From assembly GCA_011525945.1 (NCBI GenBank), contig WYBJ01000211.1, positions 1 through 40,007 on the forward strand: a stretch of 40,007 nt of DNA. The letters are read 5' to 3'. Below are positions 1 to 40,007 of the stretch, piece by piece. The stretch is from Burkholderiaceae bacterium. Its GTDB lineage: Bacteria > Pseudomonadota > Gammaproteobacteria > Burkholderiales > WYBJ01. The notes beneath the pieces are model-generated. The model searched no databases. It was not told the origin of the DNA and saw only the letters and a list, made by a program, of their open reading frames with translations. Made by a program: the position numbers and the translations under genes. Numbering within the stretch: the stretch's first letter is position 1; each line of letters begins with the position of its first letter.

Positions 1-229
1 CCACGTAATTCAGCGCGTTGGTAATTCGACCGAGGGGATACGGAGGATACGGAGGCACTCCCGCAGCAAAAGCACCATTACCCAAAACGGCATCCACGAA
101 GGCCTGTGCGTTGCCGGTATCCGAGAGGCTGTCGCCGAAGACGTAAAGCCCGGAAAATGGGTGAGCGACTACCGTTCCAGGGAAAACGAGAATGACGGCA
201 GCACAGATGCCTGCAAGGCGCTTGAACAT
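1..229 (-). CDS. SGNH/GDSL-family esterase or lipase, N-terminal part (cut by window edge)
   Basis: The minus strand reads from an ATG at 229 off the left edge, giving 76 residues with no stop. A signal peptide is visible (short basic start, hydrophobic stretch to about residue 21, then A-H-P). It is followed by FGDSLSDTGN, which is block I of the GDSL/SGNH hydrolases and carries the nucleophilic Ser. A strong ribosome site (AGGAGGT) lies 4 bases upstream of the ATG, which settles the start. Proteins of this family are secreted or outer-membrane esterases/lipases acting on ester bonds. The catalytic Asp-His pair would lie outside the window, so substrate and full length cannot be judged. The proline/tyrosine-rich stretch after block I (PPYPPYPLGR) is common in secreted members. 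Family call is firm; function beyond esterase is not. Confidence 0.85.
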   Translation of the reverse strand, partial: MFKRLAGICAAVILVFPGTVVAHPFSGLYVFGDSLSDTGNAQAFVDAVLGNGAFAAGVPPYPPYPLGRITNALNYV

Positions 230-949
230 GTGACCTCCTAGGGGAATTTTGTGGCCCGGTGCACTACTACTCTCGTACCCGCTTTTTTCGTCTGAACCCC
301 GGCAGCGAATGCATGACGAAGCAATAACCTAGCCGTGAAACCAGTAGCGCAGAAACGTCAGCAACTTACGTGACCCCTCACGCTACACGGAGTATCGCCC
401 CGGCGATGCGGTGTAAGAAAACCCGACACCCATTCTCGCTGCGAGGAACCCGATCACAGGAGCTTTGTGCGGGTGCAACTCGCAGCCGTGCAAGGCGGCC
501 CGCAGGAGCCATGCACATGACGACTCGACGCGCATGGGCCGAGGGCAGCGACGGCAAACGCATGTTCGATATCGAGCTCGAGCATCGCGAGTGTGGCGGT
601 CAACGCAAGCTCGGTCTCACCGCGGAACGGACTGCCGTGATCGCGATGATCGTCATCCGAACAGGCGCCGACCGCCGTATCGGCACCGCCGCAGGCGTAG
701 GTTCTACGTGCCGGAGGCGCACTGACCCGCGTCGCTTACCGATCATCACTTTCAGCCGGCGTCCGTTCCCGGTGCATCGGATCGCGAGCGTTTCGCCGCC
801 ACAACACGGCGCTCGTCGATTGCGTGCGACCGTGCGGGAGCGTTATGGTAGCGATGCTCGGTTCAGCCGCCACGCAGCCGACCAGAGACGAAAACACGGC
901 TCACGTTGCGAATCACCGGATCGTCACAACTTGCGCAAAGGAGACAAAC
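230..949. other. Gene-poor stretch of about 720 bases
   Basis: No intact gene is supported here. A long open frame runs from 370 into the M20 gene in another frame, but most of its product is Arg-rich shadow sequence. The only recognisable piece is the transposase-like remnant at 526-699. The first 70 bases must hold the promoter of the esterase on the minus strand, but I see no convincing -35/-10 pair. Bases 700-935 show nothing beyond the ribosome site of the M20 gene (AAAGGAG at 937-943). Confidence 0.6.
526..699 (+). pseudogene. Remnant of IS91-type transposase C-terminus
   Basis: One plus-strand frame translates to a stretch containing RAWAEGSDGKRMFDIELEHR, then ECGGQRKL and a TAVIAMIV-like segment. 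This follows the C-terminal tail of the IS91/Y2-type transposases, which typically runs WARLLKRVFDIDxEHCPxCGGxLKIIAAIxxPAVIxxIL. The order WA, then KRxFDIxxEHR/C, then CGGxxK, then a hydrophobic xAVI segment is kept. One Cys of the usual CPxCGG knuckle is replaced (R-E-C-G-G), and the downstream part has decayed. No start, no catalytic Tyr or HUH region and no element ends are visible, so this is at most a short fossil. The identification is from memory of the family tail. Confidence 0.45.
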
Positions 950-1819
950 ATGGGGCTCTTGGAAGAAACGAAGGAACGCGCCTGCCGGGAAGTGGATCGA
1001 CTGGCTGGCGAACTGACCGAAATGGCGCGAAACATCCACGCCAATCCCGAGCTCGGATTCGGGGAGTATCGGGCGAGCGCCTGGTTGACCGACTTCCTCG
1101 AAAAGAACGCGTTCGAAGTGGAACGCGGAAGCGCGGATTTGCGTACCGCCTTTCGCGCGACGCTCGCCGGCGCAACCACTGGCCCCACGGTTTGCTTCCC
1201 CCTCGAATACGATGCCTCGCCCGAGATCGATCACTGTTGCGGCCACAACCTCATCGGTCCGGCACACGCCGGGGCGGCGGCAGCCTTGCAGAAACTGTCT
1301 TCGGCGTGGCCGGGAAGGTTGCTGCTGCTTGGCACTCCCAATGGCGAAGAGGGCGGCGGGGGCCTGAAGATCATGCTCGCTCTGGGCGAGTTTCGCGATG
1401 CGGATGTCGCCATTCGGTTCCATCCCTCGTCTTATACCGGCGCCAACACACGGCCGATGGCGAACCGCGCGCTCGGGGAGCTATTCCGCGCCAATCTGAC
1501 AACGCTCGGCCTGGACGACGATCCTTCGCCGCCCTTCATCAACCGCCCGATTGGAGGCGCCATGGATCGGTTGACCTGGGTGGTGCCCACCGCGGCCCCC
1601 TTCGTCGCCATTTGCGCGCGCAGCGTCGGCCGCGACGACACACCTCGGTTCACGGCCGCGGCCGATACGTCGCTCGCCTACGAGCGCATGGTGGTGGCCG
1701 CCAAGGCGCTTGCGATGACGGCCCTCGATGTGCTGATGCAACCGGACGCGCTGGAGAAGGTCAAGCTCGAATTCCAGACCAACCGATGGCTGCGTTATCG
1801 CCAGATCATCGCGGCGTGA
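950..1819 (+). CDS. M20-family amidohydrolase lacking the lid domain
   Basis: A 289-aa protein starting at an ATG preceded by AAAGGAG with 6-base spacing. M20 (AbgB/aminoacylase-like) enzymes are dinuclear metal amidases that hydrolyse N-acyl or amide bonds. Family motifs are visible: NPELGF near residue 29, EYDASPEIDHCCGHN with the metal-binding Cys-His near 88-102, and GTPNGEEGGGG with the Glu pair near 133-143. The C-terminal half has the ANRALGELFRANLTTLG segment that usually follows the lid, and a late AAKALAMTALDVL helix. Members are normally about 390-400 aa. Here HPSSYTGANT runs straight into RPMANRAL, so roughly 100 residues of dimerisation/lid domain are missing in frame. It is convergent with the Bug receptor gene next door. 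Catalytic competence is doubtful; it may be a decaying gene. Confidence 0.75.
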   Translation: MGLLEETKERACREVDRLAGELTEMARNIHANPELGFGEYRASAWLTDFLEKNAFEVERGSADLRTAFRATLAGATTGPTVCFPLEYDASPEIDHCCGHNLIGPAHAGAAAALQKLSSAWPGRLLLLGTPNGEEGGGGLKIMLALGEFRDADVAIRFHPSSYTGANTRPMANRALGELFRANLTTLGLDDDPSPPFINRPIGGAMDRLTWVVPTAAPFVAICARSVGRDDTPRFTAAADTSLAYERMVVAAKALAMTALDVLMQPDALEKVKLEFQTNRWLRYRQIIAA

Positions 1820-1895
1820 CGAGCGCATTGCGACAGCGTCGTGCGCGACGATCACGACGGCCATAAGACCGGACAACGGGCGACGATCGAAGGGC

Positions 1896-2870
1896 CTAAT
1901 TGACCTGCAGTTTGAGGTCGCGCACGACCTTGCCCCATTTGGCGTGCTCGTTCGCGAGCAGGGCACCGAACGCCTTCGGCTCGGTGGACACGACATCGGT
2001 GCCTGCGTGCCGGAACGCCGTCTGCACCTCCTGCGTCTGCAGCAGTTTCGCAATTTCTCCATGCAGGCGGTCGATCACGGCCGGCGGGGTGCCCGCGGGC
2101 GTGATGAATCCGGTCCAGAGCGATGCATCGTAGCCGGGCAGGGTTTCGGACAGGCTCGGTACATCCGGCAGCACGGACGAGCGCTTGGCGGTCGTCACCG
2201 CGATAATTCGCAGCTGCCCCGCCTTGTGTGCCGGGAGGATACTCGACAGGCCGATGCAGCCGATCTTCACCTGGCCGCCCTGCAGATCGGCGCGCACCGC
2301 ACCGCTGCCTTTATACGGAATGTGCACCAGGTCGATGCCCGCCATAGACACGAACAATGCCTGAAACAGATGCATCGCGCCGCCCTGACCGGACGAGGCG
2401 TAGTTGTGCTTGCCGGGCTCCTTTTTCGCCAGCGCAATCAGGTCCTGCACCGTCCTGACGCCGAGCGACGGATGCACCACCAGGCCGTAGGGTTGGCTTG
2501 CGATCTGCGTGATGGGCGAAAACGCGCTGAGCGCATCGTAAGGCGCCTTCTTGTAGAGATTGGGCACGATGGAATGGGGCGTAGCCGTGCCCAGCAGCGT
2601 GTAGCCGTCGGGCGTCGCGTGTGCAGCGATGCTCGTTCCGAGCAGGCCACCCGCGCCGGTGCGATTGTCGATCACCACCTGCTGCCCAAGAACCGCCGGC
2701 AGTCTGTTGGCGACGATGCGGATTAGGACATCGGCCGATCCACCGGCGCCGAATGGCACGATGATCCGTATCGGCTTAACGGGATAGTCCTGCCCCGACA
2801 CAGGACCGACGAGGCTCAGCCCGATCGCCAGACCGAGGCCACAAAGGGAAAAACGCCGATGCATGGTCAT
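1896..2870 (-). CDS. Bug/TctC-family periplasmic solute receptor (copy 1)
   Basis: A 324-aa tripartite tricarboxylate transporter-type receptor. The first 26 residues are a Sec signal peptide, ending near VSGQ. Mature-protein hallmarks follow: YPVKPIRIIVPFGAGGSADV, then VVIDNRTGAGGLLG, ATPDGYTLL, and the C-terminal WGKVVRDL. These receptors bind carboxylates or related small polar ligands in the periplasm and hand them to TctAB-type membrane partners. No TctA/TctB gene lies in the window, so this is an orphan receptor whose ligand cannot be read from sequence. An alternative start is the ATG two codons in (2864). It lies downstream of pxpA on the same strand, 227 bases away, so co-transcription is possible but a hairpin intervenes. 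Confidence 0.92.
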   Translation of the reverse strand: MTMHRRFSLCGLGLAIGLSLVGPVSGQDYPVKPIRIIVPFGAGGSADVLIRIVANRLPAVLGQQVVIDNRTGAGGLLGTSIAAHATPDGYTLLGTATPHSIVPNLYKKAPYDALSAFSPITQIASQPYGLVVHPSLGVRTVQDLIALAKKEPGKHNYASSGQGGAMHLFQALFVSMAGIDLVHIPYKGSGAVRADLQGGQVKIGCIGLSSILPAHKAGQLRIIAVTTAKRSSVLPDVPSLSETLPGYDASLWTGFITPAGTPPAVIDRLHGEIAKLLQTQEVQTAFRHAGTDVVSTEPKAFGALLANEHAKWGKVVRDLKLQVN

Positions 2871-3033
2871 GAATCTCGTCCACTGGGTGTCATTCGTTCA
2901 ACTTGGGCCAACCCGACTCGGTCGCAGGGCGTTCCCTCGACGCTCCGAGGCATCTCGTTCCTGCCAAGCGAGAGGGTAACCCGGTACCCGCAGGCTGACC
3001 ATACAGGCTTGAACGCTCCTCCGCCCGCCGCAA

Positions 3034-3061
3034 CGGCCGCTGCGACGTTGTGCGGCGGCCG
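3034..3061 (-). terminator. Hairpin downstream of pxpA
   Basis: CGGCCGC (3034-3040) and GCGGCCG (3055-3061) form a perfect 7-bp stem, 36 bases past the pxpA stop on the minus strand. There is no T-run, so it is only a weak candidate for a terminator or mRNA-end structure. Confidence 0.3.
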
Positions 3062-3097
3062 CGGCGCGGAGCAACCGGCGTGGGCGCTGGCGCGGCC

Positions 3098-3874
3098 TCA
3101 GGCGAGATCCATGTCCGGCAGCCGGAGGATTTTCACGCCGGCGGCTTCGAGCGCGGCACGCGCGGCGCGCGCGATCGCGACGCCGGTCGCCTCGTCACCA
3201 TGCACGCACAGCGTATCGACGCGTTCCTCGAGCCGTTTGCCATCGCGCGAAACGATGAACCCGTTCACCACCATGTCCACGACCTGTTTCGCCGCAACCT
3301 GCGGATCCTTGATCACCGTGCCGGGGATCTTGCGCGAAGCGAGATTGCCTTGATCGTCATACTGGCGATCGCAATAGCCCTCGCGCGCCACCTTGAGACC
3401 GAGTTCCCGTCCGGCCTTTTCCATCTCGGAGCCGAAGTTGGTGACGTAGATGATATTGGCGTCCACCGCCTTGATTGCGCGTCCGATGGCCATCGCGTAA
3501 TCACGATTCTCGGCGGCCATATTGTTGAGCGCGCCGTGCGGTTTCACGTGCGTCACCTTCTCGCCGACGTACGCCGCCATCGCTCCGAGCGCACCGATCT
3601 GATACGCGATGACGTACTCCAGATGCCGCGGATCCATGTCGATGCGCCGCCGGCCGAAGCCCCATAGATCGTTGAACCCGGGATGGGCGCCGATGCTCAC
3701 GCCTTCCGCCTTGGCGCGCTCGACCACGCGCCGCATCGTGACCGGGTCTCCGGCGTGGAAACCGCAGGCGATGCTCGCCGAGCGGATGATCTTGAGAATC
3801 GCGTCGTCGTTGCCGATGTCATAGGCGCCGAAGCCCTCGCCCATGTCGGCGTTCAGATTCACCGATATCGTCAT
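3098..3874 (-). CDS. pxpA: PxpA / LamB-YcsF family, 5-oxoprolinase-type subunit A
   Basis: A 258-aa cytosolic protein, the usual length for this family. It starts MTISVNLNADMGEGFGAYDI, which carries the conserved NxDxGEGFG signature, followed by IACGFHAGDPVTMRR near residue 40 and IGAHPGFNDLWGFGRR near 62. An upstream in-frame ATG at 3958 exists, but the family start and a GAGG ribosome site favour 3874. PxpA, PxpB and PxpC together hydrolyse 5-oxoproline to glutamate with ATP. Here pxpA diverges from pxpBC across a 198-base gap instead of sitting in one operon. A consensus sigma-70-type promoter points into it. Because pxpBC are followed by a hydroxylase, the true substrate may be another lactam; that is inference. 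Confidence 0.9.
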   Translation of the reverse strand: MTISVNLNADMGEGFGAYDIGNDDAILKIIRSASIACGFHAGDPVTMRRVVERAKAEGVSIGAHPGFNDLWGFGRRRIDMDPRHLEYVIAYQIGALGAMAAYVGEKVTHVKPHGALNNMAAENRDYAMAIGRAIKAVDANIIYVTNFGSEMEKAGRELGLKVAREGYCDRQYDDQGNLASRKIPGTVIKDPQVAAKQVVDMVVNGFIVSRDGKRLEERVDTLCVHGDEATGVAIARAARAALEAAGVKILRLPDMDLA

Positions 3875-3968
3875 GGTTCGCCCTCGGTGGGATGCAGTGA
3901 GCGGCCCTACGCGCGCCTCGGGGATGATCTTGTCCGCAATTGCGCCACGAAGGTTCAATCGCCGGGCA

Positions 3969-3997
3969 ATTATATGGTTCTAAGGGTGGAATAACAA
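3969..3997 (-). promoter_or_regulatory. Strong sigma-70-type promoter for pxpA
   Basis: Read on the minus strand, TTGTTA (3997-3992) is followed after exactly 17 bases by a perfect TATAAT (3974-3969). Transcription would start near 3962, leaving a leader of roughly 90 bases before the pxpA ATG at 3874. Confidence 0.7.
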
Positions 3998-4072
3998 TAT
4001 CATTGGACCCGCCATGCACCGATACGGACGTTTCGGCGCGCTGCGAACATCGGTACTGCACTCCCGCACACA

Positions 4073-4795
4073 ATGAACGTGCGTTTCCTTTGCTGCGGCG
4101 ACAGCGCGCTGGTGGTCGAGTTCGGCGCGCATATCGACCGGGGATTGAACGATCGCGTCCTGCGTTTCAACAACGCGGTGCGCGCCGCACGCATTCCGGG
4201 CATCGTGGAGACCGTTCCGACGTTCCGGTCCGTCATGATTCACTACGATCCGCTCCATACCGAAAGCGCCGCGGTGCAGGCAGCACTCGAACGACTGCTC
4301 GATAGCGAGGGGAGCGTGCCGCGCAGCGCAAGGCTTTGGCGCATCCCGGTTTGCTACACGCCAGCGCACGCGCCCGATCTCGAAGAGGTCGCTCGGCGCA
4401 CGGGGCTTGCACCTGCGCAGGTCGTGCGCCTGCACAGCGAGAGACGCTATCGGGTCTACATGGTCGGCTTTTCGCCCGGATACCCGTACATGGGCGACCT
4501 GGCGCAGCGACTCACGCTTCCGCGCCGCACTGACCCGCGGCTACGCGTGCCGCGCGGTTCGATTGCCATTGCGGCGGGTATGACGGCGATCTACCCGGTC
4601 GAGAGCCCCGGCGGCTGGCATCTCATCGGAGCGACCCCGCTGCGCTTGTTCGATCTCGCGCGCTCGCCGCCCGCCTTACTCGCTGCTGGCGACGAAGTGC
4701 TGTTCGAGCCGATCGAAGCCGGAACCTTCGAGGAGATCCGCGCGGCGGTGGCCGCGGGCGACTACCGCGTTTCGTGCGAGACCGTGACGCCATGA
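4073..4795 (+). CDS. pxpB: PxpB / KipI family, 5-oxoprolinase-type subunit B
   Basis: A 240-aa protein of the allophanate hydrolase subunit 1 (AHS1) family. It begins MNVRFLCCGDSALVVEFG, matching the family's GDxAlxvxFG start. The central block is VGFSPGYPYMGDL (near residue 137), followed by RVPRGSIAIAAGMTAIYPV and PGGWHLIGATPLRLFD. It forms the catalytic core with PxpC in ATP-dependent cleavage of cyclic amides. The stop overlaps the pxpC start (ATGA at 4792-4795), so the two are translationally coupled. It is the first gene of a chain running without gaps to the hydroxylase subunits. No clear promoter was found on the plus strand upstream. Confidence 0.92.
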   Translation: MNVRFLCCGDSALVVEFGAHIDRGLNDRVLRFNNAVRAARIPGIVETVPTFRSVMIHYDPLHTESAAVQAALERLLDSEGSVPRSARLWRIPVCYTPAHAPDLEEVARRTGLAPAQVVRLHSERRYRVYMVGFSPGYPYMGDLAQRLTLPRRTDPRLRVPRGSIAIAAGMTAIYPVESPGGWHLIGATPLRLFDLARSPPALLAAGDEVLFEPIEAGTFEEIRAAVAAGDYRVSCETVTP

Positions 4796-5769
4796 AGCCG
4801 GCGCTGAAGATCGTTTCACCCGGGCCGCATACGACTGTGCAGGGCAAACCGCGTATCGGTTATCGGGACATCGGCGTGCCGGCGTCCGGGCCGCTCGATC
4901 GGGTGAGCTTGCACCTCGCCAATGCGCTCGTCGGCAACACCCCGGATGCGCCGGCACTCGAGTTCCTGCTCCAGGGGCCGGTGTGCGAAGTCGTCGCTCC
5001 TGCGGTGCGCCTCGCGCTACTCGGGTGCGCCGCGCACATCGAGGTGCGTTCTCATCGGCCGCGAGCGATTCCCGCGGGCCGCAGCGTGCGTCTCCTGCAA
5101 GGCGATGTTTTCCGCATCGGTTCCCTCATCGACTCCGCATGCGCCTACCTCGCGGTCGAGGGTGGCTTCGACATTGCGCCGGTGCTCGCCAGCCCGTCGA
5201 CCTACGTGCGCGCGGGTTTGGGCGGGCTGCACGGGCGCCGTCTCGAAAAGGGCGACATCGTGCCGATCGCACGCGCAACCGTCGAGGCGTGCGATGAACG
5301 CGAACTTGTGCCGCCGCCCGACCCCCGCCATGACGCTCGCATCCGCGTCGTGCTCGGACCTCAGACCGATCACTTCACCGACGAGGGCGTGCGCACCTTG
5401 CTCAGCGCGGTGTACACCGTATCGCCACAAGCCGACCGCATGGGATTTCGCCTCGATGGCCCGGCGATTCAACACGCGCACGACTACAACATCGTCTCGG
5501 ACGGAGTGGTCTCGGGTTCGATCCAGGTGCCCGGCACCGGGCGACCCATCGTCCTCATGGTGGACAATCAGACCACCGGGGGCTATCCCAAGATCGCAAC
5601 CGTCATATCGGCGGACTTGCCGCTCGTCGGGCGGCGCCGGCCGGGGCGCTCGCTGCGCTTCACCGCCGTGAGCGTGCGCGAGGCGGAGCAGGCGCGCCGC
5701 GCGCAGGAAGCCGAGATCAAGACGCAGATCGACCGTCTGCGCAGGTTCCCGTGCGAGAATCGAGGGTGA
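4792..5769 (+). CDS. pxpC: PxpC / AHS2 family, 5-oxoprolinase-type subunit C
   Basis: A 325-aa biotin-dependent-carboxylase-like (AHS2) protein starting at the ATG that overlaps the pxpB stop. Recognisable blocks are IGYRDIGVPASGPLDRVSLH near residue 20, LVGNTPDAPALEFLLQGP near 45, and the C-terminal SDGVVSGSIQVPGTGRPIVL with DNQTTGGYPKIATVI near 260. These are diagnostic of PxpC/KipA. With PxpB it supplies the catalytic and nucleotide-binding core, while PxpA presents the ring substrate. The gene is followed by the gntR regulator after only 22 bases. The Glu/Arg-rich C-terminal tail (EAEQARRAQEAE) extends slightly past the usual domain end. Confidence 0.92.
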   Translation: MKPALKIVSPGPHTTVQGKPRIGYRDIGVPASGPLDRVSLHLANALVGNTPDAPALEFLLQGPVCEVVAPAVRLALLGCAAHIEVRSHRPRAIPAGRSVRLLQGDVFRIGSLIDSACAYLAVEGGFDIAPVLASPSTYVRAGLGGLHGRRLEKGDIVPIARATVEACDERELVPPPDPRHDARIRVVLGPQTDHFTDEGVRTLLSAVYTVSPQADRMGFRLDGPAIQHAHDYNIVSDGVVSGSIQVPGTGRPIVLMVDNQTTGGYPKIATVISADLPLVGRRRPGRSLRFTAVSVREAEQARRAQEAEIKTQIDRLRRFPCENRG

Positions 5770-5791
5770 GAGTGCACGCAAAGGCCGCCTC

Positions 5792-6631
5792 ATGTCGAAA
5801 CTGAAAGCAGTGTACGCGCGCAGTGCCGTGCCCCTCTACATCCAGATCGCCTCCGCGCTACGACAGCGCATCGGCAGCGGCCGGTGGCAGGGAGGACAGA
5901 AGATCTCCACGCTCGAGGAGTTGGAGCGTGAATTCGAGGTCGCGCGCGTCACCGTTCGCCTCGCAATCGAGCTGCTCGAGCGCGAGGGTCTGGTTCAGCG
6001 CCAGCAGGGACGCGGAACGTTCGTCACCGGCAAGGTGCAGGACAAACACTGGTTGCGGCTCGAGACGTCCTGGGCCTCGCTGATCGCGCCGATCAAGAGC
6101 AACGTTCCGCGCATGATCGAAGTGAAGGGTGCACCGGCGCGACCCATGCTGTCCGAGGAGGACGGTCGCCTGGCGGCGCGATACACTTTCCTGCGCAGCG
6201 TGCAGCTCAAGAACGACACACCTTATGCCGTCGTCAACCTGCACCTCGACCGCAGCATCTATGACCGCGACCCCGAGGCGTTCCGGACGCACACGGCGCT
6301 GCCGATACTCGCGAGTCTGAAGGAGGTCGACATCGTTCACGCGCATCAGACGCTCGTCATCGGTACGGCGGACCCCGAAACTGCCGCCCTGCTGGACGTT
6401 TCGCTCGGCGCGCCCACGGCCGAATGCCGCTGTGTCGTCATCGACAAGGACGGGATCGCCATCTATGTGGCCGACATCGTCTACCGTAACGACTGCGTCA
6501 AACTGCACATCGATCTTTTCGGCAGCGCGCGACCCGAGGCGGCGACGATCAAGGGCGGCAAGCTCGCGGTCAAACGCAAGACCCGGCGCGCAGCCGCCTC
6601 CGGGTCACGGCGCCCGCGGGCGGTGCATTGA
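5792..6631 (+). CDS. GntR-family regulator with UTRA effector domain
   Basis: A 279-aa DNA-binding regulator of the HutC/UTRA branch of GntR proteins. Residues about 10-75 form the winged helix: PLYIQIASALRQRIGSG, then LEELEREFEVARVTVRLAIE and the wing LVQRQQGRGTFV. Residues about 95-240 match a UTRA ligand-binding domain, including PYAVVNLHLDRSIYD and a late IAIYVADIVYRNDCVKLHID strand. UTRA regulators bind a small metabolite, often the pathway's substrate or product. The gene lies inside the pxpBC-hydroxylase operon, and its stop overlaps the next gene (TTGA), so it probably senses a metabolite of this pathway and controls the operon. A basic tail (KRKTRRAAASGSRRPRA) is unusual and might add DNA affinity. 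Confidence 0.9.
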   Translation: MSKLKAVYARSAVPLYIQIASALRQRIGSGRWQGGQKISTLEELEREFEVARVTVRLAIELLEREGLVQRQQGRGTFVTGKVQDKHWLRLETSWASLIAPIKSNVPRMIEVKGAPARPMLSEEDGRLAARYTFLRSVQLKNDTPYAVVNLHLDRSIYDRDPEAFRTHTALPILASLKEVDIVHAHQTLVIGTADPETAALLDVSLGAPTAECRCVVIDKDGIAIYVADIVYRNDCVKLHIDLFGSARPEAATIKGGKLAVKRKTRRAAASGSRRPRAVH

Positions 6632-8994
6632 ACGCGATGGAAAGCGCACCTGCCAATCCGGGTCAGGGCATCGGCGCGAGCGTGCTGCGCAAGGAGGACG
6701 ATCGCCTGCTGCGCGGGCGCGGGCAGTTCGTGGCCGATTTGCGACTCGCCGGCATGCGCGATGTCGCGTTCGTGCGCAGCCCGCTTGCGCACGCCCGTAT
6801 CCGTGCGATTCACAAACCGCACGAATGCGGCGACGACATCTACACCGCGGCCGACCTCGCGCCCGTCAAGCCGATTCGTGCCGTGTCCGGGCTGCCGGGA
6901 TTCAAGGTTTCGGAGCAGCCGGTGCTCGCGACCGGGAAGGTGCGCTATGTCGGCGAGCTTCTCGCCATGTGCGTGGCGGACACGCGCGCACGCGCCGAGG
7001 ACATCGCAGCCTCGGTCAAGCTCGACCTGGAAGAGTTGCCCGCGGTCCACGACATGCTGGCGGGCCGCCAGGCGGGCGCGCCCCTGCTGCACGATTCGTG
7101 GGGGGACAACGTCTTCCTCGAAACGAATGTCGAGGCGGGCATCGCCCGGGCCTTCGATGCGCCTATCAAGGTGACGCGCGAGATCCGCACGGCGCGCCAG
7201 TGCATGGCGCCGATCGAGGGGCGCGGCGTGGTGGCGCACTGGGATCGGCGCCTCGAGCAACTCGTCATATACTCGGCAACACAAATGCCGCACATCGTGC
7301 GTACCGGGCTGAGCGAGTGCCTCGGGCTCGACCACGAAAGAATCCGCGTCGTGGCGCCCGACGTCGGCGGCGGCTTCGGTTACAAAGGCATACTGCTCGC
7401 CGAGGAGGTGGCGCTCGGATGGCTTGCGATGCACTGCGACCGTCCGGTGCGCTGGATCGAGGACCGGCGCGAGCATCTCACCGCGGGCGCCAACTGTCGC
7501 GAGCACCACTATCGCATTACCGCTTACGCCGAGCGCGATGGGCGTCTGATCGGCATAGATTGTGAGGCGACGGTGGATTCGGGTGCCTACTCGGCGTATC
7601 CGTTCTCGGCGTGTCTCGAAGCCGCGCAGGTCGCGAGCATCCTGCCCGGGCCGTACGACTTCCCCGCGTATCGTTGCAGGACGTATTCCGTGGCCACCAA
7701 CAAGTGCCCGATCCTCCCCTACCGGGGCGTTGCCCGGACCGGGGTATGCTTCGCCTTGGAGCTCGTGCTCGACGCAATCGCGCGGGAGACCGGCATCGAG
7801 CCGCACGAGGCGCGGATGAAGATCCTGGTGCGCCCGGAACAGATGCCGTTCGACAATATCACCCGCAAGCATTTCGACAGCGGCGATTACCCGCAAGCAC
7901 TGCGGCGCGCCGTGGCCGCGATCGACCTTCCCGCCGTTCGCGCCCGGCAGAAGCGCGGCGAACCGGACGGCCGCCTGATCGGACTGGGCACTGCGGTCTA
8001 CTGCGAGCAGGCAGCGCACGGCACCTCGGTCTACGCGGGCTGGGGTATACCCATGGTGCCGGGTTACGAGCAGGCGAGCGCGCGCCTGACGCCCGATGGC
8101 GGTCTTGAGCTTCGCGTAGGCGTGCACTCGCATGGCCAGAGCATGGAGACCACGCTCGCCCAGGTCGCGCACGAGATCCTCGGCGTGGCGCTCGCGCGCA
8201 TCACGCTCGTGCACGGCGACACCGCGTTTACGCCCTACTCTACTGGCACATGGGGTTCGCGCTCTATGGTGATGGCGGGGGGTGCGGTGGCGCGGGCCTG
8301 CGAGGAAATCGCACGGCGCGCGATCAGCATCGGTGCGTGGCTGCTGAAAGCCGAAGCGAGCGCGGTGCGGGTAATCGGCGGCGAGGTCGTCGGGCCGACG
8401 AGCAAGGTCTCCCTGCAGGACATCGCGCGCGTCTGGTACTTGCGACCCCAGGATCTGCCCGTGCACGTCAATCCCGGCGGACTCGAAGCGACGGTGGGCT
8501 ACAAGCCGCTGCGCGACTCGGGAACTTTTAGCTATGCCGCGCATGCGGTCGTCGTCGCTGTCGATCCGGAAACCGGCAATGTCGAGATCCTCGACTACGT
8601 GATCGTCGAAGACGGCGGCAAGCTGGTGAACCCGATGGTCGTCGACGGCCAGATTTGCGGTGGTGTGGCGCAGGGTATCGGTACGGCGCTCTACGAGGAA
8701 ATGCCGTTCGACGCCGCCGCACAGCCGCTCGCCTCCACCTTGGCGGATTACCTCCTGCCTGGGCCGACGGAGGTTCCTGCGATGCGCATCGAGCACATGG
8801 AGATTCCATCGCCGTATACCGAATTCGGCGTGAAGGGTATCGGCGAAGGTGGTGCCATCGCGCCACCTGCCGCGATCACCAACGCGATCAACGATGCGTT
8901 GCGCGCGCTCGGGGCGCGCGAGATTTTGCAATCGCCAGCCACACCGCGGCGTATCCTCGATGCGATCGCCCGCGCGGGCGAGGCGGCGCCGTGA
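6628..8994 (+). CDS. Molybdenum hydroxylase large subunit (xanthine dehydrogenase/CoxL-type)
   Basis: A 788-aa molybdopterin-binding subunit. It starts at a TTG overlapping the gntR stop; the ATG three codons on (6637) is the alternative. The N-terminal hammerhead domain begins IGASVLRKEDDRLLRGRGQF. Cofactor-contact motifs include DVGGGFGYKG near residue 250, PYRGVARTGVCFALE near 370, WGSRSMVMAGGAV near 545, and the C-terminal GVKGIGEGGAIAPPAAITNA. The Glu in GEGG corresponds to the catalytic base of the family. These enzymes hydroxylate aldehydes or N-heterocycles next to the ring nitrogen, using water. It lacks the AYRCSFR-type active-site loop of true CO dehydrogenase, so CO is unlikely. 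The downstream subunits overlap it directly. Confidence 0.9.
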   Translation: MNAMESAPANPGQGIGASVLRKEDDRLLRGRGQFVADLRLAGMRDVAFVRSPLAHARIRAIHKPHECGDDIYTAADLAPVKPIRAVSGLPGFKVSEQPVLATGKVRYVGELLAMCVADTRARAEDIAASVKLDLEELPAVHDMLAGRQAGAPLLHDSWGDNVFLETNVEAGIARAFDAPIKVTREIRTARQCMAPIEGRGVVAHWDRRLEQLVIYSATQMPHIVRTGLSECLGLDHERIRVVAPDVGGGFGYKGILLAEEVALGWLAMHCDRPVRWIEDRREHLTAGANCREHHYRITAYAERDGRLIGIDCEATVDSGAYSAYPFSACLEAAQVASILPGPYDFPAYRCRTYSVATNKCPILPYRGVARTGVCFALELVLDAIARETGIEPHEARMKILVRPEQMPFDNITRKHFDSGDYPQALRRAVAAIDLPAVRARQKRGEPDGRLIGLGTAVYCEQAAHGTSVYAGWGIPMVPGYEQASARLTPDGGLELRVGVHSHGQSMETTLAQVAHEILGVALARITLVHGDTAFTPYSTGTWGSRSMVMAGGAVARACEEIARRAISIGAWLLKAEASAVRVIGGEVVGPTSKVSLQDIARVWYLRPQDLPVHVNPGGLEATVGYKPLRDSGTFSYAAHAVVVAVDPETGNVEILDYVIVEDGGKLVNPMVVDGQICGGVAQGIGTALYEEMPFDAAAQPLASTLADYLLPGPTEVPAMRIEHMEIPSPYTEFGVKGIGEGGAIAPPAAITNAINDALRALGAREILQSPATPRRILDAIARAGEAAP

Positions 8995-9830
8995 AAGCCG
9001 CCAATTTCGAGTACGAACGACCGGGCGATATCAAGAGCGTGATCGCGCTCGCAGAACGCGAGGACATCGTCACGAAACTGCTCGCCGGCGGGCAGTCGCT
9101 CGGCCCCATGCTGAACCTGCGCCTTGCCCAGCCCGACGTGCTGGTCGACATCACGGCGATCCCCGAGCTCAAGCGGGTGGAGGAGAACGCGGATGCGGTA
9201 ACGCTGGGCGCCTGTATCACGCATGCGGACATCGAAGACGGACGGGTGCCGGACGGCTGCGCAGGTGCGCTCTCTACGGTCGCGCGCGACATCGCCTACC
9301 GCGCAGTGCGCAATCGCGGAACGATAGGCGGGAGCCTCGCTCACGCCGATCCGGCGGCCGACTGGATCAGCTGCCTTGCCGCGATGGGCGCCGAGGCACT
9401 CGTGAGCGGCCCGGCAGGTCAGCGCACGCTTGCAGTCGCAGTGCTCATGACCGGCGCATTCGATACTGCGCTCGCACCCGGCGAGCTGATCGAAGCGGTG
9501 CGTATCCCGCGCTTCTCGCGAAGTGCGCGTTGGGGCTACTTCAAGGTCTCGCGCAAAACGGGCGAGATGGCGCAGGCGATCGGCGTGGTACTGCACGATC
9601 CGGACCGCGGCGTGTGCCGCGCCGTCATGGGTGCAACCGAGTCGGCACCCATCGTGTTCGCGCAAGCCGCCGCGCTCTTCGGCGGCACATCAGGCGCGCC
9701 CGCCTTGGATCGACTCGATCTTGACGCCGCAACGCAGGCACTCATTACTGCCGGCATCACGGACGCAATCGATCGCAAGCTACACATCACCGCGCTCAAG
9801 CGCGCCATCGGCCGTGCGGCGCAGGCATGA
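8991..9830 (+). CDS. Molybdenum hydroxylase FAD subunit (CoxM-type)
   Basis: A 279-aa FAD-binding middle subunit that takes electrons from the iron-sulfur subunit. It starts at a GTG overlapping the stop of the large-subunit gene (GTGA, 8991-8994), giving VKAANFEYERPGDI as the N-terminus, the usual start for CoxM. FAD motifs are AGGQSLGPMLNLRL near residue 35 and RNRGTIGGSLAHADPAAD near 105, both close to the family consensus. The C-terminal part (SRKTGEMAQAIGVV, VMGATESAP) matches the CO dehydrogenase flavoprotein C-terminal domain. Its own stop overlaps the next start (ATGA), so the subunits are translationally coupled. Confidence 0.92.
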   Translation: MKAANFEYERPGDIKSVIALAEREDIVTKLLAGGQSLGPMLNLRLAQPDVLVDITAIPELKRVEENADAVTLGACITHADIEDGRVPDGCAGALSTVARDIAYRAVRNRGTIGGSLAHADPAADWISCLAAMGAEALVSGPAGQRTLAVAVLMTGAFDTALAPGELIEAVRIPRFSRSARWGYFKVSRKTGEMAQAIGVVLHDPDRGVCRAVMGATESAPIVFAQAAALFGGTSGAPALDRLDLDAATQALITAGITDAIDRKLHITALKRAIGRAAQA

Positions 9831-11047
9831 GGACGATCACGCTCACGGTCAATGCGAAATCGGTCACGGCGACCGTCGAGCCGAGAATGCACCTCGCCGA
9901 CTTCTTGCGCGAAACGCTCCTCCTGACCGGCACTCACCTCGGCTGCGAGCACGGCGTGTGCGGCGCCTGCACGTTGCTCGTGGATGGCGCGCCGGTGCGC
10001 TCGTGTATCACCTATGCGGCGGCATGTGAGGGCGCGGACATCACGACGATCGAGGGGCTCGACGATGACGAGATCGCCGCCCGGCTGCGATGGGCGTTCT
10101 CGCACGAGCATGGGCTGCAATGCGGCTACTGCACGCCGGGGATGCTGATCTCGGCGCGCGACGTCGTGCTGAGAATGCCGCAGGCCGAGGAGCGTGACAT
10201 CCGCGTCGCGATGAGCGGCAATCTCTGCCGCTGCACGGGCTATGCGGGCATCGTGCGTGCGATTTCGCGCGTGCTCGAAGAGCGCCGGCAGGGCGCGGCC
10301 GCGAGTCCCACCAATCCCCGCTCTGCGCTCGGCCCGGCGGGTTCCGGACACGCGGCGCCTTTCGCTGCCGCGCACGCAGCGCACCCCACCCACGAACCGG
10401 AAGGGCGCTCCGCACGTCCTGATCGGCGTCCCCTTCCGGGGGGTGTTCGGAACGATGCGCTCGGCGCGTCGCAGACGATGCTGCGCGAATCCTTCACCGT
10501 GGACTATCCCCGCGAGCGCGTATGGGCCTACTTTGCCAGACTTGGCGAGGTCGCGACCTGTCTTCCCGGCACATCGGTCCTTGGCACGCCCACAGAGGAT
10601 CGCGTCGAAATCCACATGCGCGTACGCGCGGGCCCGATCGTCGCCGTATTCGAAGGCGCGGCCGATGTTGCGCGTGATGCCGCCGCTTATACAGGCATCA
10701 TACGCGGCGCCGCACACGATACGCGCTCCCGCTCCGCGACGCGTGGTGAAATCCGCTACATATTGCGCGAGGAGAAGGCTGGCGCAGCGACGCGCGTGGA
10801 CATGGAGCTTGCATTCGTGCTGACCGGTCCGCTCGCACAGTTCAGCCGCTCGGCGCTGCTACGCGATATCGCGCGGCGCATGACCGCAGCATTCGCGCAC
10901 AATCTTCAAGCTCGACTTGCCGGGGAGCTTGACGCGATGCATGCACGGACGCCCAGCGCAGCCGCGGAGCTCAACGCCGGGTCGCTCTTCGTTTCCGCGC
11001 TCTGGAGCCGGATCAAAGCGTTCGTGCTCGCTCTGGTGAGGCGATAG
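9827..11047 (+). CDS. Fused [2Fe-2S] subunit (CoxS) and CoxG/SRPBCC protein
   Basis: A 406-aa protein joining two usually separate genes. Residues 1-155 are a complete CoxS-type small subunit. The plant-ferredoxin cluster has Cys 40, 45, 48 and 60 (GCEHGVCGACTL), and the second cluster has Cys 99, 102, 134 and 136 (QCGYCTPGML, GNLCRCTGYA). Residues about 155-215 are an Ala/Pro/Arg-rich linker without predicted fold. Residues about 219-370 match CoxG of the SRPBCC superfamily (ESFTVDYPRERVWAYFARLG, LPGTSVLG). The protein ends in a hydrophobic-basic helix (LFVSALWSRIKAFVLALVRR) like the membrane-binding tail of CoxG. CoxG recruits CO dehydrogenase to the membrane in Oligotropha, so the fusion could tether the hydroxylase. 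No frameshift is needed to read through. Confidence 0.88.
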   Translation: MRTITLTVNAKSVTATVEPRMHLADFLRETLLLTGTHLGCEHGVCGACTLLVDGAPVRSCITYAAACEGADITTIEGLDDDEIAARLRWAFSHEHGLQCGYCTPGMLISARDVVLRMPQAEERDIRVAMSGNLCRCTGYAGIVRAISRVLEERRQGAAASPTNPRSALGPAGSGHAAPFAAAHAAHPTHEPEGRSARPDRRPLPGGVRNDALGASQTMLRESFTVDYPRERVWAYFARLGEVATCLPGTSVLGTPTEDRVEIHMRVRAGPIVAVFEGAADVARDAAAYTGIIRGAAHDTRSRSATRGEIRYILREEKAGAATRVDMELAFVLTGPLAQFSRSALLRDIARRMTAAFAHNLQARLAGELDAMHARTPSAAAELNAGSLFVSALWSRIKAFVLALVRR

Positions 11048-11080
11048 CGCTCGCCGGGTTGTCTGCTGCGGGGCCACGTG

Positions 11081-11096
11081 GAGCGCGGGTGCGCTC
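11081..11096. terminator. Small hairpin between convergent operons
   Basis: GAGCGC (11081-11086) and GCGCTC (11091-11096) form a perfect 6-bp stem with a GGGT loop. It lies between the stop of the CoxS-CoxG gene and the convergent livF stop, which it overlaps. There is no T-run, so terminator function is a weak guess. Confidence 0.3.
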
Positions 11097-11799
11097 AGGC
11101 GCCGAGATAGGCCTGCTTGACGTGCGGATTACCGAGCAATTCCGCACCCGCACCGCTAAGCGCAACGACGCCCTGTTCGAGGACATACGCCCGATCGGAG
11201 AGTTCGAGCGCCGCATAGGCGTTCTGCTCCACCATGACAACCGTGACACCGTCCATCCGGATCTGACGGATGATATCGAACGTGCGCTCGACGATGTTCG
11301 GCGCGAGCCCGAGCGAGGGCTCGTCCAACAGGATGAGCTTCGGCCGCGACATCAGAGCCCGCGAAATGGCGAGCATCTGCTGCTCGCCGCCCGAAAGCGT
11401 TCCCGCCGCCTGGTTGCGGCGCTCGTGCAGAATCGGAAAGCGCGCGTAGACAGCACTCAGGTCGGCCGCGATCCCCTTCGCGTCACGGCGCAGGTAGCAG
11501 CCAAGATCGAGATTCTCGCGCACGCTCATATAGGGGAACACCCGCCGGCCCTCCGGACAATGCGCGATTCCGAGCTCGAGGATACGGCGCGCCGAAGCCC
11601 GCGTGATGTCTTCTCCCTCGAGGGTGATACGACCGCCGCGTGCCGGAAACACGCCGGAAATCGCCCTGAGCGTAGTGGTCTTCCCCGCGCCGTTGGCGCC
11701 GATCAGGCTGACGAGCTCGCCTTTCTTCACTTCGAGCGACAGCTCGCGCACGGCGAGAACCTTGCCGTAGCGGCACTCCAGACGATCAACCGTGAGCAC
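11095..11799 (-). CDS. livF: LivF-type ABC importer ATPase
   Basis: A 234-aa cytosolic ATPase, the usual LivF size. The Walker A is GANGAGKTTT near residue 35, followed by the LivF-typical CPEGRRVFPYMSVRENL. The ABC signature is LSGGEQQMLAISRALM, with Walker B LILLDEPSLGLAP and an H-loop-region VVMVEQNAYAAL, where the usual His is replaced as in most LivF proteins. It starts at a GTG that overlaps the livG end by 14 bases. LivF and LivG power import of branched-chain amino acids or related carboxylates and amides through LivHM. It is the last gene of the livKHMGF operon and is convergent with the hydroxylase operon. Confidence 0.93.
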   Translation of the reverse strand: MLTVDRLECRYGKVLAVRELSLEVKKGELVSLIGANGAGKTTTLRAISGVFPARGGRITLEGEDITRASARRILELGIAHCPEGRRVFPYMSVRENLDLGCYLRRDAKGIAADLSAVYARFPILHERRNQAAGTLSGGEQQMLAISRALMSRPKLILLDEPSLGLAPNIVERTFDIIRQIRMDGVTVVMVEQNAYAALELSDRAYVLEQGVVALSGAGAELLGNPHVKQAYLGA

Positions 11800-12574
11800 G
11801 CGCGTACCTCTCGCCCAGATAGGCGCGAATCACGTCCGGATTGCGCTGGATGCCTTCCGGTGGCCCGTCGGCGATGATCTTCCCTTGGTTGAGGCACACG
11901 ACGCGATCCGAAACCCCCATCACCATCTTCATGTCGTGTTCGACCAGCAGCACGGTGATGCCAAGCGCCCGGATCTGCGCGAGCTTGCGCATGAACATTG
12001 CCGTCTCCGCCGGGTTCATGCCGGAAACCGGCTCGTCCAGCAACAACAGCGTGGGCTTTGCGGCAAGAGCGATGGCGATCTCGAGCAGCCGCTGCTCGCC
12101 ATACGGCAAGGCAGCCGCAAGCTCCGCGGCGCGCGCGGCGAGCCCGACGAAATCGAGGATGCGTTGCGCCTCCGACTCGAGCGCACGCTCATCGCGCGCG
12201 ACGCTCGGTAGAGCGAGCATGATCGCAAACATTCGCTGCCTCGAGCGCAGGTGCAGCCCCATCAGGATATTCTGCAGGACGCTGCGGCCGCCGAATACGC
12301 TGGTTTTCTGGAACGTGCGCACGATCCCCAGTTGCGCGATCCGATTCGGTTTCAAGCCATTCAGGCGCCTACCGCGATAGACAATCTCACCGCGGGCCGC
12401 TGGCAGGTAACCGGTGATCGCATTGAACGCGCTGGTCTTGCCGGCGCCATTCGGACCGATCAGCGACACCACTTCGCCCTCGCACACGTCGAGCGTCATG
12501 TCCTCGATTGCGACCAATCCCCCGAAGCGGACCGACAGGCCTTGCACGCGCAGTGCGATCGGCGCGGCACTCAT
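11786..12574 (-). CDS. livG: LivG-type ABC importer ATPase
   Basis: A 262-aa ATPase starting MSAAPIALRVQGLSVRFGG. The start is fixed by the ATGA overlap with the livM stop; an in-frame extension upstream has no family support. The Walker A is GPNGAGKTSAFN and the LivG-typical Q-loop region is GIVRTFQKTSVFGG. The signature is shortened to LPYGEQRLLEIAIALA, which is normal for LivG. Walker B is LLLLDEPVSGMNP, and VLLVEHDMKMVMG holds the H-loop His. It pairs with LivF on the cytoplasmic face of LivHM. The C-terminus (VIRAYLGERYARAHG) contains the family's AYLG end motif. No anomalies were seen. Confidence 0.93.
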   Translation of the reverse strand: MSAAPIALRVQGLSVRFGGLVAIEDMTLDVCEGEVVSLIGPNGAGKTSAFNAITGYLPAARGEIVYRGRRLNGLKPNRIAQLGIVRTFQKTSVFGGRSVLQNILMGLHLRSRQRMFAIMLALPSVARDERALESEAQRILDFVGLAARAAELAAALPYGEQRLLEIAIALAAKPTLLLLDEPVSGMNPAETAMFMRKLAQIRALGITVLLVEHDMKMVMGVSDRVVCLNQGKIIADGPPEGIQRNPDVIRAYLGERYARAHG

Positions 12575-13611
12575 CAGCGCACGGCCTGCACTCGGGCCGC
12601 TGCCCGGGACGCGGCGCGCCGCTCCTGCCAGCGCTCCCACTGCCGGCCAACCGCTGGAACGATGCCCTCGGGCAGAAAGTAGAGCACGGCGATCATCAGC
12701 AATCCGTAGCAGATCCACTGCAATTCCGGGGCGATATCGAAGGCGCGCAGAATCTCGGGCAGCAGGCCGAATATGAGACCACCGACGATCGGACCCGCGA
12801 GCGTTCCTTTACCGCCGGTCATGACCATGATTACCATCGTCACGGTATAGAGAAAAAGGAAGACGTCGGGATCGACGATGCGAACGTAGTGCGTGTAGAG
12901 CGCACCGGCCGCACCCGCCATCGCCGCCGACACCACCGTAGTCAACACGAGGCAGCGAGTGACATCGACGCCCACCGATGTTGCGAGCGGCTCGTTCTCC
13001 TTCAGCGCCAGCATGGCGCGGCCGGCGCGTGAGCGCACGAGCCGCCGCACGATGACATAGGAGACCACCGCCACGCTCAGCACCAGCCAGTAGTTCTCCG
13101 GTTTCTTCCAGAACGTGTGCGCCCCCAGTCCGGGCAGCCACAATGTGAGCGGCGGGATGTTGTTGAGCGCCATCGGACCTTGCGTCAGTTCGACCCAATT
13201 GACGGCGACCAAGCGTACGACCTCGGCGAAACTGATCGAAACGATGACGAAATATGCGCCCCGAACCTTGAATGACACCCAGCCGATGAACCAGCCGCAC
13301 GCGCCGGCAAATGCGATCGCCACCGGAATCGCAAGCCATACCGGCTTCGGATCCACTGCCAATACGATTTCCGGGGCGAGTTGCACGCTGAAACCGAGTG
13401 AGCTCAGGGCGCTCGCATACGCGCCGATGCCGAAAAACGCCACGTGCCCGAGCGAGAGCTGCCCCGTGTACCCAAGCAGCAGGTTCAGGCTGATCGCCGC
13501 GATGATGAAGATTCCGGTGATGACCAGCACATGGATGAGGTACAGGTTCGCCAGCCACAACGGGATGGAAACCAGAAACACGAGCCACAAGAGGGTCAGC
13601 GCGCGCCTCAC
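12574..13611 (-). CDS. livM: LivM-type ABC importer permease
   Basis: A 345-aa integral membrane protein starting at a GTG that overlaps the livH stop (GTGA at 13611-13608). Hydrophobic segments fill the chain, beginning with LWLVFLVSIPLWLANLYLIH and IFIIAAISLNLLLGYTGQLS. The latter carries the family motif N-L-L-x-G-Y-x-G-Q-x-S-x-G-H. The EAA-like cytoplasmic loop that docks the ATPase appears as GRAMLALKENEPLATSVGVD near residue 200. A late GGKGTLAGPIVGG segment is also typical. The C-terminal tail (WERWQERRAASRAAARVQ) is strongly basic and probably cytoplasmic. It forms the translocation pore together with LivH. Confidence 0.93.
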   Translation of the reverse strand: MRRALTLLWLVFLVSIPLWLANLYLIHVLVITGIFIIAAISLNLLLGYTGQLSLGHVAFFGIGAYASALSSLGFSVQLAPEIVLAVDPKPVWLAIPVAIAFAGACGWFIGWVSFKVRGAYFVIVSISFAEVVRLVAVNWVELTQGPMALNNIPPLTLWLPGLGAHTFWKKPENYWLVLSVAVVSYVIVRRLVRSRAGRAMLALKENEPLATSVGVDVTRCLVLTTVVSAAMAGAAGALYTHYVRIVDPDVFLFLYTVTMVIMVMTGGKGTLAGPIVGGLIFGLLPEILRAFDIAPELQWICYGLLMIAVLYFLPEGIVPAVGRQWERWQERRAASRAAARVQAVR

Positions 13612-14480
13612 CCGATCCGCTCCTTCTGCGCGAAGAGCCCCGTGGGCTTGAACACCAAAATCAGGATGATGATGAGAAAACCCATCGCGTCGCGGTAGCC
13701 CGACGAGATATAGGCAGCGCCGAGCTCCTCGACAAGAGCGAGGATGAAGCCCCCGACCGTCGCTCCGACGATATTGCCCAGCCCGCCCAGGATGACGATG
13801 GCGAATGCTTTCATGGCGGCGAGATCGCCCATCGTCGGTACGGCGACGAATACCGGTCCGAGCAGCGCGCCAGCTGCGGCCGCCAACCCGGAACCGAGCG
13901 CAAAGGTCGCGGTGTTGATCGTCCCGATCTGTATGCCCATCAACGCCGCCGTATCGCGATCCTGGAACGTCGCGCGCATCGCCATGCCGAGTTTCGTGTG
14001 GTTGATGAGCGCATAGCTCGCCGCGATGAGCACGATCGCGACGCCGAAGACGAACAGCCGGATCCACGCGACCGAAACGGGGCCGATCACGAGCGGAGCT
14101 GAAGGGAAAGGACTGTCGATCGACTTGGCGACCCCGGTCCAGAGTAGCTGCTCGGCGTTCTGCAGCACGATCCAGCCGCCGATCAGCACCAGCATCGTGG
14201 TGTCGATGTCCGTGCCACGGAGCTTACGCAGCAACGTGATTTCGAGAAGTGCGCCGAGCAGCACGCCGAGCGCTACGGCGAGCACAAGCGACGCAAAGAA
14301 ATTGAGCCCCAGCAGCATCACCAGCATGTACATCATGTAGGCGCCGAACGCGTACAGCTCGCCGTGAGTGAAATTGACGAGCCGCATGATGCCGAAGATG
14401 AGCGTAAGTCCGATGCCGAGCAGCGCATAGATGCCACCCAGCATCAACGCGTTCAATCCATGCTGGAGAAGCTCGTCCAC
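13608..14480 (-). CDS. livH: LivH-type ABC importer permease
   Basis: A 290-aa integral membrane protein. It starts at a GTG giving MDELLQHGLNALMLGGIYAL, the usual LivH N-terminus, although the ribosome site is poor. Family marks are IFGIMRLVNFTHGELYAFGAY near residue 30 (split here across the N-F-x-H-G-x-x-Y core), an ATPase-docking loop MAMRATFQDRDTAALMGI near 165, and FAIVILGGLGNIVGATVGG near 225. About eight hydrophobic segments are apparent. Weak initiation plus the upstream hairpin suggests it is made at lower levels than the binding protein LivK, as is usual for such operons. Confidence 0.93.
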   Translation of the reverse strand: MDELLQHGLNALMLGGIYALLGIGLTLIFGIMRLVNFTHGELYAFGAYMMYMLVMLLGLNFFASLVLAVALGVLLGALLEITLLRKLRGTDIDTTMLVLIGGWIVLQNAEQLLWTGVAKSIDSPFPSAPLVIGPVSVAWIRLFVFGVAIVLIAASYALINHTKLGMAMRATFQDRDTAALMGIQIGTINTATFALGSGLAAAAGALLGPVFVAVPTMGDLAAMKAFAIVILGGLGNIVGATVGGFILALVEELGAAYISSGYRDAMGFLIIILILVFKPTGLFAQKERIG

Positions 14481-14608
14481 GAGTCAGGATCCGGATGCGA
14501 TGCATTGCCATTCACGCATTCGGCACCCAGGGCGAATGGTTAAGCGTTCACACATTCGGTGCGATGTCAGCAACGTTCGTGGCATCTCGACGAAACGGCA
14601 CGCGCGAG

Positions 14609-14647
14609 AACCGCGCGCGGCGGCTTTCAGCGCGCGGCGCGCGGGTT
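14609..14647 (-). other. GC-rich hairpin between livK and livH
   Basis: AACCGCGCGC (14609-14618) pairs with GCGCGCGGGTT (14637-14647) apart from one extra G. The intervening sequence is itself GC-rich. It lies just past the livK stop, in the 188-base gap before livH on the minus strand. Such structures commonly stabilise the binding-protein mRNA or cause partial termination; no T-run is seen. Confidence 0.45.
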
Positions 14648-14668
14648 GCAGGCCTTCGAGGCAGCCTC

Positions 14669-15820
14669 CTAGAACCTCGCGACCTTGCCGTTTTCGATTT
14701 TCACCACGTACACCGACGGCACGCTCTGAGCGCTTTCCTTGCCCGCAGGGCCCTGCTTGATGAACGCGATGTCGCCGTTGATGCCAGCCACTTTCACGTT
14801 CCAGAGCGCCTTCTGGATCGCCGCAGGTTCCGCCTTGCCGGCTGCCTTGATCGCCGCCACGATCGTCATGATGCCGTCGTGGCCGCGGAAACCTTCGGTG
14901 AGACCTCCCGGATTGTGCTTGCGTGCATTCCACTCTTTGACGAAGGCCTTCGCGACGTCCGGATTCTTGACCGCTTCCGGGAACCACGGCGTGAAGAAGA
15001 CGAGGTGCATCGAGCCGTTGGCCGCATCACCCGCCTGCTGGATCAATTGATCCGGCGAGTTCGAGCCGCCCGTGGTGATGATGCGCGCCTTCAACTGCTG
15101 CGCCTTGGCCTGGCGCAGAACGAGCGTGATCTGCTCCACCGCGGTAGTGACGAACACCGTGTCTGCTCCGGAGGACTTGATCTTCGCGAGTTGTGCGGAG
15201 AAATCGGTCGCCTTCGGATCCATCGTCTCCATCACACCGACCTGGACGCCCTGCTCCTTCAGCATCTGCGAGAACTCCTTCGCCGCGCCGAGGCCGAAAT
15301 CGTTATTCGTGGAGAGAAAGTCCGCCTTCTTGATACCGATCTTCTTCACCATCGGCGCGAATGCCTTCGCCTCCATCGAGGAGGTCGGGGAGATGCGGAA
15401 GATCCACGGATTGCCAGACGTGGTGATCTTCCCCGACGACGAGGTCTCGACCACCATCGGCACGCCGTACTCCATGAGTTTCGGCATGACCGCGAGCGTC
15501 AAGGTCGAACTCCACGCGCCCATCAATACCGGCACCTTGTCACGCGCGATCAGTTTCTCCGCGGTCGCCACCGCTTCGGTGGGATTGGACTTGTTGTCCT
15601 CGACGATGAGCTGGATCTTGCGTCCGAGGACGCCACCCGCCTTGTTGACCTCGTCTTCGGCCATCTTGGCACCCTGCGCCACATAGTTGCCCGAAGCGGC
15701 AAACGCGCCGGTAAGCGGCTGGGTGACGCCGATCTTGATGTCCTGCGCGGCAACGTGAAACGGGAGCAACGTAGCAGCGGCGATGCCCAGCGCGACTGGC
15801 TTCCATGAACACGGTTTCAT
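14669..15820 (-). CDS. livK: Branched-chain-type ABC transporter substrate-binding protein
   Basis: A 383-aa periplasmic binding protein of the Leu/Ile/Val-binding (type I fold) family. It has a strong ribosome site (AAAGGAGGTCGACC before the ATG) and a clear signal peptide of about 25 residues ending HVAAQD. The mature part begins IKIGVTQPLTGAFAASGNYV, the classical start, followed by GAKMAEDEVNKAGGVLGRKI and IVEDNKSNPTEAVATAEKLI. The late block GFRGHDGIMTIVAAIKAAGK is also typical. It delivers ligand to LivHM. Members with this sequence style often bind aromatic or other carboxylates and amides rather than leucine, and the neighbouring catabolic genes would fit that; the ligand is not readable from sequence. 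It is divergent from the PLP-enzyme gene across a 252-base region with two inverted repeats. Confidence 0.9.
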   Translation of the reverse strand: MKPCSWKPVALGIAAATLLPFHVAAQDIKIGVTQPLTGAFAASGNYVAQGAKMAEDEVNKAGGVLGRKIQLIVEDNKSNPTEAVATAEKLIARDKVPVLMGAWSSTLTLAVMPKLMEYGVPMVVETSSSGKITTSGNPWIFRISPTSSMEAKAFAPMVKKIGIKKADFLSTNNDFGLGAAKEFSQMLKEQGVQVGVMETMDPKATDFSAQLAKIKSSGADTVFVTTAVEQITLVLRQAKAQQLKARIITTGGSNSPDQLIQQAGDAANGSMHLVFFTPWFPEAVKNPDVAKAFVKEWNARKHNPGGLTEGFRGHDGIMTIVAAIKAAGKAEPAAIQKALWNVKVAGINGDIAFIKQGPAGKESAQSVPSVYVVKIENGKVARF

Positions 15821-15878
15821 GGTCGACCTCCTTTGGTTGGACCGGCGAAAGTTATTGGGATCCGGTATTGCTCATGTC

Positions 15879-15910
15879 ATTGTATGGCAAATAGGACCAT
15901 TGCCACAAAG
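15879..15910 (-). promoter_or_regulatory. Candidate livK promoter with overlapping palindrome
   Basis: On the minus strand, TTGTGG (15908-15903) is followed after 18 bases by TACAAT (15884-15879), a plausible -35/-10 pair pointing at livK. TGGCAA (15885-15890) and TTGCCA (15900-15905) form a 6-bp inverted repeat with a 9-base spacer across that promoter. This is the place for a repressor or activator site. Confidence 0.45.
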
Positions 15911-15918
15911 CCGCGTGC

Positions 15919-15980
15919 GCGGCACTTGCACAAGGATCTGGACTACGAACGTGTAGCCGCGCAAGTGCCGCTGGTATTAT
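15919..15980 (+). promoter_or_regulatory. 11-bp inverted repeat and -10 box before the PLP-enzyme gene
   Basis: GCGGCACTTGC (15919-15929) and GCAAGTGCCGC (15961-15971) are perfect inverted copies, 31 bases apart. The right copy ends 3 bases before TATTAT (15975-15980), a good -10 for the plus-strand gene at 16073. No good -35 is present, which would suit an activated promoter with half-sites bound by a dimer or tetramer. Confidence 0.45.
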
Positions 15981-16072
15981 AGTTGGTATCATGTGCACAT
16001 TCGCCGTCGACCGACGTCGGCTCTAGCGCCCTGCGCACCGAGACAACGAACCGGAAGGCCCACGTTCGATTC

Positions 16073-17572
16073 ATGACCGCATTCGACCTCACGCCCGAGG
16101 TGGCCGACGCAAACGTGCGCCAGAACGCAGTGCTGCGCCTGCGCGAGCTGAGGGTCACGCTGCCTACCCTCTCGGAACTCGCCGATCCCGCACGCATCGG
16201 CCAGGCGCAGCAGGTGACGCTCGGCGGCATCGATCCGGACGAGCCGCTCGCAGCCAACCTGTGGCGCGTACACTGGTTCAACGACGAGGCGCGCACTGGC
16301 CGTGACGGCATTCCGGGCCATATCGTCCTGCCCGAGTCGGTCACCGGCGTGAAAGCGAAAATCGCCGTGGCGCTCGGCGATCGTTTCCCCATGATCGGTG
16401 CGCACAAGGTGCTCGCCGCCTATGGCTGTCTCGTACCGCGTCTGGTGACCGGCCGCTTCGATCCCCAAAGCGACAAGGCGATTTGGCCGTCCACCGGCAA
16501 CTACTGCCGCGGCGGGGTGGCGATTTCACGCACGCTGGGCTGCCGCGGCGTCGCGGTGCTGCCTGCCGGCATGAGCCGCGAGCGCTTCGCATGGCTCGAG
16601 CGCTGGGTGCGCGATCCTGCGGACATCATCCGAACCACGGGCACGGAAAGCAACGTCAAGGAGATCTACGACAAGTGCGCGGAGCTGGAACGCACCCCGC
16701 ACAATGTCATCGTCAACCAGTTCTCCGAGTTCGGCAATTACCTGGTGCACTACGCGTGCACCGGGCGAGCGCTGGAGGCCATCTACCATCATCTGCTGAA
16801 TCGCGACCCCGCGCTCAAGCTCACAGCCTTCGTATGCGCCACAGGCTCTGCGGGCACGATCGGCGCAGGCGACTATCTCAAGGCCAGACACGGCACGCGC
16901 ATCGCGGCCGTGGAAGCGATCGAGTGCCCGACCATGCTGTGCAACGGTTACGGCGAGCACAACATTCAGGGCATCGGCGACAAGCACCTGCCGCTGATCC
17001 ATAACGTGATGAACACCGATTTCGTGATCGGCGTATCGGATCGCAGCTCGGATTCGCTCAACCTGCTGTTCAACGAAAATGCCGGCCGCGATTATCTCCT
17101 GCGCCGGCGCAAGATCGATCCCAGCCTGCTGCGGCAGTTCGCGCACGTCGGGCTTTCGGGCTACGCCAACATCGTCGCTGCGATCAAGCTCGCCAGACAT
17201 CTCGAGCTCGGAGCCGATGACGTCATCGCGACCGTCGCGACCGACGGCGCCCCTCTCTACCAGAGCGAGCGCGCAAACTTCCTTGCGCGCCACTATGGCG
17301 GCACGTTCGACGACGTCAATGCCGGCGAGGTTTTCGGCCGCGATCTGGACGGCATCGCGGACGATCACCTGATCGAGCTGACGCACGTCGACCGGCGGCG
17401 CGTATTCAACCTCGGCTATTACACGTGGGTCGAACAGCAAGGTGTGGCACTGGAAGATTTCGACAAGCGCAAGAACCCGTCGTTCTGGAAGGGTCTGCAG
17501 GATACGATTCCCGCCTGGGACGAGTTGATTGCCAGGTTCAACGCCGACACGGGGGCGAAACATGCGCAGTAA
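16073..17572 (+). CDS. PLP-dependent fold-type II enzyme (cysteine synthase-like)
   Basis: A 499-aa protein related to the cysteine synthase/threonine dehydratase fold. IGAHKVLAAYG near residue 110 holds the likely PLP-binding Lys. STGNYCRGGVAISRTLGC near 142 is the substrate loop (S-x-G-N-x-x-x-G). ATGSAGTIGAGDYLK near 265 is the phosphate-binding Gly-rich loop. Chemistry is probably a beta-elimination/replacement or deamination on a small amino acid. It is longer than cysteine synthase (about 310 aa), with an extra C-terminal region after about 390 including YTWVEQQGVALEDF. The start at 16073 is chosen because family similarity begins there; a frame extension to 15983 has only a TTG. It leads a plus-strand set with a CoA-transferase. 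I cannot name its substrate. Confidence 0.75.
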   Translation: MTAFDLTPEVADANVRQNAVLRLRELRVTLPTLSELADPARIGQAQQVTLGGIDPDEPLAANLWRVHWFNDEARTGRDGIPGHIVLPESVTGVKAKIAVALGDRFPMIGAHKVLAAYGCLVPRLVTGRFDPQSDKAIWPSTGNYCRGGVAISRTLGCRGVAVLPAGMSRERFAWLERWVRDPADIIRTTGTESNVKEIYDKCAELERTPHNVIVNQFSEFGNYLVHYACTGRALEAIYHHLLNRDPALKLTAFVCATGSAGTIGAGDYLKARHGTRIAAVEAIECPTMLCNGYGEHNIQGIGDKHLPLIHNVMNTDFVIGVSDRSSDSLNLLFNENAGRDYLLRRRKIDPSLLRQFAHVGLSGYANIVAAIKLARHLELGADDVIATVATDGAPLYQSERANFLARHYGGTFDDVNAGEVFGRDLDGIADDHLIELTHVDRRRVFNLGYYTWVEQQGVALEDFDKRKNPSFWKGLQDTIPAWDELIARFNADTGAKHAQ

Positions 17573-17629
17573 TCCGGGTGGAGGGGAGCTTCGTGTGCCC
17601 GCGCGGCGGGCGAGCTCCTCCGCAGCGGC

Positions 17630-18583
17630 GTGAGCGGGTCGTATCTCGAGCTGCGGCGCCGTCTCGCCGCGCGCGACCGCAGCCTGCACGAAAAGGTGAC
17701 CACGCTCGACGCGGCGGCGGCGCTCGTCAAGGACGGCGAGACGGTCGGCATCGGTGGCAGCACGCTGTCGCGCACGCCGATGGCGATGATCTGGTCGCTC
17801 ATCCGCGCGCGCCGCAAGAACCTGACTTACGCCCGCGGCATCACCTCGAGCGAGGGCGACTGGCTGCTCGGATCGGGTGCGTGTCGCCATGCCATCACGA
17901 GCTGGTTCAGCCAAGGTATCGTGTGGGGCGTCTCCAAGGTGATGCGCCATTACGTGGAAAACGGGCTCGCGCGCTTCGATGAATGGAGCCACATGGCGAT
18001 GGGCATGCGCTTTCGCGCCGGCGCGATGGGCGTTCCGTTCCTGCCGATGCGTACCATGCTGGGGTCGGACCTACTGCGCCAACGCCCGGAAGTGCGCGAA
18101 ATCGACTGCCCCTACAGCGGCGAGCGGTTGCTCCTCGTGCCTGCGCTCAATCCCGACGTCGCGCTGATTCACGTCCAGCGCTGCGACGCCTACGGCAACG
18201 CACAGATCGACGGCCTGCAGTTTCTCGACATCGACCTCGCGATGGCGGCGAACCGGGTGATCCTCACCACCGAGCGCGTCGTCTCCAACGACCAGATCCG
18301 GCGCGCGCCGGATCAGACCAAGATTCCGTTCTTTGCGGTCGAGGCGGTGGTCGAGGTCCCGTTCGGCTGCGCGCCGCACGAGTGCAGCAATACCTACGAA
18401 CCGTTCTTCAGGCATATGGACCAATACACGGCGCTCGTGAACGGCGATCCGGTGAAGGGCATGCAGGAATACCTCGAGCGCTACGTGTACGGCCCAGGTT
18501 CGTGGAACGAGTACCTGAACCTGCTCGGGCTGGAACATCTGCTCACGGCGGCGCGCGGCGGGCGGAGCGTGTCCAATGCCTGA
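17630..18583 (+). CDS. CoA-transferase subunit A (glutaconate CoA-transferase-like)
   Basis: A 317-aa alpha-type subunit of a family I CoA-transferase. It begins with a basic region and then KVTTLDAAAALVKDGETVGI and GGSTLSRTPMAMIW, matching the GctA N-terminal Rossmann-like fold. Later marks are DCPYSGERLLLVPALNPDVA and HVQRCDAYGNAQIDG, the latter the H-x-Q-x-x-D-x-x-G-N-x-x-I motif shared by these subunits. It works with the next gene product to move CoA between carboxylic acids; some relatives (IpdA) instead take part in ring-opening hydrolysis. It starts at a GTG without a good ribosome site, 57 bases past the PLP-enzyme stop. It overlaps the beta-subunit gene by 8 bases. Confidence 0.85.
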   Translation: MSGSYLELRRRLAARDRSLHEKVTTLDAAAALVKDGETVGIGGSTLSRTPMAMIWSLIRARRKNLTYARGITSSEGDWLLGSGACRHAITSWFSQGIVWGVSKVMRHYVENGLARFDEWSHMAMGMRFRAGAMGVPFLPMRTMLGSDLLRQRPEVREIDCPYSGERLLLVPALNPDVALIHVQRCDAYGNAQIDGLQFLDIDLAMAANRVILTTERVVSNDQIRRAPDQTKIPFFAVEAVVEVPFGCAPHECSNTYEPFFRHMDQYTALVNGDPVKGMQEYLERYVYGPGSWNEYLNLLGLEHLLTAARGGRSVSNA

Positions 18584-19424
18584 GAATCGATCAGCCGGCC
18601 GCGCGAACGCAGCGGCGGGAGCAACCGCACGTACCGGGGGTGGCGTAACCGGGCCTCCGGGCGAACGCTATACTGCGGCCGAGCTTCTGGCCGTGATGAG
18701 CTCGCGCCTGCTGCAAGACGGTCAGGTCGTATTTGCGGGCGTAGGCATTCCCTTGCTCGCCGCCACACTCGCGCAGGGACTTCACTGCCCGGGCCTCACG
18801 ATACTGTTCGAAGGCGGGGTCATCGGGCCGATCATCGAGCCGGGGAAGCTCCCGCCGTCCACGAACGAGCAACGCTGCACCATCCGCGCCAACATGGTGC
18901 TGAGCAGCACCGACGTGCTGCTGCTCCTGCAACGCGGCTACATCGACATCGGCTTCATGGGCGGGGCGCAGATCGATCAGTACGGCAACCTCAACTCGTC
19001 GTTCATCGGCGATCCGGCGCGACCGAAGACACGCCTCCCCGGCACCGGCGGGGGCAATGACATCGCGAGTCTCGCGCAGATGATCGTCGCGATGAAGCAC
19101 GAGAAGCGCCGTTTCGTCGAGCGCGTCGATTTCATCACGAGTCCGGGCTTCCTGCGTGGGGCCAACACGCGCCGCGACAGCGGGCTCGCAGCCGGCGGCA
19201 TGTATCGCGTGGTAACCGATCTGGGTCTGTTCGGCTTCGACGAAGAAACGAAACGCATGAAGATTCTCGCCCTTCATCCCGGTGTCACGCTCGAGCAAGT
19301 CCGGGACAACACCGGCTTCGAGCTCGCGGCCGACCCTGCGCTCGAGACCACCGAGCCGCCCGGGCGGGAGGAAATCGCGGCGCTGCGCAGGCTCGATCCC
19401 GAGCGGCTCTATATCGGCAGTTAA
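18576..19424 (+). CDS. CoA-transferase subunit B (glutaconate CoA-transferase-like)
   Basis: A 282-aa beta subunit. Similarity to Acidaminococcus GctB is clear by eye: NGQVV/DGQVVFAGVGIPLLAAT, GGAQIDQYGNLNSSFIGD, PKTRLPGTGGGNDIA, MKHEKRRFVERVDFITSPGF and the ending FGFDEETKRMKILALHPGVT. The segment ILFEGGV places Glu79 where GctB has its catalytic Glu54 (IIVESG), so it should be able to form the glutamyl-CoA thioester. An N-terminal extension of about 30 residues rich in Ala/Gly/Thr precedes the domain. An internal start is possible, but the ATG overlap with subunit A supports the long form. Acyl substrate unknown; steroid-type IpdB relatives are the main alternative. Confidence 0.87.
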   Translation: MPENRSAGRANAAAGATARTGGGVTGPPGERYTAAELLAVMSSRLLQDGQVVFAGVGIPLLAATLAQGLHCPGLTILFEGGVIGPIIEPGKLPPSTNEQRCTIRANMVLSSTDVLLLLQRGYIDIGFMGGAQIDQYGNLNSSFIGDPARPKTRLPGTGGGNDIASLAQMIVAMKHEKRRFVERVDFITSPGFLRGANTRRDSGLAAGGMYRVVTDLGLFGFDEETKRMKILALHPGVTLEQVRDNTGFELAADPALETTEPPGREEIAALRRLDPERLYIGS

Positions 19425-19457
19425 GCCGCAGCCCGCATCGACACAGGAGCCGCCCGC

Positions 19458-20420
19458 ATGCCCGGTTTGCACAACACGTTCGGTATCGCCGCCCGCAACT
19501 TCACCGCCTATCCCGAGATGCCGGATGCGCGAGCGCTGGTCGAGTATGGCGTGAAGATGGAAGAGATGGGTTTCGATTCGCTGTGGGTGTGGGATCACAT
19601 CCTCCTTGGCGTCGAACCGAGCTTCCCGATCGTCGATTCACTCACGCTCCTTACCGCCATCGCAGCGCGCACACGCAAGATCAAGCTTGCAACCGGCATA
19701 CTGGTCCTGCCGCTGCGTAACCCCGTGGTGCTCGCCAAGCAGTTGGCCAGCATGGACCAGATCTCCAACGGCCGACTTCTTCTCGCTATGGCGTCCGGGT
19801 GGTACAGGCGTGAATTCGACGCGGTCGGTGTGCCGTTCGAGAACCGCGGCAAGATCATGGATGAGAACCTCGACATCCTGACACGGTTCTGGACCGAAGA
19901 CATGGTCAAGGGCGAGTGGACGCATCACAAGATTCCGGCGGGCGTGATGCATCCCAAGCCGGTGCAGCAGCCGCGTCCTCCTATCCTCATCGGCGGCTAC
20001 GTCGATCGCGTGTTGAAACGCGCGGCAACCGCGGGCGACGGTTGGCTCACTTATTTCTACCGCCCCGAAAGCTTCGCCAAGTCGTGGGCGAAGGTGCGCG
20101 CCTTCGCCGAGCAGGCCGGCAAGGATCCCGACACGCTCATGAACGGCGCCCAACTGCCGATCGCGATCGGCAAATCACGCGCCGAGGTGGAAGGCCCGAT
20201 GATGGAGTGGCTCGGCACGGAGTGGGACTACGCCTCCTGGAGCGACTCCACCAAGGACAGCGCAATCATGGGCAGCGTCGACGAGTGCATCGCGCAACTG
20301 CAGGAACATCTCGCCGTGGGCGTGCAGAAGATCATCTTCGTGCCGTATAAGTACGAGATGGCTCAGATCGAGATCATTGCCCGGGAAATCGTTCCGCGGC
20401 TCAAGGCCTCACGCGCCTGA
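19458..20420 (+). CDS. Luciferase-like (LLM class) flavin oxidoreductase
   Basis: A 320-aa TIM-barrel protein of the bacterial luciferase/F420 oxidoreductase superfamily. Blocks include KMEEMGFDSLWVWDHILLG near residue 35, RTRKIKLATGILVLPLRNPV near 70, LASMDQISNGRLLLAMASGW near 95, and IPAGVMHPKPVQQPRPPILI near 155. An AGGAG ribosome site lies 8 bases before the ATG. Members use FMN or F420 for oxygenation or hydride transfer on many substrates, and sequence alone does not separate the two here. Its place after the CoA-transferase genes suggests an oxidative step in the same pathway. A short hairpin at the stop may end or stabilise this mRNA. Confidence 0.85.
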   Translation: MPGLHNTFGIAARNFTAYPEMPDARALVEYGVKMEEMGFDSLWVWDHILLGVEPSFPIVDSLTLLTAIAARTRKIKLATGILVLPLRNPVVLAKQLASMDQISNGRLLLAMASGWYRREFDAVGVPFENRGKIMDENLDILTRFWTEDMVKGEWTHHKIPAGVMHPKPVQQPRPPILIGGYVDRVLKRAATAGDGWLTYFYRPESFAKSWAKVRAFAEQAGKDPDTLMNGAQLPIAIGKSRAEVEGPMMEWLGTEWDYASWSDSTKDSAIMGSVDECIAQLQEHLAVGVQKIIFVPYKYEMAQIEIIAREIVPRLKASRA

Positions 20421-20434
20421 CGGCGTGCGCCGTC
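20419..20434 (+). terminator. Short hairpin at the end of the LLM gene
   Basis: GACGGC (20419-20424) and GCCGTC (20429-20434) form a 6-bp stem with a GTGC loop directly after the stop codon. The following TCTCATAT is only weakly T-rich, so termination would be partial at best. Confidence 0.35.
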
Positions 20435-20468
20435 TCATATCGAATCATCGCAATCGCCCGGCAATGCA

Positions 20469-21833
20469 GTGATCAGCATCTTCGATCTCTTCAAGATCGG
20501 TATCGGCCCCTCGTCCTCGCATACCGTGGGGCCGATGAAGGCCGCGGCAGCGTTCGCGAACGCGCTGCGCGCCGATACCGCGCTCGCTCCGATATCGCGG
20601 CTCGGTGTGCGGCTGTTCGGCTCGCTCGCGTGTACCGGCAAAGGGCACTGTACCGACAAGGCGGTCGCCCTCGGATTGGCCGGGCATCTGCCGGAGGCGA
20701 TCGACCCCGACGAGGCGGACCGCCTGTGGGAGGCGGCCCGCACGACAAAGCGTCTGCTCCTGCCCGACGGGCGGGAGTGCGATTTCGACCCGGTGCTGGA
20801 TATCGTTTTCGAGACGGCGATCACGTTGCCGCGACACCCCAATGCGCTGGAATTCGTCGCCTCCGATATCGGGGGAAACGTGCTTGCGAAGCAGGTGTGG
20901 TACTCGGTCGGCGGCGGCTTCATCGTGCGCGAGGGAGACGATGAGGCACCCTCGTCCGAGCGCACCGTACCGTACCCTTTTCGCTCGGGAGCGGAGCTGC
21001 TCGCGATGTGCGGCACGAACGGGTATTCCATTGCCCAGCTCGTGTTCGAGAACGAGCTTGCGCTACGCTCGCGCGAAGCGATCGAGGCGCACATCGGGCG
21101 CGTATCGGCGACGATGTTCGCGTGCATCGATAACGGCATCCAGGCCGAGGGCATCCTGCCGGGCGGACTCAAGGTGCCGCGGCGGGCGCGCAATCTCTAC
21201 CGCCGCGTGAAGGAGGAGCGCGCGAAAGCGGGCCCGCCGCACGACGCGATGGAGTACGTCAGCATCTACGCGATTGCGGTAAACGAGGAAAACGCTGCCG
21301 GCAGACGCGTCGTAACCGCTCCCACCAACGGCGGCGCTGGCGTCGTCCCCGCGGTGCTGCGCTATTACCGCGACCACTGTGGCGGCGCCACGGACGCAGG
21401 CATCTCGACCTATCTTCTCACCGCAACCGCGATCGGCGGCTTGTACAAGATGAACGCCTCGATCTCGGCCGCGGAAGTGGGGTGCCAAGGCGAAATCGGA
21501 GTCGCGTGCTCGATGGCGGCGGGGGGGCTCGCGGCGGCGCTCGGCGGCACTAACGAGCAGGTCGAGAACGCCGCCGAGATCGGCATGGAGCATCATCTCG
21601 GCATGACCTGCGATCCGATCGGGGGACTCGTGCAGATCCCGTGCATCGAGCGCAACGCCTTCGGCGCCGTCGGTGCGGTCAACGCAGCCCTGCTCGCGCT
21701 GCGCGGCGATGGCATTCACCACGTGAGCCTGGATCAGGTGATCACGGCGATGCACGAAACGGGCAAGGACATGCAGGCGAAGTACAAGGAGACCGCACGC
21801 GGCGGGCTCGCTGTCAGCGTGCCGAATTGCTGA
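20469..21833 (+). CDS. sdaA: L-serine ammonia-lyase, iron-sulfur type
   Basis: A 454-aa single-chain SdaA, the size of the E. coli enzyme. It converts L-serine to pyruvate and ammonia with an oxygen-sensitive [4Fe-4S] cluster. It begins [20 protein letters not shown] from a GTG, the standard start of the family. The cluster ligands are visible at Cys339 ([19 protein letters not shown]), Cys381 ([12 protein letters not shown]) and Cys392 (IPCIERN), matching E. coli Cys343/382/393. [18 protein letters not shown] near residue 284 is another signature. Position between an LLM oxidoreductase and a class V aminotransferase suggests serine or a serine-like intermediate arises in this pathway; housekeeping serine breakdown is the alternative. 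Confidence 0.95.
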
Positions 21834-21974
21834 CGCCGCAAGCCCCGCGCAGACTCCGTTTCTTGATTCGCACCCATGCGCTCCGCCTTCTCGGCGATGG
21901 ATCGGCTACGCCAATTGATCCGCCGCGCTACAATGCGTACGCGCCCCAGCCTGAGATTTGACGAGAAGATCGAA

Positions 21975-23132
21975 ATGCCCGCACCCGACTGGCCTGCGTT
22001 ACGCAACGAGTTCCCGACGCTTCAGCACTGGATCTACCTCGACAGCGCGCGCAAGACGATTCCCCCGCGCTGCCAGGAGTACGCGATGCAGGAGTACACG
22101 CGCGATATCTACGAGAACGCCGGCGCTGACGCGTGGTCCGCGTTGAACATCGGCGCAACCCGCTCAGAGCTCGCGGACCTCCTCGGCGCTGATCCGGAGG
22201 AAATTGCGTTCACGAAGAACACAACCGATGGCCTGCTGATGGCTGCGCACGCGTTCGATCTGCGCCCCGGCGACAACATCGTGCTCACCGACATGGAGCA
22301 CTTCGCGAACGTCTGGATCTGGAAGCATTGGGAGAAGCGAGGCGTCGAGATCCGCCGCGCAGCGCATCGCAACGGGCGGTTGCCGCTCGAAGCGTTCATG
22401 GAGAAGATCGATGGCCGCACGCGTGTGGTTTCTACGGCATACATCACCTACGGCAACGGCGTTCGCGTGAATCTGGCGCAGCTCGGCGCCGCATGCCGCG
22501 AGCGCGACATCAGACTTGTCGTCGACGGCGTGCAGGCGGCGGGCGTGCTCTCGACACCGCTGCGCGACCTGAACGCAGACGTAATCGCGATGGGCGGTCA
22601 TAAAGGGCTCTTCGGCCTGACCGGCTCGGGTATCGTCTACTGCCGCCGCGAGCTCGTCGATTCGGTGGTAACACCGTTCGTGAAGGAGCCGACGCCCCTC
22701 GAAGCGAAGGGCCACGCAAGCAGCCAATTCGACTACGTTCGGGTCGCGCACCGCTTCGAGGCCGGCAACCCGAACTTCCTCGGTATCCGCGTGCTACGAC
22801 GTGGCGCGCAGTTCATCCGGTCGATCGGCCTCGCAGCCATCGAGTCGCGCGTGCGCGAGCTCTCGACACACTGTCTCAAGCTCCTGAAGAACGCCACGCT
22901 CGAGACGATGACACCCACGCCATGGGAAGAGCGTGCTCATATCGTCAACGTGTTGGTGCCGGATGCCGAACGTGTCATGAATGCGCTACGGGACGAGCAC
23001 CGCGTCATTGTCAACGTCAAGGACGGCGCGATACGCATCTCGATGGGCTTCTTCAACAACGAAGAGGATCTGGAAAAGGCAGTGCGCGCGATCGTACGCG
23101 AAACCGGCGGACACCGCGTGCATGCGGCATAG
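21975..23132 (+). CDS. Class V aminotransferase-fold PLP enzyme (cysteine desulfurase-like)
   Basis: A 385-aa fold-type I PLP enzyme. The start at 21975 gives MPAPDWPALRNEFPTLQHWI, where similarity begins; upstream in-frame ATGs add a basic tail without family support. Key segments are YLDSARKTIPP near 21, AFTKNTTDGLLMAAH near 78 (phosphate-binding loop), VVDGVQAAG with Asp184 for the pyridine nitrogen, and AMGGHKGLFGLTGSG with Lys210 as the Schiff-base lysine. No active-site loop Cys of the desulfurase type is seen near residues 320-340, so sulfur transfer is unlikely. Isopenicillin-N-epimerase-like or amino-acid lyase roles are alternatives. It is 141 bases past sdaA and probably expressed with it. 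Confidence 0.8.
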   Translation: MPAPDWPALRNEFPTLQHWIYLDSARKTIPPRCQEYAMQEYTRDIYENAGADAWSALNIGATRSELADLLGADPEEIAFTKNTTDGLLMAAHAFDLRPGDNIVLTDMEHFANVWIWKHWEKRGVEIRRAAHRNGRLPLEAFMEKIDGRTRVVSTAYITYGNGVRVNLAQLGAACRERDIRLVVDGVQAAGVLSTPLRDLNADVIAMGGHKGLFGLTGSGIVYCRRELVDSVVTPFVKEPTPLEAKGHASSQFDYVRVAHRFEAGNPNFLGIRVLRRGAQFIRSIGLAAIESRVRELSTHCLKLLKNATLETMTPTPWEERAHIVNVLVPDAERVMNALRDEHRVIVNVKDGAIRISMGFFNNEEDLEKAVRAIVRETGGHRVHAA

Positions 23133-23640
23133 CCGACGGCGGATCTCGACGCCGGCACGAACGCCATGAGGCTTTCGGCGCGGGCAAGAAACCTCAAGCG
23201 CTGTTGCTCCAAATCGGGAGAACCGAGAGCGACCCGCCGGGGTCTCGCGGCATTGGCGCCGCTGCCGTACCCGCATTGTGGGGGGCTTGCGCCGCCATGG
23301 CGCCCAATGCGGAGCTGCTGGCGTTCGATCTTCACGCCCCTGCGAATGACGGGCTCGCCTCGAGCGACGATTCCTCCCGGGTTACGCCGCGAATTCGTTC
23401 CACGCCGGGCGGCCTACGGCGCAAATTCCCACGGATCAGAATGTCGAAAAACCTCGCCGTCGCGCCGGCAGGCCTCGCACGCGAGTCGTTGTTGCGCGAC
23501 TCCCGACTCAAACCTAAGATGGAGTAGGCTCGCCCGCGCCTCGGCGATGGCCGCAGGCCGCGGCGAACGCCGATCGCCAGCCGCTCGTGCAGCGAGCGCT
23601 GCGGCGTGACCTCTTGCAGTGCTGTGACGAGGATGGTGAC
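23133..23640. other. Non-coding stretch of about 500 bases
   Basis: Open frames here give Arg/Ser/Pro-rich products with no family marks. Two inverted repeats are visible: CCGCATTG (23271-23278) with CAATGCGG (23305-23312), and GAGTCG/CGACTC around 23481-23502. A loose promoter for the SDR gene may be present (TTGTTG then TAAGAT near 23516). No mobile element or RNA gene is recognised. Confidence 0.5.
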
Positions 23641-24432
23641 ATGCTCCAGAGCTTGTCCGGGCGTATCGCGCTGGTGACCGGCGCGAGTAAGGGAATCGGC
23701 CGCGCGGTCGCGCTCGCTTTGGCGCGCGAGGGTGTCGAGCTCGCGATCTGCGCACGCGGCGTGGCCGATCTGGAAGACGCTGCGCACGCGATCCGTGCGC
23801 TCGGCGTCCAGGCGCTCGCCGTGCCGACCGACATGACCGATCCGGCCGCGGTGCACGCGTTCGTCGCGCGCTCGGCGCAGCACTACGGCCGCATCGATAT
23901 CCTGATCAACAACGCGGTGACATCGACGCAAAACACGTTCGCCGCGCTCTCCGACGAGGAGTTTCGCTATCATATCGACGTGAAGCTCCTGGGCTACGTT
24001 CGTTGCGCGCGTGAAGCCGTACCGCACATGCAGGCGAAGCGCTGGGGACGCGTCGTCAACGTCGCGGGCATGACAGCGCGCATCGTCACCGACTTTCGCA
24101 TGACGAACGGCGTGGTGAACTCCGCCGTCACCAACTTCACCAAGCACCTCGCCGAACAAGTCGGCAAGGATGGCGTCACGGTCAATGCGGTGCATCCGGG
24201 ATACACGTGGACGCCGCGGCTGGAGGAGGGACTGCGCAAATGGGCGCAGCTCGAAGGCGTCTCCTTCGAGGAGGCCTGCGCCCGGCGCCTGCGCGAGGTG
24301 CCGATCGGGCGGTTCATCCAACCCGAGGATCTCGCCAACCTGATCGTGTTCCTGTGCTCGGACGCAGCCAGCGCCATCACCGGGCAGGCGATCGCCGTCG
24401 ATGGCGGATCGGGGCGCTCGATCAATTACTAG
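23641..24432 (+). CDS. Short-chain dehydrogenase/reductase-like protein without the YxxxK motif
   Basis: A 263-aa Rossmann-fold SDR. The dinucleotide site TGASKGIG (13-20) and the structural NNA (90-92) are intact, as are VTVNAVHPGYTWTPR near residue 180 and the end AITGQAIAVDGGSG. The usual catalytic Ser-Tyr-Lys set is missing. Where YxxxK is expected, the chain reads MTNGVVNSAVTNF, placing Asn156 and Asn160 at the Tyr and Lys positions, and the Ser site reads VAGMTAR. It therefore binds NAD(P) but probably does not do standard alcohol/ketone chemistry; dehydratase, isomerase or other roles exist among such divergent SDRs. The start at 23641 follows GAGG; the upstream extension lacks support. 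Confidence 0.85.
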   Translation: MLQSLSGRIALVTGASKGIGRAVALALAREGVELAICARGVADLEDAAHAIRALGVQALAVPTDMTDPAAVHAFVARSAQHYGRIDILINNAVTSTQNTFAALSDEEFRYHIDVKLLGYVRCAREAVPHMQAKRWGRVVNVAGMTARIVTDFRMTNGVVNSAVTNFTKHLAEQVGKDGVTVNAVHPGYTWTPRLEEGLRKWAQLEGVSFEEACARRLREVPIGRFIQPEDLANLIVFLCSDAASAITGQAIAVDGGSGRSINY

Positions 24433-24526
24433 GCACTGCCGTTTGCGCAGTGCCCGCCACTCGAGCCGCTTTCTCGCAGCGGACCCGGCGGCCGACCCCT
24501 TTAGCCACGGTCCAGGAGTCTCATGC

Positions 24527-25507
24527 ATGTATACACCGCGAATTCTCGGCGCTGCCTGCTTCGCAGTCGGCGTTTGCAACCCCACGCTTCCAGCCTGGGC
24601 GGCAGAATCGTATCCGAATCGGCCGATCCGATTCATCGTGCCTTATCCGCCCGGCGGCACGACCGACCTGGTCGCTCGCGGCATCGCCGACAAGCTGAGC
24701 AGGGCTTGGGGGCAGCAATTCGTGATCGACAACCGCGGCGGCGCCAGCACGATGATCGGCGCACACCAGATGGCCCGGGCGGCGCCCGATGGCTATACCA
24801 TCGGCCTGATCACGCAGACGACCATGTCGATCAATCCGCACGTTGCTAAGAAACTGCCCTACGACCCGGCGAAGGACTTTGCGCCGATCACGCAGGTCGT
24901 CTATAACCCCTATGTGATTGCCGCGCATGCCTCGACGCCCTTCAACGACTTGCAGGGCCTTATCGCACATGCGAAGGCCAAGCCTGGTTCCATCACCTAC
25001 GCGACACCGGGCAATGGATCCACCAATCACCTGGGCGGTGCACAACTCGAGAGCCTCGCGGGTATCAAACTGCTGCACGTGCCCTTCAAAGGCTCGGGAC
25101 CCGCGACCACCGCCGCGGTGGGCGGCGAGGTGAACCTGGTGATCACGGGCCCGGTCACGGTAGCGCCCCACGTCAAAGCCGGGCGACTGAAGTACATCGC
25201 GTTCGCCGATGAGCACCGCCACCCGCACTACCCGGATGTACCGTCGACCGGCGAATACGGCCTGAAGGGTTATCGGGCAGGTACTTGGTTCGGGATCGTC
25301 GGCAGCGCCGGTACGCCGCGCGAGATCGTCGGTGCCCTGAACAAAGGTATCGTTCAGGCGTTGGACGATCCTGATCTGCGGTCCAAGCTGACTGCGGCCG
25401 GCTTCGACATCCAGACGCAGTCACCGGATGCTTTCGGCAAGTTCATGGCCAAGGACCGCGCGGCCATCGCGAAAATCATCAAGGACGGCGGGCTCAAATT
25501 CGAGTAG
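24527..25507 (+). CDS. Bug/TctC-family periplasmic solute receptor (copy 2)
   Basis: A 326-aa receptor that closes the plus-strand catabolic set. The signal peptide runs to about residue 25 (LPAWAAES). The mature domain begins YPNRPIRFIVPYPPGGTTDL, followed by FVIDNRGGASTMIG, AAPDGYTIGL and LLHVPFKGSGPATTAAV. Two ATGs compete, at 24523 and 24527; only 24527 reads the receptor, with AGGAG 10 bases upstream. Placement 94 bases after the SDR suggests it captures the substrate of this pathway. No TctAB partner is nearby. It is convergent with the apr operon, separated by a region with two strong hairpins. Confidence 0.92.
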   Translation: MYTPRILGAACFAVGVCNPTLPAWAAESYPNRPIRFIVPYPPGGTTDLVARGIADKLSRAWGQQFVIDNRGGASTMIGAHQMARAAPDGYTIGLITQTTMSINPHVAKKLPYDPAKDFAPITQVVYNPYVIAAHASTPFNDLQGLIAHAKAKPGSITYATPGNGSTNHLGGAQLESLAGIKLLHVPFKGSGPATTAAVGGEVNLVITGPVTVAPHVKAGRLKYIAFADEHRHPHYPDVPSTGEYGLKGYRAGTWFGIVGSAGTPREIVGALNKGIVQALDDPDLRSKLTAAGFDIQTQSPDAFGKFMAKDRAAIAKIIKDGGLKFE

Positions 25508-25555
25508 CCATTCTTGTGCGTCGAGATGACAGTCTGACAGCCGCCAACTACGAGT

Positions 25556-25574
25556 ACTCGGTCCGCGACCGAGT
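25556..25574. terminator. Strong hairpin between convergent operons
   Basis: ACTCGGTC (25556-25563) and GACCGAGT (25567-25574) form a perfect 8-bp stem with a 3-base CGC loop, 48 bases past the Bug stop. No T-run follows on either strand. It may block or stabilise transcripts from both sides. Confidence 0.45.
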
Positions 25575-25629
25575 TCGCCGGCGCTTTGCGGTCGCCGCCG
25601 TCGAGCAAAGCCAGTGCGACTCTCGGCGA

Positions 25630-25669
25630 GAGCGCACCGGGCACCGCGCCGCCCTGAGTCGGTGCGCTC
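25630..25669 (-). terminator. 10-bp hairpin after the last gene of the apr cluster
   Basis: GAGCGCACCG (25630-25639) and CGGTGCGCTC (25660-25669) are perfect inverted copies with a 20-base loop. They lie 8 bases past the stop of the 53-aa gene on the minus strand. There is no T-run, so this could be an mRNA-end stabiliser rather than an intrinsic terminator. Confidence 0.4.
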
Positions 25670-25677
25670 GCGGGCGC

Positions 25678-25839
25678 CTACGGTTGTTTCGGGACTTTGT
25701 ATTCGGTTTCCTTCTGGAACGGCTCCCAGACGGTTTCGTAACCGACGAACCCTTTCTCGTTGGGAGCCATCTGGCGCGTGGTCACGAACCGCGCATGGCC
25801 ATCGGGAACCTTGCTGGGAACCTTCTTTTCCTCGCTCAT
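25678..25839 (-). CDS. 53-aa protein of unknown function, last gene of apr cluster
   Basis: A small gene on the minus strand encoding 53 residues, beginning MSEEKKVPSKVPDGHARFVT and ending ETEYKVPKQP. A good ribosome site (AGAGAGGCGG) lies 3-10 bases before the ATG. There is no signal peptide, Cys or membrane segment; the protein is rich in Lys, Glu and Pro, with a central Q-M-A-P-N-E-K-G-F-V-G-Y-E-T segment. It lies 78 bases after the FKBP gene, in line with the apr genes, so it is probably co-transcribed. I do not recognise the family. Codon use looks like its neighbours, which supports a real gene. A cytosolic accessory role near APS reductase is only a guess from position. Confidence 0.6.
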   Translation of the reverse strand: MSEEKKVPSKVPDGHARFVTTRQMAPNEKGFVGYETVWEPFQKETEYKVPKQP

Positions 25840-25917
25840 GAGCCGCCTCTCTTGCCGTGAACCCGAAACTGTCGTTCAGTAGAACCGAATCTGTACCGTG
25901 ACATCCGCAATCCCCAC

Positions 25918-26439
25918 TCAGACCGGCCGCATCAGCGACGGCGGGACATCCGCAGCCGCCACCGCCGCGAGCCCCTCGCGCATTTCCTCATCCGTCGCAT
26001 CGCGCACGGTCAGAACCTCGAGCGTAAAGACGACGTCCCGCCCGCACAGCGGATTGTTGCCGTCGATCGTCAATGTCTCATCGTCGATCCGCGTCACCAG
26101 GAAGCTGCGGGTCTGGCCGCGGTCGCTCTCCATGAGAATGGAGGTGCCGATCCGCCGATACTCCTCGGGCACATTCTCGATGCGATCGGTGAACACCAGC
26201 GACTCGTCCCTCGGGCCGAAAATCTGATTGCCGGCGATCGGCACCTCGATGACATCACCGGGCGACTTGCCCTCCAGCGCCATGTGGACGGAGGGAGCCA
26301 GGATTTCGTTATGCCCGTGGACGTAGCCCAGCGGGAACTCGACCCGCGTGAGGACGTGTCCCGACTTCTTATCGGTCACCCTATAGGTCAACTCGACGAA
26401 CTTGCCGTCTCGGATGGCTTCACTCACGCCGAATCCCAT
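25918..26439 (-). CDS. SlyD-like FKBP peptidyl-prolyl isomerase
   Basis: A 173-aa protein with FKBP/SlyD order: DGKFVELTYRVTDKKSGHVL near residue 10, then FPLGYVHGHNEILAP near 35, VHMALEGKSPGDVIEVPIAG, and an insert-in-flap region running through EYRRIGTSILMESD. The late TLTIDGNNPLCGRDVVFTLE matches SlyD's NHPLAGxxLxFxV element, with Cys replacing Ala. It lacks the His-rich metal-binding tail of E. coli SlyD. The start at 26439 is preferred because it lies 7 bases after the upstream gene's stop. These proteins act as cytosolic folding helpers for cofactor enzymes. Being in the apr cluster, it may help fold or mature APS reductase; that is inference. Confidence 0.82.
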   Translation of the reverse strand: MGFGVSEAIRDGKFVELTYRVTDKKSGHVLTRVEFPLGYVHGHNEILAPSVHMALEGKSPGDVIEVPIAGNQIFGPRDESLVFTDRIENVPEEYRRIGTSILMESDRGQTRSFLVTRIDDETLTIDGNNPLCGRDVVFTLEVLTVRDATDEEMREGLAAVAAADVPPSLMRPV

Positions 26440-26446
26440 CGGCCGC

Positions 26447-26854
26447 TCAAAAAATCGAGGCTGCGAAAATCTTGATCTCCCCGTCCTCGTAGCCAAGCAC
26501 CAGCCGGCCCAGCCACTCGCCTTGTTTCTTGGTGCTGCGCTGCCGGTACAGGACCGTAACGTGCTCGCCGCGGCGGATAATGCCCAGATGGTCGAAGTCG
26601 TCGGACAGGCTTCGCGCGAGCTCGCTATTCGCGAACTGATGGTTCACGACGACCTGGTTCATCGCGAGCGCCAGGGACTTGGCGAAATTCCTGACGAATC
26701 GACCGTACTGGCCTTCGTTGGAATTCTTGAGAAGATCCCGCCACAACGGATCGGCCACGGTCCAGATCTCCGCGTCCGACTTATCAATGATATTCACCCG
26801 CGGATCCGGGTGTCCGGTAGAAACCGGTTCCGCACTGCTCAACACATCCGTCAT
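26447..26854 (-). CDS. 135-aa protein of unknown function in the apr cluster
   Basis: A cytosolic-looking protein beginning MTDVLSSAEPVSTGHPDPRV. It has a central LWRDLLKNSNEGQYGRFVRN and an ending GEIKIFAASIF. No signal peptide, membrane span or Cys is present. The C-terminal half (VTVLYRQRSTKKQGEWLGRL) looks like a small beta-rich domain. It lies 55 bases past aprA and 7 bases before the FKBP gene, so it is part of the same transcript. An upstream in-frame extension to 26980 overlaps aprA and was not taken. I do not recognise the family. Tight placement between aprA and a folding helper suggests a role tied to APS reductase. Confidence 0.75.
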   Translation of the reverse strand: MTDVLSSAEPVSTGHPDPRVNIIDKSDAEIWTVADPLWRDLLKNSNEGQYGRFVRNFAKSLALAMNQVVVNHQFANSELARSLSDDFDHLGIIRRGEHVTVLYRQRSTKKQGEWLGRLVLGYEDGEIKIFAASIF

Positions 26855-26909
26855 GTCAGCCTTCGTTCCGCGGCGTGCAGGGTCAGCATGCGCCTCCCCG
26901 GCCCGTATG

Positions 26910-28778
26910 TCACTCGCCGCTCGAAACCAGGTGATAACACGGCGCCTTCTCCATCGTGTACTCACCGGTCTGCGGATCACGACGCGAAACCGTCAACACG
27001 TGCCAGTTCGCGTCATCCACCTTCATCGCGTCGCCCCGGTAGTAGTAGCCCGGCCAGCGGGTCTCCTTGCGAAACAGCGTGTGCTGCGTCACGCACTCGG
27101 CGGCGCGGTGGCGGTGCTTCAATTCCCACGCCCGCAGCAACTCGTGGATGTCCTTGGCGGCCAGGCTCTCAAGGTCTTCTTCCATGATCTTGAGCTTCTT
27201 GAGACAGATGTTCAGGAGCTTTTCGTTGGTCATGTAACCGACGGTGTAGCCGCCGCAATACTCGTCCATGAGCTTCTGCAGGCGGTCCAGTCCCTGTTGC
27301 GGATTGATGTAGTGCGGGTTGACGCTGCCCGCCACGACCGCATTGCGGTAGACCGTGTGATGCTCCAGCGGTTTGTAGATCTCTTTGCGGCGGCGCTCGA
27401 TCTGCTCGCCCGATACGACGATGCCTTCGGCTTTCCCGTCGTCGATGTACTTGCACGCCGCCTTCGCGGCGAGGCGGCCTTCCGTAAACGAGCCGGACGA
27501 GAAGGCATGCGGGGTGCCGCCGACGGCATCGCCGGCGCCGAACAGCCCTTCGACCGTCGTCATGCGGTTGTAGCCCCAGAAATAGTCGGGCGGGGAGACG
27601 TCTTCGGGACCCGAGCACCACGCGCCCGAGCAGGTCGCATGTGAGCCCATGACGTAGGGCTCGGATGTGGTCAACTCCGGATTCTCGTTCTTGGGGTTCA
27701 CATCGGTGGCGGCCCAGAGGACCGCCTGGCCCACGGTCATGCCGAGGAAGTTCTCCCAGCCGACCTCTTCCAGATGAGGATCCTGGAAGGCCTGCATGGT
27801 CACCATGTGAATGGGTCCACGGCCGGCTGCCAGTTCGCTGATCAAAGCGTGGTTGCGCAAGCAGGTCGGGATCGGTCGATGCGTCAGGTGCGAGACCTCC
27901 GGATCCAGATATTCCTTGCCGACCATCTTCTGCAACTCCGGAAACCACCTCGACTCGTACTCCTCGCCCAGACCGTTCTGCGTGTAGGTCTTCAGGTGCA
28001 GAAAGTACGCACCCACCGGCCCATAACCGTCCTTGAAGCGCGCCAGCACGATGCGGTTTTCCATCTGCGTCATTTTCGCGCCGCAGTTGATCATGAGGCC
28101 GTAAGCGGACGCGGACGACCAGGGCGCATACCAGGTGCGGCCGGCGCCTTCGCCGGTGGAACGCGGCTTGAAGATGTTGGAAGCGCCGCCCGCGCCACAG
28201 ATCACGGTCTTGGACTTGAAGACATGGTAGTTGCCGGTGCGGACGTTGAAGCCGACGGCGCCGGCGACGCGGTTAGGTTTGCTCTCATCCATCAGCAGAT
28301 GGGTGACGCAGATGCGGTTGAAGACCTTGTCCGCCGAAATCTTGGCGGCCTCGGCGACGATGGGTTTGTAGGACTCCCCGTGGATCATGATCTGCCAGCG
28401 CCCTTCGCGCAGGTAGCGCCCAGTTTTCGGGTCCTTCATGATGGGCAGACCCCACTCTTCGAACTGATGCACGGTGGAGTCCACGTGACGGGCCATGTCG
28501 AACAGCAGATCTTCGCGCACCAGTCCCATCAGGTCGATGCGAGCGTAGCGGACATGGTCCTCGGGGTTATTTTCTCCCCAGCGCGTGCCCATGTAGCAAT
28601 TGATCGCATAGAGGCCCTGCGCGACCGCGCCGGAGCGATCGATATTCGCCTTTTCGGCGATGACGATCTTCTTCTTCTGACCCCAGAATCTCGCTTCCCA
28701 TGCGGCACCGGTGCCGCCAAGACCCGCACCGACTACCAGAATATCGATGCCGTCTTCGATGATCGTGTTGTAGGCCAT
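26910..28778 (-). CDS. aprA: Adenylylsulfate (APS) reductase alpha subunit
   Basis: A 622-aa flavoprotein of the fumarate reductase superfamily, the usual AprA length. The FAD site starts DILVVGAGLGGTGAAWEA (12-29). AprA-specific stretches follow: IDRSGAVAQGLYAINCYMG, DLMGLVREDLLFDMARHVD and FEEWGLPIMKDPKTGRYLRE, then GRWQIMIHGESYKPIVAEAA. GYNRMTTVEGLFGAGDAVGG is the usual C-terminal FAD contact. The enzyme interconverts APS and sulfite plus AMP on the FAD. In organisms with AprM rather than QmoABC it commonly runs in the sulfite-oxidising direction. Its ATG shares a base with the aprB stop (TAATG), so the subunits are coupled. ATP sulfurylase (sat) is not in the window. Confidence 0.92.
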   Translation of the reverse strand: MAYNTIIEDGIDILVVGAGLGGTGAAWEARFWGQKKKIVIAEKANIDRSGAVAQGLYAINCYMGTRWGENNPEDHVRYARIDLMGLVREDLLFDMARHVDSTVHQFEEWGLPIMKDPKTGRYLREGRWQIMIHGESYKPIVAEAAKISADKVFNRICVTHLLMDESKPNRVAGAVGFNVRTGNYHVFKSKTVICGAGGASNIFKPRSTGEGAGRTWYAPWSSASAYGLMINCGAKMTQMENRIVLARFKDGYGPVGAYFLHLKTYTQNGLGEEYESRWFPELQKMVGKEYLDPEVSHLTHRPIPTCLRNHALISELAAGRGPIHMVTMQAFQDPHLEEVGWENFLGMTVGQAVLWAATDVNPKNENPELTTSEPYVMGSHATCSGAWCSGPEDVSPPDYFWGYNRMTTVEGLFGAGDAVGGTPHAFSSGSFTEGRLAAKAACKYIDDGKAEGIVVSGEQIERRRKEIYKPLEHHTVYRNAVVAGSVNPHYINPQQGLDRLQKLMDEYCGGYTVGYMTNEKLLNICLKKLKIMEEDLESLAAKDIHELLRAWELKHRHRAAECVTQHTLFRKETRWPGYYYRGDAMKVDDANWHVLTVSRRDPQTGEYTMEKAPCYHLVSSGE

Positions 28779-29257
28779 TAGTAGTACACGCCTTTCTTCA
28801 GCTCGAGGCCAGCGTCCTTGAGTGTACGCAGGCCGCCTTCATCCAAGCGAATATATTTCGGCTCGTTGTACAAGAGCTGGCCAGCGCGCATTTCATTGCT
28901 GGGCGCGGGAACATCGGCGAGCTTGGGGATCGCCGTGCCCCAGGGCTTCGTGGTGATGGGCGACAGGAAGTTCTTCTCGGTGCCATCCCGGAACTTGATC
29001 CGCCAGGCGATCGTACCTTTGCGCTCGTCACGATCGACCCGAACGCTGTGACCGAGCGGGGCGAAGTCAGCGTATCCGCGCACATCGATTGCGTGCTGGG
29101 GGCAGGCCTTCACGCACGAATAGCACTCCCAGCACATGTTCGGCTCGATGTTGTAGGCCCGGCGATAGGTCGGGTCGATGTGCATGATGTCCGACGGACA
29201 GATGTCGACGCAGTGTCCGCATCCGTCACACCTTGTCATATAGACGAAGGTAGGCAT
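28778..29257 (-). CDS. aprB: APS reductase beta subunit, two [4Fe-4S] clusters
   Basis: A 159-aa ferredoxin-like subunit. Two cluster sets are visible: Cys10, 13, 16 and 20 (RCDGCGHCVDICP) and Cys42, 45, 48 and 52 (MCWECYSCVKACP). The segment QHAIDVRGYADFAPLG directly after the second set is characteristic of AprB. The C-terminal tail of about 60 residues wraps around AprA in known structures and is present here. AprB passes electrons between the AprA FAD and the membrane acceptor, probably AprM. A clear AAGGAG lies 8 bases before the ATG. The stop TAA overlaps the aprA ATG. Confidence 0.94.
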   Translation of the reverse strand: MPTFVYMTRCDGCGHCVDICPSDIMHIDPTYRRAYNIEPNMCWECYSCVKACPQHAIDVRGYADFAPLGHSVRVDRDERKGTIAWRIKFRDGTEKNFLSPITTKPWGTAIPKLADVPAPSNEMRAGQLLYNEPKYIRLDEGGLRTLKDAGLELKKGVYY

Positions 29258-29305
29258 AAATCGGCTCCTTGATCCGTTGCGGGAGAACTTGCGGGCTGCC
29301 GTCGA

Positions 29306-30145
29306 TCAGTAGTGGCGCGGTGCTTCGCGCTTGATGCCGAGCCCCATGTCCATGGGTGCATCGCGCAGCAACTCCATGGAATGCCTTTGCTGCTGCTCGG
29401 GATCGTCGCGCGTCAGTGTCGGCAGGTTCTGCACGGTGCCGTTGGCTGCGGACATCCGTTTCTCGAAGGCCGCGGCCGGTTTGAAGAACATATGCGCGAA
29501 TTTCGACCAGGGAACGCCTCCGAACAGCACGACCGTGGCCAGGATGTAGAGGCCGAACACCACATTCGCGCCCGCGATGCCATTTGCCTGCATGCACGCC
29601 CAGATCAGCGCCAAGGTAACGCTCGCCAGCAACGAGAGGATGAATAGATCCGCCTTCATCAGCCGCAACGCCGACCTACCTTCCGCCGCGACGTCGACGC
29701 GGATGAAAAACCAGAACCAGTAGCCGCCGGCGCAGACCATCAGCCCGCCGAGCCACCACAGTTGCGGCAGGATCGCGGGTGTCGGGGTCGCCGGCGCCGG
29801 ATAGCAGAACACCATGATCGCCGTGGTGACGACGTGGAGCACGAAACCGTACATCGCGAGCAGGTGTGCGACGCGGCGGCGCTGGTTGCAGAACTCGCCC
29901 GAGGTGAGCACGTCCACGGCGCCGGTCTGAATCGCGATCAATATCTTCTGCCCACCCGAAACCTCTTTGGTGCTGCGAGACTTCGATCGGCGCCAGTTCT
30001 CGAAGAAGTAACGTGCGCTGCCCTTGTGCACGATGTCGAACAGCGTCCCGACCGCGACCAGGACGATCATCAGCACGACAAATGCCTGCATCAGGCCAGG
30101 CGAAATGGACGATGAAATGCCGGCGAACGGATTGCTGGTGAACAT
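29306..30145 (-). CDS. aprM: AprM-type membrane anchor for APS reductase
   Basis: A 279-aa integral membrane protein with about five hydrophobic segments near residues 16-40 (AFVVLMIVLVAVGTLFDI), 92-114, 127-150 (LWWLGGLMVCAGGYWFWFFI), 165-187 and 192-215 (VVFGLYILATVVLFGG). The gene order aprM-aprB-aprA is the one described in sulfur-oxidising bacteria such as Allochromatium, where AprM replaces QmoABC as the quinone-side partner. His residues in the second and fifth segments (LHVVTT, KFAHMFF) could bind heme, as proposed for such anchors. The C-terminal 60 residues are polar and probably cytoplasmic. The call rests on position, size and topology more than on sequence motifs. It is first in its operon and faces the palindrome at 30209. 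Confidence 0.8.
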   Translation of the reverse strand: MFTSNPFAGISSSISPGLMQAFVVLMIVLVAVGTLFDIVHKGSARYFFENWRRSKSRSTKEVSGGQKILIAIQTGAVDVLTSGEFCNQRRRVAHLLAMYGFVLHVVTTAIMVFCYPAPATPTPAILPQLWWLGGLMVCAGGYWFWFFIRVDVAAEGRSALRLMKADLFILSLLASVTLALIWACMQANGIAGANVVFGLYILATVVLFGGVPWSKFAHMFFKPAAAFEKRMSAANGTVQNLPTLTRDDPEQQQRHSMELLRDAPMDMGLGIKREAPRHY

Positions 30146-30208
30146 CGGCCCTCCCCTTGTGAAGTAGGGATTCTATGGGGGGAACGGCACAGGCACGAGA
30201 AATTAAGA

Positions 30209-30222
30209 TTATGCCGGCATAA
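30209..30222. promoter_or_regulatory. Perfect 14-bp palindrome between aprM and the UGSC gene
   Basis: TTATGCCGGCATAA is fully self-complementary and lies in the 185-base gap between divergent genes. On the minus strand, possible -35 (TTTACT, 30227-30222) and -10 (TAATTT, 30205-30200) boxes flank it with a 16-base spacer, so a bound dimer would sit on the aprM promoter. It is AT-rich compared with its surroundings. Confidence 0.55.
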
Positions 30223-30237
30223 GTAAAACCATGAGCG

Positions 30238-30265
30238 TTGGTCCGGCGCCGAATCCCTGTAGAAT
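30238..30265 (+). promoter_or_regulatory. Candidate promoter of the UGSC operon
   Basis: TTGGTC (30238-30243) and TAGAAT (30260-30265) are separated by 16 bases on the plus strand. The -10 matches consensus at five of six positions. It would give a leader of about 58 bases before the ATG at 30331. Confidence 0.4.
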
Positions 30266-30330
30266 CGCCAACGACGGAAGCAACGATCCGGAGTCCGGTT
30301 CGTCATCCTTCAGTAGAGGAGCCATTCCCT

Positions 30331-30945
30331 ATGAGCACGACACCCGCTGGCCTCGCGACCCTGGTCAACCCGATCGGCGACTTCGAGGGCGAACTGTCCA
30401 CTCTCGCCCCGCGCCTGGACACGCTGAAAGGCAAGTCGATTGGTTTCATCGACAATATCAAGCCCAACGCGGGGCTCTTCCTGCGCTACATCGAGGAGAT
30501 GATCCGGGCCGACTATCCCGACGTGCGCACGCACGGCGTGCGCAAGGACTTCACGCCCAACTACCTCATCGCGGACCAGCTCTACGGCAAGGTCGACGCC
30601 GTCGTCAACGCCTGGGGCGATTGAGGGGGCTGCGCGTCGTGGTGTATCCACGACTCGGCCTATCTCGAGAAGCGCGGCGTCCCGACTTCGACCGTGATCT
30701 CGAAGGCGTTCGCACTGCACGCGCGACACGCGGCGAAGAATCTGCAGATCGACGAGTTGCCGCTGCTGATCACCCCGCATCCGGTCAACCACCTTACGCC
30801 CGAGCAGCTGCGCGAAATGGCGCAGGCTGCTTACCCAACCGTCGTCAAGCAGCTCATCGGCAAGGAGCTCGAAGCGGACACGCACATCGCTTACGTACTC
30901 CCGTCGGTGCGCCGGGATGCGAAAACCAAGAGCGAAACCCGATGA
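30331..30945 (+). CDS. UGSC-family protein with in-frame TGA, probable selenoprotein
   Basis: The frame from ATG 30331 (GAGGAG 9 bases upstream) runs 97 codons to a TGA at 30622-30624, then stays open for another 106 codons to a stop at 30943-30945. Residues on both sides form one protein: LKGKSIGFIDNIKPNAGLFL near 31, then VVNAWGD, the TGA, and GGCASWCIHDSAYLEKRGVP. The UGSC family is named for a U-G-S-C motif in which U is selenocysteine or Cys, set in a G-D-[U/C]-G-S-C-x-x-W-x-x-H-D context; here it reads U-G-G-C. A SECIS-like hairpin begins 8 bases after the TGA. The product would be 204 aa with Sec98 and a nearby Cys101, suggesting a redox pair. The stop overlaps the next ATG. Function is unknown. 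A plain nonsense mutation is the alternative, but motif and hairpin argue against it. Confidence 0.8.
30633..30657 (+). promoter_or_regulatory. Bacterial SECIS-like hairpin
   Basis: GTCGTGG (30636-30642) pairs perfectly with CCACGAC (30648-30654) around a 5-base loop TGTAT. After one C-T mismatch, two more pairs (30633-30634 with 30656-30657) extend the stem. The loop begins 18 bases past the TGA and has G as its second base. This fits the published bacterial SECIS rules I recall: loop 16-37 bases from the UGA, and a G in the first two loop positions. Confidence 0.7.
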
Positions 30946-32039
30946 CAGCCGCGCAAGTAAGAGCACCGAGGATCGAGATCGAGGATTCCTGGGAAGCGGT
31001 CAACGCGTGGTTCCTCGAACGCGACATGACCGATGGCTTGCCCATCGTGCCGCCCACCGAGGCGCGCGTGCGTGCGATGACGGATTACGCACAGCGCGCT
31101 CTGGGGTGGTCGGCCGCGGACGTTGTCGCCACACTCATGCCCAAGCGCGGATTCGCGACCGTCGAGAAGATCGCGGCCAACGCCGTGATGGCCGGATGCA
31201 GGCCCGAGTACATGTCCGTCCTGATCGCCTGCGTGCAGGCGATTGCTGAACCTCGATTCAACCTCGACGCGGTACAGACTTCGACGCACAACACTTCGGC
31301 GTTGCCGGTGGTGAACGGCCCGATCCGCAAGGCGCTCGATCTCAATTGGGGCTACAACCATACCGGCAGCCGCTGGCACAGCACGACGACGATCGGGCGG
31401 GCGCTGCGCCTCATCATGAGCAACATTGGTGGCACGCCAGGCTCGGTCAATATTCACACCCAGGGCCATATCGCCCGCTACGAGCACTGCATCGCCGAAA
31501 ACGAGGACGAGAATCCGTGGCAGCCGCTGCATGTCGAGCGCGGCTACCCGGCCGAGGTCAGCACGGTCACGATGATTCCGGCGTGTCCCGCCGCGATGAT
31601 CGACGACAACGGCGGCAGCCAGACGCCAAAGGAGGTGCTCAGGACCGTCGCGAACTCCATCGCCTACGTCGGCAATCGCAACATCAACGGCGAGGGCGAG
31701 CCGGTTCTGATCCTCGGCCCGCAACACGCCCGCCTGATCGCGAGCGGCGGTTACAGCAAGGAGGAAGTGAAGCAGTTCGTCTGGGAACACGCCCGTGTCC
31801 CCTTCAGCGACATTCCGCGCGGCAATCTCGCGAGCTTCAGCGAAAGGAATATGAAGCTTTTCGACGACACCGGCCCGCGCGCGCGGGTACCGATCGCGGG
31901 GTCTCCCGCGGATATCGTCATCGTCGTCATGGGGGGCGTGGGCACCCACAGCCTGTCGGTGCAGACACAGCTTGCGTGCAAGACCGTCACCGTGCCGATC
32001 GCGCGCAAGGACGGCACGCCCTGGCGTGCTGTCGAATGA
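30942..32039 (+). CDS. 365-aa unknown protein coupled to the UGSC gene
   Basis: The start ATG overlaps the UGSC stop (ATGA, 30942-30945). The protein begins MTAAQVRAPRIEIEDSWEAV, followed by the conserved-looking DMTDGLPIVPPTEARVRAM near residue 30 and LMPKRGFATVEKIAANAVMA near 65. Later blocks are TQGHIARYEHCIAENEDENP near 165, GYPAEVSTVTMIPACPAAMI near 190, and GSPADIVIVVMGGVGTHSLS near 325. Several Cys are scattered but no metal or cofactor motif is obvious. There is no signal peptide or membrane span. I recall proteins with this DGLPxVPPT start beside UGSC genes, but cannot name the family or function. Likely works with the UGSC protein. Confidence 0.8.
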   Translation: MTAAQVRAPRIEIEDSWEAVNAWFLERDMTDGLPIVPPTEARVRAMTDYAQRALGWSAADVVATLMPKRGFATVEKIAANAVMAGCRPEYMSVLIACVQAIAEPRFNLDAVQTSTHNTSALPVVNGPIRKALDLNWGYNHTGSRWHSTTTIGRALRLIMSNIGGTPGSVNIHTQGHIARYEHCIAENEDENPWQPLHVERGYPAEVSTVTMIPACPAAMIDDNGGSQTPKEVLRTVANSIAYVGNRNINGEGEPVLILGPQHARLIASGGYSKEEVKQFVWEHARVPFSDIPRGNLASFSERNMKLFDDTGPRARVPIAGSPADIVIVVMGGVGTHSLSVQTQLACKTVTVPIARKDGTPWRAVE

Positions 32040-32050
32040 GGAGCTATACA

Positions 32051-33016
32051 ATGTCGATTCGTCTCGTGCTCGCGGCGACCGCGGCCTTGTGCGCCGTTTA
32101 CACCGGAGCGCACGCACAGACTTTCCCGTCGAAACCGATTCGTATGATCGTGGGATTTCCGGCCGGCGGTACGACCGACATCATTACGCGCACGGTCGCG
32201 ACGAGGATGACGGAGCACCTGAAACACCAGGTCGTGGTCGACAACCGCGGCGGTGCGAGCGGGATCATCGGCGCCGATATCGTCGCGAAGGCGCGCCCGG
32301 ACGGCTACACGCTGCTGATGTCGCCCAGCACCCACGGGACCAACCTCAGCCTGTACTCCAAGCTGCCGTACGACACGGTGAAGGATTTCACGCCGATCGC
32401 GCTGGTGGCAACGACACCGTATGTGCTCGTGGTGCACCCGAGCATGCCGGTGAAATCGGTGAAGGAGTTGATCGCTTACGTCAAGGCTCGGCCCGGGAAG
32501 CTCATCTTTTCGTCGTCGAGCATCGGCACCGCGCAACATCTCGCCGGCGAGCTGCTGAAGCGCTCGGCGGGGCTGGATGTAGAGCACGTACCGTACAAGG
32601 GTACGGGTGCACTGATGCCGGACCTGCTCGCGGGGCGAATCAACTTCGCGTTCGAGAACCTGACCGTGATGACGCCGCACATCAAGACGGGTGCGATGCG
32701 ACCGCTCGCGGTGACGAGCGCCAAGCGTTCGCCCGTATTACCGGACATACCGACGATGATCGAAGCGGGTGTGCCGGGTTTCGAGGTGATCGGTTGGTTC
32801 GGAATTTTTTCGCCAGCACATACGCCGGCCGAAATCGTCGGCACCCTCAATTCCACCATCGCCGCGATCATGAAGGAACCTGCCGTGCGTGAGCGCATCG
32901 TCGCGCTGGGCGGAGAGCCACTGTCCGGTCCGCCGAGCGATCTGCGCGATCTACTCGCACGCGAGATCAAGGTCTGGAGCAAGGTCATACGCGAGGCAGG
33001 CATCCGCGTCGACTGA
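32051..33016 (+). CDS. Bug/TctC-family periplasmic solute receptor (copy 3)
   Basis: A 321-aa receptor 11 bases past the UGSC-partner stop. Its GAGGAG ribosome site overlaps that stop codon, so it belongs to the same operon. The signal peptide ends near residue 22 (TGAHAQ). The mature domain starts FPSKPIRMIVGFPAGGTTDI and continues with VVVDNRGGASGIIGADIVAK, ARPDGYTLLM and VEHVPYKGTGALMPDLLAGR. This is the only receptor in the window clearly tied to a two-gene unit of unknown function, so its ligand would be the best clue to what the UGSC pair acts on. No TctAB partner is nearby. Confidence 0.93.
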   Translation: MSIRLVLAATAALCAVYTGAHAQTFPSKPIRMIVGFPAGGTTDIITRTVATRMTEHLKHQVVVDNRGGASGIIGADIVAKARPDGYTLLMSPSTHGTNLSLYSKLPYDTVKDFTPIALVATTPYVLVVHPSMPVKSVKELIAYVKARPGKLIFSSSSIGTAQHLAGELLKRSAGLDVEHVPYKGTGALMPDLLAGRINFAFENLTVMTPHIKTGAMRPLAVTSAKRSPVLPDIPTMIEAGVPGFEVIGWFGIFSPAHTPAEIVGTLNSTIAAIMKEPAVRERIVALGGEPLSGPPSDLRDLLAREIKVWSKVIREAGIRVD

Positions 33017-33023
33017 CGACGCG
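33005..33023 (+). terminator. Hairpin over the stop codon of Bug copy 3
   Basis: CGCGTCG (33005-33011) and CGACGCG (33017-33023) form a perfect 7-bp stem. The stop TGA (33014-33016) sits in the 5-base loop. No T-run follows, so intrinsic termination is uncertain. Confidence 0.35.
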
Positions 33024-33157
33024 TCGCACTGCGGGGTGGCGCGACACTTTCCAGTGCGCAAATCGAGACGCGAACGGCAGCGCACCCGGAGCCCGCACCG
33101 GGATCGATCGGCTTCGCGTGGTATATGATCGGTATCGAGTCCACGCGGAGTCGCGCC

Positions 33158-33664
33158 ATGAAGATCTCCATGTATCAGGCCAGTGTGCCGCGGCTGGTGA
33201 ACATCCTCGGCAATCTGTCCAACATCCTCGACAAGGCGCAGGCGCACGCCGAGGCGCGCAAGCTCGACGCAGCCGTGCTGATGGGATCCCGGCTTTTCCC
33301 CGACATGTACCCCTTCTCGAAGCAGGTGCAGATCGCCTGCGACAAGGCGAGGAGCGTGGTCGCGCGCCTGGGGGGAATGGAGGTGCCGTTTTACGAGGAC
33401 GACGAAACGACGTTCGCCGATCTGAAGCTGCGCATCGCAAGGACTATCGACTTCCTCCAGAGCGTGCCGCCCGAGCGGATCGACGGTACCGAGGAAAAGG
33501 AAGTCGTGCTCCCGGTTAGCCGCAAGGAGACGCGCTACACGGGTCTGCAGCTTCTCCTCGGACACTCGATGCCGAACGTCTACTTCCACGCCGCCACCGC
33601 GTACAACATCCTGCGTCACAACGGCGTGGCGATCGGCAAGCGCGACTTTCTCGGCAATCCGTAG
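33158..33664 (+). CDS. DUF1993-family protein
   Basis: A 168-aa cytosolic protein with the DUF1993 pattern: MKISMYQASVPRLVNILGNL at the start, then LDAAVLMGSRLFPDMYPFSK near residue 42, RLGGMEVPFYEDDETTF near 70, and the C-terminal NVYFHAATAYNILRHNGVAI with GKRDFLG. Family members are about 165-175 aa, helical, and resemble DinB-like four-helix bundles; no activity is established. The start at 33158 fits the family; an in-frame ATG 11 codons earlier is less likely. It follows the UGSC-Bug unit by 141 bases and may have its own promoter. Nothing in it suggests a link to selenium or sulfur. Confidence 0.87.
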   Translation: MKISMYQASVPRLVNILGNLSNILDKAQAHAEARKLDAAVLMGSRLFPDMYPFSKQVQIACDKARSVVARLGGMEVPFYEDDETTFADLKLRIARTIDFLQSVPPERIDGTEEKEVVLPVSRKETRYTGLQLLLGHSMPNVYFHAATAYNILRHNGVAIGKRDFLGNP

Positions 33665-33770
33665 CAGGCGCGCGCTCGACTTCGTTACGCGGCGCGAAGC
33701 AGCGCACGAACGCCGACTCCGGCAGGAACGCCGCCGCGATCGTGCATTCGATCACTCCGAAGGCAATGCG

Positions 33771-34006
33771 ATGAATGAGCTCGAACTGCTGGCAGAGTTG
33801 AAGAAGATCGATACGCCGACCATCACCAACGTGGTCGCCACCTATCCAGGGCGCCCGCTTTGCCTGGAGATCTCCTGGAAGAAGTCGTACGCAATGCCAA
33901 GGCGCTGCTGGCCGAAGAAGACGAGCGAGTCGGGCAACTGCTCGGGGCGCGTCGCCTCGACGCGGTCAAAGCCATCATGGCCGGGCATCAGTACCTGAAG
34001 AAGTGA
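33771..34006 (+). pseudogene. RraA-like gene remnant with internal deletion and frameshift
   Basis: The N-terminal frame reads MNELELLAELKKIDTPTITN and VVATYPG, like the start of RraA-like aldolase/dimethylmenaquinone-methyltransferase-fold proteins. Around 33848-33860 that frame loses sense, and another frame takes over with ALPGDLLEEVVRNAKALLAE followed by a Leu-rich helix and the end IMAGHQYLKK before a TGA at 34004-34006. Together only about 75 residues remain of a family of about 220-240, so the Gly-rich catalytic core is gone. This is a fossil rather than a functional small gene. Sequencing error alone cannot explain the missing core. Confidence 0.6.
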
Positions 34007-34035
34007 CGCCGTCGCCGAGCAAGTGCAACTGCACC

Positions 34036-35025
34036 TCACTTGCTCTGAATCGTGATGCCCGCATCGCGCACCACCTTGCTCCAGCGCGCAACCTCGCTAC
34101 GGGTCCACTCGCGCAACTCCTGGGGCGTGCTGCCGGCCGGTTCCATGCCGAGTGTCTCGACATGTTTGGCGAACTCGGCGTTCGCCAGCGCCCGCTTCAT
34201 CTCGGCGTTGAGCTTGTCGACGATCGCCGCCGATGTGCCCGCGGGCGCTACCACCCCATACCAGCCGTTGTTGGTGAAGCCCGGGATGAATTCGCTGATG
34301 GTGGGTACGTCGGGAAAGCTGCTCACCCGCTTTTGATGACCCGTCGCGATGGCGCGAACCTTCCCCGCCCTGATCTGGGCCTGGGTGCCGGTGACGCTGC
34401 CCACATACACCTGGATGCGATTGGCCAGCACGTCGACCATCGCCGGACTGGCGCCCTTGTACGGTACATGCGTGAACTTGGCGCCCGTAGCAACGTTGAG
34501 AAATGCCACGGTGAGATGACCGACCGAGCCGACACCAGGCGTACCGAAGTTGACCTTGCCCGGCGTCTTTGCCAATTCGATCAGCTCGCTGAAGCCCTTG
34601 GCCGGCACCGACGGATGGACAACGATCATCTGCGGCACGTACGCAGCCATGCTCACGTGTGCGAAGTCCTTGACCGGATCGTAGTCGAGCCTGGCGCCGG
34701 ATGCGGGGTTGGTCGTCATCCCGGAGGAAGCGGCCAGCAGCAGCGTATAGCCGTCGGGAGCTGCCTTGGCGCCGAGCGTATGCGCGATCGCGGTACCGGC
34801 GCCGGGGCGGTTGTCGCAGACGACCGGCACGCCGAACTTGTCCGCGAACCAGACGCCGAACATCCGGGCAAGCGGATCGGCGGAACCCCCGGGCGGAAAC
34901 GGCACGATCAGGCGGATCGGTTTGGTCGGATAAGCGATCTCGGCTGCACGGACGGTCGTCATTGCGGCGAACAGTGCAACAGTTGCGGAAACGATGATCG
35001 ACAGCGAACGTGCCAACATGGTCAT
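34036..35025 (-). CDS. Bug/TctC-family periplasmic solute receptor (copy 4)
   Basis: A 329-aa receptor. The start at 35025 is backed by GGAGGAG 3 bases upstream; an in-frame ATG 18 codons earlier has no such site. The signal peptide ends near residue 28 (VRAAE). Mature marks are YPTKPIRLIVPFPPGGSADP, VVCDNRPGAGTAIAHTLGAK, AAPDGYTLLLAASSGM and FTHVPYKGASPAMVDVLANR. The C-terminus ends WSKVVRDAGITIQSK. It sits alone between an RraA remnant and a small membrane protein, so no pathway can be assigned. RraA-like genes are frequent neighbours of Bug receptors, so the fossil next door may be its former partner. Confidence 0.93.
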   Translation of the reverse strand: MTMLARSLSIIVSATVALFAAMTTVRAAEIAYPTKPIRLIVPFPPGGSADPLARMFGVWFADKFGVPVVCDNRPGAGTAIAHTLGAKAAPDGYTLLLAASSGMTTNPASGARLDYDPVKDFAHVSMAAYVPQMIVVHPSVPAKGFSELIELAKTPGKVNFGTPGVGSVGHLTVAFLNVATGAKFTHVPYKGASPAMVDVLANRIQVYVGSVTGTQAQIRAGKVRAIATGHQKRVSSFPDVPTISEFIPGFTNNGWYGVVAPAGTSAAIVDKLNAEMKRALANAEFAKHVETLGMEPAGSTPQELREWTRSEVARWSKVVRDAGITIQSK

Positions 35026-35199
35026 GTCTCCTCCACGACGCGGTATACGGATCAAACCGCTTTTTTCGTCGGACCGCAAGCCGTCTGCGCCGGGCGAACT
35101 GCCCGCTGCGTTCGGCGCAAGTCGGGTGCGGGCCCGAGAGATTCCCTGACTGATGCCCGCTCCGGCGTCGCGCCGCGGTGTCGCAAAAGCCGGATTGAC

Positions 35200-35658
35200 T
35201 CAAAGGTACTTGCTCGGCAGCCCGACATCCATCCAGTATCGGCGCGAATCTGTCGGATGCCGATAGACCCTGATCGTGTCCCCGATACTGAATTTCGCGT
35301 TCGGGTTGGAACGCAGGATATCGCTCTTGAAGATGGTTTCCCTCCCGCCCTTCCGATCCAGGTGGCGCGCCTTAACGCGCCAGGCCATGTGATACCCGTA
35401 CCTGCTGATCTTGATGATCTCCGCCTCCATCGGCTTGCCGTGCCGGCGAAACCAGTCGCCTTCCAACGTCTTGCGGTTGGCGAATACCGCATACAGGATG
35501 GTGTGAAGGGTGAGAATCGACGCCGTAAAGCCTGCGGCAAGACCGAAGGTGTGAAGCGTCCTGGATTCACCCGAGCGGCCGAGCAGATAGATCGTCAGGC
35601 CCCATAGCAGCGCGCTCAAGACTGCGAATATCAAACTTCCGATCGTTTTCTTGTTCAT
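35200..35658 (-). CDS. Small membrane protein, possibly DUF3592-like
   Basis: A 152-aa protein starting MNKKTIGSLIFAVLSALLWG. Two hydrophobic segments cover about residues 6-25 and 38-58 (FGLAAGFTASILTLHTILYA), with a short polar loop between. A soluble domain of about 90 residues follows, beginning WFRRHGKPMEAEIIKISRYG. It ends with SIGDTIRVYRHPTDSRRYW and MDVGLPSKYL, which resembles the end of DUF3592 proteins (GDxVxVxYxPxxP). A longer start at 35766 adds an unsupported N-terminus. Ribosome site is unclear. Function unknown; it stands alone between two Bug genes. Confidence 0.65.
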   Translation of the reverse strand: MNKKTIGSLIFAVLSALLWGLTIYLLGRSGESRTLHTFGLAAGFTASILTLHTILYAVFANRKTLEGDWFRRHGKPMEAEIIKISRYGYHMAWRVKARHLDRKGGRETIFKSDILRSNPNAKFSIGDTIRVYRHPTDSRRYWMDVGLPSKYL

Positions 35659-35870
35659 GATGCCGTCCGCACCGGCGACCGCAGCGTCCTTGCCGTCAGG
35701 ACCAACGCTCGCGCGGCAAGTGGGGATCGCGATGAATCGGTCGGATACCCCATTCGTTCGAGCCACGAGCAGACACAGGCGGCTGACCCGGGCGAACCCC
35801 GCGAAGCGCTAAGCGTCTACAAGGCGGGCCGCTCCCCACGGACGACAGAACGCCCCTCGCTCGTCGAATT

Positions 35871-36845
35871 TCATTCGGCCTTGATGTTGGCATTCTTGAC
35901 GACCTTGGCGTAACGGCCAATCTCCGAGCGGATCAGCGCCGCAAACTGCTCCGGCGTCGAGCTCCATGGCTCCAGGCCTTGCGCGGCAAGCCGCTCGCGG
36001 ACATCGGGCAACTGAAGAACGCGCGCGAACTCCGACGCCAGCTTGTCGATGATCGGCTTCGACGTGCTGGCAGGCGCGAGCAAACCGTTCCAGTTGGTCA
36101 TGTCGAACGCAGCGAGCCCCGCTTCGCGAAACGTCGGCACGTCCGGAATCGGCGGCAAGCGCGCATCGCCGGTCACCGCCAGCCCCCGCACCTTCCCCGC
36201 CTTGATCTGCGGAATGAGGTTGACGGGAACGTTCATGTGAACCTGCACTTGCCCCCCGAGCAGATCGTTCATCGCCGGCCCGCCGCCCTTGTAGGGAATG
36301 TGATGCATGCGAATGCCGGCGAGCATGCTGAGCAACTCGGCGGCCAGATGGTTGGCCGTGCCCACGCCGGACGACGCGTAGTCGATCTGGTCCGGACGCG
36401 CCTTGGCCAAAGCGATGAACTCGCGCAGATTCCTCACAGGCAGCGACGGATGCACGACCAATCCGAAGGGGGAACGAGTGAGTGTGGTGACCGCAGCGAA
36501 ATCCTTGATCGCGTCATATGGCGTCTTGAGCACGCTGGGGTTGATCGTGTGCGTGGCGGTGACCATCAGGACCGTGTAGCCGTCGGGCGCCGCTTTAACC
36601 AGCGCTTCGGAGCCGATCACGGTGTTGGCCCCCGGGCGGTTGTCGACCAATACCTGCCGGTGCCAGTTTTCGGTCACCTTATGCCCGAGCAGGTGCGCGA
36701 CGGCCGAGGTGCTGCCCCCGGGTGCGTAAGGCAGGATCAATCGAATCGTCTTGCTCGGGTACGTTGTCTGGGCCTTCGTCGGCGTCAACGCCAACAGCCC
36801 GGCCATCATTGCAAGCGCTACCGCGATCTTGCTCGGCTTGGACAT
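35871..36845 (-). CDS. Bug/TctC-family periplasmic solute receptor (copy 5)
   Basis: A 324-aa receptor starting MSKPSKIAVALAMMAGLLAL. The ATG at 36845 is preferred over the GTG at 36851 because AGGAGG is 6 bases from the former and almost touches the latter. Signal peptide to about residue 26 (PTKAQT). The mature domain has YPSKTIRLILPYAPGGSTSA, VLVDNRPGANTVIGSEALVK, AAPDGYTVLM and MHHIPYKGGGPAMNDLLGGQ. A good promoter sits upstream, flanked by an 8-bp inverted repeat. There is no catabolic gene or TctAB partner beside it, so the ligand is unknown. Confidence 0.93.
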   Translation of the reverse strand: MSKPSKIAVALAMMAGLLALTPTKAQTTYPSKTIRLILPYAPGGSTSAVAHLLGHKVTENWHRQVLVDNRPGANTVIGSEALVKAAPDGYTVLMVTATHTINPSVLKTPYDAIKDFAAVTTLTRSPFGLVVHPSLPVRNLREFIALAKARPDQIDYASSGVGTANHLAAELLSMLAGIRMHHIPYKGGGPAMNDLLGGQVQVHMNVPVNLIPQIKAGKVRGLAVTGDARLPPIPDVPTFREAGLAAFDMTNWNGLLAPASTSKPIIDKLASEFARVLQLPDVRERLAAQGLEPWSSTPEQFAALIRSEIGRYAKVVKNANIKAE

Positions 36846-36859
36846 CGCCACCCTCCTTC

Positions 36860-36914
36860 ATCTGGTCGGTGGCTCTCATTGTAGGAGCGGGGCCGATCTT
36901 GTCCAAGACCAGAT
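36860..36914 (-). promoter_or_regulatory. Promoter of Bug copy 5 flanked by an inverted repeat
   Basis: On the minus strand, TTGGAC (36906-36901) and TACAAT (36883-36878) are spaced by exactly 17 bases. ATCTGGTC (36860-36867) and GACCAGAT (36907-36914) are perfect inverted copies, one just upstream of the -35 and one just past the likely start site. They could be paired half-sites for a regulator. Confidence 0.5.
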
Positions 36915-37134
36915 AGCGCGGCGGTGCATCGCGCGATGTACGGTATCGCTGAGGGCACGGTCTCGTCATCGACCGTCCGTAGACGCTCGCCGAGCCGGAC
37001 GTGCAACCAGGCGAGCGGGCAGCCCGAAGGCGGCAACGACGCCAGCGCGGCTCGAGGGGCTGTTCGCCCGCGCGAGCATCGACATCGCCCTGCGCGTGAA
37101 GCTCTGGACGCACGCGCTCGCCCGCTATCGCCGG

Positions 37135-37341
37135 CTACTTGCCGACGATGACCTCGGAGGCCTTGACGATCGCGAACGCCTTGTCGCCCACCTTGAGCTT
37201 CAACTCGCGTGCCGCTTCCATGGTGATGGATGAGGTGATGACCACGCCGGGCGCGACCTGGATCTTGATGTTCGCGGTCGTCACGCCTTTCCTGAGACCG
37301 ACCACCTTGCCGGGGAATACGTTGCGTGCGCTGAGTTTCAC
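37135..37341 (-). CDS. mop: Mop-type molybdate/tungstate-binding protein (single TOBE domain)
   Basis: A 68-aa protein, exactly the size of single-domain molbindins. It starts at a GTG with AGGAGAGG 4 bases before it and reads VKLSARNVFPGKVVGLRKGV, then a stretch ending VVITSSITMEAARELKLKVG and the final AFAIVKASEVIVGK. The S-A-R-N, K-G and S-I-T elements are the oxyanion-binding parts of the Mop fold. It stores or buffers molybdate/tungstate in the cytoplasm as an oligomer. It is the last gene of tupABC-mop, 31 bases after tupC, which itself lacks a TOBE domain. Its ribosome site lies in a small hairpin. Confidence 0.9.
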   Translation of the reverse strand: MKLSARNVFPGKVVGLRKGVTTANIKIQVAPGVVITSSITMEAARELKLKVGDKAFAIVKASEVIVGK

Positions 37342-37347
37342 TTCGCC

Positions 37348-37366
37348 TCTCCTGGTGAAAAGGAGA
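37348..37366 (-). promoter_or_regulatory. Hairpin covering the mop ribosome-binding site
   Basis: On the minus strand TCTCCT (37366-37361) can pair with AGGAGA (37353-37348), with a 7-base loop between. AGGAGA is the core of the ribosome site for the GTG start at 37341. The pairing could reduce mop translation unless opened, for example by ribosomes finishing tupC at 37373. Confidence 0.4.
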
Positions 37367-37372
37367 TGATCC

Positions 37373-38014
37373 TCATTGCATCCTCCCGTCATCGAGATGG
37401 AACCGGCCGATCCCGGCGAGTGAAATGATCTCCTGGTCGTGGCAGGCCACGATCACCGTGCGCCGCTCGTCGCGAAGCTGCGCGAGCAGCGCGAGCGTCT
37501 GAGCCCGCCCTTCCTTGTCGAGGTTGCTCGTCGGCTCGTCGAGCAGGATGAGATCGGGCTGTAGCGCGCGCACACGCGCCAGGGCGGCACGCTGCTTCTC
37601 GCCGCCGGACAGGCTCTCCGGCGGCGTCACCTGCCGCTCGGCAAGCCCCGCCCAGGCGATCGCCTCTTCGGCGCGGCGGCGGCGCTCTTTCGTCGCGACG
37701 CCGCGGCACTTGAGGCCGTACTCCATGTTATGGCGCAGGCTGGTATGGAACAGGTAGGGGTGCTGGTGAACGTAGGCGATCATCCGTTGCAGACGCTCGG
37801 GATAGTGCGGCGCGAAGCGCACCAGCGAGTCGCGAAAGCGAAACGATCCCTCCCCCGGCTCGAGCCCGGCGAGCATGCGCAGGAGCGTTGTTTTTCCCGA
37901 GCCGTTCGGCCCGGTGAGCACGTAGCTGCGCCCTTCCTCGATGCCGAGATGGGCGATATCGAAGAGCATGCGCGCGCCGAAGCTCTTGCGCACGCCGCCA
38001 AGCTCAACGAGCAC
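37373..38014 (-). CDS. tupC: Tungstate/molybdate ABC transporter ATPase
   Basis: A 213-aa ATPase starting at a GTG 2 bases after the tupB stop. The Walker A is GPNGSGKTTLLRML near residue 35 and the Q-loop region is AYVHQHPYLFHTSLRHNM. The signature is SLSGGEKQRAALARVRALQP, with Walker B DLILLDEPTSNLD and the H-loop VACHDQE. It lacks the C-terminal TOBE domain of ModC; the separate mop gene downstream may supply that function. It energises uptake of tungstate (or molybdate) with TupAB. A frame extension to 38269 overlaps tupB and is not used. Confidence 0.9.
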   Translation of the reverse strand: MLVELGGVRKSFGARMLFDIAHLGIEEGRSYVLTGPNGSGKTTLLRMLAGLEPGEGSFRFRDSLVRFAPHYPERLQRMIAYVHQHPYLFHTSLRHNMEYGLKCRGVATKERRRRAEEAIAWAGLAERQVTPPESLSGGEKQRAALARVRALQPDLILLDEPTSNLDKEGRAQTLALLAQLRDERRTVIVACHDQEIISLAGIGRFHLDDGRMQ

Positions 38015-38016
38015 GC

Positions 38017-38712
38017 TCAACGCAGCCCCCCCTTGCCCTGCAGCATCGCCAGTACGACGTTCACGCCGAGCGCCACGGCCATCAGTACCATGCCGAGCGC
38101 GATCCCCTGAGAAAAATCGCCTTTGCTCGTCTCGAGCGCGATCGCGGTCGGGATGTTGCGCGTCAGGCCCTCGATGTTGCCGCCGATCATGATGGCGCAG
38201 CCGACTTCCGAGACGACCCGTCCGAAGCCGTTGACCACCGCGGCGCCGATGCCGAAGCGCACCTCCCACAATGTAGTGACCGAGCCCTGCCAGCGGCTCG
38301 CACCGAGGCAGCGCGCCGTCTCGTAGATCCTCGGATCGGCGCCCTGCACGGCCGCAATGGTGAACACGACGAGAATCGGGAACGCGATCACCATGTAGCC
38401 GGCGATGATCGCGCCCGGCGTGAAAAGCAACTCCATGAAGCCGAGCGGGCCACGGCGCGAGACGAGCAGATAGATGAGCAAGCCGATCACTACCGTCGGA
38501 AACGATAGCAGCGCCTGCACCAGCACCACGACTGCGCGCTGACCCGGAAATTGCCGCTTGGCGAGCAGGAAGCCGAGGGCGATCGACGGCGGCGTGATCA
38601 GTGCGATCGCCACCACCGAGGTCCAGAACGATAACCAGATCGCTTCGAGGAGCCGAGGGTCGCCTTGAAGCAGCAGTTCGAAGGCGCGCCGCGTCGGCTC
38701 GAGCAGGTTCAC
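38017..38712 (-). CDS. tupB: Tungstate/molybdate ABC transporter permease
   Basis: A 231-aa permease with about five or six hydrophobic segments, for example IWLSFWTSVVAIALITPPSI near residue 25 and GAIIAGYMVIAFPILVVFTI near 98. The ATPase-docking EAA loop is visible as RIYETARCLGASRWQGSVTT near 127, followed by GRVVSEVGCAIMIGGNIEGL, which is typical of TupB/WtpB. Length matches TupB (about 230 aa). Its GTG start overlaps the tupA stop (GTGA, 38712-38709). It forms the membrane channel as a homodimer. Confidence 0.91.
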   Translation of the reverse strand: MNLLEPTRRAFELLLQGDPRLLEAIWLSFWTSVVAIALITPPSIALGFLLAKRQFPGQRAVVVLVQALLSFPTVVIGLLIYLLVSRRGPLGFMELLFTPGAIIAGYMVIAFPILVVFTIAAVQGADPRIYETARCLGASRWQGSVTTLWEVRFGIGAAVVNGFGRVVSEVGCAIMIGGNIEGLTRNIPTAIALETSKGDFSQGIALGMVLMAVALGVNVVLAMLQGKGGLR

Positions 38713-39545
38713 TTCTTATAGTCGGGGAAGAAGAGCTGCGCGCCCTTGGGCCGGAAGGCCGCGATCGCCTGCTGACCTTCGTCGGAAGTCAGCCATTCGA
38801 TGAAGTGCGTCGCGCCTTTGTAGTTCACGCCCGGGTACTTCTTCGGATTCACGGCGATCACGCCGTAGGGATTGAGCAAAGTCTTTGCACCTTCGACCAT
38901 GATCTCGAGGCCGGTTTTGTCCTTGTAGGTTGCGTAGGTGGCGCGATCGGTGAGCGTGTAGCCCTGCTTCTCGGACGCGACCGTCAGCGTCTGGCCCATA
39001 CCTTGCCCGATGGCAAAATAGTGCGGCCCCTTGGGATCGATGCCGGCTGCCTTCCAGAGCGCGAGCTCCTTCTTGTGCGTACCCGAGTCGTCGCCGCGCG
39101 AAACGAAGGCGGCATTGGACGCTTTGATCTTCTTCAATGCGGCGTTGAGGTCTTTCGCGCCACGGATGCCGGCCGGATCGGCGTGCGGGCCGACGATGAC
39201 GAAGTCGTTGTACATCAGATCGCGACGATTGACGCCGTGGCCCTCGGCGACGAACTTGTCTTCCGCGGCACGCGCGTGCACCATGATCATGTCGACATCA
39301 CCGTTCTCGCCGAGCTTGATGGCGTTACCGGTGCCAACCGCCGTGTAGCGCACCTTGCAGCCGCACTTCTCCTCGTATTTCGGCAGCAGATACTTGAGCA
39401 ATCCGGAATTGTCGGTGCTGGTCGTGGTCGCCATCTTGATATCGTCGGCCGCCGCGAGCGCGCTGGCGCTGATCGAGCCAACCGCGAGCGTCATCAGGCC
39501 GGCGGCGAGTGCGGCGAACACACGCGAGTCAGAGCGCAGGTCCAT
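38709..39545 (-). CDS. tupA: Tungstate-binding periplasmic protein
   Basis: A 278-aa binding protein. The ATG at 39545 has AGGAG 6 bases upstream; an earlier in-frame GTG-type extension is not supported. Signal peptide to about residue 31 (ASALAAAD). The mature start has TTTSTDNSGLLKYLLPKYEE, the T-T-T-S-T-x-x-S-G signature that separates TupA from the molybdate receptor ModA. Later blocks are VHARAAEDKFVAEGHGVNRR, AFVSRGDDSGTHKKELALW and TDRATYATYKDK, all family-typical. It should bind tungstate tightly, with molybdate as possible second ligand. The gene heads the tupABC-mop operon. A molybdenum hydroxylase elsewhere in the window and a palindrome in the tupA leader region fit oxyanion supply and control. 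Confidence 0.93.
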   Translation of the reverse strand: MDLRSDSRVFAALAAGLMTLAVGSISASALAAADDIKMATTTSTDNSGLLKYLLPKYEEKCGCKVRYTAVGTGNAIKLGENGDVDMIMVHARAAEDKFVAEGHGVNRRDLMYNDFVIVGPHADPAGIRGAKDLNAALKKIKASNAAFVSRGDDSGTHKKELALWKAAGIDPKGPHYFAIGQGMGQTLTVASEKQGYTLTDRATYATYKDKTGLEIMVEGAKTLLNPYGVIAVNPKKYPGVNYKGATHFIEWLTSDEGQQAIAAFRPKGAQLFFPDYKK

Positions 39546-39608
39546 GCAGTCTCCTGTGAGGAAAGGATCGGGGACCATCGCATCCTACTCGCGGCACGCC
39601 TTGCACCC

Positions 39609-39630
39609 AATATGCACCAGTGTGCATATT
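39609..39630 (-). promoter_or_regulatory. 9-bp perfect inverted repeat upstream of tupA
   Basis: AATATGCAC (39609-39617) and GTGCATATT (39622-39630) are perfect inverted copies with a 4-base spacer, 64 bases before the tupA ATG. A loose -35 (TTGTCA, near 39677) lies further upstream on the minus strand. It is a likely operator for a metal- or oxyanion-responsive regulator; it does not match the E. coli ModE box I know. Confidence 0.6.
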
Positions 39631-39800
39631 CGGCTTCCGCGGTGCGTGACTTATTGAGGTTCCGGAAAGAGGTTGACAAACCGCTTTCCGCGAGACGCTC
39701 CCCGTCCCGCCGGGAGCGTCAAGCATTTACCGAAAGTCGGATCGGGACGCCGGGCGACGCGCGCTCCCGCGGCGAGCTACCCATTGCCGGGTATCTGCCC

Positions 39801-39835
39801 GCAATAAAAGGCGCTCAGTCCACGGACTGGAGCGC
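39801..39835 (-). terminator. Rho-independent terminator of the phosphodiesterase-like gene
   Basis: On the minus strand GCGCT-(C)-CAGTC pairs with GACTG-AGCGC (39835-39811) around a CGTG loop, a 10-bp stem with one bulged C. It is followed by CTTTTATTGC. The hairpin begins before the gene's stop codon at 39815-39817. Confidence 0.75.
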
Positions 39836-40007
39836 TTGACCGTCCATCCCGACGTCCGGGCGACCGAGGTGACGCAGGATCGTGGGCGCGATGTCGACGA
39901 TCGAGCTCGCGCGAGCGCACACGCTCGCGCGAAAACCTTCGCCGTTCGCGAGCAGGAACGGCGCCTGCTCGAACTCGCCGAAGCCGCCGTGCTGTCCCAT
40001 CCCGGCC
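39815..40007 (-). CDS. Alkaline-phosphatase-fold phosphodiesterase/sulfatase, C-terminal part
   Basis: Only the last 63 residues lie in the window; the start is beyond the right edge. The visible part reads MGQHGGFGEFEQAPFLLANG, then FRASVCARASSIVDIAPTIL and RHLGRPDVGMDGQAL before the stop. This is the end of an alkaline-phosphatase-superfamily enzyme: the H-G near the start of the fragment belongs to the second metal site (DHG...HGG type), and SSIVDIAPTILRHLG is the closing helix seen in sulfatases and nucleotide pyrophosphatase-like phosphodiesterases. Members hydrolyse phosphate diesters, sulfate esters or phosphonates. The subfamily cannot be decided from the tail. A clear terminator follows. 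Confidence 0.8.
   Translation of the reverse strand, partial: AGMGQHGGFGEFEQAPFLLANGEGFRASVCARASSIVDIAPTILRHLGRPDVGMDGQALQSVD

Follow-up and report, generated by a model that had tools for sequence, protein, structure and literature searches.

A UGSC-family selenoprotein gene with a U-G-G-C signature, overlapping a conserved partner gene in a Burkholderiaceae genome

The gene described here is a real selenoprotein gene of a known family, UGSC, with a new clade signature. It was found in a window of 40,007 nucleotides, the whole stretch of DNA analysed (contig WYBJ01000211.1, assembly GCA_011525945.1, Burkholderiaceae bacterium). Sequence comparison indicates that its in-frame TGA, codon 98, is almost certainly decoded as selenocysteine by SelA, SelB, SelD and tRNA-Sec, with the downstream stem-loop acting as the SECIS element. 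The best explanation for the gene and its surroundings, held with moderate confidence, is that the Sec98 protein forms a unit with the product of the next gene, acts on a carboxylate imported through a TctC receptor and catalyses by means of a selenolate recycled by thioredoxin. A broader proposal is put forward more tentatively, at slightly under an even chance: that UGSC and its partner make up a large, substrate-diversified, thioredoxin-recycled selenoenzyme family tied to carboxylate uptake, expanded to 16-24 nearly all-Sec copies per genome in a lineage that would be among the most selenoprotein-rich outside the known anaerobes. The features of the locus are collected in Table 1.

Table 1. 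Features of the UGSC locus, in window coordinates
Feature	Position	Strand	Basis
RBS-like AGAGGAG	30315..30321	+	9 bases 5' of the ATG; read from sequence
UGSC-family selenoprotein gene	30331..30945	+	Pfam PF24696, 137 bits; 28 orthologues, all with TGA; coding pattern on both sides
TGA codon 98, selenocysteine U98, in U-G-G-C with Cys101	30622..30624	+	TGA in orthologues; Cys in homologues
Upper stem-loop, putative bacterial SECIS	30636..30654	+	7 bp, 5-nt loop TGTAT; position conserved, compensated across paralogues
Partner gene, 365 aa	30942..32039	+	ATGA shared with the UGSC stop; homologue of the C-terminal domain in fused UGSC paralogues
TctC/Bug-type periplasmic receptor of tripartite tricarboxylate transporters, 321 aa	32051..33016	+	11 bases past the partner gene; third gene of the operon

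The UGSC frame runs for 204 codons from its ATG to a terminal TGA at 30943-30945, and TGA98 is its sole internal stop. A first-pass annotation, made from the sequence alone, had described a 205-codon frame broken only by this TGA, which agrees with 204 codons plus the stop, and had read GGCASWC followed by IHD beyond it; both are present (GGCASWC-IHDSAYLEKRGVPTSTV). It had also foreseen that automatic annotation would give a 97-residue piece plus a false gene near 30694. The mechanical ORF list contains both pieces, a frame ending at 30624 and a GTG-initiated ORF at 30694-30945. Mis-annotation of this kind does occur, as seen on plasmid p2-T1 of Acidovorax sp. T1 (L215:3929-4219), where a UGSC relative with TGA is annotated as a short hypothetical protein ending at that codon; the rest of that gene has no listed feature in a plasmid gene table that is incomplete.

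A scan of GTDB genomes recovered 28 distinct orthologous loci, 51-84% identical to the window protein over the aligned length, from metagenome-assembled genomes (MAGs) whose titles are nearly all betaproteobacterial. Every one of them has the TGA at codon 98 within the motif U-G-G-C. Differences per codon position among these orthologues are 0.27/0.20/0.52 upstream of the TGA and 0.23/0.19/0.49 downstream, and the similarity of the two patterns indicates that coding constraint continues past the TGA without a change of frame. U98, G99, G100, C101, W104, C105, H107 and D108 are among the columns that do not vary. The first-pass annotation had regarded the U-G-G-C variant as unusual; the replacement of Ser by Gly is real, but it is the signature of an orthologous group rather than a stray variant, and an odd local mutation is ruled out by its presence in all 28 loci. 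No relative was found on viral contigs.

The window protein scores 137.2 bits against the Pfam UGSC model PF24696 (gathering cut-off 25), which also matches all 29 members (window plus orthologues) of the alignment. The family assignment first proposed from sequence alone is borne out by Pfam, though the NCBIfam equivalog NF041046 ('UGSC family (seleno)protein') gives 119.3 bits, just under its curated cut-off of 125. The Cys homologues that the first-pass annotation had suggested looking for at position 98 do exist: plasmid-borne relatives in the haloarchaea Natrinema, Halalkalicoccus and Halorientalis and in Roseovarius and Arthrobacter carry a Cys codon at the Sec column and bear the annotation 'UGSC family (seleno)protein'. 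In an alignment of 37 bacterial and archaeal sequences, P14, U/C98, G99, C101 and G116 alone do not vary. U98-G-G-C101 of the window protein follows the pattern Sec/Cys-G-x-C and departs from literal U-G-S-C, Gly being the third residue in the window and in its 28 orthologues. The 82 Sec copies of the genus comprise UGSC (60), UGAC (7), UGGC (6), UGTC (5), UGSS (2), UGCC (1) and UGRC (1), and since 22 of the 82 deviate from it, literal U-G-S-C is not a defining feature of the family. The two UGSS copies, in which Sec is kept and the resolving Cys is replaced by Ser, lie at G001:C44:11571-12068 and G001:C21:4598-4894.

The machinery for selenocysteine insertion was sought in the window's own assembly, a MAG of 5.29 Mb in 339 contigs, 87% complete. 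Two tRNA-Sec (selC) genes (80 and 75 bits), two selB genes, selA and selD were found. These are the genes for which the first-pass annotation had proposed a search and whose absence it had taken as an argument against selenocysteine. The two selC-selB sets lie on contigs C103 (L105) and C331 (L106), with selA adjoining only the former, and each has a TrxB-like (thioredoxin-reductase-like) gene between selC and selB. They are strongly divergent, translated pieces of the selB region being roughly 40-67% identical, and a strain mixture was rejected as their source because this divergence is too great; the two selC-TrxB-like-selB clusters possibly represent two Sec systems or a binning error. The selD gene (C193:5321-6250) has an in-frame TGA of its own, and SelD itself is probably a selenoprotein.

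Downstream of TGA98, the arms GTCGTGG (30636-30642) and CCACGAC (30648-30654) form seven perfect pairs around the loop at 30643-30647, which begins 18 bases after the TGA and has G at its second position, exactly as had been noted from the sequence at the outset. The hairpin of the window alone is only mildly unusual, 6% of synonymous recodings being equally stable, and support for it comes from the family. In 78 different Sec segments from the genus, the stem mostly keeps one position, 14 bases from the T of the TGA. Both arms change between variants: GTCGTGG/CCACGAC (encoding SW..HD), GTCGTGC/GCACGAC (SC..HD), GACGTGG/CCACGTC (TW..HV), GTCGCGG/CCGCGAC (SR..RD), GCCCGC/GCGGGC (PAVLRA) and CCGGCCTC/GAGGCCGG (PASVRP). 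In a fixed 8-bp register 77% of cells are paired, and shifting the 3' arm by 1-4 bases lowers this to 24-48%. Best stems score 19.1, compared with 12.3 in recodings that preserve protein and codon usage, with 76% of sequences in the top tenth, and the mean folding z against recodings is -1.25 at the hairpin and -0.5 to +0.1 in other parts of these genes. In the only Cys copy (G001:C44:7810) the stem is at the recoded expectation, i.e. the hairpin has been lost. By these simple measures some paralogue groups have no convincing stem, and Rfam gave no SECIS-like match at the gathering threshold over the window, nor at E <=10 in 30590-30690. Bacterial selenoprotein genes carry a stem-loop 3' of the UGA, and the family maintains one through compensatory changes across paralogues. 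The original proposal that TGA98 encodes selenocysteine is supported by the 28 orthologous TGA codons, the Sec machinery, the Cys homologues and this family hairpin together.

UGSC genes are numerous in this lineage. The window's own genome holds 16 over the Pfam cut-off, each with one in-frame TGA, and three other genomes of the genus hold 24, 24 and 19. Of these 83 genes, 82 have the TGA; the exception, G001:C44:7810-8313, has Cys in the motif GDCGTS and is fused to the partner. Over-cut-off UGSC genes occur in 19 of 200 sampled genomes of the order, several with at least 5 copies, in a search that scored no more than 16 candidates per genome. Since the 16 Sec copies stand beside CoA-transferase, MmgE/PrpD, acyl-CoA dehydrogenase and TctC genes, they suggest substrate-specialised catabolic selenoenzymes rather than a general antioxidant.

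The partner family is closely bound to UGSC. The ATGA overlap of the two genes is present in 24 of the 25 orthologues where a partner was found, the family forms a C-terminal fusion in 40 of the 83 genus copies and adjoins nearly all the others, and it also lies next to UGSC in archaea and Actinobacteria. One stand-alone UGSC copy (C126:10749) has no clear partner. Most partner genes of the window's own genome sit with a UGSC gene, and two, C327:7188-8162 and C237:2071-2307, have none in the stretches read nearby. The family (~365 aa) has no relative in Pfam, NCBIfam or the PDB; searches of PDB sequences with narrow and broad profiles of both UGSC and partner gave nothing credible, and the predicted structure of the partner (pLDDT 70.6) has no PDB fold match. 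Its invariant residues include D31, M83, G85, R153 and E186, and C86 is nearly invariant. A metagenomic study of 2008 (GOS) reported a fusion named UGSC/Unknown_1 (PMC2398784), and the partner family is probably its 'Unknown_1' domain. Gene order, fusion and conservation are consistent with the UGSC protein and its partner working as one unit, which may be a physical complex.

The third gene of the operon has a Pfam TctC match of 244 bits (C180:32183-33001), and of the 23 orthologous loci that could be tested, 19 have a same-strand TctC gene 3' of the partner. The TctC/Bug family is very large, with at least 150 places in the 5.3-Mb genome and several in the window. TctC genes account for 15 of the 98 called neighbours of the 16 UGSC copies, but their proximity at all 16 was dropped as evidence because TctC is too common, and only the operon of the window clade was used. 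The receptor of this operon would bring in a carboxylate-type substrate. The commonest Pfam neighbours of the 16 copies are TctC, CoA-transferase III, MmgE/PrpD, TPP enzymes, acyl-CoA dehydrogenase and amidohydrolase. Plasmid-borne UGSC genes of other organisms are accompanied by TRAP/TAXI or TctC transporters, CoA transferases, CoA ester lyase and members of the PEP-mutase family, and in two cases by thioredoxin reductase, once together with thioredoxin; the gene order is trxB-trxA-partner-UGSC in Arthrobacter and partner-UGSC-trxB in Roseovarius. A TrxB-like gene also lies directly 3' of a fused UGSC gene in three genomes of the genus, and thioredoxin and thioredoxin reductase genes adjoin a minority of UGSC copies overall. 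Genes annotated as phosphosulfolactate synthase occur near UGSC in the unrelated organisms Natrinema (L214) and Arthrobacter (L221). Within the window, aprA and aprB (APS reductase) and a gene for a membrane protein with weak QmoC/TcuB similarity occupy 26910-30145 on the minus strand, divergent from the UGSC operon, and suggest sulfur oxidation or reduction in this organism. A link between aprBA and UGSC was rejected, as no apr genes lie within the flanks of the orthologous loci examined.

An AlphaFold2 model of the UGSC protein (pLDDT 87) has alternating alpha and beta elements, and U98 lies where strand three gives way to the next helix. The PDB structures matched by the model are flavodoxin-like and receiver (REC) domains at low TM-scores, with no thioredoxin among the 50 matches listed, and the fold is predicted to be flavodoxin/Rossmann-like and not thioredoxin-like. 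A further comparison was provided by a PrdB/GrdB-family selenoprotein of the same genome (P0002, C157:1326-2546, minus strand; L171:739-1959), of 407 residues, which has a TGA at codon 156 (...VVLSPVUPNC...) that is kept in other genomes of the order and scores 94.6 bits against TIGR04483. A profile of its relatives aligned to the UGSC profile in hhalign with 84-90% probability, Sec on Sec and Cys on Cys; with P0002 alone the probability was 24%, and the Pfam GRDB model matched none of the 29 UGSC members. The similarity of UGSC to PrdB may be taken as a lead, not as membership. A thioredoxin-recycled mechanism is proposed on the basis of the U-x-x-C motif, the trxA/trxB neighbours and this weak profile similarity. 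The selenolate of Sec98, placed where the helix following strand three begins, would be the active nucleophile; it would be resolved by Cys101, with which we infer it forms a redox pair, and thioredoxin with its reductase would re-reduce it, much as in PrdB and GrdB.

Other readings of the locus carry different weights. That TGA98 is a true stop, whether through pseudogene formation, sequencing error or a genuine 97-residue protein, is what a plain gene caller would report and what the truncated entry on p2-T1 implies; with the TGA at the same codon in all 28 orthologues and in 82 of 83 genus copies, coding constraint beyond it and a complete Sec machinery in the genome, this reading is very unlikely indeed. 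The first-pass annotation had named relatives combining a non-Cys sense codon with loss of the hairpin as grounds for abandoning selenocysteine, and no orthologue departs from TGA. A selenoprotein of thioredoxin-like fold that serves general thiol-disulphide exchange or peroxide detoxification is improbable, if less so: the 2008 study guessed a likely thioredoxin-like fold (PMC2398784) and the U-x-x-C motif is compatible with it, whereas the predicted fold, the lack of any thioredoxin among the listed PDB matches, the 16-24 paralogues per genome, the catabolic and uptake neighbours and the dedicated partner are unlike a housekeeping protein.

The main rival to the thioredoxin-recycled selenoenzyme accepts Sec98 and dispenses with net redox chemistry, the selenolate acting as nucleophile or base in an isomerase, lyase or decarboxylase, like the Cys of maleate isomerase, and thioredoxin and its reductase only keeping Sec reduced. 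Enzymes of the Asp/Glu racemase superfamily, such as maleate isomerase and arylmalonate decarboxylase, place their catalytic Cys where a helix begins, within a flavodoxin-like half, and act on carboxylates. The predicted flavodoxin-like fold of UGSC, with its catalytic residue at a helix start, agrees with such a role, as do neighbours involved in C-C bond or CoA-ester carboxylate chemistry (CoA ester lyase, PEP mutase family, MmgE/PrpD, CoA transferase) and the two Sec copies with Ser in place of Cys101. However, all but two of the 82 Sec copies retain U-x-x-C, Cys101 is invariant among the 37 bacterial and archaeal members, trxA and trxB occur in the same gene runs, and no sequence or fold match to the racemase superfamily was obtained in Pfam or the PDB, which leaves that resemblance as a lead only. 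A non-redox role is accordingly rated unlikely, at about one chance in four, and the thioredoxin-recycled selenoenzyme is preferred.

Since 2008 UGSC has ranked with the commonest selenoprotein families of environmental DNA. The partner family, the TctC operon, the thioredoxin reductase neighbours and the very large, nearly Sec-only paralogy provide handles on its function, and copy number, partner and operon most deserve to be followed. UGSC also stands for an entire class of genes truncated at the TGA by plain annotation. Should cultured relatives show the same expansion, some betaproteobacteria would be added to the selenoprotein-rich organisms, so far mostly anaerobic. A 2026 review lists anaerobic Thermodesulfobacteriota, Synergistota and Clostridia as selenoprotein-rich groups and leaves betaproteobacteria unmentioned (PMC13188914), and a 2016 survey covering over 5,200 genomes counted 33 UGSC selenoproteins in 26 organisms, about one each (PMC5029168), in contrast to the 16 Sec paralogues of this genome.

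Compared with known UGSC selenoproteins, the window protein belongs to the same Pfam family and has U/C-G-x-C at the same place, but its clade is marked by U-G-G-C with SWC-IHD and it scores below the NCBIfam cut-off. Unlike the UGSC fusions, it has its partner encoded by a separate overlapping gene, followed by TctC. PrdB and GrdB (PF07355, TIGR04483, TIGR01918) are selenoenzymes of D-proline, glycine and betaine reductases that act on small substrates with redox partners, and UGSC resembles them in a Sec-x-x-Cys at a strand end and in the alignment of Sec on Sec between profiles. It differs from them in having no GRDB match and in being a single domain of about 180-205 residues throughout. 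The UGSC partner has no Pfam match and hence none to the Gly_reductase family to which GrdE and PrdA belong.
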